Source: Halogeometricum sp. S3BR5-2
GTDB taxonomy: Archaea; Halobacteriota; Halobacteria; Halobacteriales; Haloferacaceae
Assembly (NCBI RefSeq): GCF_031624635.1
Contig: NZ_JAMQOQ010000002.1
Span: 62,001-126,000, forward strand
Direction: 5' to 3'
DNA length: 64,000 nt
In this document: positions 1 through 64,000 of the stretch, one piece after another
Layout: every line of letters starts with the position of its first letter
Numbering within the stretch: position 1 is the stretch's first letter
The notes under the pieces: model-generated
What the model was told of the DNA's origin: nothing
The model's input: the letters and a program-made list of their open reading frames with translations, nothing else
Database searches by the model: none
Made by a program: the position numbers and the translations under genes

Positions 1-359
1 TCGACGCCGAGCGAACCATCGTCACGACGATGACGCTCTCGGGGATGGTCGCGGGCGTCGCGGGCGCGGTGTTCGCCATCATGATTCAGGGCTACTACAG
101 CGACCCCGCCGGCGTCGGGACGTACGGCTTCGACGCCATCGCGGTGAGTCTGCTCGCCGCGAACAACCCGCTGGGGGTCGTCCCCGCGAGTCTGCTGTTC
201 GGCGGTCTCGACTCCGCGGCGTCCTACATCAGCATCAACAGCGACGTCCCCGTCCAGTTGATCGACGGTATCGTCGGACTCGTCGTGCTGTTCGTCGCCG
301 CGCCGGAACTGTTCCGGATGGCCGCCGAACGAATCGGTCTCGGAGGTGCGGACCGATGA
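1..359 (+). CDS. Nucleoside-type ABC transporter permease, 3' part
   Basis: The reading frame is open from base 3 and its start lies before the window, so only about the last 118 codons are present. The visible part has hydrophobic helices and a segment with FDAIAVSLLAANNPLG followed by LLFGGL, typical of inner-membrane permeases of the BmpA/YufP nucleoside and simple-sugar ABC family. The stop overlaps the next permease start in an ATGA, so the two are co-transcribed and probably form a heterodimeric channel. The ATPase and substrate-binding lipoprotein of such systems would be expected upstream, outside the window. Substrate is inferred from the family only. Confidence 0.85.
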   Translation, partial: DAERTIVTTMTLSGMVAGVAGAVFAIMIQGYYSDPAGVGTYGFDAIAVSLLAANNPLGVVPASLLFGGLDSAASYISINSDVPVQLIDGIVGLVVLFVAAPELFRMAAERIGLGGADR

Positions 360-1411
360 GCGGTGCGACGCTCCGTACCGACGAACGGTCGCGGCTCCTC
401 GTCGGGACTGTCCTCGTCGTCGCCGCGCTGGCGGTCGTCTCCACGACGGTATTCGACCTGCCCGTCGGGGCTATCCTCACGGTCGGATTCGTCGAGAGAG
501 CGCTGCAAGCGGCCTCACCGATCGCTCTCGCGGCCGTCGGCGGACTCTACGCCGAGAAGAGCGGCGTGTTCAACATCGGACTGGAAGGGTTCATGATATT
601 CGGCGCGGTCGCCGCCGCGACGTTCACTTACCTCTTCGGCGGGGACGCACCGAGCCAGACCACCCTCTGGCTCGGCATCCTCGGAGCGACGTTCGTCTGT
701 GGCCTGCTTTCGGTCGCGTTCGCCGTGTTGCTCGTTCGATATCAGGCCAATCAGATCGTCGCGGGGCTCGCCGTCTGGTTCATCGGTCTCGGGTTCGGCC
801 CGTTCACCGCCGTCCTGCTGTGGGGCAACCGGAACAGTCCCGGGTTGACGAGCATGAGCAGCGTGACCGTCCCGGGACTGTCCGAAATCCCGATTCTCGG
901 CCGCGTCCTGTTCGACACGTCGCCGCTGGTGTGGCTGGCCGGCGCCCTCGCCGTCGCCGCGTGGGTCGTCCTCTTCCGCACGAAGTACGGGTACTGGGTA
1001 CAGGCCGCGGGCGAGAACCCGGAGGCGCTCGACACGGCCGGCATCGACGTCACCCGCATCCGCTACGCGGCCGTCATCTTCTCCGGCGTGATGGCCGGAC
1101 TCGGCGGAGCCGTGCTGATGGCGCACGCCGGGTCGTTCACCGGAACCGGCGACACGATGGTCAACGGCCGCGGGTGGATCGCCATCGTGGCCTACCTGTT
1201 CGGGAACTACAACCCTATCGGCGCGGCGCTCGCGGCGCTCCTGTTCGGCGGTCTCGACATGCTCCAGATTCAGTTCCAGACGGCGGGCATCGAACTCCCG
1301 AACCGACTCGTCAACCTGTTCCCGTACGTGGCCGTCATCGTCGTCCTCACCGTCTGGGGGTCGACGCGAATGCCGTCGTCCGTCGGCGAACACTACGAAA
1401 GCGAGGAGTGA
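356..1411 (+). CDS. Nucleoside-type ABC transporter permease (YufQ-like)
   Basis: A 351-residue integral membrane protein. After a first membrane helix it carries the segment ALAAVGGLYAEKSGVFNIGLEG, characteristic of the YufQ/NupQ-like branch of nucleoside ABC permeases. An LFGGLDMLQIQ segment near residue 300 mirrors the LLFGGL of the preceding permease. About nine to ten membrane helices are visible by hydrophobicity. The start ATG overlaps the stop of the upstream permease (ATGA), which fixes the start and indicates translational coupling. It probably forms the translocation pore with the preceding subunit; guanosine or other nucleosides are the likely cargo, by family only. Confidence 0.88.
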   Translation: MSGATLRTDERSRLLVGTVLVVAALAVVSTTVFDLPVGAILTVGFVERALQAASPIALAAVGGLYAEKSGVFNIGLEGFMIFGAVAAATFTYLFGGDAPSQTTLWLGILGATFVCGLLSVAFAVLLVRYQANQIVAGLAVWFIGLGFGPFTAVLLWGNRNSPGLTSMSSVTVPGLSEIPILGRVLFDTSPLVWLAGALAVAAWVVLFRTKYGYWVQAAGENPEALDTAGIDVTRIRYAAVIFSGVMAGLGGAVLMAHAGSFTGTGDTMVNGRGWIAIVAYLFGNYNPIGAALAALLFGGLDMLQIQFQTAGIELPNRLVNLFPYVAVIVVLTVWGSTRMPSSVGEHYESEE

Positions 1412-1496
1412 GCGGCCGAGACTCGCCGGAGCCGTTTCCTCCGCGGTTCGACGCCTCTCCTCGTTCGCTCGCCGGTGACCCCCAGTTCGCGTCGTC

Positions 1497-2111
1497 TCAC
1501 CCGTCGTCGCCGTCCCGGAGGCGGTTGCCGAAGAAGCCGACCAGTCCGTCGACGCGGCCGGTTCCGTAGAGCGCGACGAGTATCGCGCCGACGCCGTTGA
1601 ACATCAAGTCGGTGACGATGTCGTCGATGCCGTAGACGGTGACGAGACCGCCGAGGGCGAACTCCAGCACTTCCCAGAAGACCCCCGCCGCGAGGACGAA
1701 CACGACGATGAACACCGTTCTGAACTCGGAGGGGACCTCGATGTCGGCCGAGTGGAGTTCCAACGCCCGGAACGCCGCGTAGCCGAGTCCGGCGACGACC
1801 GTCGCCGAGAGCGTGTGCGTTATCTCGTCGTACCACTGGTACCTGTCGTAGAACCCGAGGAAGCCGACGACGTGGAGGAGCATCGAGAGCGTGACCCAGA
1901 CGACGAGGCCGGCGTCCATCCGGTAGCCGTACTCGCGGCGGAGCAGCGCCGGCAGGAACGTCACCCCGAGTCCGACGGCCCCCGACGCGACGAGCGGCGC
2001 TCGCAGGGTCGCGAGACCGTAACCGAACAGTCCCGCGAGGACGGCCTGCAGAACCCGCACGAGGGCTCGCTCGTGGGATTCGGACAGTCCCAGCGCGCCG
2101 CCGAGAGTCAC
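1497..2111 (-). CDS. Membrane protein, DUF2238/YjdF-like
   Basis: A 204-residue protein with about six hydrophobic segments. The pattern YDRYQWYDEITH around residue 90 and a later WEVLEFALGG...DIVTDLMFNGVGA stretch resemble the YjdF/DUF2238 family of membrane proteins, whose function is not established. The start is a GTG within a GTGA overlap with the stop of the upstream gene on the same strand, which decides the start and shows translational coupling. Both products are small multi-helix membrane proteins and may work together. No enzymatic motif is visible beyond the conserved acidic residues. Confidence 0.75.
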   Translation of the reverse strand: MTLGGALGLSESHERALVRVLQAVLAGLFGYGLATLRAPLVASGAVGLGVTFLPALLRREYGYRMDAGLVVWVTLSMLLHVVGFLGFYDRYQWYDEITHTLSATVVAGLGYAAFRALELHSADIEVPSEFRTVFIVVFVLAAGVFWEVLEFALGGLVTVYGIDDIVTDLMFNGVGAILVALYGTGRVDGLVGFFGNRLRDGDDG

Positions 2112-2695
2112 GACGTCTCCCCCTGGTCCGCCGACTCGCCGACGGCGCCGACCGGTTCGTACCGCGCGAAGTACAACTCGCAGAGGGCGCCCAGAACGGC
2201 CCCGACGACGGTGACGGCGACGATATCTCGCTGGAGCTCGGTCTGCGTGCTCAGGAACGCGCTCCCGAGCCACCGGTCGGAGTAGAACTGGGCGACGACC
2301 CACACCGCTTGCAGCGCCATCGTGGTCAGGACGCCGAAGACGACGGCGAACCGGCGACTCAGTTCGACCGCGGTGAACACGTCGAGTTCGACGACGAGGG
2401 CGAGCGCGAGCGTTGCGAGGGCGAGGTGGCCCGCGATTTCGCTCTGGAACCCCGTCTCTCTGGCGACCACTGCGACGGCGGCGACCACCGGGAGCGGCCA
2501 CGAGACCATCGCCGTCCACTCGCGGGTCGCGAGCGCAGGAACGGCGAGGACGGCCGCGATGACCAGCGAGAAGACGCCCCAGAGTGCCGCGCCGGCGACG
2601 AGGTTCTCGACGCCGCCCGACGCGACGACTCCCGTTGCTACCCATGCGATAGCGGCGTTCGTCCGTCGACCGCGAACGAGTCGATGAAGCGACAT
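2108..2695 (-). CDS. Multi-helix membrane protein of unknown function
   Basis: A 195-residue hydrophobic protein with about six predicted membrane segments and a short acidic C-terminus. The ATG at 2695 is preferred over further-upstream starts because the upstream 45 codons are Arg/Pro-rich and unlike haloarchaeal protein. The C-terminal end (DIVAVTVVGAVLGALCELYF) loosely resembles the end of the downstream partner, so the two may be distant paralogues. The stop overlaps the GTG of the downstream gene by four bases. No function can be assigned. Confidence 0.7.
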   Translation of the reverse strand: MSLHRLVRGRRTNAAIAWVATGVVASGGVENLVAGAALWGVFSLVIAAVLAVPALATREWTAMVSWPLPVVAAVAVVARETGFQSEIAGHLALATLALALVVELDVFTAVELSRRFAVVFGVLTTMALQAVWVVAQFYSDRWLGSAFLSTQTELQRDIVAVTVVGAVLGALCELYFARYEPVGAVGESADQGETS

Positions 2696-2866
2696 CGTGT
2701 CACGTTCGTCCGCCGTTCCTCGAAGGCGTGACCGCGGCGACCGGCGACGAACGGGCCGGTCTCTGGGTCTCCCCCGCTCGAACGGAGGGACCCGACCGCG
2801 GACGCGGGGCCGAATATTCGCCGCCCCCACGAGCGACGCCCGCTCGGAGACGCGAGGGTCCGCCGG

Positions 2867-3391
2867 CTATTCCTCGTCCTCGTCCTCGTCCTCTTCGTCT
2901 TCGTCGTCGTCGCCGTCGCTTCGCTCGTCCGCCTCCGACGACTCGGCGAACCGGTCTTCCCCCTCGCCGGTCGCCTCTCCGTCCCCATTCTCGTTCTCGT
3001 CTTCCTCGTCGTCCTCGTCCGTTCGTCTGGCCTCCACTTCGACCTCGGATTCGACCTCGAGTTCGTTCTCTCCGGTCCGCTCCAGTTCCGTCTCCGCTTC
3101 GACCTCCACTTCTACGCCTTCGCCCGTCTCGATTTCTACCTCGGTTTCGACCTCCGTCTCCTCTTCTCGGCCGTCCGCCCCGTCGACGGCCGGAACCGAC
3201 GCTCCGGACCCCGCGGAGCGAGTGGCGAAGTACGCCAGCGCGGCGCCCCCTCCGACGAGGAGGGCCGTGCGCGCGAGGCCGCACTTGGACGACTCGTCCG
3301 ACTCGACGGACTGCGCGTTCGTCGCCGGGGCCGACTGTTCGTCGGTTCCCGCTCCGGTTTCCTCGCCGCGGAAGAGCGCTTTCAGACTCAT
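2867..3391 (-). CDS. Single-pass protein with long Glu/Val/Thr-rich tail
   Basis: A 174-residue protein. Residues 1-35 are hydrophilic, a short membrane segment (ARTALLVGGGAALAYFATRS) follows at about 40-60, and the rest is an acidic low-complexity region. There, alternating Glu-Val and Glu-Thr steps (VEVEVEAETELE) give way to a pure Asp/Glu end. The alternating E-x pattern suggests an extended or beta-like solvent-exposed stretch, not a folded enzyme. The N-terminus MSLKALFRGEE recalls small haloarchaeal membrane proteins of unknown role. ATG 3391 was chosen because it begins this segment. It is transcribed away from the lower-G+C patch to its right. No function can be assigned. Confidence 0.6.
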   Translation of the reverse strand: MSLKALFRGEETGAGTDEQSAPATNAQSVESDESSKCGLARTALLVGGGAALAYFATRSAGSGASVPAVDGADGREEETEVETEVEIETGEGVEVEVEAETELERTGENELEVESEVEVEARRTDEDDEEDENENGDGEATGEGEDRFAESSEADERSDGDDDEDEEDEDEDEE

Positions 3392-3537
3392 GACATTCCC
3401 CGTTGTGCTCGCCCGAGGAAGTGCGTTTGGGCCTCGTCGGGTGGCGTCTCCGCTCTCGTGGGTCGAACGGGGACACTCACTCGACGGGGATTCGGTACCG
3501 CCGAGACGGATTTCGCTCGCACGTACATCCCACAAAA

Positions 3538-3551
3538 CGGACCCGATGGGA
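3538..3551 (+). repeat. Left copy of tRNA-Arg 3'-end sequence (candidate att)
   Basis: The sequence cggacccgatggga matches the complement of the tRNA-Arg 3' end (cggacccgacggga, 5385-5398) with one mismatch, and lies where base composition changes. The ATG of the following winged-helix fragment is inside it. A chance match cannot be excluded at this length. Confidence 0.45.
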
Positions 3552-3767
3552 GTCACGCGAGCGTCAGCGACGGACAGGTTTGCCCGCAAATTACTCGAAG
3601 TTCCGTACTTCACAGCGAACGACATCGTGCGAGAACTCGACGTATCACGCGGGACGGCGTACAACGCCATCGAGAACCTCGAAGATGCTGGCCTCATCGA
3701 GGGAGTCACCGGGGCGGAGTGGGGCCAAGAGTACAAGGCAGTGGAAGTGTTCGACGTGTTCGAGTAG
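3546..3767 (+). pseudogene. Winged-helix fragment resembling the C-terminus of Fic proteins
   Basis: A 73-residue product if read from ATG 3546. It contains one helix-turn-helix: YFTANDIVRELDVSRGTAYN, followed by a recognition helix and the end EYKAVEVFDVFE. This matches the C-terminal winged-helix domain found after the catalytic Fic (AMPylase) domain in many archaeal and bacterial Fic proteins, as I recall the family. The catalytic HPFxxGNGR part is absent upstream. The reading frame begins inside the left tRNA-like repeat, so the gene appears cut at the element boundary. It could alternatively be a stand-alone small DNA-binding protein that controls the downstream lipoprotein promoter. Confidence 0.55.
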
Positions 3768-3785
3768 ACCGATTCGGCGCGAAGG

Positions 3786-3819
3786 TTTAAGTCATAAACC
3801 GGGACCATCCCGGTTTATG
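3786..3819 (+). promoter_or_regulatory. Leaderless promoter with 12-bp-arm palindrome reaching into the start codon
   Basis: A perfect inverted repeat, arms cataaaccggga (3793-3804) and tcccggtttatg (3808-3819) with a 3-base centre, lies between the TATA-like tttaa at 3786-3790 and the lipoprotein ATG, which forms the end of the right arm. Spacing from the TATA-like box to the ATG is about 27-30 bases, as in leaderless haloarchaeal transcripts. The palindrome is placed to act as a repressor operator, or as a hairpin that sequesters the start codon if any leader is made. Confidence 0.6.
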
Positions 3820-5151
3820 CACCGTCGAACGTTCCTCACCTCGCTCGCACTCGCATCGACTGCTGGTTGTACGACGACGAAGTCTGACTCGGCCGTTGCA
3901 TCGTCTGGGGAGGACACGTCTCGTCCCTCCGAGACGACGACTGCGACGAGTGGACCAGTACAACGCTCGGTCGGAGAGTCGTACTCACGGCCCGACGGTG
4001 CTACCATTGCGGTTGCATCCGCTCGGTTCACCGGCGCAGCGCGGCTGGACGATGGAACCACAATTACTCCAGAGCAGGGTAACGCTTTGATCTTAGCTGA
4101 CGTCCGGGCAGCGAATACGGATGAATCGGTCGTCGACCTCCCTTCTCGTGACTCTCTGGCACTTATCACCGGTGGGAGCCAGTACCGGCCTCTCAGACCG
4201 AAGGGGAAACCGGGTGGGGAACCGACGCTGTCGTTCCCGCTCGGTGGAGCGCTTTACGAGACAGTCGAAGACGCCCATCCTAACGTCACCGCGCGGGGCT
4301 GGGTTTTCTTCGAGGCCCCGGCTGACTCGACGGAGTTCCGTATTTCGCTCTCCGATTCACAGTCGTCGACCTTGGAAGCGTATTGGGATGGAACGGTCGA
4401 CCCGAGTTCGCTTCCAGACGTGGAACTCACGTCTCTCGACGTTCCGGAAGAACAGATCAACGGTGATCCAATACAGCTCTCGGTGTCCGTGACGAACACC
4501 GGCGGGAGTGCTGGATTGTTCAACCAGCGGTTCTCTATCGTACGAAGCAACGAACCGAATACACCGGGCGGCACACTTGATGCGACAGTTGAGCCTGGCG
4601 AAACAGTAACAATCGAAAAGACGCTTCCGGCACAAGGGGTTCAAGACGTGACGGTCGCAGTACCTCCCGCGTTCGAGAAAACGACTCACGTCGTTCCCAC
4701 GAAGGCACAGTTTGGAAGCTCTCACGAGCTACCGAATGGTGTCCAACTTCGGGTAAGCAAACCGACCGTCAGTGATACGGTTTGGGTCGACCAAAACGGA
4801 GGTGGATCTGAGATCTACTCGATCGACAGGCGCTCGTTCGCTGTCTTCGAGATAACCGCGTGGAACCCGACGGAGTCGACTATCTCGGAGCCTGACGAGG
4901 ACTGGTTCGAGGTCGAAGGGAACGGGTTTGTCGATTCGAATTCGAATCGTGGATTTGCACGTGGACTGCGCGAACCAATCGAGATGCCATACTTCCGTGG
5001 TTCACGTGAGCTCACCCCCGGAGAAACGACGAATGGTGTCCTCTACTTCGACGTTCCGAAGAACACGAGTGTTGGCGAGATCGCCTGTCGAGTGAAATGG
5101 CCTGTGACCGAACGTACGAACCAGGTCTGTGAATGGAAGGTGGGTGAATAA
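3817..5151 (+). CDS. Tat-exported lipoprotein with CARDB-like domain
   Basis: A 444-residue predicted lipoprotein. The N-terminus has the twin-arginine motif HRRTFLTSLALAS followed by the lipobox TAGC, so the mature protein should be lipid-anchored at Cys 20 on the outer face. A Ser/Thr-rich linker follows. Next comes a segment with a conserved DVRAANTDESVVDL strand resembling DUF4352-type beta domains. A central CARDB-like beta-sandwich (SVSVTNTGGSAG...VTIEKTLP) follows, and a second DUF4352-like region with a DVPKNTS end closes the protein. G+C is clearly lower than in neighbouring genes. It lies in the putative integrated remnant, so transfer is likely. Function is unknown. Confidence 0.75.
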   Translation: MHRRTFLTSLALASTAGCTTTKSDSAVASSGEDTSRPSETTTATSGPVQRSVGESYSRPDGATIAVASARFTGAARLDDGTTITPEQGNALILADVRAANTDESVVDLPSRDSLALITGGSQYRPLRPKGKPGGEPTLSFPLGGALYETVEDAHPNVTARGWVFFEAPADSTEFRISLSDSQSSTLEAYWDGTVDPSSLPDVELTSLDVPEEQINGDPIQLSVSVTNTGGSAGLFNQRFSIVRSNEPNTPGGTLDATVEPGETVTIEKTLPAQGVQDVTVAVPPAFEKTTHVVPTKAQFGSSHELPNGVQLRVSKPTVSDTVWVDQNGGGSEIYSIDRRSFAVFEITAWNPTESTISEPDEDWFEVEGNGFVDSNSNRGFARGLREPIEMPYFRGSRELTPGETTNGVLYFDVPKNTSVGEIACRVKWPVTERTNQVCEWKVGE

Positions 5152-5277
5152 TCCAGACACACAGTTGCGTCCCCCGGAACTCACGATGGAATCGGTGGAG
5201 AGTGAAGCGAACGAAATCCCCACGAGTTCGTCACGCGTTCATCTCGAGTCGCCGTAGTCTGTCGATTAGAAGCGGAA

Positions 5278-5300
5278 CGGACCCGACGGGATTGAACCAC
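5278..5300 (+). repeat. Partial duplicate of the tRNA-Arg 3' end
   Basis: Bases 5278-5293 (cggacccgacgggatt) are identical to the complement of the tRNA-Arg 3' end at 5385-5400. The match resumes as gaacc after loss of one T. The copy covers the acceptor strand and T-arm, the usual core of tRNA-directed integration, and sits 107 bases from the intact gene. Confidence 0.75.
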
Positions 5301-5337
5301 GGTCGCTCGCTTCGCTCGCTCCCCGATTCAAATCCCG
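5287..5337. repeat. Inverted T-arm sequence forming a hairpin
   Basis: The arm cgggatt (5287-5293) pairs with aatcccg (5331-5337). The right side (gattcaaatcccg) is itself a T-arm sequence in the opposite orientation to the left copy. The loop contains the repetitive gctcgcttcgctcgct. This indicates that tRNA-derived fragments were duplicated in both orientations here. Confidence 0.5.
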
Positions 5338-5384
5338 CGGCTGTCGCTGATTCGTTCTCCACTTCGTTCCGAACAGAATCGTAG

Positions 5385-5457
5385 CGGACCCGACGGGATT
5401 TGAACCCGCGACATCTTGGTCCGGAACCAAGCACTCTGTCCACTGAGCTACGGGCCC
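5385..5457 (-). tRNA. tRNA-Arg (anticodon CCG)
   Basis: A 73-base cloverleaf without encoded CCA or intron. The acceptor strand GGGCCCG pairs with CGGGTCC (one G-U), followed by discriminator G. The D-stem is GCTC/GAGT. The anticodon stem CTTGG/CCAAG encloses the loop TTCCGGA, giving anticodon CCG, which reads CGG. The T-arm is GCGGG-TTCAAAT-CCCGT. A TATA-like cgttatac on the transcribed strand (about 5484-5490) lies some 27-30 bases before the 5' end. Partial copies of its 3' end lie downstream, suggesting use as an integration site. Confidence 0.97.
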
Positions 5458-5538
5458 TCGGAGTGAGTTACCGGCCGCCGGCGTATAACGATTGTGAACC
5501 GTTCGGACCCACTCGACGCGCCGCCGAGCGGTCTCCGT

Positions 5539-6537
5539 TCAGGGGGTCCACTGCACGGCGTGCTGTTCCTGGTCGTCGGTGCCGCTCTGTCCGACGACGA
5601 CGCCGCTGGCGTTTACGGCCGAGGCCCGACTCCGACCGATTCCGTCCGCCCGGAGCGTCCCGAGGTCGCTCAGTCGGCCGTCGGCCCAGTAGCACGCGTG
5701 CCCGACGCCCGCGTCGACCTGGCTCTCGCCGACGACCACGTCGCAGGCGACGTCGTACGCGTCGCTGTAGCCCGAGTTGTCGGCGCGGAACGTCCCGAGT
5801 TCGACGCGTTCGCCGTCGGTCCACATCGTCGCCGTCCGCGAGGCGAACTCCGCCGACCGCAGACTCCGCCCTACGACCGTCGTCGGGGTGGCGCCGAACG
5901 CTGCGCTCGCGTCGTCGCCGTCGAGTGCTCCGAGGTCGGTCATCCCTCCCCGCTCGGTCCACCGGAAGGCGTGGACGGGGCCGTCGTCCGTCTCGCTGTA
6001 CCCGACGACGCTCCCGTCGTCGACCGCCGCCGTGGCGGCGCTCCGACCCTCGCCGTCCGAGCGGAGCGTCCCGAGTCCGTGCATTCCCTCGGTCTCCGTC
6101 CAGCGGAACGCACGGACGACGTCGCCGTCGGCGGCGGCGTGTCCCACGACGGTCCCGCGGTTGTCGACTCCGTGCGCGCGGCTGCTCGTCGGTCCGTCCC
6201 CGAGGGACCCGAGAGGTTCGACCGTTTCGTCGTCGACCCAGCGTACCGCCCGCCACTCCCAGTCGTCGTCCTGCGCGCTCCCGACGGCGGTGCCGCGGGC
6301 GTCGACGGCGGTCGCCTCGCTGTTGCCCCGCCCGTCGGAACGGAGCGCCGGCAAGGGCGTGGGTACGGGCGTCTCGTCCGGGTCCCGGTCCGCTTCGGCC
6401 GCCCAGCGGACCGCCCGCGTGAAGACCGCCCCCTCGACCCGACCCTCGCTCGACCCGACGACGGTTCCGCGTTCGTTCAGGTCGGCCGCGTCGCTGATCT
6501 CTCCGCCCTCCAGCGTTCCGAGGTCTACGAGGTCCAC
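5539..6537 (-). CDS. HAF-repeat protein
   Basis: A 332-residue protein made of about seven copies of a roughly 45-residue repeat. Each has a core of the type GTVVGxSxxDDxxxHAFRWT followed by GMxDLGTL, the signature of HAF-repeat proteins, which are thought to form extracellular beta-propellers. The GTG at 6537 was chosen because the product then begins directly with the first repeat (VDLVDLGTLEGG). The frame stays open further upstream to about 6693, so a longer N-terminus is possible. No clear signal peptide is seen with either start. Function is unknown. An upstream promoter points to an out-of-frame ATG (see findings). Confidence 0.7.
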   Translation of the reverse strand: MDLVDLGTLEGGEISDAADLNERGTVVGSSEGRVEGAVFTRAVRWAAEADRDPDETPVPTPLPALRSDGRGNSEATAVDARGTAVGSAQDDDWEWRAVRWVDDETVEPLGSLGDGPTSSRAHGVDNRGTVVGHAAADGDVVRAFRWTETEGMHGLGTLRSDGEGRSAATAAVDDGSVVGYSETDDGPVHAFRWTERGGMTDLGALDGDDASAAFGATPTTVVGRSLRSAEFASRTATMWTDGERVELGTFRADNSGYSDAYDVACDVVVGESQVDAGVGHACYWADGRLSDLGTLRADGIGRSRASAVNASGVVVGQSGTDDQEQHAVQWTP

Positions 6538-6743
6538 CGTGACTCCCGTCTCGTCTTCGGGGCGTCGCTCGGACGTTCCGACCGACTCGACTGGCGTTCG
6601 ACTCGTCCGCGTGGGTCTCCGCTCATCTCGATAGTGAACTCCGTGCGCGCATATAACGATTGAGAATCTCACGCACGGACGACCGTACAGCACCCCTGAA
6701 AAAGAACTTTCCCAGAGAGGAGTCTTCTGGAGAGAGTACGTAT

Positions 6744-8372
6744 ATGCGACAACAGCATCACGGGGGCGGTTCGCACTCGGTCTCCAGACGGAACTACCTC
6801 CGGGCGGTCGGCGCCGCCGGCGTCGCGGGACTCGGCGTCCGCGCCGGTAGCGCCGAGGCGGCCGCGGCGAGTCCGTGGACGGTTGTCGCCATTCCGGACA
6901 CGCAGAAGTACGCGGAGAGTTCGTCGCTCATCTCCCGGGCGCACGCCCAGACCGACTGGATTCGAGCCAACAGAAGCGCCGAGAACATCGCCTTCGTCAG
7001 CCACGAGGGCGACCTGGTCGAACACGGCAGCAGCACCACCGAGTGGCAGCGGATGGACGCCGTGATGGACAAACTCGACGGGGTGGTGCCGTACGGGACG
7101 ACCATCGGGAACCACGACTACGCGACCACCAGTAACCGCTCGTCGAGCCTCGCGAACTACAGCAAGTACTTCGGGAAGGCGCGCTACTCCGGCAAGAGTT
7201 GGTATCTCGGAGCAGGGCCGGGCGACCGAGCGCACTACCAGCGGTTCTCCGCGGGCGGATACACCTTCCTCCACGTGAACTTGGAGTGGGGCGTCCCCGG
7301 CACCGTCTCGGACTCGGGGACGCTGATGGGGTGGGCCGACGACCTGCTCGCGAGGTACGCGAACACGCCGACTATCGTCACCACGCACTCGTATCTCTGG
7401 GACAAATCGGGCGCCGAGGGGCACGGCGGACAGCGGAGCGGAGCCAACTCCGGACTGGACATCTACCGGAACCTCGTCCGGCGGCACCCGCAGGTGTTCA
7501 TGGTGCTCGGCGGGCACTTCCACTACACCGACGGGCAGTGGAAGCAGACCTCGACGAACGCCGCGGGGACGGCGGTGTACGAGATGCTCGCCGACTACCA
7601 GCACTACGCCAACGGCGGCGACGGCTGGATGCGACTGATCAAGTTCGTCCCGGACGGCGGGTCGGGGTCGCTGGACCGCGTCTCGGTGCGAACGTACTCG
7701 CCGAGTCGGAAGCAGTACAAGACCGACGGCCGCAGCCAGTTCTCCTTCGATTTCGACTTCGCCAGCCGGTTCGGCCAGCCCTCCTCCGGGTCGGACTCGG
7801 GGTCCTCGGGCGGGACCACCGGCACCGCGACGTTCCAGCAGGGGTCCGGCGGCTACGCGGGGACCCAGGACACCTACCTCCGGGAGGCCTCCCCGACCAC
7901 CGGGTACGGCTCCGCGACGACGCTCACCGTCGACACGGACGAACCGTCGAAGTCGGGGAGACGGACGCAGGGGCTGCTCCGATTCGACAGCATCGTCGGC
8001 ACCGGGTCCGGACAGATTCCGGTCGGGTCGACGGTCACCTCCGCGAAGCTGTCGTTCCAGACCGTCGACCCGGGTAACGGGGCGTCGCTCCACCGCATGC
8101 GGACGAAGTGGACCGAGTCGGACACGTGGTCGTCGCTCGGAAGCGGCGTGCAGACCAACGACGTGGAGGCCGCCTCGACCGCCGACGCGAAGACGGGGAC
8201 GACGACCGCCGGCGCGACCACCGTCGACGTGACCAAGAGCGTCGCCGCGTGGGCCGCCGGAGCGGCGAATCTCGGGTGGGTGCTCGTCCCCTCGGGCAGC
8301 AACGGCTGGGACTTCTACTCCTCGGAGGGGTCGACGCCGCCGAAACTGATCGTCACGTACCGGCGTCCGTGA
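6744..8372 (+). CDS. Secreted metallophosphoesterase with DNRLRE (CBM96-like) domain
   Basis: A 542-residue exported protein. The N-terminus has a Tat signal (SRRNYLRAVGAAGVAGLG) with an Ala-rich cleavage region. A calcineurin-like phosphoesterase domain follows with the expected metal motifs in order: PDTQ, GDLVEHG, GNHD, TTHSYLW and GGHFH. After a Ser/Gly linker near residue 355, the C-terminal 180 residues form a beta domain with DTYLREASPTTGYG and GLLRFD, typical of DNRLRE or CBM96 domains that attach enzymes to polysaccharide. It probably hydrolyses a phosphoester outside the cell; the substrate is unknown. It is divergently oriented from the HAF gene. Confidence 0.88.
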   Translation: MRQQHHGGGSHSVSRRNYLRAVGAAGVAGLGVRAGSAEAAAASPWTVVAIPDTQKYAESSSLISRAHAQTDWIRANRSAENIAFVSHEGDLVEHGSSTTEWQRMDAVMDKLDGVVPYGTTIGNHDYATTSNRSSSLANYSKYFGKARYSGKSWYLGAGPGDRAHYQRFSAGGYTFLHVNLEWGVPGTVSDSGTLMGWADDLLARYANTPTIVTTHSYLWDKSGAEGHGGQRSGANSGLDIYRNLVRRHPQVFMVLGGHFHYTDGQWKQTSTNAAGTAVYEMLADYQHYANGGDGWMRLIKFVPDGGSGSLDRVSVRTYSPSRKQYKTDGRSQFSFDFDFASRFGQPSSGSDSGSSGGTTGTATFQQGSGGYAGTQDTYLREASPTTGYGSATTLTVDTDEPSKSGRRTQGLLRFDSIVGTGSGQIPVGSTVTSAKLSFQTVDPGNGASLHRMRTKWTESDTWSSLGSGVQTNDVEAASTADAKTGTTTAGATTVDVTKSVAAWAAGAANLGWVLVPSGSNGWDFYSSEGSTPPKLIVTYRRP

Positions 8373-8406
8373 ACGTCCGACCTCGACCGAACCTCACGCT
8401 CGCTCG

Positions 8407-9882
8407 TCACTTCGGGGCGGCGTCCGCGCGGTCGATGACGGACTGCTTCCACGTCCCGCGGGTGAACCACGCGGCGGCCGCGACGGCGCCGAGAATCTGC
8501 CCGACGGCCATCCCGATCCAGATGCCCGACTCCCCGAAGTCCAGGACGAACGAGAGGTAGTAGACGATGGGGACGCGACCGACCCAGAGAGCGAACAGCG
8601 AGAACGCCAGCGCGGTCTTCGTGTTGCCCGCGCCGCGGTAGGCCCCGAGGACGGTCTGGAGGACGCCGATGAAGCCGAACTCGAAGGCGCGGACGCGGAC
8701 GTACTCGGCGCCGAGTTCGATGGTCCGCGCGGCCGAGTCGGTGCCGGTGCCGATGAAGACGCCGACGATGGGTTCGGCGAAGACGTAGGCGACGACGCCG
8801 ATGAGGAGCATCACCGCGGCGCCCACCTTCGCGGCTAGCCACACCGCCCGCTCGGCTCGGTCCGGTTTCTGCGCGCCGAGGTTCTGCCCGACGATGGTGT
8901 CGGTCGCCCGACCCAGTCCGAGCGCCGGGAGGAAGACTAGCGAGGTGAGTCGGTTGCCGAGGCCGTAGGCGGCGACGACTTCGGGCGTGAACGTGACGAC
9001 CATGGCGGTCAGGGTGATGAAGCCGAGGGCGCTCGCGGACTGTTCGAGGGCGCTGGGAACGCCGAGGCGGACGATTTTCTCGATGTACTCGCGCCGGGGG
9101 ACGAAATCGCCCAGCGAGACGTCGGGGCCGGCGTCGGTCCAGAAGATGACGTAGAGACCGACGACCGTCGCCACCAGGCGCGACAGCACCGTCGCCACGG
9201 CGGCGCCCGTGACCCCGTAGCCCGCGAAGCCGGTGAGGCCGAACAGCGAGGCTTCGAGGCCGGGGACGCCGAGCATCCCGAACAGGGGGTTGTTCTGAAA
9301 GCCGAAGATGAAGATGGGGTCGACGACGACGTTGATGGCGACGCTGATGAACATCACGACCATCGGCGCGCGCGTGTTGCCGTACCCGCGCATGAGCGAG
9401 GAGAACACGAAGAAGCCGAACAGGAAGGGGAGGCCGAGGAAGAACACCCGCATGTAGTCGCCGGCCAGCGGGATGACCTGTCCGGCCGTCGCGGCCGAAC
9501 TCGGCAGGACGCCGAGCATCAGGTCCGTCGCGAAGAAGCCGAGGAGGCCGACGGCGACGGCGATGGCGGTGATGAACGTGAACGTCTGCCCGGCGACGAC
9601 GCCGGCCGAACCCTCCCGCTTCGCGCCCGTGTACTGCGCGACGAGGATGGTCCCCGCGACGGTGAACCCGCCGCCGACCGAGATGAGAAGGAATATCAGG
9701 GGAAACGCGAGGCTGATGGCGGCGACGGCGTCCGTCGAGAGGCGGCCGAGCCAGACGGTGTCGGCCAGGTTGTAGGCGACCTGGAGCAACTCGGTGACGA
9801 TGATGGGCCACGCGAGCGCGAACATCGGTCGTTTCAGGTCGCCCTCGGTGAGCGACGCACCGTCGGGCGATGTTGGAGGCAC
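8407..9882 (-). CDS. MATE family multidrug/cation exporter
   Basis: A 491-residue protein with twelve predicted membrane helices in two homologous halves. Family-typical features include PIIVTELLQVAYNLADTVWLG in the first helix and the repeated pattern GYGNTRAPM and YRGAGNTKTAL in equivalent positions of the two halves. Such proteins expel cationic compounds in exchange for sodium or protons. The start is GTG at 9882; a TATA-like cttaacaag lies upstream on the same strand. It is convergent with the metallophosphoesterase. The particular substrate cannot be told from sequence. Confidence 0.92.
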   Translation of the reverse strand: MPPTSPDGASLTEGDLKRPMFALAWPIIVTELLQVAYNLADTVWLGRLSTDAVAAISLAFPLIFLLISVGGGFTVAGTILVAQYTGAKREGSAGVVAGQTFTFITAIAVAVGLLGFFATDLMLGVLPSSAATAGQVIPLAGDYMRVFFLGLPFLFGFFVFSSLMRGYGNTRAPMVVMFISVAINVVVDPIFIFGFQNNPLFGMLGVPGLEASLFGLTGFAGYGVTGAAVATVLSRLVATVVGLYVIFWTDAGPDVSLGDFVPRREYIEKIVRLGVPSALEQSASALGFITLTAMVVTFTPEVVAAYGLGNRLTSLVFLPALGLGRATDTIVGQNLGAQKPDRAERAVWLAAKVGAAVMLLIGVVAYVFAEPIVGVFIGTGTDSAARTIELGAEYVRVRAFEFGFIGVLQTVLGAYRGAGNTKTALAFSLFALWVGRVPIVYYLSFVLDFGESGIWIGMAVGQILGAVAAAAWFTRGTWKQSVIDRADAAPK

Positions 9883-10038
9883 TGAACGTGTAGCAGGACG
9901 TAACTTCTTGTTAAGCCGTCGAAACGGGAACAGACGGCCGGATATTTCGAATCGAAACGGTATCCTCGCGCGTCGACCGCGCCGCGTCGAGGCGGGCGGT
10001 CAGTCGGAAACGACCCGTTCGGAACTAAACTTTCGGTG

Positions 10039-10245
10039 TCAGAGCGGATGCGTCTCGTCGGCGCCCGTCGCGCCGTCGACGGCCTCGCGAATCGCCTCGA
10101 CGTCCCCCGCGTGGAGCAGTTCGTCCAGTTCCGCCTCCGACACCCCGTCGGCGAGTCGGGCGACGGTGTCCGCGAACGTCTCCGCGGGACGGTTGCGCGC
10201 TTCGATGAACTCGTAGACGTCGTCGTCGAGGCGACCCGAACTCAT
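10039..10245 (-). CDS. Small acidic protein resembling VapB-like haloarchaeal proteins
   Basis: A 68-residue acidic protein, with the pattern DDDVYEFIEARNRPAETFADTVARLA near the N-terminus. This resembles small haloarchaeal proteins with a ribbon-helix-helix-like fold sometimes annotated as VapB-type antitoxins. No PIN-domain toxin gene lies next to it, so it is either an orphan or has another role. A TATA-like box (complement of cttaaat at 10277-10283) lies about 35 bases upstream. Assignment to the antitoxin group is tentative. Confidence 0.65.
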   Translation of the reverse strand: MSSGRLDDDVYEFIEARNRPAETFADTVARLADGVSEAELDELLHAGDVEAIREAVDGATGADETHPL

Positions 10246-10436
10246 ATTCTCGACAGTCTGAATGTATTCTGTGTACTTAAATCTCTAGGAGAAATTCAGT
10301 TTCAGACACGTCGTCGCTCGGTCGGATCAGCTCGGAGGTCACTAGAGTCGAAATCGACGGAGAACGGCCCGAATCTCGAAGCGCTCTTCGAGAAGGCCTC
10401 GCACCGCGAGAACGAGCGAATTCGGGAGGCCGATTC

Positions 10437-11024
10437 TCAGGGCGCTTCGCCGGTTTCGAGCGTGAGGTCGGCCTTGGGGTAGGCGACGCAGGTGAGCGTG
10501 TACCCTTCGTCCATCTCGGCGTCGTCGAGCATCTGTTGGTTGTCGTGGACGACGTAGTCCTCGGAGTTGCCGCCGGAGGTGACCTGCCCGGCGCAGGAGA
10601 CGCACTGACCCTGCCGGCAGGCGTACGGGAGGTCCCAGCCCTCGTCCTCGCCGGCTTCCAAGAGCGTCTGGTTGTTGGCGACTTCGATGGTGCTGCCCTG
10701 CTTCGCGTACTCCACCTCGAAGTACTCGACTTCGTCCTCGGGGATGTCGGCGGGACTCGTCGACTCCTCTTCGGCCTCGCCTTCGAGTTCCCCGCCCTCT
10801 TCGCCTTCGCCGACGGCGCCCGCGGCGACGCCGCCGCCGCCGATAGAGCGGTTCATCGGTTCGGGGAAGTCCGTCTCGGGGACGGTGCTCGCCCGGCGTT
10901 CGAGGACGTCCTGTGAGATGTCCGCCGTCGGCGTCCACGCCGTCCCGCGCGAGAAGTGCAGGGAGACGGCGAGGAGCGTCAGGGTCACGCCGAGACCCAA
11001 CCCCAAGAGACTGATTTCGACCAT
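10437..11024 (-). CDS. Membrane-anchored [2Fe-2S] ferredoxin-like protein
   Basis: A 195-residue protein. Residues 3-24 form one membrane helix (VEISLLGLGLGVTLTLLAVSL), followed by an acidic and Gly-rich linker to about residue 95. A plant-type ferredoxin domain follows, with the cluster motif CRQGQCVSCAG (C-x4-C-x2-C) and a fourth cysteine in LTCVAYP about 35 residues later, so all four ligands are present. ATG 11024 was chosen because it begins the membrane helix; an earlier ATG would add 16 residues. It probably carries electrons at the membrane face. Its redox partner is not evident from the neighbours. Confidence 0.88.
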   Translation of the reverse strand: MVEISLLGLGLGVTLTLLAVSLHFSRGTAWTPTADISQDVLERRASTVPETDFPEPMNRSIGGGGVAAGAVGEGEEGGELEGEAEEESTSPADIPEDEVEYFEVEYAKQGSTIEVANNQTLLEAGEDEGWDLPYACRQGQCVSCAGQVTSGGNSEDYVVHDNQQMLDDAEMDEGYTLTCVAYPKADLTLETGEAP

Positions 11025-11160
11025 GTCGGCGGCTACGGAGTCATGGGTTAAGGGAATTTTGATTGACCTCACTCGAACGGGCGGTCTGCGGGCGTTCGTC
11101 GCCGTCTCGGACCGCGACGGAACGCGGCGAGACGCGACGGTCTCGCCTCCCGCCGGCGGG

Positions 11161-12435
11161 TCAGAACCCGCCGGTGGTGAGCGTCTCGAAGAATCCGGGG
11201 GCCGAGGTGGCCGAGAGGAAGAGCGCCAACACCACGAGCACCAGGTTCGCGGCCGTCAGCGCGAGGCTGTTCGTCTCCTCGCCCATCGTCTCGGAGTCGT
11301 TGAGCGCCCAGAAGAGGAACAGCACCGTCACCGGGAGCCCGACGATGCCGTTGTACGCCGGGAACAGCAGAATCATGTCGACGACGCTCAGCCCGAAGAG
11401 TATCGTGACGAGCGGCGACAGGCAGCCGATTCCCGTCCCGATGGCGTAGATGATCTTGAAGTCGCGGCTCCCGCTGTCGACGTCCTTCCCGCGGGCGTTC
11501 TGGATCATGTACGCGGGCGCCCACATGATGGGGATGATGCTGTTGAACGCGGCCGCGACGGCGCCGAGCAGGAACAGCGTCATCGCCCACTGTCCGAGCA
11601 CGTCGGCGAGCGCGCGGCCGGGGGTGATGAACGTCTCCAGGGACGTGTAGCCGGCCGGCCGGAGCACCGCCGCGGCGGCGATGAGGATGGCGATTGTCGT
11701 GACGCCGCCGACGGTGTAGCCGATGCCGAGGTCGCGCCGCATCGTCGAGACGTCGGCCTTCTCCGTCCAGCCCTTCTCGGAGACGAGGTTGGATTCGAGG
11801 AAGAAGTTCGGCCACAGCGCCGTCGTACCGACGATGCCGGCGGCGGACGTGAGCACGGCCGCCTCCCCGAACGACCCGAGTGCGGGGACGAACCCGGACG
11901 CCAGTGCGCCGACGTCGGGTCCGCTCGCGCCGGCGACGACGAGGTAGATGACGAGGAGGCCGAGCATCATCGCCGTCATGACGCGCTCGATGCCCTCGTA
12001 GTTGAGGACGCCCGTGACGATGGCCGCCAGACCGGTGAGGACGGCCAGCGGCATCCAGCCGACGGCGCCGCCCATGAGGATGGAGATTCCCTTCCCGACG
12101 GCGGCGGTGAGTTCGAGCGCCCACGCCACGCAGCCGACGGAGAGCAGCACCGCGACGGCGAGCGCGCCGGTCTGCCCGAGTTTCGACCGGATGAACGACA
12201 TCAGCGACTCGCCGAAGATGCCGAGTCGAGCGCTCATGTCCTGTCCCATGAAGCCCAGCAGCGCCGCCCCGACGACGGCCCACGCGAGGGTGTAGCCGTA
12301 CCGAACGCCGGCCGAGGAGGCGATGAAGACGGACCCGGACCCGAAGTAGCTCGCAACCATGACGAACGCGAGGCCGTACTCCTGGAAGAAGCCGCTCACG
12401 GTGTCCCGTAATCCGCTCTGCGACGTGGCCGCCAT
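11161..12435 (-). CDS. Nramp-like divalent metal transporter, variant motifs
   Basis: A 424-residue protein with eleven or so hydrophobic helices and an overall Nramp/LeuT-type layout. The first helix reads ASYFGSGSVFIASSAGVRYGY where canonical Nramp proteins have DPGN. The helix-6 region reads TALWPNFFLES where the canonical motif is MPH(N). The metal-binding Asp, Asn and Met are therefore not in their usual form, although WPNFFLES keeps an Asn. It belongs to a divergent branch, and cargo (Mn, Fe, Mg or something else) cannot be predicted. An AT-rich tract with a possible promoter lies about 150 bases upstream (12566-12610). Confidence 0.8.
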   Translation of the reverse strand: MAATSQSGLRDTVSGFFQEYGLAFVMVASYFGSGSVFIASSAGVRYGYTLAWAVVGAALLGFMGQDMSARLGIFGESLMSFIRSKLGQTGALAVAVLLSVGCVAWALELTAAVGKGISILMGGAVGWMPLAVLTGLAAIVTGVLNYEGIERVMTAMMLGLLVIYLVVAGASGPDVGALASGFVPALGSFGEAAVLTSAAGIVGTTALWPNFFLESNLVSEKGWTEKADVSTMRRDLGIGYTVGGVTTIAILIAAAAVLRPAGYTSLETFITPGRALADVLGQWAMTLFLLGAVAAAFNSIIPIMWAPAYMIQNARGKDVDSGSRDFKIIYAIGTGIGCLSPLVTILFGLSVVDMILLFPAYNGIVGLPVTVLFLFWALNDSETMGEETNSLALTAANLVLVVLALFLSATSAPGFFETLTTGGF

Positions 12436-12715
12436 CTCAGTTCCCCCGCCGCTTCCGCGCCGTCCCTCGACGGCGTTCGATTCCGCGTCCGCCCGGCGAC
12501 GACCCTCGACGGATCGGTACTCGCCGGAGCAGACGCTCGGCGCTACGACTGACTAATCGCATATATTCCCGCGAAATCACTACAAAAATATAGTATCTCC
12601 TGATACGGTTAAATCCGTGGACTGACGGGCGTGCGAGTGACTCTCAGCCGCTCTCGGCGGATTCGACCGGTCGGCCGCCGCCGGACTTTCCCGACGCACG
12701 CCGCAACTCCTCTCG

Positions 12716-13492
12716 ATGGTCGCCTCGCTGTCGCCCGCGGTGCTCGCGTCGCTCGTCGCCGTCGCCTTCCTCGCCGGCGTCGGGAACACCGGCGTCGGCG
12801 TCGGCGGCGTCTTCGTCACCGCCGCGCTCTACGCGTTCACGGACCTCCCCTCCGAGGCAGTCGCCGGGACGGCGCTCGCGACGTTCGCGGCGACCGGCGC
12901 GCTCGGAAGCTACTCGTACGTTCGCTCGGGCGAACTGCGGGGTGAGGGCCGTCGGCTGGCGGCGCTCCTCGGCGCCGGCGGCGGCGTCGGCGTCCTCGGC
13001 GGCGTCGCACTCAACGACCTGCTTCCGACCGCGACGGTCGAGTCGCTGTTCGGCGCGGCGGTCGCAGTCGTCGGGGTCGTCGTCGCCGCCCGCGAACTGG
13101 CGGGGCTCCGGCCGGTCGCCGAGTTGGACCCCGAGACGGCGACCGGCGGGGCGTCGTTCGTCGCCATCGGCGCCGGCGTCGGCCTCGTCAGCGGTCTGCT
13201 CGGCATCGGCGGCCTCGCGGCCGTCGTCCCCGCTCTCGCGCTGCTGGGGGTTCCGCTCCTCGTCGCCATCGGCGTCGGACAGGTCGTCTCGGGGCTGCTC
13301 TCCCTCGTCGGCGCCGCGGGGTTCGCGCTCCGCGGCGCGGTCGAACCCGCCCTCGTCCTCGCCGTCGGCGTCCCGGAACTCGCGGGCGCCCTCGTCGGCT
13401 GGCGCCTCGCTCACGTCCTTCCGGAACGCCCGCTCTCGCTCGCGCTCTCGGCCGCTCTCGTGCTGTCGGGGGGATACGTGCTCCTCGGGTGA
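12716..13492 (+). CDS. TauE/SafE family anion exporter
   Basis: A 258-residue protein with eight or so membrane helices and the two-fold repeated glycine motifs of the TauE/SafE family: FLAGVGNTGVGVGGV in the first half and GLVSGLLGIGGLAAVVPAL in the second. Members export sulfite, sulfoacetate or related organic anions. ATG 12716 is used because upstream in-frame starts are blocked by a stop. A second family member lies 300 bases downstream in the opposite orientation. The two share the same architecture but are only moderately similar, so they probably handle different substrates. Confidence 0.88.
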   Translation: MVASLSPAVLASLVAVAFLAGVGNTGVGVGGVFVTAALYAFTDLPSEAVAGTALATFAATGALGSYSYVRSGELRGEGRRLAALLGAGGGVGVLGGVALNDLLPTATVESLFGAAVAVVGVVVAARELAGLRPVAELDPETATGGASFVAIGAGVGLVSGLLGIGGLAAVVPALALLGVPLLVAIGVGQVVSGLLSLVGAAGFALRGAVEPALVLAVGVPELAGALVGWRLAHVLPERPLSLALSAALVLSGGYVLLG

Positions 13493-13558
13493 GCGGTCGG
13501 CGGTCCGCCGGTCGTCCGACAGATTCTCGTGGCCGAGGGAGCGACGGTCGGACGAGCG

Positions 13559-13756
13559 ATGGAACTCACCTCGTGGATGCGGTCCGTTCGGAGCGCGCGC
13601 TCCGCGCTCGGCCGACACGTTCGAACGCGCCTCCGAGCGCGAACCGCCGACTCTCCCCGCCGCCTCTCGCGGACCGGGCTCCCGCCGAAGCCGTACGACG
13701 GGACGGACGCCACCGTGAGCGGGCTCTCCACGGGGGACGACGCCGACGGGGAGTAA
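13559..13756 (+). CDS. Hypothetical small basic protein (doubtful)
   Basis: A possible 65-residue product with an Arg/Ser-rich first half and an acidic end (GLPPKPYDGTDATVSGLSTGDDADGE in part). It fills the space between two convergent TauE/SafE genes. The C-terminal part has haloarchaeal-like composition, but the N-terminal part does not. No known family is recognised. It may be spurious. Confidence 0.3.
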   Translation: MELTSWMRSVRSARSALGRHVRTRLRARTADSPRRLSRTGLPPKPYDGTDATVSGLSTGDDADGE

Positions 13757-13783
13757 ACGGAGCGACGTTGGGCCGCCGCGGCG

Positions 13784-14554
13784 TCAAACCATCAGATAGA
13801 CCCCCAAGACCACGAGCACGCCGCCGAGCGCGATTTTCAGTATCCGCGGCTCGATGCGCCGAGCGACCCCCCACCCGACGACGATGCCCGCGAGTTCGGG
13901 CACGGCGATGAGCGCCACCAGCGGGACGGACACCGCGCCGTCGAGGAGGTAGGCGGCCGTCGCCGGGGCGGCGACGAACACCGACTGCACCTGCGCGGCG
14001 GCCACCGCCGGCAGCAGGGGGACGCCGAGCGCTATCAGCAACGGAACGGCCAGCACCGGGCCGCCGACGCCGAGCAGGCCGCCGGGGACGCCGACGGCGA
14101 ACCCGACGGCGCCGACGGCCAGCGCCCCCCTTCGAGTCGTGGGGTCGACGAGCGTCCGGCCGACGCCGTAGCGCTCGCGGTACCACGTCAGCAGGCCGGC
14201 GAAGACGACGAACGCGCCGAGCAGGACGGAGAACTCGTCGGCGGAGACGAGCGCGTTGATTCGCTTGCCGACGAGGGCGCCGACGCCGCCCGGGACGCTG
14301 AGCGCGACCGCCATCCGCTTTCCCGCGGCGGTTCGGAGTTCGCCCGAACGGGCGTACACCGCGGTGCCGAGCAGGCCCGCCGCGATGTTCGTCGCGCCGG
14401 CCGTCCCCGCCACGACCGCCGGCGACGCGGCCGTCAGTGCGAGCGCGATAGTGATGAAGACGCCGCCCGGGCCGATGGCCGTGATGCCGACGCCGGCGAG
14501 GAACCCGACGACGGCGAACAGGAGCACCGCGGACGCGGCGAGACCGAGGAACAC
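13784..14554 (-). CDS. TauE/SafE family anion exporter, second copy
   Basis: A 256-residue protein with about eight membrane helices and the paired family motifs FLAGVGITAIGPGGV and GVPGGLLGVGGPVLAVPLL. The start is GTG at 14554. It is convergent with the first TauE/SafE gene and differs from it in the glycine motifs (GPGG and GVGG here, against GVGG and GIGG there). It probably exports a sulfur-containing or organic anion; the substrate is not deducible. Confidence 0.87.
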   Translation of the reverse strand: MFLGLAASAVLLFAVVGFLAGVGITAIGPGGVFITIALALTAASPAVVAGTAGATNIAAGLLGTAVYARSGELRTAAGKRMAVALSVPGGVGALVGKRINALVSADEFSVLLGAFVVFAGLLTWYRERYGVGRTLVDPTTRRGALAVGAVGFAVGVPGGLLGVGGPVLAVPLLIALGVPLLPAVAAAQVQSVFVAAPATAAYLLDGAVSVPLVALIAVPELAGIVVGWGVARRIEPRILKIALGGVLVVLGVYLMV

Positions 14555-14652
14555 GTCTCCTCTCAGACGCTTCCGGCGAAAAGACCCCTCGATTCGCGAC
14601 GCCGCGGACCCCCCGACCGAACGGTTTTCTCCTCGCTCGTCGTTCCCCCCTC

Positions 14653-14826
14653 ATGGCGAAGATAGTGTACGACGACGGCTCCGGCGTGGTCGAGTACGAA
14701 GCGCCGGCTATCGAGTACGACAAGACCCGCCGCGCGTGGGCGATTCGACAGGAGGGGGAGGCGCCCGTCACGGTGTACATCCCCGAGACGCGCGTCTTCC
14801 GAGTGGAGAAGCGCGGCGGCGCGTGA
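14653..14826 (+). CDS. Small conserved-looking protein, 57 residues
   Basis: A short gene with a well-formed haloarchaeal composition. It begins MAKIVYDDGSGVVEY, has a central RRAWAIRQEGEAPVTVYIPETRVFRV, and ends KRGG. The pattern suggests a small all-beta protein. It starts about 100 bases after the divergent TauE/SafE gene and ends 28 bases before the convergent 6-phosphogluconate dehydrogenase. Codon third positions are mostly G or C, as in true genes here. No function is recognised. Confidence 0.65.
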   Translation: MAKIVYDDGSGVVEYEAPAIEYDKTRRAWAIRQEGEAPVTVYIPETRVFRVEKRGGA

Positions 14827-14854
14827 ATAGGGTAGCTCCGTCGTCTCGCTCCCG

Positions 14855-15751
14855 CTACTCCTCTCGCACTATCTCGTGTCGGCCGAAGCCGTAGCGCAGA
14901 CGGTTCGCCAGCCGACGCGAGAACCGGGCGTCGTCGCGGCTTCCGAACCGCTCGGCGAGCGCCTGGTAGATGAGCGGCACCGGCACCTCCCGTTCGAGCG
15001 CCTCCTGCACCGTCCACGTGCCCGTCGACCCGCCGGAGACGTGGTCGGCGACGGTTCCGAGGTCGGTCCCCTCCTCCCGGAAGGCCTCCTCGCAGAGTTC
15101 CAGCAGCCACGAGCGGATGACCGCGCCGTTGTTCCACGTCTTCGCGACCGATTCGAGGTCGAGGTCGTAGCGGCCGTTCGCCAGCAGGTCGAACCCCTCG
15201 CCGTACGCCTGCATGAGGGCGTACTCGACGCCGTTGTGCACCATCTTCACGTAGTGGCCCGACCCGACCGGCCCCATCCGGTCGTGGCCGTCCGGCCCGG
15301 TCGCCACGGCGTCGAAGACGGGCGTCATCGCCTCGTAGGCCCACTCGGGGCCGCCGACCATGAGCGAGAAGCCGAGTTCGGCGCCCGCCGGGCCGCCGGA
15401 GGTGCCGCAGTCGAGGTAGGCCGCCTCGACCGTCTCCGCGCGGCGGACCGATTCCTCGAAGTGGGAGTTGCCGCCGTCGACGACCACGTCGTCGTCGTCG
15501 AGGAGGGGGCCGAGTTCGTCGAGCGTCGCGTCCACGGCGTCGCCCGCCGGCACCATGAGCCAGATTCGCTTCTCCTCGCCGAGTCTGTCCGCGAGGTCTT
15601 CGAGGCCGTCGGCGGGCGTCGCACCCGCCCCGGCCGCGGCGGCCGTCGCCTCCTCCGAGAGGTCGAACGCCACCACGTCGTGCCCGGCGTCGAGCACGCG
15701 GTTCACCACTATCTGCCCCATCCGCCCGAGTCCGACGACGCCTATCTGCAT
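14855..15751 (-). CDS. gnd: 6-phosphogluconate dehydrogenase, decarboxylating
   Basis: A 298-residue soluble enzyme of the short (GndA-like) type. The Rossmann motif GLGRMG is at residues 7-12, and an acidic residue (FDLS) at the end of the second strand favours NAD over NADP. Substrate and catalytic signatures follow: DGGNSH, GTSGGPAGAELG and the helix KMVHNGVEYALMQAYGEG with the catalytic Lys. It converts 6-phosphogluconate to ribulose 5-phosphate, the pathway haloarchaea use to make pentose phosphates. ATG 15751 begins directly with the nucleotide-binding strand. It is divergent from the CBS-domain gene. Confidence 0.93.
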   Translation of the reverse strand: MQIGVVGLGRMGQIVVNRVLDAGHDVVAFDLSEEATAAAAGAGATPADGLEDLADRLGEEKRIWLMVPAGDAVDATLDELGPLLDDDDVVVDGGNSHFEESVRRAETVEAAYLDCGTSGGPAGAELGFSLMVGGPEWAYEAMTPVFDAVATGPDGHDRMGPVGSGHYVKMVHNGVEYALMQAYGEGFDLLANGRYDLDLESVAKTWNNGAVIRSWLLELCEEAFREEGTDLGTVADHVSGGSTGTWTVQEALEREVPVPLIYQALAERFGSRDDARFSRRLANRLRYGFGRHEIVREE

Positions 15752-15899
15752 GCGTGGCCGTCCACCCGCGGGGGAGGTAGTGGTTCCGATTCGACGGACG
15801 CGCTCTCCTTCTCGGCCTCCGCTCTGCCCCCGACGCTCCTGTCTCGCCCTCGACACCCCCCGACGCGCCTTTGTACCGTGCCACTGTATCTCACGAACG

Positions 15900-16298
15900 A
15901 TGCTCGACGAACTCCTCAGGACCGACGCACCGACCGCAGCACCGGACACGCCCGTCGCGGACGTCGCGGCGGCGATGCGCCGGGGGGACGACGACGCCGT
16001 CGTCGTCCTCGCCGAGGACCGTCCGCTCGGCGTCGTCACGCCGGCGACGCTCGGTCGGGCCGTCGTCGCCGGCGACGACCTGAGCGGGGAACTCGTCGGC
16101 GAACTCCTGCCCGAGGACCCGGTGACGATTCGGCGCGTCGCGACGCGCGCGGACCTCGTGGCCGTCTTCGGTCGGGAGGGCGTCCGGGAGGCCGTCGTCG
16201 TCGACGACGCCGACCAGTACGTCGGCATCGTCACCTTCGACCACGTGCTGGCCGCCTACGCCCGCGAGTTCGACGCCCTCCTCGACTTACTGGAGTGA
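15900..16298 (+). CDS. CBS-domain protein
   Basis: A 132-residue protein that is essentially one CBS pair. The first module runs to about residue 60 (AVVVLAEDRPLGVVTPATLG) and the second ends with AVVVDDADQYVGIVTFDHVLA. CBS pairs bind adenosine nucleotides and act as energy or ligand sensors. No effector domain is attached, so it probably regulates a partner in trans. It lies 49 bases before the M29 aminopeptidase gene on the same strand and may share its transcript. Confidence 0.85.
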   Translation: MLDELLRTDAPTAAPDTPVADVAAAMRRGDDDAVVVLAEDRPLGVVTPATLGRAVVAGDDLSGELVGELLPEDPVTIRRVATRADLVAVFGREGVREAVVVDDADQYVGIVTFDHVLAAYAREFDALLDLLE

Positions 16299-16347
16299 GC
16301 CGGGTCGCAGACGCGACCGTTTTCCGCCTCCCCGCCGAACCGCCGCC

Positions 16348-17481
16348 ATGGACCAGCGAACCCGAGAGCACGCCGAGGTGCTCGTCGACTGGAGCGCCCG
16401 CATCGAGGCGGGCGACGACGTGGTCGTGAGCGTCGCGGAGGGCGCGCACGAACTCGCCGTCGCCGTCGCCGAGAAACTGGGCGACCGCGGCGCGAACGTC
16501 GTCACCACCTACGCCTCCGAGGAAGTCTCCCGCGCGTACCTCCGCGCGCACGACGGGGAGTTCGAGACGGCCGAACACGAACTCACCCTGTACGAGAACG
16601 CCGATTCGGTCCTCTTCCTCGGCGGCGGCCGCAACACGTTCGCCACCGCCGACGTGCCCGGCGAGACGCGGCAGGCCGCCGCGCGCGCGGCCGAATCCGT
16701 CCGCGAGGCGCGCATGGCCACCGACTGGGTGTCGACGGTCCACCCGACGCGGTCGCTCGCCCAGCAGGCCGGGATGTCCTACGAGGCGTACCGGGAGTTC
16801 GTCTACGAGGCCGTCCTCCGCGACTGGGAGTCGCTGGCCGAGGAGATGGCGAAGATGAAGGAGATTCTCGACGAGGGGTCGGAGGTCAGACTCGTGAAGG
16901 GCGAGGACACCGAGCGAGACGGTGGCACCGGACCGTCCCGAGCCACCGACCTCACTATGTCCGTCGAGGGCCGCACGGCGGTGAACTCCGCCGCCTCCGT
17001 CGCCTACGACTCGCACAACCTCCCGTCGGGCGAGGTGTTCACCGCGCCGTACGACCCCGAGGGCGAGGTGTTCTTCGACGTGCCGATGACCATCAACGGC
17101 ACGCGAGTGCGGGACGTGCATCTGACGTTCGAGGGCGGCGAAGTCGTCGACTTCGCGGCCGAGTCGGGCGAGGACGCCCTCGGCGACGTGCTCGACACCG
17201 ACGCGGGCGCGCGCCGCCTCGGCGAACTCGGAATCGGGATGAACCGCGGCATCGACCGCTTCACCGACAACGTGCTGTTCGACGAGAAGATGGGCGACAC
17301 CGTCCACCTCGCGGTCGGCCGCGCCTACGACGCCTGCCTCCCGGAGGGCGAGGCGGGCAACGACTCGGCCGTCCACGTCGACATGATCACGGACGTGAGC
17401 GAGGACTCGCGGATGGAAGTCGACGGCGAAGTCGTCCAACGGAACGGCGTCTTCCGGTGGGAGGAGGGGTTCGAGGGATAG
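16348..17481 (+). CDS. Aminopeptidase, M29 (aminopeptidase T/S) family
   Basis: A 377-residue metallopeptidase. The N-terminal half has the family pattern of an SVAEGAHELAVAVAEKL helix. The C-terminal catalytic half shows the metal ligands: Glu in LPSGEVFTAP, Glu in LFDEKMG, His in TVHLAVG, and His and Asp in SAVHVDMI. It removes N-terminal amino acids from peptides in the cytoplasm. An acidic insertion near residue 190 (EDTERDGGTG) is a common haloarchaeal adaptation. It is probably co-transcribed with the preceding CBS protein. Confidence 0.93.
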   Translation: MDQRTREHAEVLVDWSARIEAGDDVVVSVAEGAHELAVAVAEKLGDRGANVVTTYASEEVSRAYLRAHDGEFETAEHELTLYENADSVLFLGGGRNTFATADVPGETRQAAARAAESVREARMATDWVSTVHPTRSLAQQAGMSYEAYREFVYEAVLRDWESLAEEMAKMKEILDEGSEVRLVKGEDTERDGGTGPSRATDLTMSVEGRTAVNSAASVAYDSHNLPSGEVFTAPYDPEGEVFFDVPMTINGTRVRDVHLTFEGGEVVDFAAESGEDALGDVLDTDAGARRLGELGIGMNRGIDRFTDNVLFDEKMGDTVHLAVGRAYDACLPEGEAGNDSAVHVDMITDVSEDSRMEVDGEVVQRNGVFRWEEGFEG

Positions 17482-17661
17482 CCGTCGGAGAGTCGCGTCC
17501 GGTGCGGTCGGCCGACGCCCGGACGAGCGTCTTCCGGCCTGTTTCCGCCGCACCTCTTGAACGGCACCGCCACCGAAGTGCTACGGCGTTGTGCGTCGGG
17601 CCCCACTAGTCGGTATTCGACGCGGAGCGGGACTTCCCCTCCCGACGTCGAAGGAGATTCC

Positions 17662-18558
17662 ATGAAATCCCACAGATTCCTCGACAACAGGCGAACAGCG
17701 CTGGCGCTCGCGGCCATCCTCGTAGCCAGTCTCGTGGCGGTCGGCGGCGCCGTCTCCGCGCAGTCCTCCGACACGGACCCGCAGCACACATCCTATCTCC
17801 GAGTCGTCCACGCGTCGCCCGACGCCCCGCCGGTCGACGTGTACGTCGACAACGAGACGGTCCTGACGGACGTGCCGTTCGGCGCCGTCAGCGACTACCT
17901 GGCCCTGGAGGCCGGCACGTACAACGTCAGCATCACGGCTGCCGGCGACCCCGACACCGTGGTGTTCGACGACGAGGTCTCCCTTGACCCGCGCACCGTG
18001 ACCACGCTGGCCGCCAGCGGTGAGATAAGCGAGGACGCGGAGACCGAGTTCGGTCCCGCGTTCTTCCCGGACGACGCGCTGACGCCCGACGAGAACGAGT
18101 CGGCGGTCAGTATCGTCCACCTCTCGCCCGACGCGCCCGCCGTCGACGTCACGGCGGCCAACGGGAGCGTCGTGCTGGCCGACAACGTGACCTACGGGAA
18201 CGCGACGTCGTACGTGACCGTTCCCGCGGGCGACTACAGCGTCGAGATACGCGAGGAGACCGAGGAGAACGACGGTCACGTCGTCACCTCGGTGAACGTC
18301 TCGCTGGCCGGCGGCACCGCGTACTCGGCCCTCGCGGTCGGCTACCTGAACCCCGACGACGCGCCGGCCGAGACGCCCTTCGAGGTCGTCCTGACCGAGG
18401 ACGCGACGTCGACGCTCGAGTTCCCGTCCGACGACGAGGAGGGCACGGCGACCGAGACGGAGACCGAAACGGAAGCGGAGACGGAGACTGAAGCGGAAAC
18501 CGAGACGGAGACAGAGACAGAGGCCGGAACCGAGACCGAAGTGCCGACGGAGTACTGA
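17662..18558 (+). CDS. Secreted protein with two DUF4397 repeats and Glu/Thr tail
   Basis: A 298-residue exported protein. A Sec-type signal (RRTALALAAILVASLVAVGGAVSA) ends near residue 33. Two DUF4397 units follow: RVVHASPDAPPVDVYVDN at about residue 46 and SIVHLSPDAPAVDVTAANG at about 150. Each contains a loose beta-sandwich ending in a YLxxEAG/YVTVPAG strand. The last 35 residues are a Thr-Glu-rich low-complexity tail without a PGF-type sorting helix, so cell-surface retention is unclear. A Shine-Dalgarno-like aaggaga lies 9 bases before the ATG, which is unusual among the mostly leaderless genes here. Function is unknown. Confidence 0.85.
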   Translation: MKSHRFLDNRRTALALAAILVASLVAVGGAVSAQSSDTDPQHTSYLRVVHASPDAPPVDVYVDNETVLTDVPFGAVSDYLALEAGTYNVSITAAGDPDTVVFDDEVSLDPRTVTTLAASGEISEDAETEFGPAFFPDDALTPDENESAVSIVHLSPDAPAVDVTAANGSVVLADNVTYGNATSYVTVPAGDYSVEIREETEENDGHVVTSVNVSLAGGTAYSALAVGYLNPDDAPAETPFEVVLTEDATSTLEFPSDDEEGTATETETETEAETETEAETETETETEAGTETEVPTEY

Positions 18559-18736
18559 GCGCTCCGCCGGTACCCTCCGTTCTTCGACTCGACCGGTCGA
18601 GTCGACGGCCGAGACCGCGTTTTTCCACCGCCGACGCGTTCGATTCGCTACCGGCGCGTCCGCTTCCCGGTTCCCGGAGATGCGGGCGCGGGAGCGGTCG
18701 CTCTCCCCGACCACGGACGGTCGCGGCGTCTCGCTC

Positions 18737-18871
18737 TTATTCCTGCGCGCGGGCGACGTTGTGCATCTGTCTGCCGCACCGCGGGCACATCGTCGTCGGG
18801 TCGCCGGGTTCGGACCGGAAACTGCACCGCGTGCACTCGTACCACCGCGACCGGTCGAACGGTTCGCTCAT
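18737..18871 (-). CDS. Small zinc-ribbon (rubrerythrin-like domain) protein, 44 residues
   Basis: A very short but convincing gene. The product contains two Cys pairs, ECTRC and MCPRCG, separated by about 14 residues, which would bind one zinc as in rubredoxin-like or zinc-ribbon folds. The remainder is short and charged. A TATA-like attaaac on the coding strand lies about 26-32 bases before the ATG. The promoter is flanked by a 7-bp inverted repeat, ctagtgt (18890-18896) and acactag (18916-18922). Haloarchaeal genomes carry many such micro-proteins. The role is probably protein or nucleic acid binding; not known. Confidence 0.8.
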   Translation of the reverse strand: MSEPFDRSRWYECTRCSFRSEPGDPTTMCPRCGRQMHNVARAQE

Positions 18872-18972
18872 ACGGATAGTACGCGTCTGCTAGTGTTTAA
18901 TGTTATCTAGTCCCACACTAGACGTTCACTCGGCCCACGAACCGGGCTGAGAGGGGGCAGGCGCTTTCGACG

Positions 18973-18982
18973 TACTTTTTAC
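18973..18982 (+). promoter_or_regulatory. TATA-like box for S6e
   Basis: The sequence tactttttac lies 23-32 bases before the S6e start codon, as expected for a leaderless archaeal transcript. Confidence 0.55.
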
Positions 18983-19004
18983 CGGCAGTCGTTTGAATCC
19001 ACCC

Positions 19005-19415
19005 ATGGCAGAATTCCAGGTTGTCGTCTCCGACCCCGACGCGGGTGACACCCACCAGTTCGAGGTCGACGGACAGGACGCGAACCGATTCCTCGGCCGA
19101 GACATCGGCGACGAAGTCGACGGCGGCGCCGTCGGCCTCGACGGCTTCACGCTCGAAATCACGGGCGGGTCCGACGAGGCGGGCCGTCCGATGCGCGAGA
19201 ACGTCGCCGGGTCAGACCTCAAGGAACTCCTCCTCGAGGGCGGCGTCGGCTACAAGCCCTCCCGCGAGGGCGAGCGAAAGCGCGTCACCGTCCGCGGTCG
19301 GCAGGTCTCCGACGAGACGGCGCAGGTCAACGTCAAAGTCGTCGACGGCGGCGACGTGGCCGCGGCCCTCGGCGAGGGCGACGCGGACGAGGCCGCCGAG
19401 GACGACGAAGAGTAA
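19005..19415 (+). CDS. rps6e: Ribosomal protein S6e
   Basis: A 136-residue protein with the eukaryote/archaeal S6e pattern: an N-terminal strand FQVVVSDP, [11 protein letters not shown], a [15 protein letters not shown] segment that contacts rRNA, and an acidic haloarchaeal C-terminus. It is a structural protein of the small ribosomal subunit. ATG 19005 is preferred over an upstream in-frame TTG because it gives the usual family N-terminus and fits the promoter spacing. Two small haloarchaeal genes follow on the same strand and may be part of the same transcript. Confidence 0.95.
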
Positions 19416-19428
19416 CACCCCCGCCACC

Positions 19429-19863
19429 GTGTCGGAACGCGTCCCCAGCGATCACGACTCGGTGTCGTCGTACCGCGCGAAAATCGCGCGTAGCGGCGGC
19501 ACTCGCCGGCCCTGCCTCCGCCTCCCCGACGAGGCGGCCGTCGCGGACGGCGACCTGATTCGCCTCTCCCTCGGCGGCGACCTCTATCACGCCCGCGTCG
19601 TCGCCGACAGTTCCGGCCGCCTTCTCCGCGGCGCCTACGACAACAAGCGCCTCGCGCGGACGCCCGGCGACGGCGAGAACCGCCTCGTCGAGTGGTGCGA
19701 GGAGACCGGGCGCGGCCCCGGGTCGGCCGTCGAAGTCGACGAACTCGACGCGGGTTACTGCTACGGCGTGCGCGAACCCGGAAAGCGCGTCGTCTACACC
19801 GTGCCCGACCGGCCGAACGAGTCGCTGGCGGACATCGCCGAATCGCTCGGCCGCGACGAGTGA
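19429..19863 (+). CDS. Conserved haloarchaeal protein, 144 residues
   Basis: The product starts with GTG 19429, 13 bases after S6e, and has 144 residues. Visible patterns are RPCLRLPDEAAVADGDLIRLSLGG, resembling a small AbrB-like or beta-barrel segment, then LLRGAYDNKRLARTPGDG and a C-terminal CYGVREPGKRVVYTVPDRP. No catalytic motif is evident. The tight spacing to the ribosomal gene suggests co-expression, and the haloarchaeal-type composition is normal. I recognise the family as a recurrent haloarchaeal hypothetical but cannot name a function. Confidence 0.75.
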   Translation: MSERVPSDHDSVSSYRAKIARSGGTRRPCLRLPDEAAVADGDLIRLSLGGDLYHARVVADSSGRLLRGAYDNKRLARTPGDGENRLVEWCEETGRGPGSAVEVDELDAGYCYGVREPGKRVVYTVPDRPNESLADIAESLGRDE

Positions 19864-19936
19864 GGCGGGACTCGGAAGGCGAACGGACGAATCGGAGTGC
19901 AGGCGACTTTTACCGTTCCGCCGGCATCCTCTCCCC

Positions 19937-20428
19937 ATGAGCAAACTCGACGAGTTCCTCGCGGGCGACCGCCACGAGGACGTGGCGCTGTTTCTGACCG
20001 ACGAGTACCTCGACAGCGACGGCAAACTCTCCAGTCTGGGCGAGGAAGTCGAGGACGGCTACGTGCTCGTCGTCGACGGCGACGACGGCCGGAGCGCGTT
20101 CTCCGCCGGCACCGGCATGGACGCCATGGAGTTCTCGCGCACGGCGATGGAGGAGGACGGGCACGTCCACCGCGACCTCGGCGGCGGCGAGTGCCCGGAG
20201 GAAGGGGGCGAAGGAGACGACGGCGAGGACCACCACGTCGAGTTCATCTTCGCCTTCTCGGAGGCGCGCAACGAGGAGGTCGGCGGCCTCTACGCCCGCG
20301 GAGAAGTGGTTCACGCCTACGCCCACTGCGCCTGCGGCGCGAACTACTCCGACAAGTGGGTCGTCGGCGAGGAGGTGGAGACGGGTGTGCAACCCGGCGA
20401 GTCCGAACCCGCCCACGAGAGCGAGTAG
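19937..20428 (+). CDS. Conserved haloarchaeal protein, DUF5807-like
   Basis: A 163-residue acidic cytoplasmic protein beginning MSKLDEFLAGDRHEDVALFL, a pattern I associate with the haloarchaeal DUF5807 family. The C-terminal half has a CACGANYS motif with two close cysteines and nearby His residues (VVHAYAHCACG), suggesting a metal site. A long Glu/Gly-rich linker separates the halves. It follows the S6e pair on the same strand with a 73-base gap. No biochemical function is known. Confidence 0.75.
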   Translation: MSKLDEFLAGDRHEDVALFLTDEYLDSDGKLSSLGEEVEDGYVLVVDGDDGRSAFSAGTGMDAMEFSRTAMEEDGHVHRDLGGGECPEEGGEGDDGEDHHVEFIFAFSEARNEEVGGLYARGEVVHAYAHCACGANYSDKWVVGEEVETGVQPGESEPAHESE

Positions 20429-20444
20429 TCGCCGCTCCTCCGCC

Positions 20445-20654
20445 TCACTCGGACCCGAACGAGGCGGGGGCTCGACGCTCGAAGATGAGGAACTTGGTCC
20501 CGCCGCCGGTGTAGTCTATCGTCTCGACGAGTCGCCAGCCGTCGGCCGCCAACTCGTTTATCTCGTCTTTCGGGTTCGCGGACTCCTTTTTCAGCGCTTC
20601 GCGCGGCACCCGAAGCGTCTCGTACTCCCAGCGGTCGTCTTCGTGTCGGCTCAC
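20445..20654 (-). CDS. DUF4177-like small protein
   Basis: A 69-residue protein from GTG 20654. The pattern WEYETLRVPREAL...INELAADGWRLVETIDY...FLIFERR matches the DUF4177 fold, a short two-strand/helix unit in which the phrase LAxDGWxLV is conserved. Such proteins are small, cytoplasmic and of unknown function. It is convergent with the preceding gene, 16 bases away. Confidence 0.78.
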   Translation of the reverse strand: MSRHEDDRWEYETLRVPREALKKESANPKDEINELAADGWRLVETIDYTGGGTKFLIFERRAPASFGSE

Positions 20655-20780
20655 ATCCGAACGTGCGGCCGGAGGCGGATAGCTACTCCGACCGGGTCGC
20701 CGGCCGGCGGTCGGCGGTCCGTCGTGGGTCACCGGTCGCGGCTCACGGTCGGTCGTCAGTTCGGGTTCGCCCGTGACCGA

Positions 20781-21170
20781 CTACGGGTATCTGGTCCCGC
20801 GGACGGTCACGTTGTACGTGTCCACGACGGTCCCGTTGACGGTGTTCACCGCCACGATTCGCGACCGGGTCCCGGTCGGAATGGGGAGGGAGACGGACGT
20901 CTGACCGGCGTCGACCGACGTCGCGTAGAAGGAGGACCCGTCCTCCCTGATGACGTTGAGGCGGGTGACGCCCATCTCGGTCGTCGCGGCGGGCGTGAGC
21001 GTCACCGACCCCTGCACGGACGAAGTTCCCCACTCGCTGACCGTCGAAACCCGCTCGAACACCGGCGAGTCGTCGGCCGAACTGATCGACGGACTCACCG
21101 TCAGACATCCCGCGGTGACGACCAGCAACGCGACGGCGGCAACGGCGCACAGTCGCCGGTTCGAATTCAT
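20781..21170 (-). CDS. Small secreted lipoprotein
   Basis: A 129-residue predicted lipoprotein: a Sec-type hydrophobic stretch (CAVAAVALLVVTAGC) ending in a lipobox with Cys 22. The rest is a Ser/Thr-rich beta-like domain. The ATG at 21170 lies about 27 bases downstream of a TATA-like gatataag (complement of 21193-21200), so the transcript is probably leaderless. It is divergent from the following membrane-protein unit. No family function is recognised. Confidence 0.75.
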   Translation of the reverse strand: MNSNRRLCAVAAVALLVVTAGCLTVSPSISSADDSPVFERVSTVSEWGTSSVQGSVTLTPAATTEMGVTRLNVIREDGSSFYATSVDAGQTSVSLPIPTGTRSRIVAVNTVNGTVVDTYNVTVRGTRYP

Positions 21171-21192
21171 TCGCTCGACGGTTCGAACGGCG

Positions 21193-21200
21193 CTTATATC
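21193..21200 (-). promoter_or_regulatory. TATA-like box for small lipoprotein
   Basis: On the minus strand the sequence gatataag is 24-30 bases before the ATG of the lipoprotein at 21170, the normal spacing for leaderless archaeal transcription. Confidence 0.55.
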
Positions 21201-21312
21201 ACTCCTTCGACCTTAATATAAGGAAAATATATGCGTTAAAAAGCCGGCGAACGATGCCTGAGAGGCAACGATAAAGCCGCCGACCGTCGAGGGGACTACT
21301 ACTTCTACTGCT

Positions 21313-21429
21313 ATGCCCGAACACAGACGGGAGCGCCGCGAGGCGTTCACCAAGCGCCGCCGGCGGTACCGAGTCCGAACGCCCGGCGAGACGCCGACCG
21401 ACGCCGTTCGCGGAGTGGCGCCGCGATGA
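21313..21429 (+). CDS. Possible 38-residue basic leader protein
   Basis: A short frame from ATG 21313, product MPEHRRERREAFTKRRRRYR plus 18 more residues, strongly Arg-rich, ending in TGA overlapping the ATG of the next gene (ATGA). The overlap suggests translational coupling to the membrane protein. The arginine-rich composition is unlike most haloarchaeal proteins, so it could be a coupling peptide or a chance frame. Confidence 0.45.
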   Translation: MPEHRRERREAFTKRRRRYRVRTPGETPTDAVRGVAPR

Positions 21430-22502
21430 CCGACGAGCCGTCGGACACCATCGACACGCGCGAGGAGGACCCGAACCTCGACCAGTCCGGCATCGACGAC
21501 AACATCGGCACGGAGAACACGATGCGCAAGCGCGGCGGCGAGACGCGCACCAAGACGTGGTTGGTGCTCGACGGCAGTCGCCTCCTCGTCACCGCGATGC
21601 TGGGACTGCTCATCTTCGGCGTGTTCGTCTTCGGAGGCACATTCTACTACCAGTACTACCTCACGGACGCCCTGACGGCTGACACCGTCGAGACGGTGTT
21701 CTCGACGATGATCAGCGCCATCGTCACCGGCGTCACGCTCACGCTGACCATCTCGCAGATCATCATCTCGCAGGAGAACGGCCCGCTGGGCGACCAGCGC
21801 GAGCGGATGAGCAACACGATGGACTTCCGGGAGTACACCAAGGAGATGACCGGGTCGCCGACGCCCGCGGACCCCTCGGCGTTCCTCCGCTCGCTCATCT
21901 TGGAGAGTCGAGACTACGCGAAGGACCTCCGCGAGTCGGTCGCCGACAGCGACGACGACGACCTCCGCGCGGAGGTCGACGAGTTCACCGAGAGCCTCGT
22001 CGGGAACGCCGACGCCGCCGAGGAGAAACTCGAAGGGCGGAAATTCGGGTCGTACACGGTGGTCTCGGCGGCCCTCGACTACAACTACGGCTACAAGATA
22101 TTCCAGATCGAACGCATCGCGGACGACTACAAAGACACCATCGGACGGGAGACGGAGGTACTCCTCGACGACCTGAAGACCGTGCTCTCGATGTTCGGAC
22201 CCGCCCGCGAGCACATCAAGACGCTGTACTTCGAGTGGGAACTCATCAGCCTCTCGCAGAACATCCTCTACCTCGCCGTGCCCGCGCTCATCGTCGCCGG
22301 CTTCGTGACGACGTACCTCGGCGGAAGCGCGCTCTCGGGGACGGTGCTCGGCGTCCCGAACCTCATCTGGGTGACCTCCGCGGCGTTCGCAATCACGTCG
22401 CTGCCCTTCCTGCTCCTCATCTCCTACATCGCGCGCATCGCGACCATCGCGAAGCGGACGCTCGCCATCGGTCCGTTCATCCTCCGGGAGTCACAGCGAT
22501 AA
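21426..22502 (+). CDS. Four-helix membrane protein with large soluble domain
   Basis: A 358-residue protein of unknown family. A disordered acidic N-terminus precedes two membrane helices at about residues 55-75 and 90-112 (the second ending ISQIIISQENGPLGDQRERM). A long charged helical domain occupies about 120-265, and two more helices lie at about 275-295 and 305-335. The arrangement resembles haloarchaeal membrane sensors or DUF-type channel-like proteins without catalytic motifs. It starts inside an ATGA overlap with a short basic leader frame. Function is unknown. Confidence 0.75.
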   Translation: MTDEPSDTIDTREEDPNLDQSGIDDNIGTENTMRKRGGETRTKTWLVLDGSRLLVTAMLGLLIFGVFVFGGTFYYQYYLTDALTADTVETVFSTMISAIVTGVTLTLTISQIIISQENGPLGDQRERMSNTMDFREYTKEMTGSPTPADPSAFLRSLILESRDYAKDLRESVADSDDDDLRAEVDEFTESLVGNADAAEEKLEGRKFGSYTVVSAALDYNYGYKIFQIERIADDYKDTIGRETEVLLDDLKTVLSMFGPAREHIKTLYFEWELISLSQNILYLAVPALIVAGFVTTYLGGSALSGTVLGVPNLIWVTSAAFAITSLPFLLLISYIARIATIAKRTLAIGPFILRESQR

Positions 22503-22529
22503 TCCGCCGCGGACGGGCCGTCCGGCCTG

Positions 22530-23777
22530 CTACCGCTCCGTGTCGACGCCCTCGTCTTCGTCCTCGGCCGCCTCTTCTTCGGCCGCTTCGGCGACGCGTT
22601 CGAACGCCGCGAGGATGACGCGCTTCGTCGCCGCGCCGTTCGTCGTCCAGTGGTGCGCGTAGTCCAGCATGTCGTCGTAGATGTCGGGCTTACAGCCCGC
22701 GGCCTTCGGGTGACCGCCGCCGTTCACCTGCCGGGCCACCTCGTGGGCGCGCTCGAAGTCCTCCGAACCGCGGATGCTGGCGCTCCCGGCCGGCTTGACG
22801 ACGACGGCGGCGTCGGCCCCGCGTTCGCGCAGGCCCTCGGCCACCTCGTTCTGCGAGCACCGGCCGTAGGTGACGCCGACCGTCCACGGGCCGACGCGCT
22901 TCAGTTCCGCGCGGTCGAGGGCGGCGTCGATGAGTTCCTCCTTCTCCACGCGCCGGAGTTCGATGAACTGCTCGACTACCTCCGGGAGGTCCACGCCGTA
23001 GGCGCCGACGACGGCGACGTACTCCTCGGGGCTGACCCAGTAGGCGTAATCCGAGAGGTCGTCGCTCCGCTCGTCCTCCTTCAGCCACAGGTCGTGGTCG
23101 CGGGTCACTTCCGCGAGTTCGGTCCACCGCTCGTCGAACTCGTAGTCCACGGAGCGCAGCGTCACGTCCGTCGAGCACTCCTCGTCGGACTCGCCGACGA
23201 CGAGGTCGACGCCCGCCTCGCGGACGGCCGCGGCCGTCTCCTCGTCCCACTGGTGGTGGTCGTACCACGCGACGGAGGACGCACGCTCCAGCAGGGCGTC
23301 CAACTCGTCTTCGACCCACTCGTACTCGTCGGGACAGAGGTCGCAGACGTAGGCGTCGATACCGTCGGGGGCGTACTCGGCGACCCGTTCGAGCGCCTCG
23401 TCCAGCGAGTACGGCCCCGCGCCGACCAGGGCGACGGTCGACCGCGGCGGCTCCTCCTCTTCTTCGTCCGCCTCGGATTCCTCCTCGTCGTCTATCGGCC
23501 CCTCCGACTCCCAGCGCTCGACGCGGCGGGCCACGTCGTCCTCGAACGTCGCCACGTCGAGGGCGGCGCCGTACATCTCTCGAATCAGCGCGACGCAGCC
23601 GAGTCCGTCCGCGTCGGTGTCGGCGACGACGACGGCCTCGGCGCCCTCGACGGCCTCGGCGACCCTCTCCTCGGCGCGGTCCTCGTCCAGCGAGTCCGGG
23701 TAGAAGAAGCCCGCGCCGGGCAACTGCGACTTCCGCGAGAGCGACAGGCGGGAGCTGTCGATGAGTTCGTCTTCCAT
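22530..23777 (-). CDS. DHH family phosphoesterase
   Basis: A 415-residue protein. The DHH domain shows VVADTDADGLG (motif with two Asp metal ligands) and YDHHQWD (the DHH motif). The C-terminal DHHA1 domain carries GGGHPKAAGCKPD. An acidic insertion follows residue 95 (DDEEESEADEEEE). Members are Mn-dependent nucleases or cyclic nucleotide/nanoRNA phosphodiesterases related to RecJ. It is probably cytoplasmic and acts on short RNA or DNA or signalling nucleotides; which one is not clear. ATG 23777 begins the haloarchaeal family N-terminus. It is convergent with the membrane protein upstream of it in the window. Confidence 0.88.
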   Translation of the reverse strand: MEDELIDSSRLSLSRKSQLPGAGFFYPDSLDEDRAEERVAEAVEGAEAVVVADTDADGLGCVALIREMYGAALDVATFEDDVARRVERWESEGPIDDEEESEADEEEEEPPRSTVALVGAGPYSLDEALERVAEYAPDGIDAYVCDLCPDEYEWVEDELDALLERASSVAWYDHHQWDEETAAAVREAGVDLVVGESDEECSTDVTLRSVDYEFDERWTELAEVTRDHDLWLKEDERSDDLSDYAYWVSPEEYVAVVGAYGVDLPEVVEQFIELRRVEKEELIDAALDRAELKRVGPWTVGVTYGRCSQNEVAEGLRERGADAAVVVKPAGSASIRGSEDFERAHEVARQVNGGGHPKAAGCKPDIYDDMLDYAHHWTTNGAATKRVILAAFERVAEAAEEEAAEDEDEGVDTER

Positions 23778-24005
23778 ACCGGGGCGAGGGGAGCGGGGGT
23801 GAAAGAGCCGGTGGTCTCCGCCACCGCGGCGGGGCCGCCGACCCGGATTCGAGAGCCGTACGTACCGCTCCGTACCGCTCCTAGAAGCGTTCATCCCCCG
23901 CGCCGCCGCGTATCAAGACGAGCGAGGCGACCCGCCGGGGACGACTCCGGAGACCCGCACGCCCGCTTCGCCCATCCCGCTCGCGGCGCCCGTTCACCAC
24001 CACCC

Positions 24006-24461
24006 ATGACCGAGACAGACGCTCCTCGGACGACCGACGACGACGACTCGGCGGCCCGAATCGACCCGCGCTTCGTCGAGGGGCGGGGCCGCCTGGTCCT
24101 GTTCGGCGGGGCGTGCTGGCTCGCCCTCGGGGCGGCCGTCGACATCGGCCCCGTCGTCTGGGGCGGCGTCCTCATCGTCGCGGGGGCGTTCGGCCTCGAC
24201 ACCGCCGGGAAACTCGCCCGCTACCGCGCCCTGCCGATACCGAGCGCCGACCGGTTCACGCTCGGCGCGACGCGGACGCTCCTCGCCCTCGCGGCCGTGG
24301 CGGTCCTCGCCGGCTACGCGTACGGCCGGTACGGCGGCGGGGCTCGAATTTTCCGGTCGCTGGCGGCCGTCGGCGTCGGATGCGGACTGCTGCACGTCGC
24401 CGCGCGGTCGCTGTGTCTTCCGAACGGGTCGGCCGTCGACGGCGACGCGTCCCCCGAGTGA
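24006..24461 (+). CDS. Membrane protein, 151 residues
   Basis: A 151-residue protein with an acidic N-terminal tail and about four hydrophobic segments. The conserved-looking pieces are RLVLFGGACWLALGAAVDIG and KLARYRALPIPSADRFTLG. No known catalytic motif is seen. ATG 24006 follows a G/C-rich leader. It is flanked by convergent genes (universal stress protein on the right). Unknown function; composition is normal for the host. Confidence 0.65.
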   Translation: MTETDAPRTTDDDDSAARIDPRFVEGRGRLVLFGGACWLALGAAVDIGPVVWGGVLIVAGAFGLDTAGKLARYRALPIPSADRFTLGATRTLLALAAVAVLAGYAYGRYGGGARIFRSLAAVGVGCGLLHVAARSLCLPNGSAVDGDASPE

Positions 24462-24483
24462 CGCGCGGCCCTCGCGCGCCGAC

Positions 24484-24945
24484 TCAGACCGACTCGGGCG
24501 TCCCGGTCGGCCCCTCCTCGTCCTCCGCCAACTGCCGGACGGTCAGCACCGGGACCGGACAGGTGCGGACGACGCGCTCCGCGACCGAACCGATGAGGAA
24601 CCGGTTCTCGCCGTGTCTGCCGCGCGTCCCCATCGCTACCACGTCGGCGTCCACCTCGCGGGCGTAGTCGCCGACGACGGTGGCGGGCCGCCCCTCGCGA
24701 ACCGCCGCCGTCACCGGCCGGTCGGTCTCGGTTTCGACCTCCGAGAGGGCGCGTTCGCCGCGTTCGGTGAGGGCCTCGCGCATCTCCTCGCGGAGTCGCT
24801 CCGGCGAGGACTCCACCTCGCCCGCGTCGACGACGTACAGGGCGTGAACCGACGCGTCGAACCGGTCGGCGAGGTCCAGTGCGACGCCGACGGCCCGGCG
24901 GACGCTCTCGGACCCGTCGGTCGCGATGACGATGGTGTCGAACAT
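24484..24945 (-). CDS. Universal stress protein (UspA), ATP-binding type
   Basis: A 153-residue UspA-fold protein. The first strand is TIVIATDGSE and the signature ATP loop is GTRGRHGENRFLIGSVAERV, close to the G-2x-G-9x-G-S/T consensus, so it should bind ATP. It is expected in the cytoplasm as a dimer and is linked in other prokaryotes to stress resistance. It begins at ATG 24945, divergently from another universal stress gene, with only about 116 bases between their starts. Confidence 0.92.
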   Translation of the reverse strand: MFDTIVIATDGSESVRRAVGVALDLADRFDASVHALYVVDAGEVESSPERLREEMREALTERGERALSEVETETDRPVTAAVREGRPATVVGDYAREVDADVVAMGTRGRHGENRFLIGSVAERVVRTCPVPVLTVRQLAEDEEGPTGTPESV

Positions 24946-25061
24946 GCGCGGCGCTACGGCGGTCGGTGGCTTAAAACCACAGTCACGCTCCCCCGAACCC
25001 CCGCCCGAACCGCCAGCCCGCGGGGTGGGTCTTTTTGACGGCGGCCGTCTCATCCTCCCGT

Positions 25062-25520
25062 ATGACTGACCGCCGTCCGTTGGACGTGAATCTCGTCCTC
25101 GTTCCCGTCGACCGGAGCGAGGAGTCCACGAACGCCGTCGAACACGCCGCCGCCGTCGCCGCCGAGTACGGCGCCGCGGTCCACGCCGTCCACGTCCTCG
25201 GCGAGGACGTGGTCCGCGCCATCGAGAACGGCGCCGTGGACGAGGAGGACGTCGCGGCCGACAGCGCGGCCATCGAACGGACCGCCGACGACTTCGCCGA
25301 ACGCTACGGCGTCGACATCGCCACATCGGTCGCCTACGGCTTCTCCACGCAGTCGAAACTCCGCCACCCGGGCAGCGTCATCCTCGACACGGCGGACGCG
25401 CTGAACGCGGACTTCATCGTCGTCCCGCGCGAACCGATGTCGGGCGACCCCGGCGAGGTGCTGGCGAAGGCGGCCGAGTACGTCCTCCTGTACGCCAGCC
25501 AGCCCGTTCTGTCGGTGTAG
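25062..25520 (+). CDS. Universal stress protein (UspA), degenerate ATP loop
   Basis: A 152-residue UspA-fold protein with NLVLVPVDRSEESTNAV at the N-terminus. The expected G-2x-G-9x-G-S loop is replaced by VVPREPMSGDPGEVLAKAAEYV, so ATP binding is doubtful and it may belong to the non-ATP-binding class. Start ATG 25062 follows the divergent UspA gene; the two may share a bidirectional promoter region. It is convergent with the following acetyltransferase. Confidence 0.9.
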   Translation: MTDRRPLDVNLVLVPVDRSEESTNAVEHAAAVAAEYGAAVHAVHVLGEDVVRAIENGAVDEEDVAADSAAIERTADDFAERYGVDIATSVAYGFSTQSKLRHPGSVILDTADALNADFIVVPREPMSGDPGEVLAKAAEYVLLYASQPVLSV

Positions 25521-25576
25521 GCGGCGCGGAACTCCTCGCCTCGCGTTTCGCTTGCCGGCCGCTCGCTCCGCCCGCC

Positions 25577-26116
25577 TCAGCCCTCGGCGAGGCGGAGCGT
25601 CATCTCCAACTCGAAGCTCTCCGAATCGCTCGTCTCGAACCCCATCTTCTTGTAGAGGCCGACGGCGGCGCGGTTCCACCGCTCGACGGTCAGCCACACC
25701 TTCTCCACGTCGTTCTCGGCACCGTGGCCCAACAGCACCTCCATGAGGTACGTCCCGATGCCGGCCTCCTGGTACGCCTGCAGCACGAAGATGGCGAGTT
25801 CGGAGGCGTCGCCGTCGGGGACGAGCGTCGCGTGCCCGGCGGCGTCCTCGCCGTCCCACGCGACCACGTTCAGACAGCCCTCTCCGAGGATGTTGTCCAA
25901 CCAATCGCGGATGCGGCGCTCCTGTCCCGGCGGGATGCCCTGCGCCCGGTCGGCCGGGTCGAACGCGGTGTACATCTCCACCAGCGCCTCGAACTCCTCG
26001 TCGCTCCCGTCGTGGGGTCGAATCTCTATCTCGCGCCCCTCGCGGTCCTCGAACGAGAACGGCGGAGTCTCGAACGGCCCGGCGACCTCGTCGGGATAGC
26101 GGCGTGACTCGCTCAT
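25577..26116 (-). CDS. GNAT family N-acetyltransferase
   Basis: A 179-residue protein with a GNAT core: VEMYTAF after a loop, the acetyl-CoA-binding motif A region QAYQEAGIGTYLMEVLLGH (Q/R-x-x-G-x-G/A pattern), and the C-terminal NRAAVGLYKKMGFE motif typical of GNAT enzymes. It transfers acetyl groups from acetyl-CoA to an unknown amine. Its ATG lies in an ATGA overlap with the stop of the upstream universal stress gene, so the two are an operon, and acetylation may be tied to stress handling. Confidence 0.9.
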   Translation of the reverse strand: MSESRRYPDEVAGPFETPPFSFEDREGREIEIRPHDGSDEEFEALVEMYTAFDPADRAQGIPPGQERRIRDWLDNILGEGCLNVVAWDGEDAAGHATLVPDGDASELAIFVLQAYQEAGIGTYLMEVLLGHGAENDVEKVWLTVERWNRAAVGLYKKMGFETSDSESFELEMTLRLAEG

Positions 26117-26481
26117 CGGACCAGAGACACCGTCACGTGCGAGTTCAGGAGGACGAACTCCGCGATGCTCCCGAGGTTTATCTTCCCCATCGGACTCGTC
26201 TGTCCGCCCCCGATGACGATCTGCTCGAAGCCCTCCTCCTCGGCGGTGTCGACCAGTCTGCTGCCGGGGTCGCCCTCCAGGTGGCGTATCTCGGCGTCGA
26301 CGCCCGCGTCGGCGAGAATCTCTTCGACTCGGGCTTCGATCTCCTCGCGCGTGCGGTCGGAGTCGTCGTTCTCGACGACGGCGACGGTCAACTCGTCGCC
26401 CGCCGCGGCCGCCCGCGAGACGGTCTGTTCGACGGCCCGTATCGAGTCCTCGCTCCCGCCGACGCCCAAGAGCACCTTCAT
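26113..26481 (-). CDS. Universal stress protein (UspA), short
   Basis: A 122-residue UspA-fold protein: MKVLLGVGGSEDS at the start and IGGGQTSPMGKINLGSIAEFV near the end, a recognisable if slightly shifted ATP loop with G-x-x-x and GS elements. It is the first gene of a two-gene operon with the GNAT acetyltransferase (ATGA overlap). Three UspA paralogues within 2 kb suggest local duplication or a stress cluster. Confidence 0.88.
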   Translation of the reverse strand: MKVLLGVGGSEDSIRAVEQTVSRAAAAGDELTVAVVENDDSDRTREEIEARVEEILADAGVDAEIRHLEGDPGSRLVDTAEEEGFEQIVIGGGQTSPMGKINLGSIAEFVLLNSHVTVSLVR

Positions 26482-26602
26482 GGGAGGTGGTGTCGCGGCC
26501 GCGGTAAAAAACAGTTCCCCGTCTCGGCCGCCGGTTCCGTCCGGCGACGCCCGAGCGCGGTCCGACGGAACGCTTTTCCGCCGCGCAGGGATACCCCGCG
26601 GT

Positions 26603-27382
26603 ATGACCGACGAGGACCCGACGGCGGCGGACCGCGAGGACCGGGCCGACGCCGAGGCGGGGGGGACGGAGGAGACGGGGTCGAAGCGCGACGCGGCGGC
26701 CGAGTCGGCGTCGACGAGGGACACGGCGGCGTCGACGGAGGCGACGGCGGACGCCGGGAGCGACTCGGCCGACGAGTCCGCATCCGAAGGGACGGCCGAC
26801 GACCCGACCGACGCGGCTTCCGACCCCGAGATTCCGCGCGACGTGCAGAAGTACGCACGCTTCAAGAAGATGGACGGCGCGCAGTACGACCGGGTGAACG
26901 AGTTCCTGCGCGACCGGACGTACATCACCGCCCGCGAGTGGGCCATCGCGCGCCTCTGCTCGGACTTCCGCACCGAGACGGGCGTCGAGATGACGAAGAT
27001 AGGCGAGAACCTCCCCGAGTTGGTCCCGTTCATGACTGACACCTACTCGCCGCAGGCGGTCAATCAGGCCCGGTCGTCGTTCGAGGGGAAGGTACAGAAG
27101 GCGGGCGCGACGTTCCTCTACGGCGCGATGTCGGGCTTCTTCACCGCGGAGGAACTGGACGAGTTGATGTACGAGGTGACCGAGGTGGCGAAGTTCCTCC
27201 TCGAAGTCGAGGGCGTCGACCTCTCGGTGGAGGACGAACTCGAAGCCGAGGAGCGAATCTCCAGCGTCATGCGCGAGGTACGCGACGCCAGCGCGGACCT
27301 GCGGCGCGAGGAGACGGCCGAGGACAGTGAGGACGCGAATGCGGACGCGGGCGCCGGCGCGGACGCCGACACCGACGACTGA
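26603..27382 (+). CDS. Conserved haloarchaeal protein, DUF5806-like
   Basis: A 259-residue protein. The first 75 residues are a Ser/Ala/Asp-rich disordered tail. The core from about residue 77 (QKYARFKKMDGAQYDRVNEF) has a strongly patterned helical sequence with REWAIARLCSDFRTETGVEMTKIGENLPELVPFM, which I associate with the haloarchaeal DUF5806 family. The core contains no obvious catalytic residues. The ATG at 26603 begins the acidic tail. Function is unknown; the conservation of the core suggests a structural or nucleic-acid-associated role. Confidence 0.8.
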   Translation: MTDEDPTAADREDRADAEAGGTEETGSKRDAAAESASTRDTAASTEATADAGSDSADESASEGTADDPTDAASDPEIPRDVQKYARFKKMDGAQYDRVNEFLRDRTYITAREWAIARLCSDFRTETGVEMTKIGENLPELVPFMTDTYSPQAVNQARSSFEGKVQKAGATFLYGAMSGFFTAEELDELMYEVTEVAKFLLEVEGVDLSVEDELEAEERISSVMREVRDASADLRREETAEDSEDANADAGAGADADTDD

Positions 27383-27398
27383 CCGAAGCGCTTCTCCC

Positions 27399-27926
27399 TC
27401 ACTTCCCGCCGGACAGCAGCGTCTCCGGGTCTGTCAGCGCCAACTCGACCCGCCGGTCGGCCGACGGCGGCCGCACGTACAGGCGCATCTCGCCGCGCGC
27501 TTCGACCCGTTCGAGCATCGGCGCCGCGGCCCCTCTCGGGTAGTACACCGGGACCGCGACGGCCTCGGCGTCCGACCCGTTCTTCAGCATGACGACGGCG
27601 AACACCGTCTCTCCCTCCTCCGTGCGGGACACGTCGTGAGCGTCGAAATCCCCCGCCTCGACCAGTCGCTCGGCCGCCTCGAACTCCTCGGCGGGAACGA
27701 GGATGTCGAGTCCGGCGCGGTCCGTTCCGCCGGTATCGACGTACGCCGGCACCGGCCGCACCTCGCCGGGGTGGAGTTCGGTGACGGCCCACCCGACGTC
27801 GCGGTATGCCGCCGCCGTCGCCTCCATCTCGTCGACGACGGCGTCCCAGAACGCCCGCGCGTCGGAACGTGGGGGCGACTCGGAGGAGTTCCGCCCACGT
27901 TCGGGTCCTCGATTCGGGTCGCTCAC
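27399..27926 (-). CDS. Conserved haloarchaeal protein
   Basis: A 175-residue protein from GTG 27926, with a charged N-terminus and a folded core beginning AFWDAVVDEMEATAAAYRDVGW, followed by WAVTELHPGEVRPVP, LDILVPAEEFEAAE and YYPRGAAAPMLE. The order resembles a ferredoxin-like or nuclease-like alpha/beta fold, but no catalytic motif can be named. It is convergent with the upstream DUF5806-like gene and about 88 bases from the divergent small membrane gene. Confidence 0.7.
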   Translation of the reverse strand: MSDPNRGPERGRNSSESPPRSDARAFWDAVVDEMEATAAAYRDVGWAVTELHPGEVRPVPAYVDTGGTDRAGLDILVPAEEFEAAERLVEAGDFDAHDVSRTEEGETVFAVVMLKNGSDAEAVAVPVYYPRGAAAPMLERVEARGEMRLYVRPPSADRRVELALTDPETLLSGGK

Positions 27927-28013
27927 GTCCCGGTTTCGGCCCGCGAGCGGGGAAAACGTTCCCGCCGAGCGCGAAGTGAAACGCTCTTTGCGCGAGGGCG
28001 AGCGGTTCGGACC

Positions 28014-28304
28014 GTGACACCGCTCACCCCTCTCGCGCGCGTCGCCGGCGGGGCGTTCCTCGTCGGCCTCCTCGCCGGCGTCGCGGCCCTCGTCGTCGCC
28101 GCCGCGTTCTCCGGCGTCGCCGACGGCGCGGACACGACGCTTCTGTTCGGCGCCCTGTTCTTCGGCGTCGGCCTCCTCGGCCGGTCGTGGTCCGCGCGGA
28201 CCGGCGCGGACGCACGCCGGGAGATGACCCGCGTCGGCGGATTCGGCGCGGGCGTGATGGTCGCGGCGGCGACGCTCGGGGCGGTTCTGGCTAGGTTCAT
28301 GTAG
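28014..28304 (+). CDS. Small three-helix membrane protein
   Basis: A 96-residue protein from GTG 28014, with three hydrophobic helices: ARVAGGAFLVGLLAGVAALVVAA, TTLLFGALFFGVGLLG and GGFGAGVMVAAATLGAVLA. It has no recognised domain. It is oriented away from the adjacent 175-residue protein gene; their starts are 88 bases apart. Function is unknown. Confidence 0.62.
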   Translation: MTPLTPLARVAGGAFLVGLLAGVAALVVAAAFSGVADGADTTLLFGALFFGVGLLGRSWSARTGADARREMTRVGGFGAGVMVAAATLGAVLARFM

Positions 28305-28426
28305 GGGGACGGCACCACCCCCGCCGTGACGTAGATTCAGCCCCGAGTCGACCCGCGGCAGTCCGGCGCCCGACTCGGGACTCTCCTCCATGCCGGCAGT
28401 TCGCTCTCCCCCTCCGCGCAACTACC

Positions 28427-29725
28427 TCACTCGCGGACGTTCTCGCCGTCCGCGTCCTCGAACGACCCGTTCTCGTAGACGACGCGTCCGCGGACGACCG
28501 TCGTCTCGGGGAAGACGCCGCGCATCCCCTCGAACGGCGTCCATCCGCAGTTCGAGTGCAGGTCCGCGCCGCGAATCTCCCGGCTCTCCTCGGGGTCGAA
28601 CAGCACGAGGTCCGCGTCCCGTCCGACCTCGATTCGACCCTTCGACGGCAGGTCGAATATCTCGGCGGCGTTGGCGGCGGTCACGTCGCGGACGCGTTCG
28701 TACGATATCTCCCCCCGCCGCGCCCGTTCCAACAGGAGCGGCAGCATCGTCTCGACGCCGGGGACGCCGCTCGGCGCCTCCCACAGTCCCACGTCCTTCT
28801 CGGCGCGCGTGTGCGGCGCGTGGTCGGTTGCGACGGCGTCTATCTCGCCGTCGACGAGGCGCTCCCACATCGCCGCGCGGCGCTCCTCGCTCCGGAGCGG
28901 CGGGTTCATCCGGCCGTACGTCCCCAACTCGGTCGCGTCCTCCCGCGAGAGAAAGAGGTGGTGCGGCGTCACCTCGCACGTCGCGCCGCCGGCCGTCGCG
29001 GCGTCGACGCCCTCGGGCGTGCTGGTGTGCGCGATGTGGACGTCCGCGCCCGACTCGGTCCCCACCTCGACGGCGCGTTCGACGGCCGCCGCCTCGGCCT
29101 CGGCGGCGCGGTACTGACTCCACACGTCGGCGTCGGCCGCCCGACCCGTCCCGCCGGCGTCTCGCTCTCTGGCCGATTCGTCGAACAGGTCGGCGTCCTC
29201 GGCGTGGACGGTGACGGTCACGCCCGCCTCGGCGGCCCGTTCGGCCGCGTCGGCGAACAGGTCCGCCTCGATGCCCATATCGCCGGTCGAGTCGGCCAAG
29301 AAGACCTCTCCCAGCGCGAACAGCGGCCGGTCGAACAGCGAGTCCGGGTCCCACTCTGGCGTGACGCCGCCGCTGATTCCGAAGTCGACGACAGATTCGG
29401 CCGCCAGCGCCTCCTTGCCGTCGAACGCCTCGCCAGAGACGGTCGGCGGCGTCGTGTTCGGTTGGTCGGCGACGACGGTGACGCCGCCGGCGGCGGCGCT
29501 TCGGGACCCGGACGCCCACGTCTCCTTGTGCGAGAAGCCGGGTTCGCGGAAGTGGACGTGCGGGTCGACGGCGCCCGGAAACAGCATCTTTCCCGACGCG
29601 TTCAGGACGCGGTCGCCCTCGCGCGGGTCGAGCGACTCCTCGACGGCGGCGATGCGCTCCCCTTCGACTCGAACGTCGCGCACGCGGCCGTCGGCCAGCG
29701 TCGCGTCGGTGACGAGCAGTGACAT
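28427..29725 (-). CDS. pyrC: Dihydroorotase (type I)
   Basis: A 432-residue amidohydrolase that closes N-carbamoyl-aspartate to dihydroorotate in pyrimidine synthesis. Zinc ligands are visible in order: DPHVHFREPG, HAEDAD, AHTSTPEG and DHAPHT. The position sometimes held by a carbamylated Lys is instead in an Asp-containing stretch (FLADSTGDMG), as in several type I dihydroorotases. Length and start agree with the family. It lies 57 bases after the lipoate-ligase gene on the same strand and may be co-transcribed. Confidence 0.95.
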   Translation of the reverse strand: MSLLVTDATLADGRVRDVRVEGERIAAVEESLDPREGDRVLNASGKMLFPGAVDPHVHFREPGFSHKETWASGSRSAAAGGVTVVADQPNTTPPTVSGEAFDGKEALAAESVVDFGISGGVTPEWDPDSLFDRPLFALGEVFLADSTGDMGIEADLFADAAERAAEAGVTVTVHAEDADLFDESARERDAGGTGRAADADVWSQYRAAEAEAAAVERAVEVGTESGADVHIAHTSTPEGVDAATAGGATCEVTPHHLFLSREDATELGTYGRMNPPLRSEERRAAMWERLVDGEIDAVATDHAPHTRAEKDVGLWEAPSGVPGVETMLPLLLERARRGEISYERVRDVTAANAAEIFDLPSKGRIEVGRDADLVLFDPEESREIRGADLHSNCGWTPFEGMRGVFPETTVVRGRVVYENGSFEDADGENVRE

Positions 29726-29782
29726 ACCAGTCCGTCCCGCGCGGGGGAGCGTAAGCCCCGCGGTTGCCGTCGGGGCCGACGT

Positions 29783-30496
29783 CTACTCTGCGATGTCGCC
29801 CGCCTCCTCGACCCGTCGCTCCGCGTCGCCGACGAAGGCGTCTTCGAGGGCGCGGCAGACGCGTTCCGAGTCGGCCGGGCCGCCGCCGCGCGCGACGCTG
29901 CCGACCGACTCGGGGTCGAACGGCACGCCCAGCGCCTCGTAGACGGGGTCCAGCACGGCCGCGAGTTCCTCGTGGTCGGCGACGACGACGACGCCGGAGA
30001 CGAGGGCGGCGTCGCGGCGGACGCGCTGAGCGATGCCGCATATCTTCCCGTGCGCCTGCACGGAGTGAGCGCCCGGACAGAACGATTCCGGGGGTTCGCC
30101 CCGCCGCGCCGCGACGCCGAGTCCCCGGAGGGCGCGGACGACGGCCGTCGTCGCCGCCTCGTAGCGGTCGTCAAGTCCGGCCCGCCCCTCGCCGGCGGGC
30201 ACCGCGGAGGCGAACGCCACCGTCCGCCCGGTGTAGGCGACGGCGCGGCCGCCGACGCTCCGCTCGACAGTCGGGTAGCCGCGCGACTCGGCCGCTTCGC
30301 GGGCCCGGTCGTACCCCTCGGTGCGCGCGTCCCGGCGGCCGAACGCTACCTGCCGGTGCGGCGTCCACGCGCGGAACCCGGGTTCGCCCGTCTCGCCGGC
30401 CGCCTCGCGCATCCGTTCGGTCGCCGCTCGGTCGGCCTCCCGCGTCGCCGCGCGTCCGCGGACCACGCGGACGGTCGACCCCTCGTCACCGCTCAT
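29783..30496 (-). CDS. Lipoate-protein ligase A family protein
   Basis: A 237-residue protein of the biotin/lipoate ligase fold. The RSVGGRAVAYTGRTVAFAS segment corresponds to the substrate-adenylation motif, and AHGKICGIAQRV to the lysine-bearing catalytic motif. It probably attaches lipoate or octanoate to acceptor domains of 2-oxoacid dehydrogenase or glycine cleavage complexes, or is a related ligase with a different acid. It is shorter than a full LplA and lacks the C-terminal accessory domain, as many archaeal members do. Confidence 0.82.
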   Translation of the reverse strand: MSGDEGSTVRVVRGRAATREADRAATERMREAAGETGEPGFRAWTPHRQVAFGRRDARTEGYDRAREAAESRGYPTVERSVGGRAVAYTGRTVAFASAVPAGEGRAGLDDRYEAATTAVVRALRGLGVAARRGEPPESFCPGAHSVQAHGKICGIAQRVRRDAALVSGVVVVADHEELAAVLDPVYEALGVPFDPESVGSVARGGGPADSERVCRALEDAFVGDAERRVEEAGDIAE

Positions 30497-30548
30497 GGCC
30501 GAGACAGGTCCCGACGCGCCTAAGCCCTCCCGGTCCTCCGGTCCGGGT

Positions 30549-31481
30549 ATGGACGGCGACGAACGGTCCGACGCGTCACCGACCGGCGCTGACGGGGAGG
30601 ACGGGACCGTGACGCTCCCGGAGTCAGTGCTCCGGCGGTACCGGCGGTTCTCGCTGTACAACTCGCCGTACCCGGCGCACGACCGCGGGCGCGCCGTCGA
30701 CCTCTACCCGGCGACGAACGAGGGACTCTCGCCCGTCGCCGGCGAGGTGTTGGAGACGCGGACGGTCCGCGCGCCGCCGAAACCGTACGCGCACGAGTCG
30801 GAGTACCTGATTCTGGTCGACGCCGGCGACTACGTCGCCCGCATCCTCCACGTCGAACCCGCCGTCGAGGCGGGCGACCGAGTCGAAGCGGGCGACTCGC
30901 TCGGTCCGATGGTCCGCTCCGGGTTCTTCGCGCCGTGGGTCGCAAACCACGTCCACGTCGGCTTCCGGCGGCACGACCAGAACCTCCGGCGCGCCTCCGG
31001 GTCGCTCCCCGTCGTCGCCGACGTCGCGGTCGAACCGCTGGCGTGGGACGGAACGGGCACCGTCGTCGAGGCGGCCGAGACGTACGCGCTGCTCGACGCG
31101 CCCGACCACCCAGCCCCCGGCGAGGCGTTCGCCGGCATCGCGGCCGACGACGGCCGCGTCCTCGACGGCGGGTTCGCCCACTACGCGGGCGGCGGCGTTC
31201 TCACCCGCGGTGACGGCGCCTCGTGGAGGACAGGCGAATCCGACGGCCTCGACCCCGTCTCCTTCCTCGGCCACCCGATAGGCGAGGCGACGGGCCGCGA
31301 CGTGGCGTGGCGCGATATCGAGGTGCTGGCGAACGGCGAGCGAATCACCGGCCTCTCGCTGTTCGCCGCCGTCGACCCCGAGTTCGGTGCGAAACTCGTC
31401 TGCCCCGGCCGCGAGTTCGCCGTCGGCGAGGAGGTGCGCGTCGAGGTGCGCGACACCGACGACCCGGTTCGACTGGGCTGA
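30549..31481 (+). CDS. M23 peptidase-like / LytM-like protein
   Basis: A 310-residue protein with an acidic N-terminal tail. A central region (about residues 25-150) resembles an M23 metallopeptidase fold: HDRGRAVDLYP supplies an H-x(n)-D-like pair, ILHVEPAVEAGDRVEAG matches the turn before the active-site loop, and NHVHVGFR is an H-x-H motif. The second half (residues 160-310) has no recognised motif. No signal peptide is visible, so a cytoplasmic or nonclassically exported role is likely. Archaea lack peptidoglycan, so the substrate would be unusual. It is divergent from the lipoate ligase. Confidence 0.6.
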   Translation: MDGDERSDASPTGADGEDGTVTLPESVLRRYRRFSLYNSPYPAHDRGRAVDLYPATNEGLSPVAGEVLETRTVRAPPKPYAHESEYLILVDAGDYVARILHVEPAVEAGDRVEAGDSLGPMVRSGFFAPWVANHVHVGFRRHDQNLRRASGSLPVVADVAVEPLAWDGTGTVVEAAETYALLDAPDHPAPGEAFAGIAADDGRVLDGGFAHYAGGGVLTRGDGASWRTGESDGLDPVSFLGHPIGEATGRDVAWRDIEVLANGERITGLSLFAAVDPEFGAKLVCPGREFAVGEEVRVEVRDTDDPVRLG

Positions 31482-31498
31482 GTCGCGGCGCCGGTCGC

Positions 31499-31972
31499 CT
31501 ACCCGCGCCGCTCGCGGTGCTCGTCCTTCATCTCCCGATACTTCTCGTCGTCGCGGACGCGTTCGAGGTACTCCTCGAAGACGACCGCGGCGGCCCGCTT
31601 CCCCTCGTCGGCCCACTCCTCGGGTTCGCGCTCCTCGCCGTCGTCGTACTTCTGCCCGCCCGGATACCGCGCGTAGCGCATCGACCGCGTGTACCCCATC
31701 TGGAGGTACTTGCGAGCCATGTCCATCCCGACGAAGTCGCCCTCCTCTCGGTAGGACTCGTAGCGCTCGTAGATGGCCCGCGCCGACTCCTCGGCGGACG
31801 CCTCGTCGGCGTACGACCAGTGCGGCAGGAGTTCCGACTTGTACGGTTCGACCTTGAAGACGTCCTCCTCGCCGCGGCCGATGTCGTACTCCTCGGGGTG
31901 TTCGCGGAAGTCGACGTCGTGCTCGGGGCCGTTCTCTCCCTCTCCGCTTCCGTCGCCGCCGCCCTCGCTCAT
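31499..31972 (-). CDS. DUF4385 family protein
   Basis: A 157-residue protein with the family pattern PEEYDIGRGEEDVFKVEPYKSE...FVGMDMARKYLQMGYTRSMRYARYPGGQKYD shown here only in part. DUF4385 proteins are found in bacteria and haloarchaea and have no established function. The N-terminus is acidic and probably disordered. Its stop is 18 bases from that of the convergent preceding gene. Confidence 0.88.
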   Translation of the reverse strand: MSEGGGDGSGEGENGPEHDVDFREHPEEYDIGRGEEDVFKVEPYKSELLPHWSYADEASAEESARAIYERYESYREEGDFVGMDMARKYLQMGYTRSMRYARYPGGQKYDDGEEREPEEWADEGKRAAAVVFEEYLERVRDDEKYREMKDEHRERRG

Positions 31973-32122
31973 GCGTTCGCTGCGGACCGGTCGCGGTTGC
32001 CTCTGACGGCCGCCCGCCCTGTTCTGGTCCGCTCCGAGGGCGACTCCCCGACGTTCGCGCACCGAAGAAACTGTAAACTCCTCACCGGTGGCTACATACG
32101 TTCCGGCGTCGGGGAGGGGTAC

Positions 32123-32623
32123 ATGAGCGACGACGCCGAGGGGCTTCCGGACGACGCCGTCTCGTTCGTCCAGCGCTACATCGAGGAGGAGCACGGCTAC
32201 CTCTCGTGGCTGGGTACGGAGGTGAACGAACTCGAACCGGGGCGGGCCGTGATGACCGTGCCGTACGACGAGAAACTGACGAACACGACGGACCCGCCGA
32301 CGGTCCACGGCGGCATCGCGGCGACGCTCATCGACACCGCCGGCGGCATCGCCCAGCGGACGATGCTCGACGACCCGCTGACCGGCGGCGTGGCGACGGT
32401 GAACCTGAACGTGAACTACCTCCGGCGCGCCGCGGGCGACCTGCGGGCGACGGCCGAAGTGGTGCGTTCGGGCGGCACTATCGGCGTCAGCACCGTCACC
32501 GTGGTCAGTCAACTCCCCGACCGGGTGCAGGAGGACGACGAGGCGTTCGAGCGGTGGCAGGGGACGACGGAGGAGGAGGCCGTCGCCACCGGACAGGGCG
32601 CGTTCCGCCTCTTCCGGGACTGA
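32123..32623 (+). CDS. PaaI-type hotdog thioesterase
   Basis: A 166-residue hotdog-fold protein. The catalytic loop reads PTVHGGIAATLIDTAGG (HGG followed by D, typical of PaaI/4HBT thioesterases), and the next strand is NLNVNYLRRAA. It hydrolyses acyl-CoA thioesters, often of aromatic acids. The ATG lies 10 bases after a Shine-Dalgarno-like ggggaggggt. It is followed, in the convergent direction, by the nicotinamidase gene. Confidence 0.9.
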   Translation: MSDDAEGLPDDAVSFVQRYIEEEHGYLSWLGTEVNELEPGRAVMTVPYDEKLTNTTDPPTVHGGIAATLIDTAGGIAQRTMLDDPLTGGVATVNLNVNYLRRAAGDLRATAEVVRSGGTIGVSTVTVVSQLPDRVQEDDEAFERWQGTTEEEAVATGQGAFRLFRD

Positions 32624-32629
32624 ATCTCC

Positions 32630-33235
32630 TTACTCGAACCGAATCTCACCGCGCGTCGCCACCTCGCCGAACAGCCATCCCGCGTGGTCCAGCGCGTACT
32701 CCTTGTGGTCGTCTTCGATGGCGCCGATGGCGTCCTCGACGAGCACCGGTCGGTAATCCCTGAGACCGGCGCTCCCGGCGGTGTGGAGGACGCAGACGTT
32801 CGCCAGCGTCCCGCAGAACAGCAGGTCTTCGATACCGTGGGCGTTCAGCCACCCGTTCAGCTCCGTCTCGTGGAAGGCGTCGTAGGTGTGCTTGACGACG
32901 ACGTGATCCTCCTCGAGCACGTCCAGTCCGTCGGCGAGTTCGGCCTCCCACGACCCTTCGAGGACGTGCTCGCCCCAGCGCTCGAACTCGTCGTAGTAGT
33001 GCGCGCCGTCGAACTGCTCGGGCGGGTGGACGTCCCGCGTGTACACTATCGACGCGCCCGCCTCGCGCGCGTCGTCGACCAGCGCGGCGGCGTCGTCGAC
33101 GACCGCCTCGCTCGACGGCGCGTACAGGCTCCCGTCCGGGTCGCAAAAGCCGTTCTGAAGGTCCACGACGACGACGGCGGTGCGGTCGGGGTCGAAGACG
33201 TACTCAGTCTCGTTCTCGTTCTCGCTCTCGCTCAT
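32630..33235 (-). CDS. Nicotinamidase (isochorismatase-like hydrolase)
   Basis: A 201-residue hydrolase of the isochorismatase fold. The catalytic triad is visible: Asp in VVDLQNGF, Lys in VVVKHTYDAF, and Cys in LANVCVLHTA. The RDVHPPEQFDGAHYY segment contains the D-x-H and second His of the PncA zinc site, which favours nicotinamidase over isochorismatase. It converts nicotinamide to nicotinate for NAD salvage; the next salvage enzyme, nicotinate phosphoribosyltransferase, is encoded 4 kb downstream. ATG 33235 begins after an upstream alternative. Confidence 0.88.
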   Translation of the reverse strand: MSESENENETEYVFDPDRTAVVVVDLQNGFCDPDGSLYAPSSEAVVDDAAALVDDAREAGASIVYTRDVHPPEQFDGAHYYDEFERWGEHVLEGSWEAELADGLDVLEEDHVVVKHTYDAFHETELNGWLNAHGIEDLLFCGTLANVCVLHTAGSAGLRDYRPVLVEDAIGAIEDDHKEYALDHAGWLFGEVATRGEIRFE

Positions 33236-33345
33236 ACGCGTTCGAACCGGTGCCGACACCAAAACGGTACCTCGACCGGTGGGTTCGCGGGCCCGTCGCC
33301 GCGGAAAAAACTACTTCCCCGAGCGGTCCCACCGAACGGTATAAC

Positions 33346-34812
33346 ATGTTACCGCGACACGGAATCGCCGCTGTCACCCTCTCTCTGCTCTTGGTCCTCG
33401 CGGGCTGTGCGGCGCCGGCGGACGAACCCTCACTCGCCGGAGGCGGCGCCGGCGCCGTCTCGGACACCTCCGACATCGCCTCGCCGGACGCGAACTTCTC
33501 GGACCCCGACGGCGACCCCCTGGGCTGGGAGGGGGGCTACTGGTACAACGAGTCCATCGACGTCGACCAGTCCGATGGCCTCTCGGACGCCGAACTGGAC
33601 GCGTACGTGGCACGGTCGATGGCGCGCGTCGAGTACCTCCGACACGAGGAGTTCACGGAGAACGTCTCCGTCGACGTACTGAGCCGCGCCGAGTACCGTC
33701 AGCGGTCGTCGAACCGGTCGGCGAACCAGTCCGCGAACGCCGAGGCGTTCGGCGAGTGGAACAACCAAGTGTGGGAGGCGCTGTTCGTCACCGGCGAGGG
33801 GAACGACAGCCAGGAGGCCATCAGCGGAACGCAGGGCAGTTCGGTCGCCGGCTTCTACTCGCCCCGCGACGACGCCATCACGATAATCACGAACTCGCCG
33901 GAGTCGCCCACCATCGACAACGCGACGCTGGTCCACGAACTCACCCACGCCCTCCAGGACCAACACTACGACCTGACGAGCGAGAAGTACAGCGCCGAGA
34001 CGCAGGACGGCGAGTTGGCCGTCGACGGCGCCATCGAGGGCGACGCGAAGTACGTCGAACTCCGCTACGCGAGCATGTGCGGCGGCGAGTGGGCGTGCGT
34101 CCCCTCCCCGACGACTGAGGGGGGGTCGAGCGGGTCGGCCGGTTCCGTCAACTACGGTATCTTCCTGACCATCTTCCAGCCCTACTCCGACGGCCCGGTG
34201 TACGTCCACGACGTCATCGAACGCGGCGGCTGGGAGGCGCTCGACGAGATGCTGCGGAACCCGCCCGTCTCGACCGAACAGACCATCCACTCCACCGACG
34301 AGGAACCCGTCCCCATCGAGTATCAGAGCAGGGCGACGAACGGTTGGTCGACGTTCGCCGAACAGGGACAGGGCGGCTCCGACACGGTCGGCGAGGCGTC
34401 GATATTCACGATGTTCTGGTATCAGGCGCGCACCGCGAACGCCGACACCGTCCCGGTTCGGAGCATCGCGGAGACCGAGAGCCGGTACGACACGTACAAC
34501 TACGACGGCGTGCCGTCGAACGGGTGGGCCAACGACCGCCTGTTCCCGTACGAGAAGTCGACCGGCGGCGGCGAGGAGTACGGCTACGTCTGGGTGACCG
34601 AGTGGGACACCGAGGGCGACGCCCAGGAGTTCCGCGACGCGTATCTGAACATCCTCGCCGCGCACGACGCGGTCGAGCGAGGTGAGAACACGTGGGTCGT
34701 CGAGGACGGGCCGTTCGCGGACGCCTTCCGCGTCCGGATGGACGGCACCCGCGTCGTCGTCGTCAACGGACCCACCGTCGACGCCGTGAACGACATCCGA
34801 TCGCGGAACTGA
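33346..34812 (+). CDS. Surface lipoprotein, Hvo_1808 family metalloprotease-like
   Basis: A 488-residue predicted lipoprotein: hydrophobic signal ending at the lipobox LAGC (Cys 21). The middle carries VHELTHALQDQHYD, a HExxH zinc-binding motif with a further His. EGDAKYVEL follows about 35 residues later, giving the downstream Glu expected of gluzincins. The sequence matches the haloarchaeal Hvo_1808 surface-protein family. It probably is a membrane-anchored extracellular peptidase. It is followed 73 bases later by a paralogue with the same order of motifs, indicating tandem duplication. Confidence 0.88.
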   Translation: MLPRHGIAAVTLSLLLVLAGCAAPADEPSLAGGGAGAVSDTSDIASPDANFSDPDGDPLGWEGGYWYNESIDVDQSDGLSDAELDAYVARSMARVEYLRHEEFTENVSVDVLSRAEYRQRSSNRSANQSANAEAFGEWNNQVWEALFVTGEGNDSQEAISGTQGSSVAGFYSPRDDAITIITNSPESPTIDNATLVHELTHALQDQHYDLTSEKYSAETQDGELAVDGAIEGDAKYVELRYASMCGGEWACVPSPTTEGGSSGSAGSVNYGIFLTIFQPYSDGPVYVHDVIERGGWEALDEMLRNPPVSTEQTIHSTDEEPVPIEYQSRATNGWSTFAEQGQGGSDTVGEASIFTMFWYQARTANADTVPVRSIAETESRYDTYNYDGVPSNGWANDRLFPYEKSTGGGEEYGYVWVTEWDTEGDAQEFRDAYLNILAAHDAVERGENTWVVEDGPFADAFRVRMDGTRVVVVNGPTVDAVNDIRSRN

Positions 34813-34885
34813 GCGGTTTCGCCCGGGTTCCTTCTTCCATCCTCCCCGCCGAGACTGTTTTCTACGACCGTTCCCACTCTCCCGT

Positions 34886-36256
34886 GTGAACGATTCGCAG
34901 CCCGCTCTCGCCCCGGTCGCGCTCGCGGTTCTCCTCGTCGCGTCCGGTTGTGCCGCGCCCGTCGCCGACCCCTCGGCGCTGCCGCCGTCGTGGTCGTGGC
35001 CCGACGACCCGCCGACCGACCGCATCGGCTGGGAGGCGGGCTACTGGTACAACGAGTCCATCGACGTCGACCAGTCCGACGGCCTGAACGAGAGCGAACG
35101 CGAGGCGTTCGTCGCGCGGACGATGGCCCGCGTCGAACACATTCGAGAATTGGAGTTCCGGCAGTCGGTGCCCGTCGACGTCGTGACCCGCGAGCAGTAC
35201 CGCAGCGAGTCAGGCGTCTTCCGGAGCGACCCCGACCCGTGGCGCGAACAGGTGTACGAGGCGGCGTTCCTCGTCGGCGAGAACGAGTCGGTGGCGGACG
35301 TGCTCAACCAACTGTACGGCGGGGCCATCGCGGGCTACTACACCCCGAGCGACGACCGAATCGTCGTCGTCAGCGACGGCGAGACGCCGACGATGAGTCG
35401 GGCGACGCTGGCGCACGAACTCGTTCACGCCCTCCAAGACCAACACTTCGGCTTCGCGTCGACGCCGCCGACGCACGACGGGCGCATCGCGGAGAACGGC
35501 CTCTCCGAGGGCGACGCCAACTACGTCGAGGCGCTGTACGCCGAGCGCTGTTCGGCCGAGTGGGACTGCGTCCCGACGCCCGACACCGAGGCCGGCGGCG
35601 GGTCGGACTTCGACTTCGGCGTCTACCTCACTATCTACGCGCCGTACAGCGAGGGGCCGGAGTTCGTCCACGCCCTCCGCGAACGCGGCGGGTGGGACGC
35701 CGTGAACGCCGCCTACGACGACGCGCCGACCACCTCGGAACAGATTCTCCACCCGGAGGCGTACCCCGACGAGGGGCCGGCGGACGTGACCGTCCGGGAC
35801 CGCTCCTCGGCGGCGTGGTCGCGGTTCGACCGCGACCGGCCGACCGACCGACTCGGCGAGGTGTTCCTGTACACCGCCTTCTGGGACACCGGCGCGGTAG
35901 ACAGAACGTCGCTCCGGCGGCAGGTCGGTCGGTACTCGCGGTACAACTACACGTCGAACGCGACGGCCGGGTGGGGGGGCGACGAACTCGTCCCGTACCG
36001 GAGCGGCGACGGCGAGTTCGGCTACGTCTGGGCGACCGAGTGGGACACCGAACGCGACGCGCGGGAGTTCCGGACCGGGTACGCGGAGTCGCTCCTCGTG
36101 GGGAGCCTCAACGCGACGCGCGTCGAACCGGACGTCTACGTCGTCGAGGACGGGCCGTTCGCGGACGCCTTCCGCGTCCGCCGGTCCGGCACGCGCGTCA
36201 CTATCGTCAACGCGCCCACCGTCGGGCGGTTGGACGGGGTTCACGCCGATTCGTGA
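34886..36256 (+). CDS. Surface lipoprotein, Hvo_1808 family, second copy
   Basis: A 456-residue lipoprotein beginning with GTG 34886, with a lipobox ASGCAAP (Cys 21). Zinc motif HELVHALQDQHFG is followed by the family Glu (EGDANYVEAL). The two copies share the stretches GGYWYNESIDVDQSDGL-type (here EAGYWYNESIDVDQSDG) and VEDGPFADAFRVR, so one arose by duplication of the other. This copy is more divergent in the C-terminal third. Both are likely co-expressed surface peptidases; a Sec or Tat route cannot be told apart from the weak signal alone. Confidence 0.87.
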   Translation: MNDSQPALAPVALAVLLVASGCAAPVADPSALPPSWSWPDDPPTDRIGWEAGYWYNESIDVDQSDGLNESEREAFVARTMARVEHIRELEFRQSVPVDVVTREQYRSESGVFRSDPDPWREQVYEAAFLVGENESVADVLNQLYGGAIAGYYTPSDDRIVVVSDGETPTMSRATLAHELVHALQDQHFGFASTPPTHDGRIAENGLSEGDANYVEALYAERCSAEWDCVPTPDTEAGGGSDFDFGVYLTIYAPYSEGPEFVHALRERGGWDAVNAAYDDAPTTSEQILHPEAYPDEGPADVTVRDRSSAAWSRFDRDRPTDRLGEVFLYTAFWDTGAVDRTSLRRQVGRYSRYNYTSNATAGWGGDELVPYRSGDGEFGYVWATEWDTERDAREFRTGYAESLLVGSLNATRVEPDVYVVEDGPFADAFRVRRSGTRVTIVNAPTVGRLDGVHADS

Positions 36257-36290
36257 CAAAGCACTTACTCTCCCGACGAAATCGACGTAT

Positions 36291-36674
36291 ATGGACCCGC
36301 GAAGACCCGCCCTCGCGACCCTCCTGACGCTCGTCGTCCTCGCCGGCTGTCTCGGCGGACCGGGAACGACGCCGACGCCCGACCCGTCCGCGACTGCGAC
36401 GGCGACGCCGACATCGACGCCGACCGAACGACCGCCCTCGACCGAGGACTGCCCCGCCTACGTCTCCGTCGACCCCGTCGACGAGGTGCCCGGGGATGCA
36501 ACGGTGACTCCGTATGGGGACCTCTCCGAGGAGCGGCGAAGCGAGTTCGAGACGGCGCTGTCGGAGGGCAACGCCGAGGTCGAGGACGGCGGCGAAGCCT
36601 ACTCGTTCTGGGTGGACCGCCCGTACGTCCGGTACGAGGGGACCGTCTATCGGGCGGTCGTCGCCGTCTGCTGA
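36291..36674 (+). CDS. Small lipoprotein with Thr/Pro linker
   Basis: A 127-residue lipoprotein: lipobox LVVLAGC at residues 14-20 (Cys 20), then a Thr/Pro/Ala-rich linker, then a compact domain (DCPAYVSVDPVDE...SFWVDRPYVRYEGTVYRAVVAVC) with two cysteines that could form a disulphide. It follows the two metalloprotease-like lipoproteins by 34 bases on the same strand and may be co-transcribed with them, perhaps as an accessory or inhibitor. That is inference; no family is recognised. Confidence 0.72.
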   Translation: MDPRRPALATLLTLVVLAGCLGGPGTTPTPDPSATATATPTSTPTERPPSTEDCPAYVSVDPVDEVPGDATVTPYGDLSEERRSEFETALSEGNAEVEDGGEAYSFWVDRPYVRYEGTVYRAVVAVC

Positions 36675-36776
36675 CTCGTCTCCGGGCCGAGTTCGACCCG
36701 ACTTCGAAGAGGAATTCTCTCCGGCACCCCCGCCTGAACGAACGCGCTTTTCACGACGCCGCCGAAACGGCCGGAC

Positions 36777-37934
36777 ATGGACTTCGACATCGTCGGCGCC
36801 GACGCCATCCGCGAGGGGTCGGCCACCGACGCCTACTTCGAGCGGACGGAGACGACGCTCCGGCACGCCGGGAAGAACCCGCACGTGGTCGCCGAGGTGA
36901 CGGCCGACCAGTTCCCCGACGGCGAGTACGAACTGCTCGCGGGAGTGAGAGACGCCGCCGCCCTCCTCGAAGGCCGCGACGTGGACGTGGACGCCGTCCC
37001 CGAGGGTCGCCTGTTCGACGGCGGTCCCGTGATGCGCATCGAGGGGTCCTACCTCGATTTCGCCCGTCTGGAGACGTCCCTCCTCGGCTTCCTCTCGCAC
37101 GCCTCCGGCGTCGCCACCGCCGCCCTCGACGTCCGCCGCGCGGCCCCCGACTCGATGGTGCTCTCCTTCGGCGCCCGGCACGTCCACCCGTCCGTCGCGG
37201 CGATGGTCGAACGGAGCGCCCTCGTCGGCGGCCTCGACGGTATCTCGCACGTCGCCGCCGGCGAGGTTCTCGGACGCGAGGCGTCCGGGACGATGCCGCA
37301 CGCCCTCGTCATCTGCTTCGGCCGCGGCAACCAGGAGGAGGCGTGGCGGGCGTTCGACGAGGCGGTCGACGAATCGGTCCCGCGGGTCGCCCTCTGCGAC
37401 ACCTACAGCGACGAGACCGACGAGGTGCTCCGGGCCGTCGAGGCCCTCGGCGACGACTTGGACAGCGTCCGCCTTGACACCACCTCCTCGCGGCGCGGCG
37501 ACTTCAGACACATCGTCCGCGAGGTGCAGTGGACGCTCGCGGCCGAGGGGCACGAGGACGTGGACGTGTTCGTCTCCGGCGGCCTCGGCCCCGCGGACCT
37601 GCGACACCTCCGCGACGCGGCCGACGGCTTCGGCGTCGGCGGCTACGTCTCGAACGCCGACCCGGTCGACTTCGCCCTCGACATCGTCGAAATCGAGGGC
37701 GAACCGGCGGCCAAGCGGGGCAAACTCGCCGGCGTGAAGGAGGTCTATCGAACAGTCGACGGCGGCCACCACGTCGCCCTGCGGGGGACCGACGCCCCGG
37801 ACGACGCCGAGCGACTGCTCGAACCGCTGATTCGGGACGGGGAAGTGGTCGCCGACGACTTCGACATCGACGCGGCCGCGGCGCGGGCGGCCGACGACGC
37901 CGAGGCCTGCGGCTACGGCGCGGACGAAGAGTAA
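36777..37934 (+). CDS. pncB: Nicotinate phosphoribosyltransferase
   Basis: A 385-residue enzyme of the NAPRTase family. The LFDGGPVMRIEG motif is followed by a helical region, SFGARHVHPSVAA (the catalytic His motif), and SGGLGPADLRHL in the phosphate-binding region. It joins nicotinate and PRPP to nicotinate mononucleotide, the step after nicotinamidase in NAD salvage. The length fits archaeal members. It is followed by a convergent AMMECR1 gene. Confidence 0.93.
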   Translation: MDFDIVGADAIREGSATDAYFERTETTLRHAGKNPHVVAEVTADQFPDGEYELLAGVRDAAALLEGRDVDVDAVPEGRLFDGGPVMRIEGSYLDFARLETSLLGFLSHASGVATAALDVRRAAPDSMVLSFGARHVHPSVAAMVERSALVGGLDGISHVAAGEVLGREASGTMPHALVICFGRGNQEEAWRAFDEAVDESVPRVALCDTYSDETDEVLRAVEALGDDLDSVRLDTTSSRRGDFRHIVREVQWTLAAEGHEDVDVFVSGGLGPADLRHLRDAADGFGVGGYVSNADPVDFALDIVEIEGEPAAKRGKLAGVKEVYRTVDGGHHVALRGTDAPDDAERLLEPLIRDGEVVADDFDIDAAAARAADDAEACGYGADEE

Positions 37935-38042
37935 CTCGGGAGGCGCGTCGCTCCCCGAGCGAGAGGCGCAGAAGGTCGTTTGCGGTCGGTCGATACGGGA
38001 AACCGTTCGTTCGGGCGCGTGCGGTCGCGGTCGTTCTACAGT

Positions 38043-38645
38043 TTACAGTTCCTCGACGCTGCCGCCGTCGGAGCGCTCGCGGAACACCTGTCCCTCGAAC
38101 AGGGTCACCATCGCGTCCTCGTCCTGCCACGCCAGCGGCGGCAGGCCGGCCTTCCGGCAGGCGTGGGTGAGGAACTGCTCTTTGGACCAGCCGTTCTCGA
38201 GCGGAATCGTCGGGTAGAGCCAGCCGTGGCTGCCGTCTTTGTCTATCGCGACGCCGTGGGTGCCGAGTTCGAGGTCGGCGACGGGGTCGTTGGTGAGAAC
38301 GTGATTGCAGACGATGCAGACCGAGATGTTGAGATTGGGGAGTTCGGGCGGTTCGATTTCGGAGCCACAGGAGTCGCCGGACGCGGCCTGAATCGCCGCG
38401 TCGACGATTGCGTGGCCGAGTTGGTCTTTCCCCCGATACGCCCCGGCGCACCCTCGCAGGCGGCCGCGGCCACGTGTCGATTGGATTCGGACGAACGCCC
38501 CGGTGCGAGCGTAGAACGCGTCTCGCATGCTTCCGGGCTGTTCTCGTTGACCGTGGAGAACGTACGATTCGACCGATTCACGCGCCAGTTCGACCGCTCG
38601 TGACCCGTCGTCGTACGAGAGCCGAACGGTTTGCGCCTCGGACAT
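38043..38645 (-). CDS. AMMECR1 / TIGR00296 family protein
   Basis: A 200-residue protein of the widely conserved AMMECR1 family. The motif RLRGCAGAYRGKDQLGHAI contains the conserved RGC(A/I)G segment and LGTHGVAIDKDGSHGWLYP follows; both are family hallmarks. The fold has a cleft lined by the conserved Cys, but the biochemical function is not established. The product starts at ATG 38645, in a region with no obvious promoter. It is convergent with pncB. Confidence 0.93.
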   Translation of the reverse strand: MSEAQTVRLSYDDGSRAVELARESVESYVLHGQREQPGSMRDAFYARTGAFVRIQSTRGRGRLRGCAGAYRGKDQLGHAIVDAAIQAASGDSCGSEIEPPELPNLNISVCIVCNHVLTNDPVADLELGTHGVAIDKDGSHGWLYPTIPLENGWSKEQFLTHACRKAGLPPLAWQDEDAMVTLFEGQVFRERSDGGSVEEL

Positions 38646-38770
38646 AACTCTGTTCAGGCACTCGCTAAACTTGAACGCTTCCCTTATCACCGGCCTGATT
38701 AGTCTTTGATTTACGCCTTCTGGCGGTGAATCGGGTCGGATTCCCCCTCGAATCGACCAAATCGAACTCC

Positions 38771-38776
38771 TTATGC
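38771..38776 (+). promoter_or_regulatory. TATA-like box for RNase P RNA
   Basis: The sequence ttatgc (with preceding cc) is 22-27 bases before the apparent 5' end of the RNase P RNA, consistent with an archaeal promoter. Confidence 0.45.
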
Positions 38777-38797
38777 GACCGTCCCAACTAGGTGAAT

Positions 38798-39336
38798 CCG
38801 GCAGAGAGAGCCCGGTTCCCGTGTCCCGCCGGTTCCGCCGGCCGCGGACATGAGGAAAGTCCCCCCACCGTCCGAACGGGTGACCGGGCGCAAGCCCGGA
38901 GTCGGAGACGACTGGCTCTGGAACAGAAACGAGACCCCTCGGTCCGACCGATGAGACGCGCAGGTGGACGTCCGTCCACCGGCGGCGCGAGCGGGGTGAC
39001 CCGCGAGCGTGCGAACCGACCCGCAAGGGGAGGGAGTTGACCCGTCGAGGGTAGCGGGGCCGCTCTGCGGCCGCGGACGGTAAACGGCGTCGGCCGTGAA
39101 CCGCGAGACGGCGGCAGCCGTCTCGGAGGCATCTCGCCTCTTCCCGCGCGGTTTCCACCGCGCGGAGACGACCGAGAACGGGTGGAACGGCGAAACCTCA
39201 CCGGTGCAAGTCCGCGCCGCTAAGGTAGTTCGGACAGCGCGTTCGGGTTCGCCCGGCGCGCCCCCGAGAGGGGAGGACGCGGACGCTCAGCCGAATGCCG
39301 GGTAAAAACAGAAGGGGGCTTACTCCTCTCAGCCGC
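38798..39336 (+). ncRNA. rnpB: RNase P RNA (archaeal type A)
   Basis: The RNA is recognised by conserved blocks: gaggaaagtcc (CR I, about 38851), ctggaacagaaa (CR-IV-like, about 38919) and cagaagggggcttac (CR V, 39309-39323). The proposed ends pair as cggcagagag with ctctcagccg (helix P1, one mismatch). It is the catalytic subunit that removes the 5' leader of pre-tRNA. The RNA would be about 540 bases, longer than I expect for haloarchaea. The extra length lies in GC-rich hairpins between CR-IV and CR-V. Exact ends are uncertain by several bases. Confidence 0.92.
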
Positions 39337-39345
39337 TCCGCGCGA

Positions 39346-39360
39346 CGAGATATTATCTCG
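39346..39360. promoter_or_regulatory. Palindrome between RNase P RNA and metal ATPase
   Basis: A perfect inverted repeat cgagata-t-tatctcg lies 10 bases after the RNase P RNA and 85 bases before the ATPase start. It could be an operator for the ATPase or part of RNase P RNA termination. Confidence 0.35.
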
Positions 39361-39413
39361 CGGGCGCATAGTTAATAATCTCTTGCACCAAATGGGGCTC
39401 TATTCGCAGGTGG

Positions 39414-39422
39414 ATTAATAAA
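39414..39422 (+). promoter_or_regulatory. TATA-like box for the metal P-ATPase
   Basis: The sequence attaataaa lies 23-31 bases before the ATPase ATG, as for a leaderless transcript. Confidence 0.6.
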
Positions 39423-39444
39423 CGCGAGTCGACTACAGTCTCGT

Positions 39445-42264
39445 ATGAACCGGGACGGCCACGACCACGACGACGCGAGTCACGGTCACGACGGTGACCA
39501 CGACCACGACGCGAGTGGCCACTCCCGCGGCGGCGGGAGCGACCGCGGTCACGATCACAGTCACGACCACGCCGACCACGACGACACCGCCACCTGCGGG
39601 TGCGACGACGGATGCGACACCGCCACCGCTCCGGACTCCGTCTCCGACGGGCCGTCTGCGTCGGCGTCCCCCGACGGAAGCGACGAGGGCCGGACCCTCC
39701 GGCTTTCAGTCCCGGAGATGGACTGCGCCTCCTGCGCGGAGAAGGTGACGAAGAGCGTCCGCGGCGACGCGGGCGTCCGCGAGGTGGACGCGCAACCGAC
39801 CACGGGAACGCTGTACGTCCGCTTCGACGGGGCCGAGACGGACGACGACGCCGTCCGGTCGCGTGTCGAGAGGGCCGGCTACGCCGTCGCCGACACCGAG
39901 ACGGCGACGTTCTCCGTCCCCGAGATGGACTGCGCCTCCTGCGCCGGCAAGGTGGAGAACGCCTTGGACGGCGTGGCCGGCGTCACCGAACGGCAGACCC
40001 AACCGACGACGGGCGAGGTGACGGTCACGTTCGACCCCGGCACGGCCTCGCGCGGCGAACTGGTCGCGGCCATCGAGGGTGCGGGCTACGCCGTCGAGGA
40101 CGGCGACGGCGGCGACTCCCCGCGCGACGTGTGGCGCACCCCGCGCGCGCGGAAGACGGGGGTCGGCGCCGTCTTCCTCGCCGGCGGCCTCGTCTTGGAG
40201 TTCCTCCTGCCCGGCTTGGACGCCCTCCTGGCCGCGCCGGCCGGCTACGAGATACACGCCGCGTGGGTCCTCTACACCCTCGCCGTCCTCCTCGCGGGGA
40301 TTCCCGTCCTGCGGAACGGCTACTACTCCGCGAAGAACGCCAGCCTCGACATCGACCTCCTGATGTCCGCCGGCATCCTCGGCGCGATGGCGGTGAACAT
40401 GCCGTTCGAGGCGGCGACGCTCGCGGTCCTGTTCAGCGTCGCCGAACTGCTGGAGCGGTTCTCCATGGACCGCGCGCGCAACTCGATGCGCGAGTTGATG
40501 GAACTGTCACCGGACACGGCGACGGTTCGCAGGGACGGCGAGGAGACGGTCGTCCCCGCCGAGGACGTGGCCGTCGGCGAGACGGTGCTCGTCCGCCCCG
40601 GCGACCGCATCCCCCTCGACGGCGTCGTGACGGAGGGAACCTCGGCGGTGGACGAGTCGCCCATCACCGGCGAGTCCGTCCCCGTCGACAAATCGCCCGG
40701 CGAGGAGGTGTTCGCCGGCAGCATCGTCGAGGAGGGCTACCTCGAAGTGGAGGCCACGTCGGCCGCGAGCGACTCGACCCTGTCGAAGGTCGTCGAGATG
40801 GTCGAGGACGCCAACCGCGAGAAGACCGAGGCCGAGCGGTTCATCGACCGCTTCGCGCGCTACTACACGCCGGTCATCGTCGTCGGCGCGGTGCTCACGG
40901 CGGCGGTGCCACCCCTCCTGTTCGGCGACCCGTTCCGCGAGTGGTTCGTCCGCGGCCTGACGCTCCTCGTGGTCGCCTGCCCCTGCGCGTTCGTCATCTC
41001 GACGCCCGTCTCCGTCGTCTCGGGCATCACGTCCGCGGCGCGCAACGGCGTCCTCGTGAAGGGCGGCCAGCACCTCGAAGCGATGAGCGACGTCGAGGTG
41101 GTCGCCGTCGACAAGACGGGGACGCTCACGACGGGCGAACTCGGCGTCACCGACGTGGTCGCCCTCAACGGCAACGACTCGACCGAGGTGCTCGGCTGTG
41201 CCGCCGCCATCGAGTCGCGCAGCGAACACCCCATCGCGCAGGCCGTTACGGCCCACGCCGCCGACCGCGACGTGCCGGAGCGAGAGATTCGCGACTTCGA
41301 GTCCATCACCGGCAAGGGCGTGAAGGCGACCCTCGACGGGGAAGTGCACTACGCGGGCAAGCCCGGCCTGTTCGCGGACCTCGGGTTCGACCTCGAACAC
41401 GCGCACGTGGCGACGGATGGGGGTGAGCGAACCGACGGTTCGCGAGTCTCGTCGGACCCGCGGTCCGACGGCGGACAGATGGTCGAAGACGCCCGAGACT
41501 GCGACCACGGAAGCTACCTCGACCTGACGAACGAGGTCATCCCGCGCCTCCAGTCGGAGGGCAAATCCGTCGTCCTCGTCGGCACCGAAGACGAGATAGA
41601 GGGCGTCGTCGCCGTCGCGGACACCGTCCGCCCCGAGGCCGAGTGGACCGTCTCGCGCCTCCGCGAACTCGGCGTCTCGCGGGTCGTGATGCTCACCGGC
41701 GACAACGAGCGCACGGCGAACGTCATCGGCAAGCGCGTCGGCGTCGACGAGGTGCGGGCGGACCTCCTCCCCGAGGAGAAGGTCGAGGCCGTCCGCGAAC
41801 TCACCGACGAGCACGAGTCGGTGGCGATGGTCGGCGACGGCGTCAACGACGCGCCCGCCCTCGCCGCCGCGACGGTCGGAATCGCCATGGGCGCGGCGGG
41901 CACGGACACGGCGCTGGAGACGGCCGACGTGGCCCTGCTCTCGGACGACCTGACGCGCCTGCCGTACCTCGTCGACCTCTCATCGAAGACCGCCGGCGTC
42001 ATCCGGCAGAACGTCTGGGCGTCGCTCGCCGTGAAGGGCGTCCTGACCGTGGCCGCGCCCCTCGGTCTCATCACCGTCGCCACCGCCATCGTCGTCGGCG
42101 ACATGGGGATGAGCCTCGGCGTCACCTCGAACGCCCTGCGCCTCGCGGGCGTCGAACCCGACGCGGCCGCCTCCGACGACTGGGGCGGGAGCGGAAGCGA
42201 AGACGGGAACGAGGGCACGAACGGGAACGCGGACGGAGACGACCTCCGAGACGCGGCGGCCTGA
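39445..42264 (+). CDS. Zn/Cd/Pb-type P1B ATPase with two HMA domains
   Basis: A 939-residue heavy-metal exporter. Residues 1-45 are His/Asp-rich (HDHDDASHGHDGDHDHD). Two heavy-metal-associated domains follow, each with MDCASC at about residues 91 and 160. The membrane CPC motif (VVACPCAFVIS) is near residue 511, DKTGTLTTGELGV near 556, and the nucleotide-binding SEHPIAQAV with GDGVNDAP near 797. The final helix has GDMGMSLG, matching the Asp-containing motif of Zn/Cd/Pb exporters (P1B-2) and not copper exporters. Residues about 652-690 form a Ser/Asp/Gly insertion in the N-domain, absent from typical members. Confidence 0.92.
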   Translation: MNRDGHDHDDASHGHDGDHDHDASGHSRGGGSDRGHDHSHDHADHDDTATCGCDDGCDTATAPDSVSDGPSASASPDGSDEGRTLRLSVPEMDCASCAEKVTKSVRGDAGVREVDAQPTTGTLYVRFDGAETDDDAVRSRVERAGYAVADTETATFSVPEMDCASCAGKVENALDGVAGVTERQTQPTTGEVTVTFDPGTASRGELVAAIEGAGYAVEDGDGGDSPRDVWRTPRARKTGVGAVFLAGGLVLEFLLPGLDALLAAPAGYEIHAAWVLYTLAVLLAGIPVLRNGYYSAKNASLDIDLLMSAGILGAMAVNMPFEAATLAVLFSVAELLERFSMDRARNSMRELMELSPDTATVRRDGEETVVPAEDVAVGETVLVRPGDRIPLDGVVTEGTSAVDESPITGESVPVDKSPGEEVFAGSIVEEGYLEVEATSAASDSTLSKVVEMVEDANREKTEAERFIDRFARYYTPVIVVGAVLTAAVPPLLFGDPFREWFVRGLTLLVVACPCAFVISTPVSVVSGITSAARNGVLVKGGQHLEAMSDVEVVAVDKTGTLTTGELGVTDVVALNGNDSTEVLGCAAAIESRSEHPIAQAVTAHAADRDVPEREIRDFESITGKGVKATLDGEVHYAGKPGLFADLGFDLEHAHVATDGGERTDGSRVSSDPRSDGGQMVEDARDCDHGSYLDLTNEVIPRLQSEGKSVVLVGTEDEIEGVVAVADTVRPEAEWTVSRLRELGVSRVVMLTGDNERTANVIGKRVGVDEVRADLLPEEKVEAVRELTDEHESVAMVGDGVNDAPALAAATVGIAMGAAGTDTALETADVALLSDDLTRLPYLVDLSSKTAGVIRQNVWASLAVKGVLTVAAPLGLITVATAIVVGDMGMSLGVTSNALRLAGVEPDAAASDDWGGSGSEDGNEGTNGNADGDDLRDAAA

Positions 42265-42328
42265 CCGCTCGGTCCGACCGCTCGACCGGGGCAAACGTTC
42301 TTTCCCCCGGGGGGCGTCACCCGAACCG

Positions 42329-43435
42329 ATGCCGTCTCGAAGGTCCTCGGCGGTGGCGCTCGCGTTCGCCCTCCTCCTGGTGTTCGCCGGCTGCATCGCC
42401 CCGGTGTCGGACCGGCCGCCCGAATCCGCCGACGGCGGGACCGCGGCGACGTCGAACGCCGCCCAACGGGAACGCGCCGAACGGGTGACCGGCACCGGCG
42501 CGGTCGCCGCCGACCGGGAGAGCCCGTGGGGGTCGGAGCCCATCGTCGTCGCCGTCGAGGACGACGCGGGCACCGGTCGCGACTGGACGCCCGTCGTCCG
42601 CGAGGCGACGGCCTACTGGGAGGAGAACGCCGGGCGCTACGCGGGGTACGACGTCGACTACGAGGTGCGGCCGAACGCGACGGACCCGGACCTCGTGCTA
42701 CGCTTCGTCTCCGAAGTCCCCGAGTGCGACGGCGCCGACGACGCCGCCGGATGCGCGCCGCTCATCACCGACCGGCGGCAGGTGGACCGCCCCGAGACGG
42801 TGTACGTCCGCACGGCCTTCTCCGACGAGTCCACCGTGCTCGTCGTCCAACACGAACTCGGCCACACGCTCGGTCTCGACCACGCGAACGCCCCCCGCGA
42901 GGTGATGGCCAGCGAGTCCGTCCTCCACACGACGGCGCGACCGAACGCCACCGAGCGCGAGTTCCCGTGGAACGACGCCGAGTTCTCGGTGTACGTCGAC
43001 GCGGCGAACGCCTCCGACCCCGAGGGGGCGCGCGAACAGGTGGGACACGCCCTCGACTACTACGAACGCGGCGCGCCGGGGATGCCCGACAACCTCTCCT
43101 TCGCGGTCGTCGACGACCCCGCCGACGCCGACGTGGTCGTCGAGTTCGCCGAGGAACCGCCGTGTTCGCGGAACGCCGCCTCCTGCGGCGCCACGCGCGG
43201 GTGGGACCCCGACGGCGACGGCGCCGTCGAGACGTACTCGGACCTCGAAATCGTCCTCGTGGACCTCGACACCGACGCCGTCGGCTGGCACGTCGGCTAC
43301 TGGCTGGCGTTCGCCCTCGGCGCGGAGGGCCCCGCGGAGATGCCCGACCCGTTCCGCGACGCTTCCTACCGCGACCGGCGGAGCGAGTGGTGGGCGACGG
43401 AGGACGAGGGGGACGACGGGAACGAGACCGAGTGA
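42329..43435 (+). CDS. Lipoprotein with matrixin-type metalloprotease domain and dead duplicate
   Basis: A 368-residue lipoprotein: lipobox FAGC at about Cys 24. Residues about 70-200 form a domain with QHELGHTLGLDHAN (HExxHxxGxxH zinc motif) followed by REVMASES, the Met-turn, so it is a metzincin of the matrixin type. A second domain from about 215-350 repeats the layout (ALDYYERG against ATAYWEENAG; ADADVVVEFAEEPP against DPDLVLRFVSEVPE). Its equivalent site reads WHVGYWLAFALGAE and lacks the zinc ligands. The first copy is probably an active surface protease; the second may bind substrate or regulate. Confidence 0.83.
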   Translation: MPSRRSSAVALAFALLLVFAGCIAPVSDRPPESADGGTAATSNAAQRERAERVTGTGAVAADRESPWGSEPIVVAVEDDAGTGRDWTPVVREATAYWEENAGRYAGYDVDYEVRPNATDPDLVLRFVSEVPECDGADDAAGCAPLITDRRQVDRPETVYVRTAFSDESTVLVVQHELGHTLGLDHANAPREVMASESVLHTTARPNATEREFPWNDAEFSVYVDAANASDPEGAREQVGHALDYYERGAPGMPDNLSFAVVDDPADADVVVEFAEEPPCSRNAASCGATRGWDPDGDGAVETYSDLEIVLVDLDTDAVGWHVGYWLAFALGAEGPAEMPDPFRDASYRDRRSEWWATEDEGDDGNETE

Positions 43436-43493
43436 GGACCGTCGCGACTGTCACGGACTGACGTTGATATAGTCGGCGAGCGTACACGAACCC

Positions 43494-44363
43494 ATGATGT
43501 CCGCAACCGGCGACCGCGCCCTCGACGCCGCGGTCGTCCGCTGGGAGGGGGAGGCCGACCCACGCCTCCGGACCGCCTTCCGCCACCTCGTCGCCGGAGT
43601 GTTCCTCGCCGTCGGCGTCGCTCTGCTCGCCCTTATCGGGCTCACGACCTACCGGAGCCTCGCCGTCGGAGACGGGAGCGCCGCGGTTCTCCTCGCCGTG
43701 TCGCTGCTCTTCGGCGGCCCGTTCGCGCTGTTCTACCTCGTGGCGGTTCGGAAACGGGTGTCGTTCTCCGGGATGCTCCCGTACGAACTGAACCTGAACC
43801 CGTGGTACGTCCTCTGCTCGGTCCCCGCGGCTCTCTTCCTCCTCTTCACCGTGGGGCTGTTTCCGCCCCTCGCGTACGTCTACCTCCTCGGCGCGCCCCT
43901 CGTCTGGTCGGCCATCGCCGCCCGCGACTCCGCGGGCGAAATCGACGTCGAAACGGGGACGATTCGGCGGGACTACGGTACCGCGAGCGTCGCGGATTTC
44001 GGACCGCGGGACGTGCGGCGACTCCGCGCGCATTCCTCGCGGGGCCTCGGCGGCTACCGCCTCGTCCGCCTCCGGTACGACGGGCCGATGGTGCTCTCTC
44101 GGCCGACACTGCTCCTCGTCCCGGCGGACGACTACCCGGCGGTCGAGTTGGCGCTCTCGGACGTCGAGTCCCGCGACTACGGCGTCGAGGGTCGAGAGAC
44201 CTCCCGCGCGGCGAAGACGTTCCTCGTCGGCTTCGGTCTCCTGTTCGTCGCCGTCGCCGCCGGCCTCGTGACGGCGGCGGGCGAGGCGCCGCGCGCGCTG
44301 ATGCCGGCGGTGCTGATCGCCTCTTTCGGCCTGCTGTTCGTCGCGCTGGCGTGGCTGGCGTGA
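43494..44363 (+). CDS. Multi-helix membrane protein with soluble middle domain
   Basis: A 289-residue protein. Four membrane helices lie in the first 140 residues, then a soluble segment of about 100 residues beginning SAGEIDVETGTIRRDYGTASVADFG, and two more helices near the end (VGFGLLFVAVAAGLVTAAG). The middle segment resembles PH-like domains seen in some membrane proteins. The start is one of two consecutive ATGs (43494 or 43497); a TATA-like ttgatatag at 43464-43472 supports either. Function is unknown. Confidence 0.68.
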   Translation: MMSATGDRALDAAVVRWEGEADPRLRTAFRHLVAGVFLAVGVALLALIGLTTYRSLAVGDGSAAVLLAVSLLFGGPFALFYLVAVRKRVSFSGMLPYELNLNPWYVLCSVPAALFLLFTVGLFPPLAYVYLLGAPLVWSAIAARDSAGEIDVETGTIRRDYGTASVADFGPRDVRRLRAHSSRGLGGYRLVRLRYDGPMVLSRPTLLLVPADDYPAVELALSDVESRDYGVEGRETSRAAKTFLVGFGLLFVAVAAGLVTAAGEAPRALMPAVLIASFGLLFVALAWLA

Positions 44364-44412
44364 GACGGACGTCTGCCGGCGCCTTCTTGCGGTTCGAGCG
44401 CGAACGGCGGAC

Positions 44413-44721
44413 ATGAACAGTGCCGCCCCGTCGTTCGACCCCGAGGTGCTGATGACGTCGCTGAAACAGGAGTTCGGCGGCAGGGAACCCGAGCGACGCG
44501 TGGTCGCCCGACAGGCCCGCGACCTCGCCGACTCCGGGAAGCCGCAACGCGACCGCGGCGAACCGCTCACCGTCGAAGAAGTGGTGCGGCAGATGGCCGA
44601 CGCGCCCGACGGATCGACGCTCGCCGAGCGCTGGAACTGGTGGCTCGGGGCGCTCGAAGCGGCCCACGGCGGCTACCGGGACTTCCAAGTGACGCGCATC
44701 CCGACCGGCGACCGGGATTAG
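44413..44721 (+). CDS. Small protein of unknown function
   Basis: A 102-residue cytoplasmic protein with no recognised domain. It reads like a helical protein with the conserved-looking VVARQARDLADSGKPQRDRGEPLTVEEVVRQMADAP region, and a Trp-rich end (WNWWLGALEAAHGGYRDFQ). The stop overlaps the convergent next gene by four bases. Start ATG 44413 follows the membrane protein by 49 bases. Confidence 0.68.
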   Translation: MNSAAPSFDPEVLMTSLKQEFGGREPERRVVARQARDLADSGKPQRDRGEPLTVEEVVRQMADAPDGSTLAERWNWWLGALEAAHGGYRDFQVTRIPTGDRD

Positions 44722-45026
44722 GAGAGAACCTCTCCGGCCAACTCCCGCGCCCGTTCGACGTGGTCGTCGGCCTCGTCGTCGCCCGTGCCGTCGACGTGCG
44801 AGAGCAGGTCCGCCACCGTCTCCACGCGCGACCGGACGACCGACGGCGAGACGTCGGGGTCTTCGGCCACGTCGCCCGCGACGGCCTCCGCCTCGCCGAG
44901 GTGCGCGCTCGCGGTGCGCTCGACCGGTCGCTCGGCCGTCGCCGCGAGGTGCTCGTGGAGCGACCGGAGTCGCTCCCGCGTCTCCTCGTCTACCTTCTCT
45001 CCGTCGCCTCCGTTCGCGTCAGTCAT
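44718..45026 (-). CDS. Small acidic helical protein
   Basis: A 102-residue acidic protein predicted to be mostly helical (TRERLRSLHEHLAATAERPVE, followed by SRVETVADLLSHVDGTGD). It starts inside the last eight bases of the ABC exporter gene upstream on the same strand, so the two are translationally coupled. No known domain; its role may be to accompany the exporter. Confidence 0.65.
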   Translation of the reverse strand: MTDANGGDGEKVDEETRERLRSLHEHLAATAERPVERTASAHLGEAEAVAGDVAEDPDVSPSVVRSRVETVADLLSHVDGTGDDEADDHVERARELAGEVLS

Positions 45027-46911
45027 CGTCCTCCCCCCAGCCCGTCTCCTCGCCGGTCTGCGCGCGCCAGAGCGCCGCGTACGCGCCGTCGGCGTCGACG
45101 AGTTCGTCGTGGCTTCCCTGTTCGACGACGTCGCCGTCGTCCAACACGAGAATCTCGTCGGCGTCGACGACGGTGGAGAGGCGGTGGGCGACGACGAGCG
45201 TCGTCCGGTCCTCCGAGAGGCGGTCCAAGGAGCGCTGGATGGCGCGTTCGGTCTCCGTGTCGACGGCGGAGGTGGCCTCGTCGAGGACGAGCACCGGCGG
45301 GTCCCGGAGGACGGCGCGGGCGAGGGCGATGCGCTGACGCTGGCCGCCCGAGAGTTTCACGCCGCGTTCGCCGACGCGCGTCTCGTAGCCGTTCGTCAGG
45401 TCCGTGATGAACCCGTGCGCCTCGGCGGCCCGCGCGGCGCGACGGACCGTCTCGTCGTCCGCGTCGAATCGCCCGTAGCGGACGTTCTCCGCGATGGTGC
45501 CGTCGAACAGGTGAGTGTCCTGGGAGACGTAGCCGACGGCGTCCCGGAGGCTCCCCAAGGTGAGGTCCTCCACGTCGTGGCCGTCGAGACGCACCGTCCC
45601 CTCGGTCGGTTCGTACAGGCGGAGCAGGAGTTTCAGCAGGGTGGACTTGCCGGCGCCCGTCTCGCCGACGACGGCAACCGTCTCGCCGGGTTCGGCGTCG
45701 AACGACACGTCGTTCAGAATCGGCTCGCTCGCCACCTCGCCGAACACGTCGCGGTAGGCGAAGGAGACGCGGTCGTAGGAGACGACGCCCTCGGGGTCTT
45801 CGAGGACGACGGCGTCCGCGTCGTCCTCGATGTTCACCGGGATGTCCGAGAGGCCGAACACCCGTTCCGCGGAGGCGCGCGCGTTCTGGAACTGGTCGAC
45901 GATGTTCGACACCTCCGCGAGGGGGGCGACGAACCGCTGGGTCATGAAGATGAACGTGACGAACGTGCCGACTTCGAGCGTGCCGGTGAGCGGACCGGGC
46001 GCGGTACCCGTGAACAGCCAGTAGCCGCCGACGAGGAACGTCGCGGTGAACGAGAGGCCGGCGAGCAGTTCCATCCCGGGGCGGTAGAAGTAGCTGAGCC
46101 GCAGCACGGACATCGTCGTCTCGAAGAGGTCCCGCGAGGCGTCCCGGACGCGCCCCCGTTCGTACCGCTCGCTGTTGGTCGTCTTCACGAGTTCGATGCC
46201 GCCGATGCCGTTCTCGATGCGGGTGTTGAAGCCGGCGACGGCCGACTGGCGCGCGCGGTAGCGCGGCGCGACGACGCGCATGAACCACCACGTGAAGAGG
46301 ACGATGACGGGCACGGCGACGAGGGTGACGAGCGCCAACTGCCAGTTCAGGGCGAAGAGGACGAACGCGATGCCGCCGACCATGATGAGGAGACGCAGGG
46401 AGTTCATCAGGGCGTTGTCGAGGAACAGTTCCAGGTTCCCGGCGTCGTTGTTGAGGATGGCCATCACCTCGCCGGTCTGCTTGTCGTCGAAGAACGTCAT
46501 GTCGAGCCGCATCAGCTTCGTGAAACTGTCCGTGCGCACCGCGTGCATCACGTCGTGGGCGAAGAGGTTCGCGGAGATGCCGTACACCCACGTGAACACG
46601 CCGGTGACGACGAACGACCCGGCGATGAGTGAGACGGAGAACCAGAACTGCCCCTCGGGGGTCGCCGGAACCCACGCGGCGGGGACGAACGGGAGTTCGT
46701 ACCCCGTCCCGCCCTCGCGGAACATCGCGTCGATGGCCGTCCCGAGGACGACGGGCGGGAGCAGCGAGGCGGCCTGCGCGACGACGTTGGCGAGGAGGCC
46801 GACGACCAGCCACCGCACGCGCGACGTGCCGTACTCGCGAAACAGGCGGGCGAGCGGACGCGTCACGTCGGCGCGGTAGCGGTCGAAGGCGCTCTCGTCG
46901 GCGTGGCTCAT
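45019..46911 (-). CDS. ABC exporter, fused membrane and ATP-binding domains
   Basis: A 630-residue half-transporter of the MsbA/multidrug type. The membrane domain occupies about residues 30-330 with six helices. The ATP-binding domain follows from 380, with Walker A GETGAGKST, signature LSGGQRQRIALARA, Walker B VLVLDEAT and the H-loop HRLST. It would dimerise and expel lipids, drugs or peptides. The ATG at 46911 was chosen over one 27 bases upstream by agreement with the usual N-terminus. It is followed by a coupled small acidic protein. Confidence 0.93.
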   Translation of the reverse strand: MSHADESAFDRYRADVTRPLARLFREYGTSRVRWLVVGLLANVVAQAASLLPPVVLGTAIDAMFREGGTGYELPFVPAAWVPATPEGQFWFSVSLIAGSFVVTGVFTWVYGISANLFAHDVMHAVRTDSFTKLMRLDMTFFDDKQTGEVMAILNNDAGNLELFLDNALMNSLRLLIMVGGIAFVLFALNWQLALVTLVAVPVIVLFTWWFMRVVAPRYRARQSAVAGFNTRIENGIGGIELVKTTNSERYERGRVRDASRDLFETTMSVLRLSYFYRPGMELLAGLSFTATFLVGGYWLFTGTAPGPLTGTLEVGTFVTFIFMTQRFVAPLAEVSNIVDQFQNARASAERVFGLSDIPVNIEDDADAVVLEDPEGVVSYDRVSFAYRDVFGEVASEPILNDVSFDAEPGETVAVVGETGAGKSTLLKLLLRLYEPTEGTVRLDGHDVEDLTLGSLRDAVGYVSQDTHLFDGTIAENVRYGRFDADDETVRRAARAAEAHGFITDLTNGYETRVGERGVKLSGGQRQRIALARAVLRDPPVLVLDEATSAVDTETERAIQRSLDRLSEDRTTLVVAHRLSTVVDADEILVLDDGDVVEQGSHDELVDADGAYAALWRAQTGEETGWGEDDD

Positions 46912-47027
46912 TGGTTCCGAGAGCGTCCCTCGTGACATGAAGGCGACGGAAACGGCGAATCGGGAGCCGACGGGGTCCGTCGGCCGGGACCGACGAGGAA
47001 AAGCGTCTCGGGCGGGAAAGAGCCCGC

Positions 47028-48260
47028 ATGAAACTCCAGTTCCTCGGGGGCGTCGGCGAGGTGGGGCGCTCGGCGATTCTCGTGGACGACTCGCTGCTGC
47101 TGGACTACGGGATGCTGACGGGCAACCCCCCGCAGTTCCCCGTCTCGACGCCCGAACCCGACGCCGTCGTCGTCTCGCACGGCCACCTCGACCACGTCGG
47201 GACGGTCCCCGCCCTCCTCGCCGGCGACCGGCGGCCGCCGATTCACTGGACGCCGCCGACGGCGGAACTCGCCGGGACGCTGGCGCGCGACACGCTGAAG
47301 CTCCAAGGCGGCAGGTACGACTGCCCGTTCACCGAGACGCACGTCCGGCGGATGACGCAGGTGTCGGAACCGCACGGCTACGGCGAGACGTTCGAGGCGG
47401 CGGGCTACGAGGTGACGCTGTACGACGCCGGGCACATCCCCGGCAGCGCGCACGTCCTCGTCGACGACGGCGAGACGCGACTGCTGTACACGGCCGACTT
47501 CCACACCGACGACCAGCGAATCGTCGGCGCGAGCACCGCCCGCCCGGACGCGGACGTGGTGATATGCGAGTCCACCTACGCCGACGTGGAACACGAGGAC
47601 AGGGCGGCGGTCGAAGAGCGGTTCGCCGAATCGGTTCAGCGGACCATCTGGGAGGGCGGCACCGTCGTCGTGCCCGCCTTCGCCATCGGCCGCACGCAGG
47701 AGATGCTGCTCGTCCTCGACGCCCACGACGTGGAGTGCTACGTCGACGGGATGGGGAAGGGCGTGACGGAGATGCTCCTGCGACACCCCGAGTTCGTCCG
47801 CGACGGCGACGCCCTCCGACGGGCGAAGTCGCACGCGCGGTTCGTGACCGGGCGGAACGGCCAGCGGCGGCGCATCGCCTCGCAGAACACCGCCATCGTC
47901 ACGACCAGCGGGATGCTCTCGGGCGGGCCGGCGATGACGTACGTGCCCGAAATCAGCGGCGACCCGACGAACAAGATAGCGCTCACCGGCTACCAGGTGG
48001 AGGGGACGCCCGGACGCGACCTGATAGAGCGCGGCCGCGCCGAGATAGACGGGCGGGTGATGCCCGTCGCCGCCCGCGCGGAGATGTACGACTTCTCGGC
48101 GCACGCCGACCGGGAGGGACTCCGCGCGTTCCTGAGCGAGTACGAGGGAAGCGAGGTGCTGGTCAACCACGGCGACGACTGCGCCGGGTTCGCCGAGACG
48201 CTTCGAACGGACGGGTTCGACGCCCGCGCGCCCGGACTCGGCGAGACGGTCGAGGTCTGA
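47028..48260 (+). CDS. Beta-CASP metallo-beta-lactamase (RNA processing type)
   Basis: A 410-residue protein of the archaeal mRNA 3'-end processing / beta-CASP group without KH domains. The metallo-beta-lactamase motif is SHGHLDHVG, followed by AGHIPGSAH, YTADFH, then the beta-CASP segment with TSGMLSGGPA and the late metal motifs FSAHADR and VNHGDD. It is expected to be an endo- or 5'-exonuclease acting on RNA in the cytoplasm. The neighbouring genes encode transporters and offer no functional link. Confidence 0.9.
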   Translation: MKLQFLGGVGEVGRSAILVDDSLLLDYGMLTGNPPQFPVSTPEPDAVVVSHGHLDHVGTVPALLAGDRRPPIHWTPPTAELAGTLARDTLKLQGGRYDCPFTETHVRRMTQVSEPHGYGETFEAAGYEVTLYDAGHIPGSAHVLVDDGETRLLYTADFHTDDQRIVGASTARPDADVVICESTYADVEHEDRAAVEERFAESVQRTIWEGGTVVVPAFAIGRTQEMLLVLDAHDVECYVDGMGKGVTEMLLRHPEFVRDGDALRRAKSHARFVTGRNGQRRRIASQNTAIVTTSGMLSGGPAMTYVPEISGDPTNKIALTGYQVEGTPGRDLIERGRAEIDGRVMPVAARAEMYDFSAHADREGLRAFLSEYEGSEVLVNHGDDCAGFAETLRTDGFDARAPGLGETVEV

Positions 48261-48288
48261 GGGGGGTCGAACGACGGACGGGTCGGAG

Positions 48289-49428
48289 TCAGCGGGCGAG
48301 GCGGACCGCGGCGGCGGTCACGGCCACGAACCCGACGACGATGCCGGCGGCGAACGCCGCGCCGACGCGCCGGAGCGACCCGCGCGACCCCCCGGACGAC
48401 GGCGTCTCGCTCCGTCCGGGTTCCCGGCGCCCGTCGGACACGTCGCCTCCCGGTTCGACCGCGTCCCCCTCGCTTTCGAGTCCGCTCCGACCGGTCGGCG
48501 CCGACGTCCCGGCGGCCGAACCGGATTCGGGCGCCGGGTCGCTTCCGGGCGCCGCGGCCGTCTCCGCCTCGTCGCTCGCCGCCGCGGCGTCGTCCGTCTC
48601 GGCGGCGCGTAGGCGTTCGTGCTCCCGTTCGCGGATGACCGCGTTGACCGCCGCGCCGACGAGGAGGACGAAGCCGCCGAAGTACAGCCACGTCAGGACG
48701 AGGAGGATACCGCCGATGACGCCGTACGCCTCGTACTGGGAGGCGTTGGCGGCGTACACCTGAAAGCCGACTTCGAGGATGGCCCACCCGCCGGCGGCGA
48801 CGACGGCGCCCGGGAGCGCCTCGCGGACGGTCATCTCGACGTCCGGAAAGACGTAGTACATGGGGAGGAACGCGACGCTCAGGCCGAATAGGAGGAACAG
48901 CGGGTTCAGCACGTGCAGAAGCGGGAGCCGGAAGTACGCGAACGCGCTCCCGGCCAGCGTGAGGGCGGCCACCGAGAGGACGATGGCGAGGAACGCGACG
49001 AGTCCGTCGCGCAACTGCTTGACGATGTTGCCGTCGTTCTCCGTGTCGTACACCTCCGCGAAGGCGGTGTCCAGTCCTCTAAAGAGCTTCAACGCCCCCC
49101 ACAGGAGGACGAGCGTCCCCGTCACCGACAGTCCGACCTCGCCGCCGGCGTTGTCGATGGCCGCGTGAATCTCCGTCTGCGCGCCGGGCGTGAGGTACGA
49201 CTCCGTGAGGTCCGCGACGGTGGCGGCGAACATCTCGTTGCCGACGGTGCTGACGAGGAGGAGGACGAGCAGCAGGAGTGGAATGAGCGAGACGAACGCG
49301 TTGTACGCGAGGCTGCCGGCGAGGAACGTCAGATTCTGTTCGCGGACGCGCGACACGACCGTCCGGACCACCGCCGTCGTCTCCCCGCCCTCGAATCTCA
49401 TCACTCGCCCTACGGGTTCATCCACCAT
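48289..49428 (-). CDS. YihY/BrkB family membrane protein
   Basis: A 379-residue protein with six membrane helices and the family segment FLAGSLAYNAFVSLIPLLLLVLLL near the N-terminus, plus WGALKLFRGLDTAFAEVYDTE and GGILLVLTWLYFGGFVLLVGAAVNAV. A long disordered Ser/Ala/Pro tail (about residues 280-355) ends in a seventh hydrophobic segment. The function of the family is not settled; ATG 49401 is an alternative start. It is convergent with the beta-CASP gene. Confidence 0.88.
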   Translation of the reverse strand: MVDEPVGRVMRFEGGETTAVVRTVVSRVREQNLTFLAGSLAYNAFVSLIPLLLLVLLLVSTVGNEMFAATVADLTESYLTPGAQTEIHAAIDNAGGEVGLSVTGTLVLLWGALKLFRGLDTAFAEVYDTENDGNIVKQLRDGLVAFLAIVLSVAALTLAGSAFAYFRLPLLHVLNPLFLLFGLSVAFLPMYYVFPDVEMTVREALPGAVVAAGGWAILEVGFQVYAANASQYEAYGVIGGILLVLTWLYFGGFVLLVGAAVNAVIREREHERLRAAETDDAAAASDEAETAAAPGSDPAPESGSAAGTSAPTGRSGLESEGDAVEPGGDVSDGRREPGRSETPSSGGSRGSLRRVGAAFAAGIVVGFVAVTAAAVRLAR

Positions 49429-49554
49429 GGATGCGACGGCATCGAACGCCGGAATCGCCCGTTCTCGGCGGCGTAATGGTCATATTTAGTGATGGTCGTA
49501 GATGAAGTAAATTCGTCGCCGCGCGCCCGCGACGGACCGCCGACGGACGGCCGC

Positions 49555-50742
49555 TCAGTCGTCGTCGGCGCCCGCCGGGTCGAACTCGGAGATGGTCCGC
49601 TGGTCGTCGTCGGTGCGGAGCGGGTTGTCGCCGCGCGCGTCGGGGTCCAGCGGTTCGCCGGTGACCAACTCCGGCAGGACGATGCGGAAGAAGTGCACGC
49701 CGACGACGAGGAGCAGCGGTCCGAGGAACAGCCCGTACCAGCCGAACAGCGCGGGGCCGATGATGTAGGCGAACATCACGGTCCCGGTGTGGAGGTTGCG
49801 CCCGGAGACGTACGGGCGGAGCAGGAAGTCCGGGATGGTGTCGACGACGACGAGCGAGACGCCGCCGTACACCAGCGCGACCCACAGCGTCGCGGGGGCG
49901 GTCACGAGGGCTTCGACGGCCAGGAGTATCGTGACGGGGACGTAGACGATTTTCATCCCGACGACGGGGATGAGGCTGCCCGCGCCGGTCAGCGCGCCCA
50001 ACAGGGTCGGCGACGGGATGGACATCGAGGCGGGCGCGAACAGGTTGATGGCGTTGTAGGAGACGGCCGCGATGACGGCGATGGCGAACGCGTTGAGGAT
50101 GTTACCGAAGTAGATGGTCTTCAGGTCGCGGTCGACGGCGGTCATGTAGGCGTTGACGACGCCGCCCTCGCCCGAGAGGTTCTGGCGCGTCCACGAGGCG
50201 AGACGCCGGTCGTCGCGCAGCAGGTAGAACGCGAAGGCGAAGGCGATGAACAGTTGCAGCGCCGCGCCGAGGACGAACGACGCCGTCCCGGCCAGGCCCG
50301 TGAGAACGCCGCCGGCCGTCGCCGTGTTGGTCGAGTCGAGCAGACTGCTCGGGTCTTCCGTCAGCACCGAGAGGAGCTGTTCGGGGCTCCGAACCGGGCC
50401 GACCGAGTCGAGGTACGGTTCCACCATCGCGGCGATTCCCTGTTGGTTGCCCTCGACGAACGCGGCCAGTTCGCTGAACGCGACGACGACCGTGTATCCG
50501 ACGAGGAGAACGACCGGGAGCGAGAGGATGAGCAGCGCGACGGCGGCGCCGACGCTCGGTTGGCCGATTCGCCCCCGAATCCGACTATACACGGGCCGGG
50601 TCGCGTAGTACAGAAACAGCCCCAGCATGAACGTCCCGAGGTACGCCTCGGCGACGAACGCGAGGACCAGGAAGATGGCGAGTCCGAGCAGCCACCACAT
50701 GACCCGAGAGCGGTCGACCGTCGAAGTGAAACCGAACTGCAT
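49555..50742 (-). CDS. AI-2E (UPF0118/PerM) family transporter-like protein
   Basis: A 395-residue protein with eight membrane helices. The FAYIIGPALFGWYGLFLGPLLLV segment near the C-terminus and GAGSLIPVVGMKIVYVPV are typical of the AI-2E/PerM family, which in bacteria includes an autoinducer-2 exporter and Na+/H+ antiporter-like members. A soluble loop of about 70 residues after the third helix is normal for the family. ATG 50742 is nine codons inside a longer frame. The gene is divergent from the iron-type permease, about 129 bases away. Confidence 0.9.
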   Translation of the reverse strand: MQFGFTSTVDRSRVMWWLLGLAIFLVLAFVAEAYLGTFMLGLFLYYATRPVYSRIRGRIGQPSVGAAVALLILSLPVVLLVGYTVVVAFSELAAFVEGNQQGIAAMVEPYLDSVGPVRSPEQLLSVLTEDPSSLLDSTNTATAGGVLTGLAGTASFVLGAALQLFIAFAFAFYLLRDDRRLASWTRQNLSGEGGVVNAYMTAVDRDLKTIYFGNILNAFAIAVIAAVSYNAINLFAPASMSIPSPTLLGALTGAGSLIPVVGMKIVYVPVTILLAVEALVTAPATLWVALVYGGVSLVVVDTIPDFLLRPYVSGRNLHTGTVMFAYIIGPALFGWYGLFLGPLLLVVGVHFFRIVLPELVTGEPLDPDARGDNPLRTDDDQRTISEFDPAGADDD

Positions 50743-50848
50743 CGTCGTGGTGTAGGGAGACGGGAACAAAACCCCTTTCGCCGGCGCGACGTCCCGCCCG
50801 AGGAACGTTCCGGTAACGGTGACGATGTCGTAAGTGATTTATCCACCG

Positions 50849-50864
50849 TTTAGGTAAACCTAAA
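50849..50864. promoter_or_regulatory. DtxR/Idr-like operator before iron-type ABC permease
   Basis: The palindrome tttaggtaaacctaaa (arms of 7, centre of 2) lies 7 bases before the permease ATG and downstream of the likely TATA (atttatc, 50837-50843). This covers the initiation region. Its TTAGG-type halves match archaeal DtxR/Idr and bacterial DtxR iron-regulator sites in general form. Confidence 0.7.
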
Positions 50865-50870
50865 GCGAAG

Positions 50871-52013
50871 ATGTCCGGAGACGCGGGAACTGGTCGGTTC
50901 GCGGGCGGCGAGCGATTGCTCGGATGGGTCGACGCGACGCTCGTGTCGGTCTGTCTGACGAGCGTCGCCGTGGTGGCGCTCGGCGGACTGGTGCAGGTGA
51001 GCTTCGGTTCCTACTCCATGACGCTCGGAGAGGCCTGGCGGGCCGTTCTCGACACCGCAGTCCTGTTCGACCCCCACTGGATGCTCAACTTCCTGCTCGG
51101 CGAGAATTTGATGCGCGCGGTCACCGGCTTCCGAGGCGAACTGCCGGAACTCCCCACCGCGACGCTCATCGTCTGGAACATCCGCCTGCCGCGCGTGTTC
51201 GTCGCCGTCCTCGTCGGCGCGAACCTCGCCGTCTCGGGCGCCATCTTCCAGGCGGTAACGCGGAACGAACTCGCCAGCCCCTACATCCTCGGCGTGAGTT
51301 CCGGCGCCGGTCTCGCCATCCTCCTCACGCTGGTCGTCTTCTCCGGACTCGCGCCGTTCCTGCCGCTCATCGCCGCCTTCGGCGGCGCGCTCGCCTTCTT
51401 CCTCGTCTACGTCATCGCGTGGCAGAACGGCACCTCGCCGGTCAGACTCGTCCTCGCGGGCGTCATCGTCTCGACGGTGTTCCAGTCGCTGCAGACGGGG
51501 CTGTTCTTCTTCGCCGAGGACCTCGCCGTCGTCCAGAGTGCCATCGCGTGGACCACGGGGTCGCTGACGGGCGTCGACTGGGAGCAGGTCCGTCTGGCGC
51601 TGCCGTCGACGACGCTGGCCGTCGCGCTGGCGGTGCTCGGCGCGCGGCAGTTGAACGTGCTGCTCCTCGGCGAGCAGACGGCCCGGTCGCTCGGGATGTC
51701 CGTCGAGCGGACCCGGTTCATGCTCTCGGGCGTCGCCATCCTCGCGGCCAGCGCCGCCATCGCCGTCGCGGGCATCGTCGGCTTCGTCGGCCTCATCGTC
51801 CCGCACGTCGTCCGGAACCTCGTCGGCAGCGACTACAAGCGGCTGATAGTGGGGTGTCTGTTCGTCGGCCCCGCGCTGATGGTGGTGGCCGACGTGGGCG
51901 CCCGGCTCGCGTTGAACCCCGTGCAGATGCCCGTCGGCATCGTCACGGGCCTCATCGGCGGTCCCTACTTCCTCTATCTGATGCGGAAACAGCAGAACTT
52001 GGGTGATGTCTGA
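50871..52013 (+). CDS. Iron-type ABC permease (FecCD/BtuC family)
   Basis: A 380-residue permease with about ten helices. The conserved WNIRLPRVFVAVLVGANLAVSGAIFQAVTRNELASPYILGVSSGAG and the late GIVGFVGLIVPHVVRN and GLIGGPYFLYLM segments identify the FecCD/BtuC family, which moves ferric siderophores, haem or cobalamin. It is followed directly (TGAATG) by the ATPase gene, and 1 kb later by the binding protein. A DtxR-like palindrome overlaps its promoter. Ferric siderophore is the likely cargo. Confidence 0.93.
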   Translation: MSGDAGTGRFAGGERLLGWVDATLVSVCLTSVAVVALGGLVQVSFGSYSMTLGEAWRAVLDTAVLFDPHWMLNFLLGENLMRAVTGFRGELPELPTATLIVWNIRLPRVFVAVLVGANLAVSGAIFQAVTRNELASPYILGVSSGAGLAILLTLVVFSGLAPFLPLIAAFGGALAFFLVYVIAWQNGTSPVRLVLAGVIVSTVFQSLQTGLFFFAEDLAVVQSAIAWTTGSLTGVDWEQVRLALPSTTLAVALAVLGARQLNVLLLGEQTARSLGMSVERTRFMLSGVAILAASAAIAVAGIVGFVGLIVPHVVRNLVGSDYKRLIVGCLFVGPALMVVADVGARLALNPVQMPVGIVTGLIGGPYFLYLMRKQQNLGDV

Positions 52014-52862
52014 ATGGCCAAAAGCGAACACGAATACGAGCACACGAGCACGACGATGGACGGCGCACAGGGCGAAGAGCGGGACGGCGCGCTGGTCGGC
52101 GACGACCTCACGCTGTCGTACCCCACGAGCGAACGGCCGGTCGTCGAGTGCGACCGAATCGACGTTCCGCGCGGAGAGATAACCGCCCTCGTCGGACCGA
52201 ACGGGAGCGGGAAGAGCACGCTGTTGAAGTCGCTCGCAAAGCAGTTGACCCCCGACGCGGGGTCGGTGCTCCTCGACGGCAAGACCATCCAGGAGTACGA
52301 CGACAAGGAGTTCGCGCGCGAACTCGGTCTGCTCTCGCAGGAGAACGAGTCGCCGGGGTCGCTCACCGTCGAGGAACTGGTGTATCACGGGCGCTACCCG
52401 CACCGCGGCTTCTTCGAGCAGACCGGCGAGGAGGACCACGCGGCGGTCGAGCGCGCCATCGACCTCGCGGGCGTCGACCACCTGCGCGAGAAGACGCTCG
52501 GCAACCTCTCGGGCGGGCAGAAACAGCTCGCGTGGATCGCGATGGTGCTCGCGCAGGACACCGACGTGCTCCTCCTCGACGAGCCGACCACGTTTCTCGA
52601 CCTGCATCACCAACTGCGCGTGATGGAGACGATCAGACAGTTGAACGAACGACGCGACGTCACCGTCGCCGTCGTCCTCCACGACATCGCGCAGGCCGCG
52701 CGCTTCGCCGACTACCTCATCGCGCTGAAAGACGGCGAGGTGTACGACTGGGGTCCGCCGCGCGAAGTCGTCACCGAGGACCTCCTCGCGGACGTGTTCC
52801 GCGTCGAGGCGGCCGTCAACTACACGCCCGACCCCGAAATCGTCCCCAAACACTCCCTCTGA
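52014..52862 (+). CDS. Iron-type ABC transporter ATPase (FecE/FhuC family)
   Basis: A 282-residue ATPase of the iron/vitamin B12 importer family. Walker A is GPNGSGKST, the signature NLSGGQKQLAWIAM, Walker B VLLLDEPTTFLDL, and the H-loop VLHDIAQAARFADY. The N-terminal 25 residues are an acidic extension. It is the second gene of an operon with the permease; the ATG begins immediately after the permease stop. Confidence 0.94.
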   Translation: MAKSEHEYEHTSTTMDGAQGEERDGALVGDDLTLSYPTSERPVVECDRIDVPRGEITALVGPNGSGKSTLLKSLAKQLTPDAGSVLLDGKTIQEYDDKEFARELGLLSQENESPGSLTVEELVYHGRYPHRGFFEQTGEEDHAAVERAIDLAGVDHLREKTLGNLSGGQKQLAWIAMVLAQDTDVLLLDEPTTFLDLHHQLRVMETIRQLNERRDVTVAVVLHDIAQAARFADYLIALKDGEVYDWGPPREVVTEDLLADVFRVEAAVNYTPDPEIVPKHSL

Positions 52863-52889
52863 GCGCGGAACTTCGAAACACCTTTGAAC

Positions 52890-52907
52890 TTTTAGGCTAG
52901 CCTAAAA
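52890..52907. promoter_or_regulatory. DtxR/Idr-like operator before iron-type binding protein
   Basis: A perfect 18-base palindrome, ttttaggctagcctaaaa, ends 3 bases before the binding-protein ATG, where RNA polymerase would initiate. It is closely related to the tttaggtaaacctaaa site before the permease, and the TTAGG halves resemble DtxR-family iron boxes. Confidence 0.78.
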
Positions 52908-52910
52908 ACA

Positions 52911-54131
52911 ATGACAACAGACGGTTCGCGGTCCCGCACCCGACGGGACGTGTTGAAGGCGAGCGGCGTACTGGCGGCGACGGGATTGTTGGCGGGCTGT
53001 TCCGGCGGCTCCAGCGAGGGAACGACCGGTGCGGGCGCGACTGAGTCGGCGACCGGAACCGAAGCGGCCGCCGCGTCGGCGACCGAGTCCGCGTCGGAGA
53101 CCGAGGAGGGAACGGAGGAAGCGGCGTCCGGCGAGTCCTACTCCGTGTCGATGCCACCCGTCGGCACCGTCGAGTTCGACGGCGTCCCCGAAACGTGGGT
53201 CGCCAACAACGGCAGTTGGGCCGACATGGGCGTCGCACTCGGACAGGACCCCCCGAAGGGGGTCTGGCTTCCCTCCCGCTACCACACCCACTACTACGAC
53301 GGCATCCCGGACGTCTCCGTCGACAAGAGCGGGATGACGGCCCTCTACTCCGACGGCGTGAGCAAGGAGGTGTTCTACGAACTCGGCGGCGACGTGCACG
53401 TCATCGACCCCAACTTCCTATTGAACCGGTTCAAGGGGTGGGAGCAGGCCGACGTCGACGAGATATCGAATCAGGTCGCCCCGTTCTTCGGCAACAGCAT
53501 CTTCTCGACGGGCTACGGGTGGCACGAGAGCTACCCGTACCTCTCGCTGTACGAGGCGTTCGAGAAGCTCTCGCAGGTGTTCCGAGAGCGGGAGCGCTAC
53601 GAGGCGTTCGCGTCGCTGCACGAGCAGTTCCAGTCGAACGTCTCGAACGTCGTTCCCTCCTCGGAGTCCGAACGGCCCGCCGTCGCAATCCTCTGGCCCC
53701 AACCGGTCGACAACCCCGAGACGTTCTCGCCGTACCTCATCGGCGAGGGGACGAGCTTCAAGCAGTGGCGCGACCTGCAGGTCCGCGACGCCCTCGCGGA
53801 GACGGACGTGAAGGACTTCCACGAGTCCCGCGGCGAGATAGATTACGAGACGCTCCTCGAAGTCGACCCCGACGTCCTCCTGTTGCGCGGCAACGAGAGC
53901 AAGACCGCCGAGGAGTTCCAGAACACGGTCGTCGAATACATGAAGAATCAGAGCGTCGCGAGCCAACTCAGCGCCGTGCAGAGCGGCGACGTCTACCGCG
54001 GCGGTCCGCTGTACCAGGGTCCGATCACGAACCTCGTCGTCACCGAACGCGCGGCGAAGGACCTGTACGGCGCCGAAGGACAGTTGTTCGACCGCCAGCG
54101 CGTCTCCGACATCGTCAACGGCGATTTCTGA
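52911..54131 (+). CDS. Iron-type ABC substrate-binding lipoprotein
   Basis: A 406-residue binding protein of the FecB/FhuD type. A Tat motif (TRRDVLKASGVLAATGLLAGC) with lipobox Cys 26 anchors it outside the cell. A Ser/Glu-rich linker precedes the two-lobed fold, which has RYHTHYYDGIPDVSVDKSG, VIDPNFLLNRFKGW and VLLLRGNESK-type segments. It probably captures a ferric chelate and delivers it to the permease and ATPase encoded just upstream. Its own promoter carries an 18-base DtxR-like palindrome. Confidence 0.92.
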   Translation: MTTDGSRSRTRRDVLKASGVLAATGLLAGCSGGSSEGTTGAGATESATGTEAAAASATESASETEEGTEEAASGESYSVSMPPVGTVEFDGVPETWVANNGSWADMGVALGQDPPKGVWLPSRYHTHYYDGIPDVSVDKSGMTALYSDGVSKEVFYELGGDVHVIDPNFLLNRFKGWEQADVDEISNQVAPFFGNSIFSTGYGWHESYPYLSLYEAFEKLSQVFRERERYEAFASLHEQFQSNVSNVVPSSESERPAVAILWPQPVDNPETFSPYLIGEGTSFKQWRDLQVRDALAETDVKDFHESRGEIDYETLLEVDPDVLLLRGNESKTAEEFQNTVVEYMKNQSVASQLSAVQSGDVYRGGPLYQGPITNLVVTERAAKDLYGAEGQLFDRQRVSDIVNGDF

Positions 54132-54362
54132 GCGCGCGGCCCACCGGCCCAGCGCTCCCGGGTCGGCGCGCTCCGCGGTCGAAGTTTTCTTTCAGAAGGA
54201 ACGGGGGAGGTCTCCGGTATCCTACGTCGCAGACCGCCCGCTCCGTCCGAAGATGCGCTCCGCCGGCGTAAGAGGCTGTCGAACGGCGGCGGTCGAGGTT
54301 CGACGGTCGAACGGCCGACCGGCCGACCGGCGCGCGCCCCGACGACGCGGCCGACCGACGCC

Positions 54363-55529
54363 TCAGTCGTCGCCGCGCGTGAGTCGCAGGAACGCCCGCG
54401 TCGGCACGCGCGTCTCGACGCGACTCGGCGGCCGACCCGCCCCGTGCGCGCCCTCGACGGGGACGCGTTCGACGATGCCGGCCTCCGCGAACTCGTAGAG
54501 GTACCGGGTGATGGTGCTCTCCGAGAGCGACGCCGAGGACGCGACGGCCGCGGCGGCGCGGCCGACGGAGGCGCGGTCCTCGGGCGGGAGCCGAACGAGG
54601 TGTCTGAGGACGGCTCGCCGGTTCGCGGAGAGCGCCAACACGCGGCCGAGCGAGACGCACGGTCGCGGGACCGACGCCATCCCGGTGTCGAAGTGCTCGT
54701 CTCCTATCACGTCCGCGTCTGCTTCGAGCGCGGCGTCCACAGCGCCGAGGAGGGCCGCGAGGGCGTCGTGCGCGTCGCCCTCGGCCCACGCCGCGAGGCG
54801 GCGGACCTGCTGGTGCGTCGTCGCGTCCCGCGTCACTCCCGTCGACAGACGGGCGGTCAGGACGTCGGTCAGTTCCGCCTGGTGGTAGGGTTCCACCCTG
54901 ACCTCGTTCGTCGGCCGTGGGTCGGGAAGCACGTCCTCGGGCGCCCCGCGGCCGACGGCGACCCACGAGGTGCGGTGCCCGAGGCTGGCGAGTTCGCCGG
55001 TGAACGACGCCAGTCGGTCCGTCCCGTCCTCGTCGACGTGGTCGAGGGCGACGACGAGGACGCGGCCGCCGCGGAGGTGGCCGTCGACGCGGCTCCGCAG
55101 GTCCGCGGTGGAGAGCCCCCGCCGCGGGACGGACTCGCTCGTCGTCGCGTCGAGGACGGCGTGGTAGAACTCGGACTCGCTCGTCGCCTCGCGGAGGTCG
55201 ACGTACGCGAACGAGCGCTTCTCTGCGCTCCCCCCGCGCGTCGTCGTCACGATGGAGTCCTCCGGCGAGGAGAGCAGTCGGGCGAGGTGGGCGAACAGCG
55301 CCGTCACGACGGCCGACTTCCCCGACCCCGCCGGCCCGCGGACGTAGACGTTCTCCGGGACGCGGTGGTCGAACACCGGTTCCAACCGGTCGAGAAGCCG
55401 TTCGACGGTCGGACCGCGACCGGTCGGCTCCGGGGGGTGCCAGACCGGACTCAGCGACGCCTCTTCGAGCAGCAACTGCCGCCTGTCGCGGCGACGCTTT
55501 CGTTGAAGGATCCGTTCTTCGAGGTTCAT
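54363..55529 (-). CDS. Cdc6/Orc1-like AAA protein with degenerate ATPase motifs
   Basis: A 388-residue protein with the layout of archaeal Orc1/Cdc6: an N-terminal basic LQRKRRRDRRQLLLEEASLSPVW extension, a Walker A GPAGSGKSAVV at about residue 65, and a C-terminal winged-helix-like region (SESTITRYLYEFAEAGIVERVPV). Several ATPase motifs deviate: the Walker B position reads VVALDHVDEDG with His in place of the catalytic Glu, and the sensor-2 motif GDAR appears as GDAH. It may bind but not hydrolyse ATP. No origin-recognition repeats were seen nearby. A role in replication is not certain. Confidence 0.78.
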   Translation of the reverse strand: MNLEERILQRKRRRDRRQLLLEEASLSPVWHPPEPTGRGPTVERLLDRLEPVFDHRVPENVYVRGPAGSGKSAVVTALFAHLARLLSSPEDSIVTTTRGGSAEKRSFAYVDLREATSESEFYHAVLDATTSESVPRRGLSTADLRSRVDGHLRGGRVLVVALDHVDEDGTDRLASFTGELASLGHRTSWVAVGRGAPEDVLPDPRPTNEVRVEPYHQAELTDVLTARLSTGVTRDATTHQQVRRLAAWAEGDAHDALAALLGAVDAALEADADVIGDEHFDTGMASVPRPCVSLGRVLALSANRRAVLRHLVRLPPEDRASVGRAAAAVASSASLSESTITRYLYEFAEAGIVERVPVEGAHGAGRPPSRVETRVPTRAFLRLTRGDD

Positions 55530-55602
55530 CCGAAGTGCCGCCCGAATCGGGCGAGGGAGGGGGCGTTGGCGTTCGACGGAGCGGGTTCCGCTCGCGGGCG
55601 GT

Positions 55603-56673
55603 TCAGAGGCCGAGGTAGGCCGAACTGGGGAGGAGGCCGATCAGGTAGAGCACGCCGATGAACACCGTCATGAGCGTGATAGCCATCGCCGGCGGGTCGA
55701 CGTGGGTCCCCGAGTGCGCGTAGAAGACCCGCTGGGTCACCTCGCCCAGGAGGCCGCTGAGCGCGCCGAAGACGCCGCCGACGAGCAGCGCGACGAGCGG
55801 GCTGCTGACCGCGGCGGCCCCGATGGCGGCGCCGCTGGAGCCCAGGAGCGTGATGTGGTGCGTGACGGGAATCTTCTCGACGCCGAGGTTGAGGAACAGC
55901 AGCGACGCCGCGGAGATGCCGTAACCGAGGAAGAAGCTGCCCGTCTCCAGCCAGATGAAGGCGCCGAGTATCCCGCCGACGAGTCCGATGACGGTGACGC
56001 CCGACCACTTGTACTGGTGGGGGAGCCACGGTTCGGTCGCCGGTCGGACCCGCTCGAAGTCGCCGTCGGTCGTCGTTCGCTCCTCGCCGCGCTCGAAGGG
56101 CGTCATGTCGAGGTAGCCGTCCCCGGCCGGTTTGCCGATCAGCGGGTAGCCGAAGGCGACGCGGACGAGCACCGCCGAGAGGAACACCGTCAGCGCGATG
56201 GTGTCGAGGGGGAGACCGAGTCCGGCCGCCACCTGGTTGACGACGGCCCCGAGGACGCCGAAGGCGGCGCCGACGGCGAGGATGTCGGGCTTCGTCCCGA
56301 AGGCGTAGGCGATCTCCTTGCCGAAGTGGTAGCCCTCCTTGGGCCCCATCTCGGGGTACTTCTTGCCCGCGTAGGCCGAGGCGGCGACGCCGCCCGCGAA
56401 CGCGATGTGCGGACCGACGACCGGGCCGAACCCGACGACGCCCGTGACACCGGTCGCTATCTCGCCGGCCGGAATCCCGCCGACGCCGGCGATGTTCCCT
56501 TCGAGTATCGCCAGCCCCTCTCCGAGGAGGACGACGAACCCCGTGAAGATGAACGAGGGAAGCGCCCCGAGGGCGGCCCCGAACGCGCCGCCGGCGAGGG
56601 CCGTGACGAGCAGGATGAGAAACGCTTCGGTCCCCATCCCGATGAGCGGAATCTGCAGCGCGAGTCCGCTCAT
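55603..56673 (-). CDS. Membrane protein partner of glycerol kinase
   Basis: A 356-residue protein with nine to ten membrane helices, starting 2 bases after the glpK stop, so the genes are co-transcribed. Glycine-rich helices GLALQIPLIGMGTEAFLILLVTALAGG and the cytoplasmic FERGEERTTTDGDFERVRP loop are visible. It does not resemble GlpF aquaporins (no NPA motifs). The position directly after glpK suggests it takes part in glycerol uptake or handling; I recall a membrane protein next to glpK in other haloarchaea. This is inference. Confidence 0.75.
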   Translation of the reverse strand: MSGLALQIPLIGMGTEAFLILLVTALAGGAFGAALGALPSFIFTGFVVLLGEGLAILEGNIAGVGGIPAGEIATGVTGVVGFGPVVGPHIAFAGGVAASAYAGKKYPEMGPKEGYHFGKEIAYAFGTKPDILAVGAAFGVLGAVVNQVAAGLGLPLDTIALTVFLSAVLVRVAFGYPLIGKPAGDGYLDMTPFERGEERTTTDGDFERVRPATEPWLPHQYKWSGVTVIGLVGGILGAFIWLETGSFFLGYGISAASLLFLNLGVEKIPVTHHITLLGSSGAAIGAAAVSSPLVALLVGGVFGALSGLLGEVTQRVFYAHSGTHVDPPAMAITLMTVFIGVLYLIGLLPSSAYLGL

Positions 56674-56675
56674 CG

Positions 56676-58211
56676 TCAGTTCTCCCGAGCCCAGTCGCGG
56701 GAGCGTTCGACGGCGTCGATCCAGCGACCGTAGCGGCCGTCGACGTTCTCCGCGTCGTCGTCGGGGGAGAACTCGCGGTCGACCTGCCAGTTATCGCGGA
56801 GTTCGTCGAGGTCGCTCCAGTAGCCGACTGCGAGGCCGGCCGCGTACGCCGACCCCAGCGCCGTCGTCTCGTCGACCTGCGGCCGGACGATTTCGGAGCC
56901 GACGATGTTGGACTGAAGCTGACAGAGGTAGTTGTTCTTGACCGCGCCGCCGTCGACGCGCAGCGAGGTGAGTTCGATACCGCTGTCGGATTCCATCGCT
57001 TCGGCGACGTCGCGCGTCTGGAAGGCGATGGATTCCAGCGTGGCGCGAACGACGTGTTCGCGGCGGGTGCCGCGGGTCATGCCGACGATGGTGCCACGGG
57101 CGCGCTGGTCCCAGTGGGGCGCGCCGAGACCGGTGAACGCCGGTACGAAGTACACCCCGTCCGTCGAGTCCACCGACCGCGCGAGCTCTTCGGTCTCGGC
57201 GGCGTCCTCGATGAGGGTCATGTCCTCGAGCCACTCGATTGCGGCGCCCGTGATGAAGATGGAGCCTTCGAGGGCGTACTGGACGGGTTCGCCGGAGCGC
57301 TGGAAGCCGACCGTCGTCAGCAGACCGTTCTCGCTGCTGACGGCCTCCTCGCCGGTGTTCATCAGCATGAACGAGCCCGTCCCGTAGGTGTTCTTCGCGT
57401 CGCCGGCGTCGTAGCAGGTCTGGCCGAACAGCGCGGCCTGCTGGTCGCCCAGCGCACCAGCGACCGGAATCTCCGCCCCGAGGAAGCCGTCCGCGTCCGT
57501 CGACCCGTACGTCGCCTCGTCGGAGGAGGGACGGACTTCCGGGAGCATCTCGGCGGGAACGTCGAACTCGTCTAAGAGTTCCTCGTCCCAGTCCATGTCG
57601 TGGATGTTGAACAGCATGGTCCGGGAAGCGTTCGTGACGTCCGTGATGTGCTCGCCCGTGAGGTTGTAGATGAGCCACGAGTCGATGGTGCCGAGCATGA
57701 GTTCGCCGGCTTCGGCCCTGTCGCGGACGTCGTCGGGGCGCATGCGCGCCAGTTTAATCTGGTCGGTGTTGTCGAGGAGCCACTCCGCTTTGGTCGCCGA
57801 GAAGTACGCGTCGGGTTCGAGTCCCGTCTTCTCGCGGACCCACTCCTCTTTACCCTCGTCCTGAAGCGCCTCGACGCGGTCGGTCGTCCGACGGTCCTGC
57901 CAGACGATTGCGTTGGCGATGGGGCGGCCGCTCTCGCGGTCCCAGACCAGCGTGGTCTCCCGTTGGTTCGTAATGCCGATGGCCTCCAACTGCTCGGCGT
58001 CGAGGCCCCCGTCGTCGAGGGCGTCGTGGATGACCGCCTCGGTGTTCTCCCATATCTCCTCGGGGTCGTGCTCGACCCACCCGGGTTCGGGGTAGATCTG
58101 CTCGTGCTTCTTGTACGCGTTCGCGACGACTCGCCCGTCGTGGTCGAAGACCATGAAACGGGTTCCGGTGGTGCCTTGATCGATCGCACCGACGTAGGTG
58201 TCTTCTGTCAT
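56676..58211 (-). CDS. glpK: Glycerol kinase
   Basis: A 511-residue FGGY-family kinase. AIDQGTTGTRFMVFDHDG is the ATP-binding phosphate-1 motif. GDQQAALFGQTCYDAGDAKNTYGTG carries the glycerol-binding region, and VDGGAVKNNYLCQLQSNIVG carries the adenosine motif. It makes glycerol 3-phosphate from glycerol, a main carbon source for haloarchaea. The gene is first in an operon with the membrane protein downstream, and its promoter has an inverted repeat flanking the TATA region. Confidence 0.96.
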   Translation of the reverse strand: MTEDTYVGAIDQGTTGTRFMVFDHDGRVVANAYKKHEQIYPEPGWVEHDPEEIWENTEAVIHDALDDGGLDAEQLEAIGITNQRETTLVWDRESGRPIANAIVWQDRRTTDRVEALQDEGKEEWVREKTGLEPDAYFSATKAEWLLDNTDQIKLARMRPDDVRDRAEAGELMLGTIDSWLIYNLTGEHITDVTNASRTMLFNIHDMDWDEELLDEFDVPAEMLPEVRPSSDEATYGSTDADGFLGAEIPVAGALGDQQAALFGQTCYDAGDAKNTYGTGSFMLMNTGEEAVSSENGLLTTVGFQRSGEPVQYALEGSIFITGAAIEWLEDMTLIEDAAETEELARSVDSTDGVYFVPAFTGLGAPHWDQRARGTIVGMTRGTRREHVVRATLESIAFQTRDVAEAMESDSGIELTSLRVDGGAVKNNYLCQLQSNIVGSEIVRPQVDETTALGSAYAAGLAVGYWSDLDELRDNWQVDREFSPDDDAENVDGRYGRWIDAVERSRDWAREN

Positions 58212-58220
58212 GGTTCGGTC

Positions 58221-58248
58221 GCGGCACGAATTTTACTCGCGGTGCCGC
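58221..58248. promoter_or_regulatory. Inverted repeat flanking glpK TATA region
   Basis: The perfect repeat gcggcac (58221-58227) and gtgccgc (58242-58248) encloses 14 bases including the TATA-like agtaaaatt (complement). The glpK ATG lies about 25 bases further on the minus strand. A regulator binding this site would block transcription; the repeat does not match the published GlpR or TrmB sites that I recall. Confidence 0.5.
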
Positions 58249-58703
58249 TCTCTGCATAAGAATCTCATATGTTTATGATAAATCTTTTCTTCCGCGTCAG
58301 TCGCTCCCACGACCTGAGAACGACGCCCTTCCTTCGCTTAGAGCCTGTATCGGACGTACACGACGGCCGAAAACGCTGGCGGAATTCGCGTCTCGCTACG
58401 CCCGGAAGAGGCTCCGTCCCGGCACTGCGATGCTCGCGAACGGTCGTCCGCTCTTTTTGATTCGACAGTCGGAGGCGAAAGTAGAGAATAGGGGACGTTC
58501 CGTCCGGTGCCGACTACCGGCCCCGCGCTTCGACTCGAACCGGGAACGGTCGTTCCGACATCGTCACTTGTATTCGAGCGTACGGCTCGATACCGTCATT
58601 CGACCCCGTATTCGGGCCCGTTTCTTCGATTTCTCCGGCGTGGATATCGTTATTGATACTGAGAACCCTAGAGTAATATCTCTTGACTGTGTTGGAATAG
58701 TAT
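58249..58703. other. Intergenic region between glpK promoter and archaellin
   Basis: About 450 bases with no convincing gene. The first part is AT-rich (atgtttatgataaatctttt) and the rest is mixed. A short inverted repeat, ggaacg-gt-cgttcc, lies at 58543-58556. The possible frames are short and basic. The last 30 bases contain the likely archaellin promoter (taatat at 58674-58679). Nothing else can be supported. Confidence 0.5.
58674..58679 (+). promoter_or_regulatory. TATA-like box for archaellin gene
   Basis: The sequence taatat is 25-30 bases before the archaellin ATG, as in leaderless haloarchaeal genes. Confidence 0.5.
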
Positions 58704-59357
58704 ATGAATCTGGTGCGTCAGCGGTCGCGGTCCGTCGAACCGAGGGACCGAGGACAGGTCGGAATCGGAACGCTCGTCGTCTTCATCGCGATGGTCCTCG
58801 TCGCCGCCGTCGCGGCCGGCGTGCTGATAAACACCGCCGCGTCGCTGCAGGCCACGGCGGAAGACGTGGGTCGACAGAGCGTCGACCGGGTCGTCGACGG
58901 CGTCGACGTCGTCGGCGCCACCGGACACGTCACAGGTACGGTCGACGACGGCGTGCCGAACCGCACCGTCGACACCGTCCGCCTCTGGATACGTCCCCGC
59001 GCCGCCGCGGGGGACGTGAACGTCTCCGACCTCACCGTCAAATGGGTCGGACCGCACGCCGCGGAGACGCTCACGTTCGGCGGGTCCGGCGCCGCCGCGC
59101 CGTCGACGGGCGACGTCCACGAGGCGTTCAACGCCACGCAGAGCATCGGCGACGGCGACTTGCTGCTCGAAACCGGCGAGGAGTTCGTGCTCTACCTCAA
59201 CGCCTCGCAGATAGAGAGCGGCGGGTCGGGGACACCCGAAACGCTCGAACGGGGCGAGGAGGCCACCGTCGAGATGACCGTCTCGGGCGGCAGCACCTCC
59301 GTCGCGTACCTACGCGTCCCCGAGTACGCCGGCAACGAGACGTACGTCCCCCTCTGA
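58704..59357 (+). CDS. Archaellin (FlgA/FlaB-like), orphan
   Basis: A 217-residue archaellin-like protein. The N-terminus has the prepilin/preflagellin peptidase site [15 protein letters not shown], with cleavage expected after RGQ, followed by the hydrophobic helix characteristic of archaellins. The remainder is a beta-rich globular domain with several NVS/NAT-type N-glycosylation sites. It would be a subunit of an archaellum-like filament. No other motility genes are nearby, so it may be a minor archaellin or a pilin-like surface subunit. It is convergent with the TRASH regulator. Confidence 0.82.
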
Positions 59358-59403
59358 GGCGGCGGCCGCCATCGGTCGCCGGAACGCGCCCCCGCTTCGA
59401 GGT

Positions 59404-59997
59404 TCACTCGGCGTCCGCACTGAGACGCTCGTACTGCTCGCGGAAGCGCGCCGTGCAGGACGGACAGCAGAAGTGGTAGCGCTCGCCGCCGAAACGCTCG
59501 GTCTCGCCCTCGCTCGTCACCGTGTTACCGCACTCCGCGCAGGTGAGAGCGAACTCGGTCCCGCCGACGCTCGGCGTCCACTCGGCGTCCGCGACGACGG
59601 TCACCTCGTAGTCCGCGACGCGCGCGAGGTCGACCGTCTCGTCGAGGCCGTCGCGGACCCGGTCCGCCGGGAAGCGCGCGGAGAACAGGAGTTCGTCCTC
59701 GACGGTGACGAACACGTGCTCGACCGACTCCGCGGCGCGCAGCGAATCTCTGACGCCGGCTATCTCCGTCGAGGCGAGTTCGAGACGGACCAGTACCGGC
59801 ACCCCGGAACGAAGCCGCGAACGGTCGAGATCGGCTGTGAAACGTCTGATGACGCCCGAATCGCGGAGCTTGTCCACCCGGTCGGACACCGCGGGCGGCG
59901 AGAGGTCGACTCGCTCCGCGATGTCGCTGAACGGGCGCCTCGCGTCTTCGGTCAGCAGTTCGAGTATCCGAAGGTCCGTGTCGTCCAGTTCGCGCAT
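59404..59997 (-). CDS. Lrp/AsnC regulator with C-terminal TRASH domain
   Basis: A 197-residue regulator. The helix-turn-helix (RPFSDIAERVDLSPPAVSDRVDKL) is followed by an Lrp-type ligand fold, then a TRASH domain with CAECGNTV and FCCPSC cysteines, which binds metals such as copper. In Halobacterium a related regulator controls a copper exporter, so this one probably senses copper or another heavy metal. ATG 59997 is used since earlier frame sequence is Arg-rich. A copper-chaperone-like HMA gene lies 1.6 kb away on the other strand. Confidence 0.9.
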   Translation of the reverse strand: MRELDDTDLRILELLTEDARRPFSDIAERVDLSPPAVSDRVDKLRDSGVIRRFTADLDRSRLRSGVPVLVRLELASTEIAGVRDSLRAAESVEHVFVTVEDELLFSARFPADRVRDGLDETVDLARVADYEVTVVADAEWTPSVGGTEFALTCAECGNTVTSEGETERFGGERYHFCCPSCTARFREQYERLSADAE

Positions 59998-60242
59998 ACT
60001 CCCAGTCGACCTTCGGAGTACATAGGGTTTTGTTCCCCCTAGCCGCGAGTTATACGCCCGATACCGCCTGAAACTTTGATTTCGAAGGCGGCCGACGCGG
60101 CTCACCACTCTTTCGGCTCCTGTCGCCACCGTTCCTCGCTCTCCGAACATCCGGCGTTACACGCCCGCTACCTCCCGCCTTCGGTGCTCTATAACGAAAC
60201 CGCTGTATCGTACACGTATTCGTAGAGGTCACGGAAAGAACA

Positions 60243-61493
60243 ATGAACCGTCAACTGACAGTCGTACTCGTCGCCGTCGTCGGCATCGTCGCCCTCGCGG
60301 GCGGTGCGTTCCTCTTCACCGGACAGAGCGGTGGAGCGGACGTCGCCCCCGCCGCGGACGATGCGGCCGCGGCCGTCGAGCAGTCGACTACGTCTCAGGC
60401 GAGCGACCCGACCGAATCGACCGAACAACCGACGGACGACACGACGACCGAATCCGGCGCGACGAACGCTTCCGACGCGGACGACGAGTCCGTCGCGCCC
60501 GCCAACGAGCCCCCGGCGGCCGACGCCGGCGAGGACGTGACCGCCCGCGAGTGGACGCTCACGACCCTCGACGCCACGGGGTCGACCGACCCCGACGGCG
60601 ACGACGCGAACCTCACGTACGAGTGGACGCAGGTCGCCGGCGAGGAGGTCGAACTCCGCGGCGCCGACACGGCGACGCCCAAGTTCTTCCCCCCCGAGTC
60701 GAAGCTGAACACGCAGCTCACCTTCGAGGTCACCGTCACCGACGTCGACGGAGCCTCCGCGACTGATACGGTCGTCATCACCGTCACCGAGTCGAGAGAC
60801 GACGACGAGGAGGAATCGACGAACGCCTCCGACGGCAACCAGACCGCCGACGGCAACCAGACCGACGTCGACGACGCCGACTCGGACGACGGCCAGACCG
60901 CCGAGGACGACTCGGAGACGGGCGACGATTCGACCGACGGCGACTCGACCGTCGACGACGGCGATTCGGACGCCGACGCCCCCGCGAAGGCGAGCAACGA
61001 CACTATCGCGCAGGCCACGTTCGGGTCGGACTTCGAGGACCTGAGCACCGAGGACGCCGCGACGGTGTACGAACTCTACCTGCGCCAACCCGACGGCGAC
61101 TGGGACCCCGCCTCCGTGCAGACCCGCGAGGAACTCGCCCAGGAGAAGTACGGCGACTCCTTCGAGAACCTCGCTTTCGACGCCCGCGTGGACGTCCAAG
61201 AGAGCTTCGACGCCCAGTTCGGCGACACGGGCGGCGCGCTCTCGAAAGACGAGATATCGCAGGCGAAGTGGGGTCACGACTTCCGGAACGTGAGCGTCGA
61301 CTCCGCCGGTCAGATCGTCGAACTGTACGACCGCCAGCCGTGGGTCAACGCGGACAACGAGCACATGCCCACCCGCGAGCAGTTGGCGTACCGCATCTAC
61401 GACACCAGCTACGACGACCCGCTCGCCGACCTGACGCGCGAGCAGCGACTCGACATCGAGCGTCGCTACAACGCCCAGTTCGACACCGAGTAG
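60243..61493 (+). CDS. Secreted PKD-like protein with four C-terminal repeats
   Basis: A 416-residue protein. One N-terminal membrane/signal helix (TVVLVAVVGIVALAGGAFLF) is followed by a Ser/Thr/Asp-rich linker. A PKD/REJ-like beta domain (ADAGEDVTAREWTLTTLDATG, then LTFEVTVTDVDGAS) occupies about 95-185. Another acidic linker precedes four repeats of about 42 residues starting near 251, 294, 335 and 377. They alternate: units 2 and 4 begin TREELA/TREQLA and end FDAQFG/YNAQFD, whereas units 1 and 3 end in VYELYLRQP or VELYDRQP. Function is unknown. It lies between the TRASH regulator and the HMA protein. Confidence 0.78.
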   Translation: MNRQLTVVLVAVVGIVALAGGAFLFTGQSGGADVAPAADDAAAAVEQSTTSQASDPTESTEQPTDDTTTESGATNASDADDESVAPANEPPAADAGEDVTAREWTLTTLDATGSTDPDGDDANLTYEWTQVAGEEVELRGADTATPKFFPPESKLNTQLTFEVTVTDVDGASATDTVVITVTESRDDDEEESTNASDGNQTADGNQTDVDDADSDDGQTAEDDSETGDDSTDGDSTVDDGDSDADAPAKASNDTIAQATFGSDFEDLSTEDAATVYELYLRQPDGDWDPASVQTREELAQEKYGDSFENLAFDARVDVQESFDAQFGDTGGALSKDEISQAKWGHDFRNVSVDSAGQIVELYDRQPWVNADNEHMPTREQLAYRIYDTSYDDPLADLTREQRLDIERRYNAQFDTE

Positions 61494-61609
61494 CGCGGCG
61501 AACTCCGACGGCTCGGCCCCCTACTTTCGTTTCTTCGGTCGACACCCCTCCGAGCGACGGTTCGCTAAGAGAAAGGGGAATAAAACGGGAGCGACAACTA
61601 TCACGTGCG

Positions 61610-61807
61610 ATGACCCGGACACTCACCGTCGAAGGCATGAGCTGTGAGCACTGCGAGCAGACCGTCGAGGAGGCGCTGTCGGGCGTCGACGGCGTCGAGT
61701 CGGCCGCCGCGGACCGCGACGCCGCCTCCGCGACCGTCGAGGGCGACGCGGACGCGGACGACTTGGTCGCGGCCGTCGAAGACGCCGGCTACGACGCGTC
61801 GGCCTGA
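61610..61807 (+). CDS. HMA-domain copper chaperone-like protein
   Basis: A 65-residue protein with the metal-binding loop GMSCEHCEQ (C-x2-C) near the N-terminus and the full HMA length, ending YDASA. It should bind Cu(I) and deliver it to an exporter, like CopZ. A TATA-like ggaataaaacg lies about 27-33 bases upstream. It is separated from the TRASH regulator only by the PKD-like gene, which suggests a metal-response locus. The P-ATPase with two HMA domains lies 20 kb away and appears to be a Zn/Cd type. Confidence 0.93.
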   Translation: MTRTLTVEGMSCEHCEQTVEEALSGVDGVESAAADRDAASATVEGDADADDLVAAVEDAGYDASA

Positions 61808-62074
61808 CCCGGTCGAACGGGTCTCGGTCTCCCGTTTCCCGGCTCCGCCGATCGCGTTCGTTCCGGAATTAGTTACTGTCTAGATGCAGGACAGAATACT
61901 GTTGGTTATATGTACGTCGAGCTCCTAGAAAAGGATGCGCGTCGAAGTGGCACCCACCATCCGCGACGGTGTTCCATCTCCCCCCCGGAACTCCCCACCC
62001 CCCCACATTCCGTCGCGATTTCGACGCGATACCTTTCGAGAACTCGTCCGCCGAGCGACGGGTCTCCGACCGAA

Positions 62075-62392
62075 CTACTCCTCGCTCTCGTCGTCTCCGT
62101 CGTCGCCTTCCTCCGCCTGCGCCGCCTCCACCCGTCCCGCGTACTCCTCTAGCTCGCCGGCCAGCGTTCGGGCCTGTTCGGCCGTGAGCGTCACCTTATC
62201 GGCGTGCGCCGGCAGGTGGTTGAGTTGGCTGTTGTCGAGTTCGAGTTCGAGGCGGACGTGGTCGGGGTTCTTCCGGGGCGCGGTGACGTTGAGAACGGCG
62301 AGTGCCTCCTCCGTGAACTCGTGGCTGACGGCTTCGGCGTCCAGCATGTCGAACGTCGTGTACGCGTTCACGCGCAGCAGTCTGTTGGGCAT
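62075..62392 (-). CDS. Conserved haloarchaeal protein, DUF6360-like
   Basis: A 105-residue acidic protein beginning MPNRLLRVNAYTTFDMLDAE, with VLNVTAPRKNPDHVRLELELDN and LTAEQARTLAGELEEYAG. These patterns fit the haloarchaeal DUF6360 family as I recall it. The C-terminus is Glu/Asp-rich. Function is unknown. It precedes the nitrite/sulfite reductase on the same strand in the genome (downstream in transcription), 103 bases away. Confidence 0.78.
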   Translation of the reverse strand: MPNRLLRVNAYTTFDMLDAEAVSHEFTEEALAVLNVTAPRKNPDHVRLELELDNSQLNHLPAHADKVTLTAEQARTLAGELEEYAGRVEAAQAEEGDDGDDESEE

Positions 62393-62495
62393 ATCTCCCG
62401 TTGTCGGCGGGCGGGCATGTGCGTGACGCCTTCGGGAGGCGGCGCTGACGAGGCGCGAAAAACGGAGAAGTAGGGTTCGCCGCGGTCGGCGCCTC

Positions 62496-64000
62496 TCAGT
62501 CGTCGGCAGACATCGGCGTGTCGTCGGGGTACGCCGGGGCCGGACTGGAGCCCATGTCGTCGTCGTCCGCGTAGGGGTACCACGTCATCTTCGTGTTGTG
62601 CATCATCGGGTCCTCGTAGTCCGTCTCCTCGGGTTCGACGTACTCGTCGAGTTCCTCGTCGTCGTGGCGGCCGACGAACTCGCGGAAGTTCTCGCCGTCC
62701 TCGCGCCCTTCCGCGAAGGCGTCGATGAGGTTCGAGATGGCGCCGGGCACCTCGTCGGCGGGGACGCGTTGGGTGACCCAGCGGGCGAACTGCGGTTCCT
62801 CGCCGAGACCGCCGCCGAGGCCGATGTCGAGCGCTTCGACGGGTTCGCCGTCTTTGCGCGTCTTCATGCCGCGGAGGCTGATGTCGGCTATCTGCGGCTG
62901 GGCGCAGGAGGCCGTACAGCCCGAGAGATGGATGTGGAACTGGTCGATATCCTCGGGGAGGTCGACGTTCTCCTTGAGCCACCGCGCGTAGCGGACCTGT
63001 CGGTTCTTCGTCTCCACGATGGACAGCGAGCAGTACTCGGTGCCCGTGCAGGCGACCGACCCGCGCATGAACGGCGAGGGGTCGGGCGAGTAGTGGTCGA
63101 GCAGGTCCTCTTCGAGGAGGGCGTCGAGGTTCTCCTCGGGCACGTCGGTGATGATGACGTTCTGACGCTGGGAGAGACGCACCTCACCGGAGCCGTACTC
63201 GTCGGCGACGTCGGCGAGTTCGAGGACGTCGTCGGCGCCCATGCGGCCGACGAGGACGTTCAGACCGACGAAGTAGTTCCCGTCCTTCTGCTCGTGGACG
63301 CCGATGAGGTCGTTGCGGCCGCCGTTGCCGGCGTTGTACGTGTACTCCTCGCGGACGTCGCGACCGGCGGTTTCGAGGTCGAAGTCGACGTACTCCTCCT
63401 GGAGAGTGTTCCGGACCTTCTCCGGCCCCCACTCGTCGACGAGGAACTTGATGCGGGCGTTGTAGCGGTTCTCGCGGTCGCCGTTGTCGCGGAACAGCGC
63501 CGAGAGACCGCCGGCGACGGCGGAGACGTCGTCGGGGGCGACCCACACGTCGATGTCGCGGGCGAAGCGCTCCTCGTTGCGGGCGAGGCCGCCGCCGACG
63601 CGGACGTTGAAGCCGACCTGCTCCTCGCCGTCGACCTCCTTGTACGCCGGTTCGAAGGCGAGGTCGTTGATGTCGCCCTGTCCGGACCCGTCCGCGGACC
63701 CGGTGACGGACACCTTCCACTTGCGCGGGAGGTTCGAGTGGTCCTCGTTCCCCTTGAACTCCTCGTTCAGGTCCTGGATGACGGGCCAGGCGTCGACGAC
63801 TTCCTGGGCGTCCTTGCCGGCGACGGGGTTGCCGACGATGTTCCGCCAGGAGTCACCGCAGGCCTGCTGGGTGGACATCCCGTTCTCCTCCAGTTTCTCG
63901 AATATCTCCGGGACGTCCTCGATGCGGATCCAGTGCAGTTGGATGGACTGCCGCGTCGTCCAGTCCGCGTAGGCGTCACCGAAGATGGGATTCGTCCCCG
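62496..64000 (-). CDS. Ferredoxin-dependent nitrite/sulfite reductase, 5' part missing
   Basis: The frame continues past the window edge (codons readable from 63998), so the N-terminus is absent; 500 codons are visible. Siroheme/4Fe-4S ligands are present: ACTGTEYC (C-x5-C) and SGCTASCAQ (C-x3-C). Two ferredoxin-like half-domains (RVGGGLARNEERFARD, and GLGGGLGEEPQFARW) flank them. It reduces nitrite to ammonia or sulfite to sulphide with electrons from ferredoxin; haloarchaeal relatives act in assimilatory nitrate use. Which substrate is preferred cannot be decided without the missing part and neighbours. The in-window ATG at 63878 is internal. Confidence 0.92.
   Translation of the reverse strand, partial: GTNPIFGDAYADWTTRQSIQLHWIRIEDVPEIFEKLEENGMSTQQACGDSWRNIVGNPVAGKDAQEVVDAWPVIQDLNEEFKGNEDHSNLPRKWKVSVTGSADGSGQGDINDLAFEPAYKEVDGEEQVGFNVRVGGGLARNEERFARDIDVWVAPDDVSAVAGGLSALFRDNGDRENRYNARIKFLVDEWGPEKVRNTLQEEYVDFDLETAGRDVREEYTYNAGNGGRNDLIGVHEQKDGNYFVGLNVLVGRMGADDVLELADVADEYGSGEVRLSQRQNVIITDVPEENLDALLEEDLLDHYSPDPSPFMRGSVACTGTEYCSLSIVETKNRQVRYARWLKENVDLPEDIDQFHIHLSGCTASCAQPQIADISLRGMKTRKDGEPVEALDIGLGGGLGEEPQFARWVTQRVPADEVPGAISNLIDAFAEGREDGENFREFVGRHDDEELDEYVEPEETDYEDPMMHNTKMTWYPYADDDDMGSSPAPAYPDDTPMSADD

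Follow-up and report, generated by a model that had tools for sequence, protein, structure and literature searches.

The window, which is the whole 64,000-nucleotide stretch of Halogeometricum sp. S3BR5-2 DNA analysed here, carries beside a tRNA-Arg(CCG) gene a G+C-poor patch that holds an intact lipoprotein gene and the 3' end of a Fic gene, and this patch lies between copies of the tRNA 3' tail (Table 1).

Table 1. Features at the tRNA-Arg(CCG) locus, in window coordinates
Feature	Position	Strand	Basis or remark
Decayed tRNA-tail copy (13/14) and left half of a type M hairpin unit; left boundary	3538-3570	+	
Winged-helix C terminus of a SoFic-like Fic gene	3568-3768	+	DNA 88% identical to the 3' end of the intact G031 gene
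Inserted DNA	3571-5268	n/a	missing from congeners G001 and G004; 57.4% G+C
Intact 444-aa lipoprotein gene; RR signal, lipobox, DUF4352	3817-5151	+	Pfam
Remnant of a type A cassette end	5174-5231	+	81% identical to the tail-adjoining type A end in G002
Type D end arm abutting the core	5243-5277	+	83% identity with the G074 D end
Arm repeat TAGTCTGTCGATTA in the type D arm	5255-5268		offset -23 from the core; two mismatches (repeat scan)
Exact 16-base tRNA-tail copy; right boundary (core) of the inserted cassette	5278-5293	+	sequence
Older tail-plus-hairpin unit of 106 bp, from the insert to the tRNA	5278-5384	+	adjoins the tRNA in G001 and G004; further out in G002
tRNA-Arg(CCG)	5384-5457	minus	ARAGORN; Rfam RF00005, 65.6 bits
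Integration core, the 3' tail of tRNA-Arg(CCG)	5385-5400		
MATE-type transporter gene, conserved right-hand framework	8407-9882	minus	cluster cl2; beside the same tRNA in Haloferax and congeners

The tail copies and the empty sites

An earlier note on this DNA had read the patch as the remnant of an integrated element reaching from position 3538 to the tRNA. The tail copy that it described at 5278 was confirmed, with sixteen exact bases followed by a one-base gap and gaacc, and the exact 14-mer CGGACCCGACGGGA occurs at two sites only in the whole 4.66-Mb genome, namely the tRNA tail and this copy. The 13/14 match that it reported at 3538 is not significant taken alone: the window contains 7 matches to the 14-mer at ≤2 mismatches where 7.5 are expected, and 22 sites in the genome match with one mismatch. 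Chance was nevertheless rejected as its source by congener synteny. The homologous place holds an exact tail copy in congeners G001, G003, and G004 and a copy with a single mismatch in G002, followed in all four by a related hairpin unit, and the copy at 3538 is therefore genuine and decayed. Stretches 94-97% identical to this boundary occur in G001 and G002, with an aligned unit in G004. The type M hairpin unit measures 66-69 bp and is present whole at many junctions of relatives. An Rfam search of window positions 2400-6600 returned the tRNA as its sole match, the hairpin units matching no known structured RNA.

Alignment to the same locus in relatives, which the earlier note had proposed, revealed the insert missing and its flanks joined in G004 and G001. 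In G004, only 37 bp separate position 3563 from 5272, and the flanks align at 91% over window 1475-3563 and at 92% over 5272-9958; in G001, window 3537-3570 is aligned, and a spacer of 21 bp leads from 3570 to 5269. Each of these genomes keeps three successive tail copies (the tRNA counted) with hairpin units between them. Because this tail-hairpin row exists where the insert does not, the 106-bp unit next to the tRNA predates the insert, which runs only from the 3538 copy to the 5278 copy and not to the tRNA itself.

The insert is also the lowest-G+C 1698-bp stretch in the window (57.4% versus a mean of 68.8%, s.d. 2.9). The patch is thus low in G+C as had been claimed, though at this value, with a local minimum of about 55%, and not at 52-53%. 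In the four Haloferax genomes that have the cassette it is G+C-poor there too, with 56-57% in the lipoprotein gene against 66-67% in katG and the MATE gene. The finding that the earlier note had held against its own reading, namely the lipoprotein and winged-helix gene at this place in most relatives with normal composition, was not made, the cassette being present in 0 of the 4 congeners. That the low G+C of the patch is a local trait of ancestral DNA, with tRNA-tail matches arising by chance, would agree with the chance level of the 3538 match by itself; this reading deserves hardly any credence, since it is refuted by the empty sites and has against it the congener synteny of the tail copies, the orientation bias of the cores described below, and an identity to Haloferax above that of the flanking genes.

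The cargo of the window cassette

The "winged-helix gene" of the earlier note is what remains of a truncated Fic gene, namely its C-terminal end. About 320 N-terminal Fic codons are missing in the window and the start arm is lost too, and the hairpin unit is broken within its loop. In G031, where the Fic gene is intact, it has Fic_N and Fic domains and a SoFic match in PADLOC. The lipoprotein has counterparts at 86-87% identity in Haloferax gibbonsii and H. massiliensis; PADLOC gave it no defence annotation, Pfam gave DUF4352 only, and structure prediction yielded no reliable model (mean pLDDT 38.9). In both of these species an intact Fic gene lies upstream of the lipoprotein gene, and in H. 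gibbonsii the pair is flanked by katG on one side and by the same tRNA-Arg(CCG) on the other, the MATE gene coming after the tRNA. Judged from these sequences, the window patch is a truncated form of a 3.06-kb Fic-lipoprotein cassette.

The DNA identity to H. gibbonsii is 89.6% for the cassette, 82.3% for MATE, and 79.9% for katG. In the lipoprotein gene, dS between the window and H. gibbonsii (0.23) is below the 0.33 found between two Haloferax species, and dN/dS is 0.20-0.28. An identity above that of neighbouring genes, a dS lower than the inter-Haloferax value, and a low dN/dS together indicate that the cassette arrived by horizontal transfer and that the lipoprotein gene is still under purifying selection.

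A cassette hotspot in relatives

A search of the family with junction sequences recovered related junctions in Haloferax (g28), in genus g27, which is near Salinigranum (one plasmid match), and in the window's genus (type A only). The pattern of core plus S arm was present in 13 of 170 family genomes, and a reversed control pattern gave 0 matches. Across 38 loci, each oriented by the tRNA or by a tail, with cores counted at ≤1 mismatch, 82 cores lie in the orientation of the tRNA and 0 in the opposite one. The segments that these cores bound are small cassettes of 0.95-3.1 kb. Their cargo types are PemK with a wHTH protein (950-955 bp, one of 1045), PIN12 with a DUF7437 wHTH protein (1369-1373 bp), an 88-aa protein with a VapC-like PIN protein (999-1005 bp), MNT with a partner, a DUF7342 pair (1258-1260 bp), and Fic with or without the lipoprotein (3057-3065 bp for the Fic-lipoprotein form). 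Open reading frames grouped as cl37 were rejected as genes, being positioned opposite the PemK pairs. The recurring framework is katG, array, tRNA, and MATE. One genome per species was compared, with gain and loss of cassettes judged across species only; between species, the order of cassettes is reshuffled while their orientation and length are constant.

In G073 (L104 7880-9000; G073:C21:42323), a VapC-like cassette with cores and arms stands amid other genes, about 22 kb from the tRNA-Arg(CCG) copy on the same contig, and arrays can therefore become separated from the tRNA. A TnpB/OrfB-type gene with OrfB_IS605 and Cas12f1-like TNB domains (L107 5757-7100) borders the G076 array on its outer side. 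In the window, the gene at 5539-6693 on the minus strand has 72-76% G+C, encodes a repetitive protein with a weak DUF3466 match, and adjoins the tRNA in the window's genus. The outer border of the hotspot is formed by a gene at 2867-3391, also on the minus strand, whose protein consists for half its length of a long, extremely acidic, low-complexity sequence and has no Pfam match.

Shared ends and the arm repeat

Directly after the core comes a start arm, which is S2 in the DUF7342 and most Fic-lipoprotein cassettes and S otherwise, and the cassette closes before the next core with a type A, B, or D end arm. Arms of the same kind enclose unrelated cargo. Within the class that begins with S and ends with B and that carries PemK, PIN12, or VapC-like genes, cassettes of different cargo show an identity of 80% over the first 55 bp, 77% over the last 100 bp, and 36% in the middles, which is the random level. 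In alignment A2, the row G075_PemK was left out. An arm repeat, CTGTCnnnCGATTA, lies at exactly +54 from the core in 18 cases and at -21 to -23 in 8, always on the same strand; near cores it occurs only at +54 or about -22, in cassettes lacking an integrase and in integrase elements alike. The repeat scan found the -22 repeat absent from type B ends. We interpret this layout of core and arm repeats as resembling the attP of a tyrosine integrase with its arm sites. Junction repeats of at least 66 bp are nearly identical within one array. The free form of the B-core-S junction had 0 matches in plasmid and phage records, and core-arm patterns had 0 matches in viral contigs.

It could be argued that the shared ends are conserved promoters and terminators of toxin-antitoxin (TA) operons, to which the tail copies are incidental, as the ends are non-coding and contain palindromes. 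We consider this very improbable. Relative to the PemK and PIN12 genes the S arm is on the 3' side, but relative to the VapC-like and integrase genes it is on the 5' side, and it is therefore not a regulatory element of one gene end; moreover, relatives of the cargo are found elsewhere without the ends, and the core orientation of 82:0 also speaks against a transcriptional role.

Integrases at the hotspot

The earlier note had suggested a search for an integrase whose attachment site matches the tail copies, and a family that uses the same 14-bp core was indeed found at the same tRNA in relatives. Integrase genes adjoin cores in several arrays, and most arrays now have no adjacent integrase. 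One clade, 64-90% identical, comprises the integrases of G191, G192, and G079 and one of the two H. massiliensis genes; it accompanies S or S-like arms, with an S-arm fragment in H. massiliensis. The 2.37-kb element of G191 stands at an intact tRNA-Arg(CCG) and consists, in order, of core, S arm, intact integrase gene, genes for a wHTH protein and a ParE-like toxin (PF05016), a D-like arm, and the tRNA. Its integrase shares 43.1% identity over 95% with the SNJ2 integrase, and the hotspot integrases fall within the SNJ2-like family as delimited by ≥30% identity over 60% of the protein (PMC8371274). They match PF00589 (Phage_integrase), two of the matches being below the curated cut-off, and an alignment of nine of them retains the tyrosine-recombinase residues in the R, K, HxxR, and HYD blocks. 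Recombination at the tRNA-Arg(CCG) tail would be their predicted activity.

No parent integrase element was found for the S2/A class of cassettes. A search of the window's own genome found no cognate integrase; the best relative, 40% identical to the G079 integrase, is on another contig with no core nearby. Since the window copy thus has no matching integrase in sight and lacks one of its ends, it is probably dead and immobile.

Two elements of the hotspot have further features. The integrase element of G079 at tRNA-Arg(CCG) (L145 1244-16238) is 15 kb long and has many metabolic-looking genes, by eye a dehydrogenase, an aconitase-like gene, and a gene for a thiamine-diphosphate enzyme, with no obvious virus genes. 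In G002 (L034, ~9960-10060), the DNA immediately 3' of the tRNA, within an integrase-bearing element, holds a degenerate copy of the tRNA-Arg anticodon region in inverted orientation.

Discussion

In this study, we read window positions 3538-5293, with a probability of roughly 0.8, as the decayed remnant of a horizontally acquired Fic and lipoprotein cassette that integrated site-specifically at the 3' end of tRNA-Arg(CCG), within a multi-cassette system that would be mobilised in trans. The empty sites, together with the integrase elements that have the same core at the same tRNA, support the earlier view of the patch as a remnant of an integrated element. That view is refined here in that the patch appears to be one cassette of a multi-cassette system and not the leftover of a single virus or plasmid.

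The proposed mechanism is as follows. Small cassettes, mostly of toxin-antitoxin or defence genes and without an integrase, accumulate in tandem behind tRNA-Arg(CCG), each bounded by a tRNA-tail core and by attP-like arms that are also found on the autonomous SNJ2-like integrase elements of this site. Cassettes would be inserted and excised through recombination of the tail cores by an integrase supplied in trans. In the window, the left hairpin unit now runs straight into the middle of the Fic gene, owing to a deletion that also removed the start arm. The tail-bounded architecture, the empty sites, the arms across unrelated cargo, the fixed spacing of the repeat, the same arms on integrase elements, horizontal transfer, and the reshuffled order are all shown by the sequences; movement of integrase-less cassettes in trans by SNJ2-like integrases most likely lies behind them. 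Against this mechanism stand the absence of core-arm sequences from the plasmid, phage, and viral-contig collections, the type B ends without the -22 repeat, the S2/A class for which no integrase element was found, and the present lack of an adjacent integrase in most arrays. The wider reading, on which our judgment is evenly balanced, is that this haloarchaeal family has an integron-like system built on a tRNA tail, in which an SNJ2-type integrase acting in trans moves single-module TA or defence cassettes of about 1-3 kb into and out of tRNA-Arg(CCG) arrays and between genera, the tRNA being the fixed platform.

Two alternatives dispense with trans mobilisation. Ordinary tandem accretion followed by decay, in which each cassette lost its own integrase by deletion after insertion, has in its favour that integrase loss from integrated archaeal elements has been described (PMC8371274), that the window copy is itself truncated, and that larger integrase-bearing elements are present at the site. 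We find it doubtful, though worth keeping in view. Independent decay would be expected to leave varied lengths, and the near-constant length of each cargo type across species and array positions counts against it, as do the many cassettes with both ends intact and the order reshuffled between species; a single ancestral loss with vertical inheritance would leave the transfer across genera unexplained. Alternatively, homologous recombination between repeated tails and arms, together with general gene exchange among haloarchaea, might shuffle cassettes without any integrase action. The near-identical junction repeats within an array would suffice for such exchange, but neither the origin of both arms and the core on new cargo nor the fixed spacing between arm repeat and core is explained in this way, and we hold it to be unlikely. 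The constant lengths and shared arms seem to be explained less well by integrase loss or homologous recombination than by an integrase acting in trans.

The closest precedents appear to be arrays of CIMEs with tandem accretion and the ssrA islands of Dehalococcoides. Like CIMEs, the cassettes have attachment sites (cores and arms) at both ends and cargo only, with no recombinase or transfer genes, and the S arm and arm repeat are common to them and to the integrase elements of G191 and G192; the window copy itself does not retain two functional attachment sites, as its start arm is lost and its 3538 core mutated. The Dehalococcoides islands are arranged in tandem, 15 of them without an integration module, and have been likened to cis-mobilizable elements (PMC3146451). 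They resemble the present arrays in standing behind one RNA gene, in being bounded by direct repeats of its 3' end, and in having an integration module in some only. However, they are bacterial islands at a tmRNA gene and depend on a serine recombinase, in place of the tRNA-Arg and SNJ2-like tyrosine integrase of the archaeal arrays, and the haloarchaeal cassettes differ from them as single modules of about 1-3 kb, mostly TA, of near-constant length, whose arms are conserved across unrelated cargo. In archaea, too, integrated elements that are in tandem or have no integrase have been noted (PMC8371274; PMC6563490). With SNJ2-like proviruses and plasmids (PMC8371274; a core of 13 bp is reported for SNJ2 itself), the hotspot shares an integrase 43% identical over 95% and a short core in a tRNA 3' end, but most cassettes here have neither an integrase nor recognisable virus or plasmid genes, and the target is tRNA-Arg(CCG).

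Integrons offer a likeness of another kind, as arrays of interchangeable small cassettes in fixed orientation on one platform, many of them TA modules and presumably moved in trans. In contrast to integrons, the junction core here is a tRNA tail with attP-like arms and not attC, the platform is a tRNA gene and not attI beside intI, and the integrases are SNJ2-like, with several arrays lacking any. Tycheposons are tyrosine-recombinase elements that target tRNA genes, and their repeated tRNA pieces record successive insertions; by description they differ from the haloarchaeal cassettes in hosts and recombinases and are far larger. Our literature search, outside of which most subscription journals lay, found no report of a haloarchaeal tRNA gene with arrays of TA cassettes that have attP arms in common.

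If this reading is true, archaea possess an integron-like platform for defence cassettes that uses tRNA-tail recombination, which would explain both the spread of TA and Fic modules between halophile genera and their clustering at one tRNA. The fixed arm repeats would define an attP, and trans mobilisation thereby becomes directly testable. The modest 1.7-kb low-G+C patch of the window would then represent a transfer from a Haloferax-like donor, with its lipoprotein gene still under selection.

In G011 (L043, reverse strand, oriented 9602-9727), tRNA-Arg(CCG) is interrupted ahead of the T arm by some 51 additional nt and is found by ARAGORN only with introns allowed. A tRNA remnant beside an integrase in Haloferax G083 (L113 5431-5530) carries a similar hairpin insertion. 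Possibly, these insertions represent a non-canonical tRNA intron carried by an element.

Follow-up and report, generated by a model that had tools for sequence, protein, structure and literature searches.

The gene at 42329-43435 of the window (the whole stretch of 64,000 nucleotides analysed here) encodes a tandem of two matrixin-type metzincin domains, the first with a complete zinc-binding motif and the second without it. We hold this identity of the parts, and the inactivation of the second copy, to be close to certain. The explanation as a whole, in which an anchored protease keeps an old dead copy of its own domain as a non-catalytic partner, is given a probability of about one half. The open reading frame of the earlier note was confirmed in position, strand, length and start codon (Table 1). 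Its main proposal, a duplicated metzincin with one inactivated copy, was likewise borne out by profile comparison, reciprocal profile matches, a fold match and more than 100 relatives. The gene is present in single copy in its 4.66-Mb haloarchaeal assembly, and the closest named relatives of the protein are those of Halogeometricum pallidum (83%) and H. limi (68%). The signal sequence, ending in LLVFAGC, fits a predicted lipoprotein; a lipobox of similar kind is present in most homologues, whose start codons were chosen to favour one. The active domain and the C-terminal domain (C domain) abut without a long linker.

Table 1. Features of the tandem metzincin gene (coordinates refer to the window).
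Feature	Coordinates	Strand	Residues	Basis or remark
Complete gene, tandem active/pseudo matrixin-type metzincin, predicted lipoprotein	42329..43435	+		368 aa, ATG start
Signal sequence ending in lipobox-like LVFAGC (Cys22)	42329..42394	+	1-22	sequence
Low-complexity linker, fast evolving	42395..42517	+	23-63	dN/dS
Active matrixin-like metzincin domain	42518..42940	+	~64-204	PF00413, family profile vs MMP-14
Zinc-binding/catalytic motif HELGHTLGLDH	42851..42883	+	175-185	column conservation
Met-turn methionine	42905..42907	+	Met193	invariant, 35/35 rows
Cys133 to Cys142, probable disulphide, active domain	42725..42754	+	133-142	both Cys columns invariant
C-terminal pseudo-metzincin domain	42941..43393	+	~205-355	HHalign, model
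DPDGDGAVE calcium-loop-like loop, strands 3/4 of pseudo-domain	43205..43231	+	293-301	conservation
Pseudo-active-site helix WHVGYWLAFALG, without zinc-ligand triad	43286..43321	+	320-331	conservation
PDPF, at Met-turn place of pseudo-domain	43343..43354	+	339-342	profile alignment

Judged from its sequence, the N-terminal domain (N domain) is a matrixin-type metzincin and a predicted zinc protease. It matches PF00413 with 29.2 bits (cut-off 24; E = 9.6e-7), and its family profile matches MMP-14 across the whole domain with an E value of 3e-9 in a comparison with PDB profiles, in which karilysin was also matched. The active site claimed for the first half was found in place, with QHELGHTLGLDHAN at residues 174-187 followed by the Met-turn methionine. 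In all 35 aligned N-domain rows the H, E, G, H, G and H columns of HELGHTLGLDH are invariant, as are those of Met193, Cys133 and Cys142; the two cysteines probably form a disulphide. One relative, L092, has Pro in place of the third His, the third zinc ligand. Membership in the archaemetzincins was rejected, the NCBIfam model archmetzin giving 22.6 bits against a cut-off of 145.

Homology of the two domains was assessed at several levels. When the two halves were aligned as single sequences (BLOSUM62), a score of 79 was obtained with gap penalties of 8/1 and was reached by 7 of 2000 shuffles; with penalties of 11/1 the signal was weak (score 55, reached by 23 of 2000). HHalign comparison of N and C family profiles gave a score of 70, whereas 100 column shuffles reached at most 17.7 and the reversed profile reached 16.3. 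In a comparison of profiles built from 35 selected N rows and 28 selected C rows, the probability was 98.3 and the E value 2.6e-14 over 125 columns. Earlier N and C profiles had left out 13 proteins that are single-domain, broken or differently built (L062, L065, L066, L075, L076 and L079-L086). Searched against the whole genome of the organism, an N-domain profile built without C sequences found three matches: the N domain itself (1.1e-56), the C domain in second place (1.1e-6), and a match elsewhere that is confined to the motif (2.7e-5). Chance resemblance of the halves was rejected on the profile score relative to shuffles, the E value and the own-genome match. Most of the sequence signal comes from the first ~80 residues of the two halves, and the second halves of the two domains, compared alone, do not align in HHalign (probability 1.3). 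The equivalence of the active sites is therefore deduced from the structure model and from their positions.

Structure prediction had been suggested in the earlier note as a check on the two halves. AF2 modelling of the full-length protein from four rows reached a pLDDT of 39 and gave no confident interdomain geometry. For the C domain alone, modelled from eight rows (four C and four N), pLDDT was 73.8 and pTM 0.77. As this alignment contains metzincin rows of the N domain, the fold match of the model is supportive rather than independent proof. The model has the order strand-helix-strand-strand-strand-strand-helix-helix, which is that expected of matrixins. Foldseek returned 12 matches at E ≤ 1e-3, all of them MMPs or karilysin, and in the VIA list all 50 rows were MMP/karilysin structures (Z 10.0-10.8, rmsd 2.6-3.6, 119-130 residues), the best being karilysin 8b2q_A with Z 10.8, rmsd 3.1, 125 residues and 14% identity. 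When the C profile was compared with PDB sequences, karilysin appeared only at E = 0.17, below unrelated matches.

No model in Pfam or NCBIfam matched the C domain. Its site, WHVGYWLAFALGAE (residues 320-333), lacks the zinc-ligand triad, as the earlier note had stated. With G182 anchored to G331, residues Y324, W325 and F328 fall at the positions of H175, E176 and H179, and helix 315-329 of the model stops just short of G331. H321 (in WHVG) lies one helical turn upstream of the ligand positions; in the alternative register, with H321 set to H175, one His is kept while the Glu and the second His are still lost. None of 112 C domains contains HExxH, and a lone His at 328 occurs in 15. Other residues are strongly conserved in this set: D295 and D297 in 100 C domains (the remaining 12 are gapped), E301 in 111, P339 in 105, W320 in 101, H321 in 100 (replaced by Y or N in 10), G323 in 96 and W325 in 82. 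Matrixins have a metal-binding S-loop between strands 3 and 4, and we infer that the DPDGDGxxE loop binds metal, probably calcium. For six pairs (NG86), dN/dS was 0.32-0.45 in the C domain, 0.25-0.37 in the N domain and 0.43-1.05 over residues 2-63. The C domains are under purifying selection. Given this and their conservation, the idea of a single degraded gene was rejected.

Homologues were found in 98 of 170 genomes of the family. At the level of the class, 157 of 391 genomes had a match to the C-domain profile, some of them partial matches to single-domain proteins; in the phylum sample the count was 94 of 392, and the matches listed for families outside the class are confined to the first half of the profile, ending at or before position 90 in all but two. 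Ninety proteins were extracted, and the alignment was made without L032-L034, which duplicate named genomes, and without proteins of ≤180 aa; loci L002, L022, L040 and L042 had no extracted ORF. The search for relatives with one or both copies active, also proposed earlier, showed exactly one HExxH in 125 of 127 extracted homologues and two in none, so that relatives with both domains active were discarded as a possibility for this set; the two proteins without the motif (L070, L079) are broken or masked. Among homologues from other families, HExxH occurs only in the domain preceding the C domain (40 of 40). An independent N-profile match (E < 0.01) behind the active domain was obtained for 106 of the 125, a number that includes some single-domain proteins.

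Several relatives depart from the two-domain form. Single-domain active proteins exist within haloarchaea (L080, L083-L085), from which it follows that the catalytic fold has no strict need for a partner. Three proteins are triples of the order pseudo-active-pseudo, in which the N profile detects an extra domain without HExxH ahead of the active one (L063, 2.3e-17; L175, 6.4e-8; L176, 3.3e-22). In a test for an independent origin of this N-terminal dead domain, with L176 alone, grouping with the C domains was not rejected (AU p 0.36). Proteins L071-L074, L077, L078 and L088-L093, of roughly 500 aa and from one genus (g21), carry an N-terminal extension, which in the two scanned (L071, L074) is CARDB/Ig-like below Pfam cut-offs. 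In L066, L075, L076, L082 and L185 the active domain is followed by a different, helix-rich-looking C-terminal part and no pseudo-domain. Six archaeal loci outside haloarchaea (L179-L184) have single active domains and no pseudo-copy. One of them, L184, runs from a single-domain matrixin relative in frame into zinc-ribbon-like and P-loop-like stretches and is possibly a fusion. Plasmid records label homologues 'matrixin family metalloprotease' or 'hypothetical protein'. In viral_contigs one search returned no homologue, and another returned six loci whose similarity is confined to the surroundings of the active-site motif.

The gene neighbourhood was inspected as well. Located 64 bases upstream on the same strand is a gene (39445-42264, +) for a heavy-metal P-type ATPase of the Zn/Cd type, which has two HMA matches and a His-rich N-terminus; of 44 orthologous loci, 19 also have such a gene upstream, and many of the loci have only about 1.5 kb of flank. 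A gene at 44413-44721 (+) encodes a 102-aa protein without Pfam or NCBIfam match and, in 43 of the 44 loci (duplicates L032-L034 left out), follows the metzincin gene on the same strand. It is present in 166 of 170 family genomes and is thus a core gene, so its linkage to the metzincin gene says little, and a conserved operon was rejected as functional evidence.

In a tree of 70 rows a branch with support of 100/98 separates the 30 C domains from the other rows. As they form one clade, a single, early origin of the dead copy is the simplest account. Whether it arose by duplication in place or by fusion of two different metzincins bears on its ancestry, and fusion would be compatible with any role; in that case a separate line of single-domain archaeal proteins could have given rise to the C domain. 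The non-haloarchaeal single-domain proteins, whose first halves are matched by the C profile with E values down to 9.2e-13, stand in the unrooted tree between the group of N and single domains and the C group, a position with which both duplication and fusion are possible. With these proteins as outgroup, however, N and C domains are sisters (94/77, not firm), and we regard fusion as somewhat unlikely.

The active-pseudo pairing is conserved in many relatives, and the dead copy therefore almost certainly has a job. The earlier note had suggested that it may position substrate or inhibit activity; the present results do not separate these two roles. In the explanation that we favour, the protein would be a membrane-anchored, extracellular haloarchaeal matrixin-like zinc protease in which the N-terminal domain does the proteolysis. 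The C-terminal domain would be an old copy of the same fold that had already been without its zinc site when the family began to diversify, and that was retained as non-catalytic partner of its active twin. The pseudo-domain might pack on the active domain, where it would form part of the substrate-binding surface or stabilise that surface in high salt; a metal in the DPDGDGxxE loop, probably calcium, and the conserved WHVGYW helix would keep it in place. For a cleft-forming or stabilising role of this kind we put the odds just short of even.

Alternatively, the pseudo-domain might be an independent module that binds the cell surface, the S-layer or a substrate and serves only to deliver the protease to its target. 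The conserved, non-catalytic WHVGYW and DPDGDGxxE features would suit such a module, as would the addition of other modules in relatives such as L071 and L074. Yet no known binding motif is present in the C domain, and its best-conserved residues lie in the metal loop and the pseudo-active-site helix, a pattern that a structural role would explain just as well; targeting alone is in our judgement unlikely.

In a further reading, autoinhibition, the dead twin would act as a built-in inhibitor or latency domain, shielding the active site until this is freed by calcium, salt or cleavage. In its favour, nothing obviously resembling a matrixin propeptide or a cysteine switch precedes the active domain, residues 23-63 being free of Cys, and the C domain has a conserved metal-loop-like motif. 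We nevertheless consider autoinhibition distinctly unlikely, as there is neither structural evidence for it nor a conserved cleavable linker between the domains, and single-domain active relatives live without the dead twin. The idea of the dead domain as a metal-gated regulator of the live one, acting through the DPDGDGxxE loop and the WHVGYW helix that took the place of the zinc site, is decidedly improbable. If true, active-pseudo and pseudo-active-pseudo proteins would be haloarchaeal single-chain metzincin pseudo-heterodimers with an intramolecular switch, of which no description was found for metzincins in open-access full texts. A different activity of the C domain, with metal bound at a rearranged site made up of H321 and acidic residues, would fit the conservation of H321 and the near-invariant D295, D297 and E301 but is highly improbable, since it lacks the catalytic Glu and the second His, H321 is replaced in some relatives and the acidic motif resembles a calcium loop.

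The pairing of a protease with its dead copy, described previously as unusual, is the common form in this haloarchaeal family and has parallels in M16A/C and carboxypeptidase D. Open-access full texts yielded no case of a pseudoprotease fused to a live metzincin and no account of this haloarchaeal matrixin/metzincin family. The family is a compact and widespread system for asking what a dead protease domain does when covalently tied to a live one, and its members with one, two or three domains provide natural controls. Like archaemetzincins (M54), the protein is an archaeal metzincin, but it lacks the four-Cys extended motif given for them in the abstract of PMC3427221. Archaeal matrixins of Methanosarcinaceae are treated in PMC12587646, which regards those of Halobacteriales as sparsely sampled; the single-domain archaeal relatives outside the class match both the N and the C profile, their assignment to Methanosarcinaceae being a guess, and five of the six loci (all but L183) have a hydrophobic stretch behind the active domain. 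Carboxypeptidase D (M14) is described in PMC11266112 as having tandem peptidase domains with an inactive last copy. It combines two active domains with one dead domain, and the present protein, with one of each, belongs to a different family and fold. The role proposed for the pseudo-domain would resemble that of the dead half of M16A/C peptidases, which completes the cleft; the fold of M16 peptidases is different from that of metzincins. The passages of PMC11266112 on M16A and M16C describe a live protease half and a homologous dead half in one chain, the dead part helping to form the active centre, and an HxxEH motif; the present protein, unlike M16A, M16C and MPP, has HExxH, and an active-centre role of its dead part is only inferred. 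As in matrixins of family M10 (MMP-14, karilysin), the active domain has HExxHxxGxxH and a Met-turn and scores above the PF00413 cut-off, and the model of the pseudo-domain matches MMP/karilysin structures. Unlike matrixins, the 368-aa protein has no haemopexin match and is an archaeal predicted lipoprotein in which the active matrixin domain is followed, in the same chain, by another that lacks zinc.
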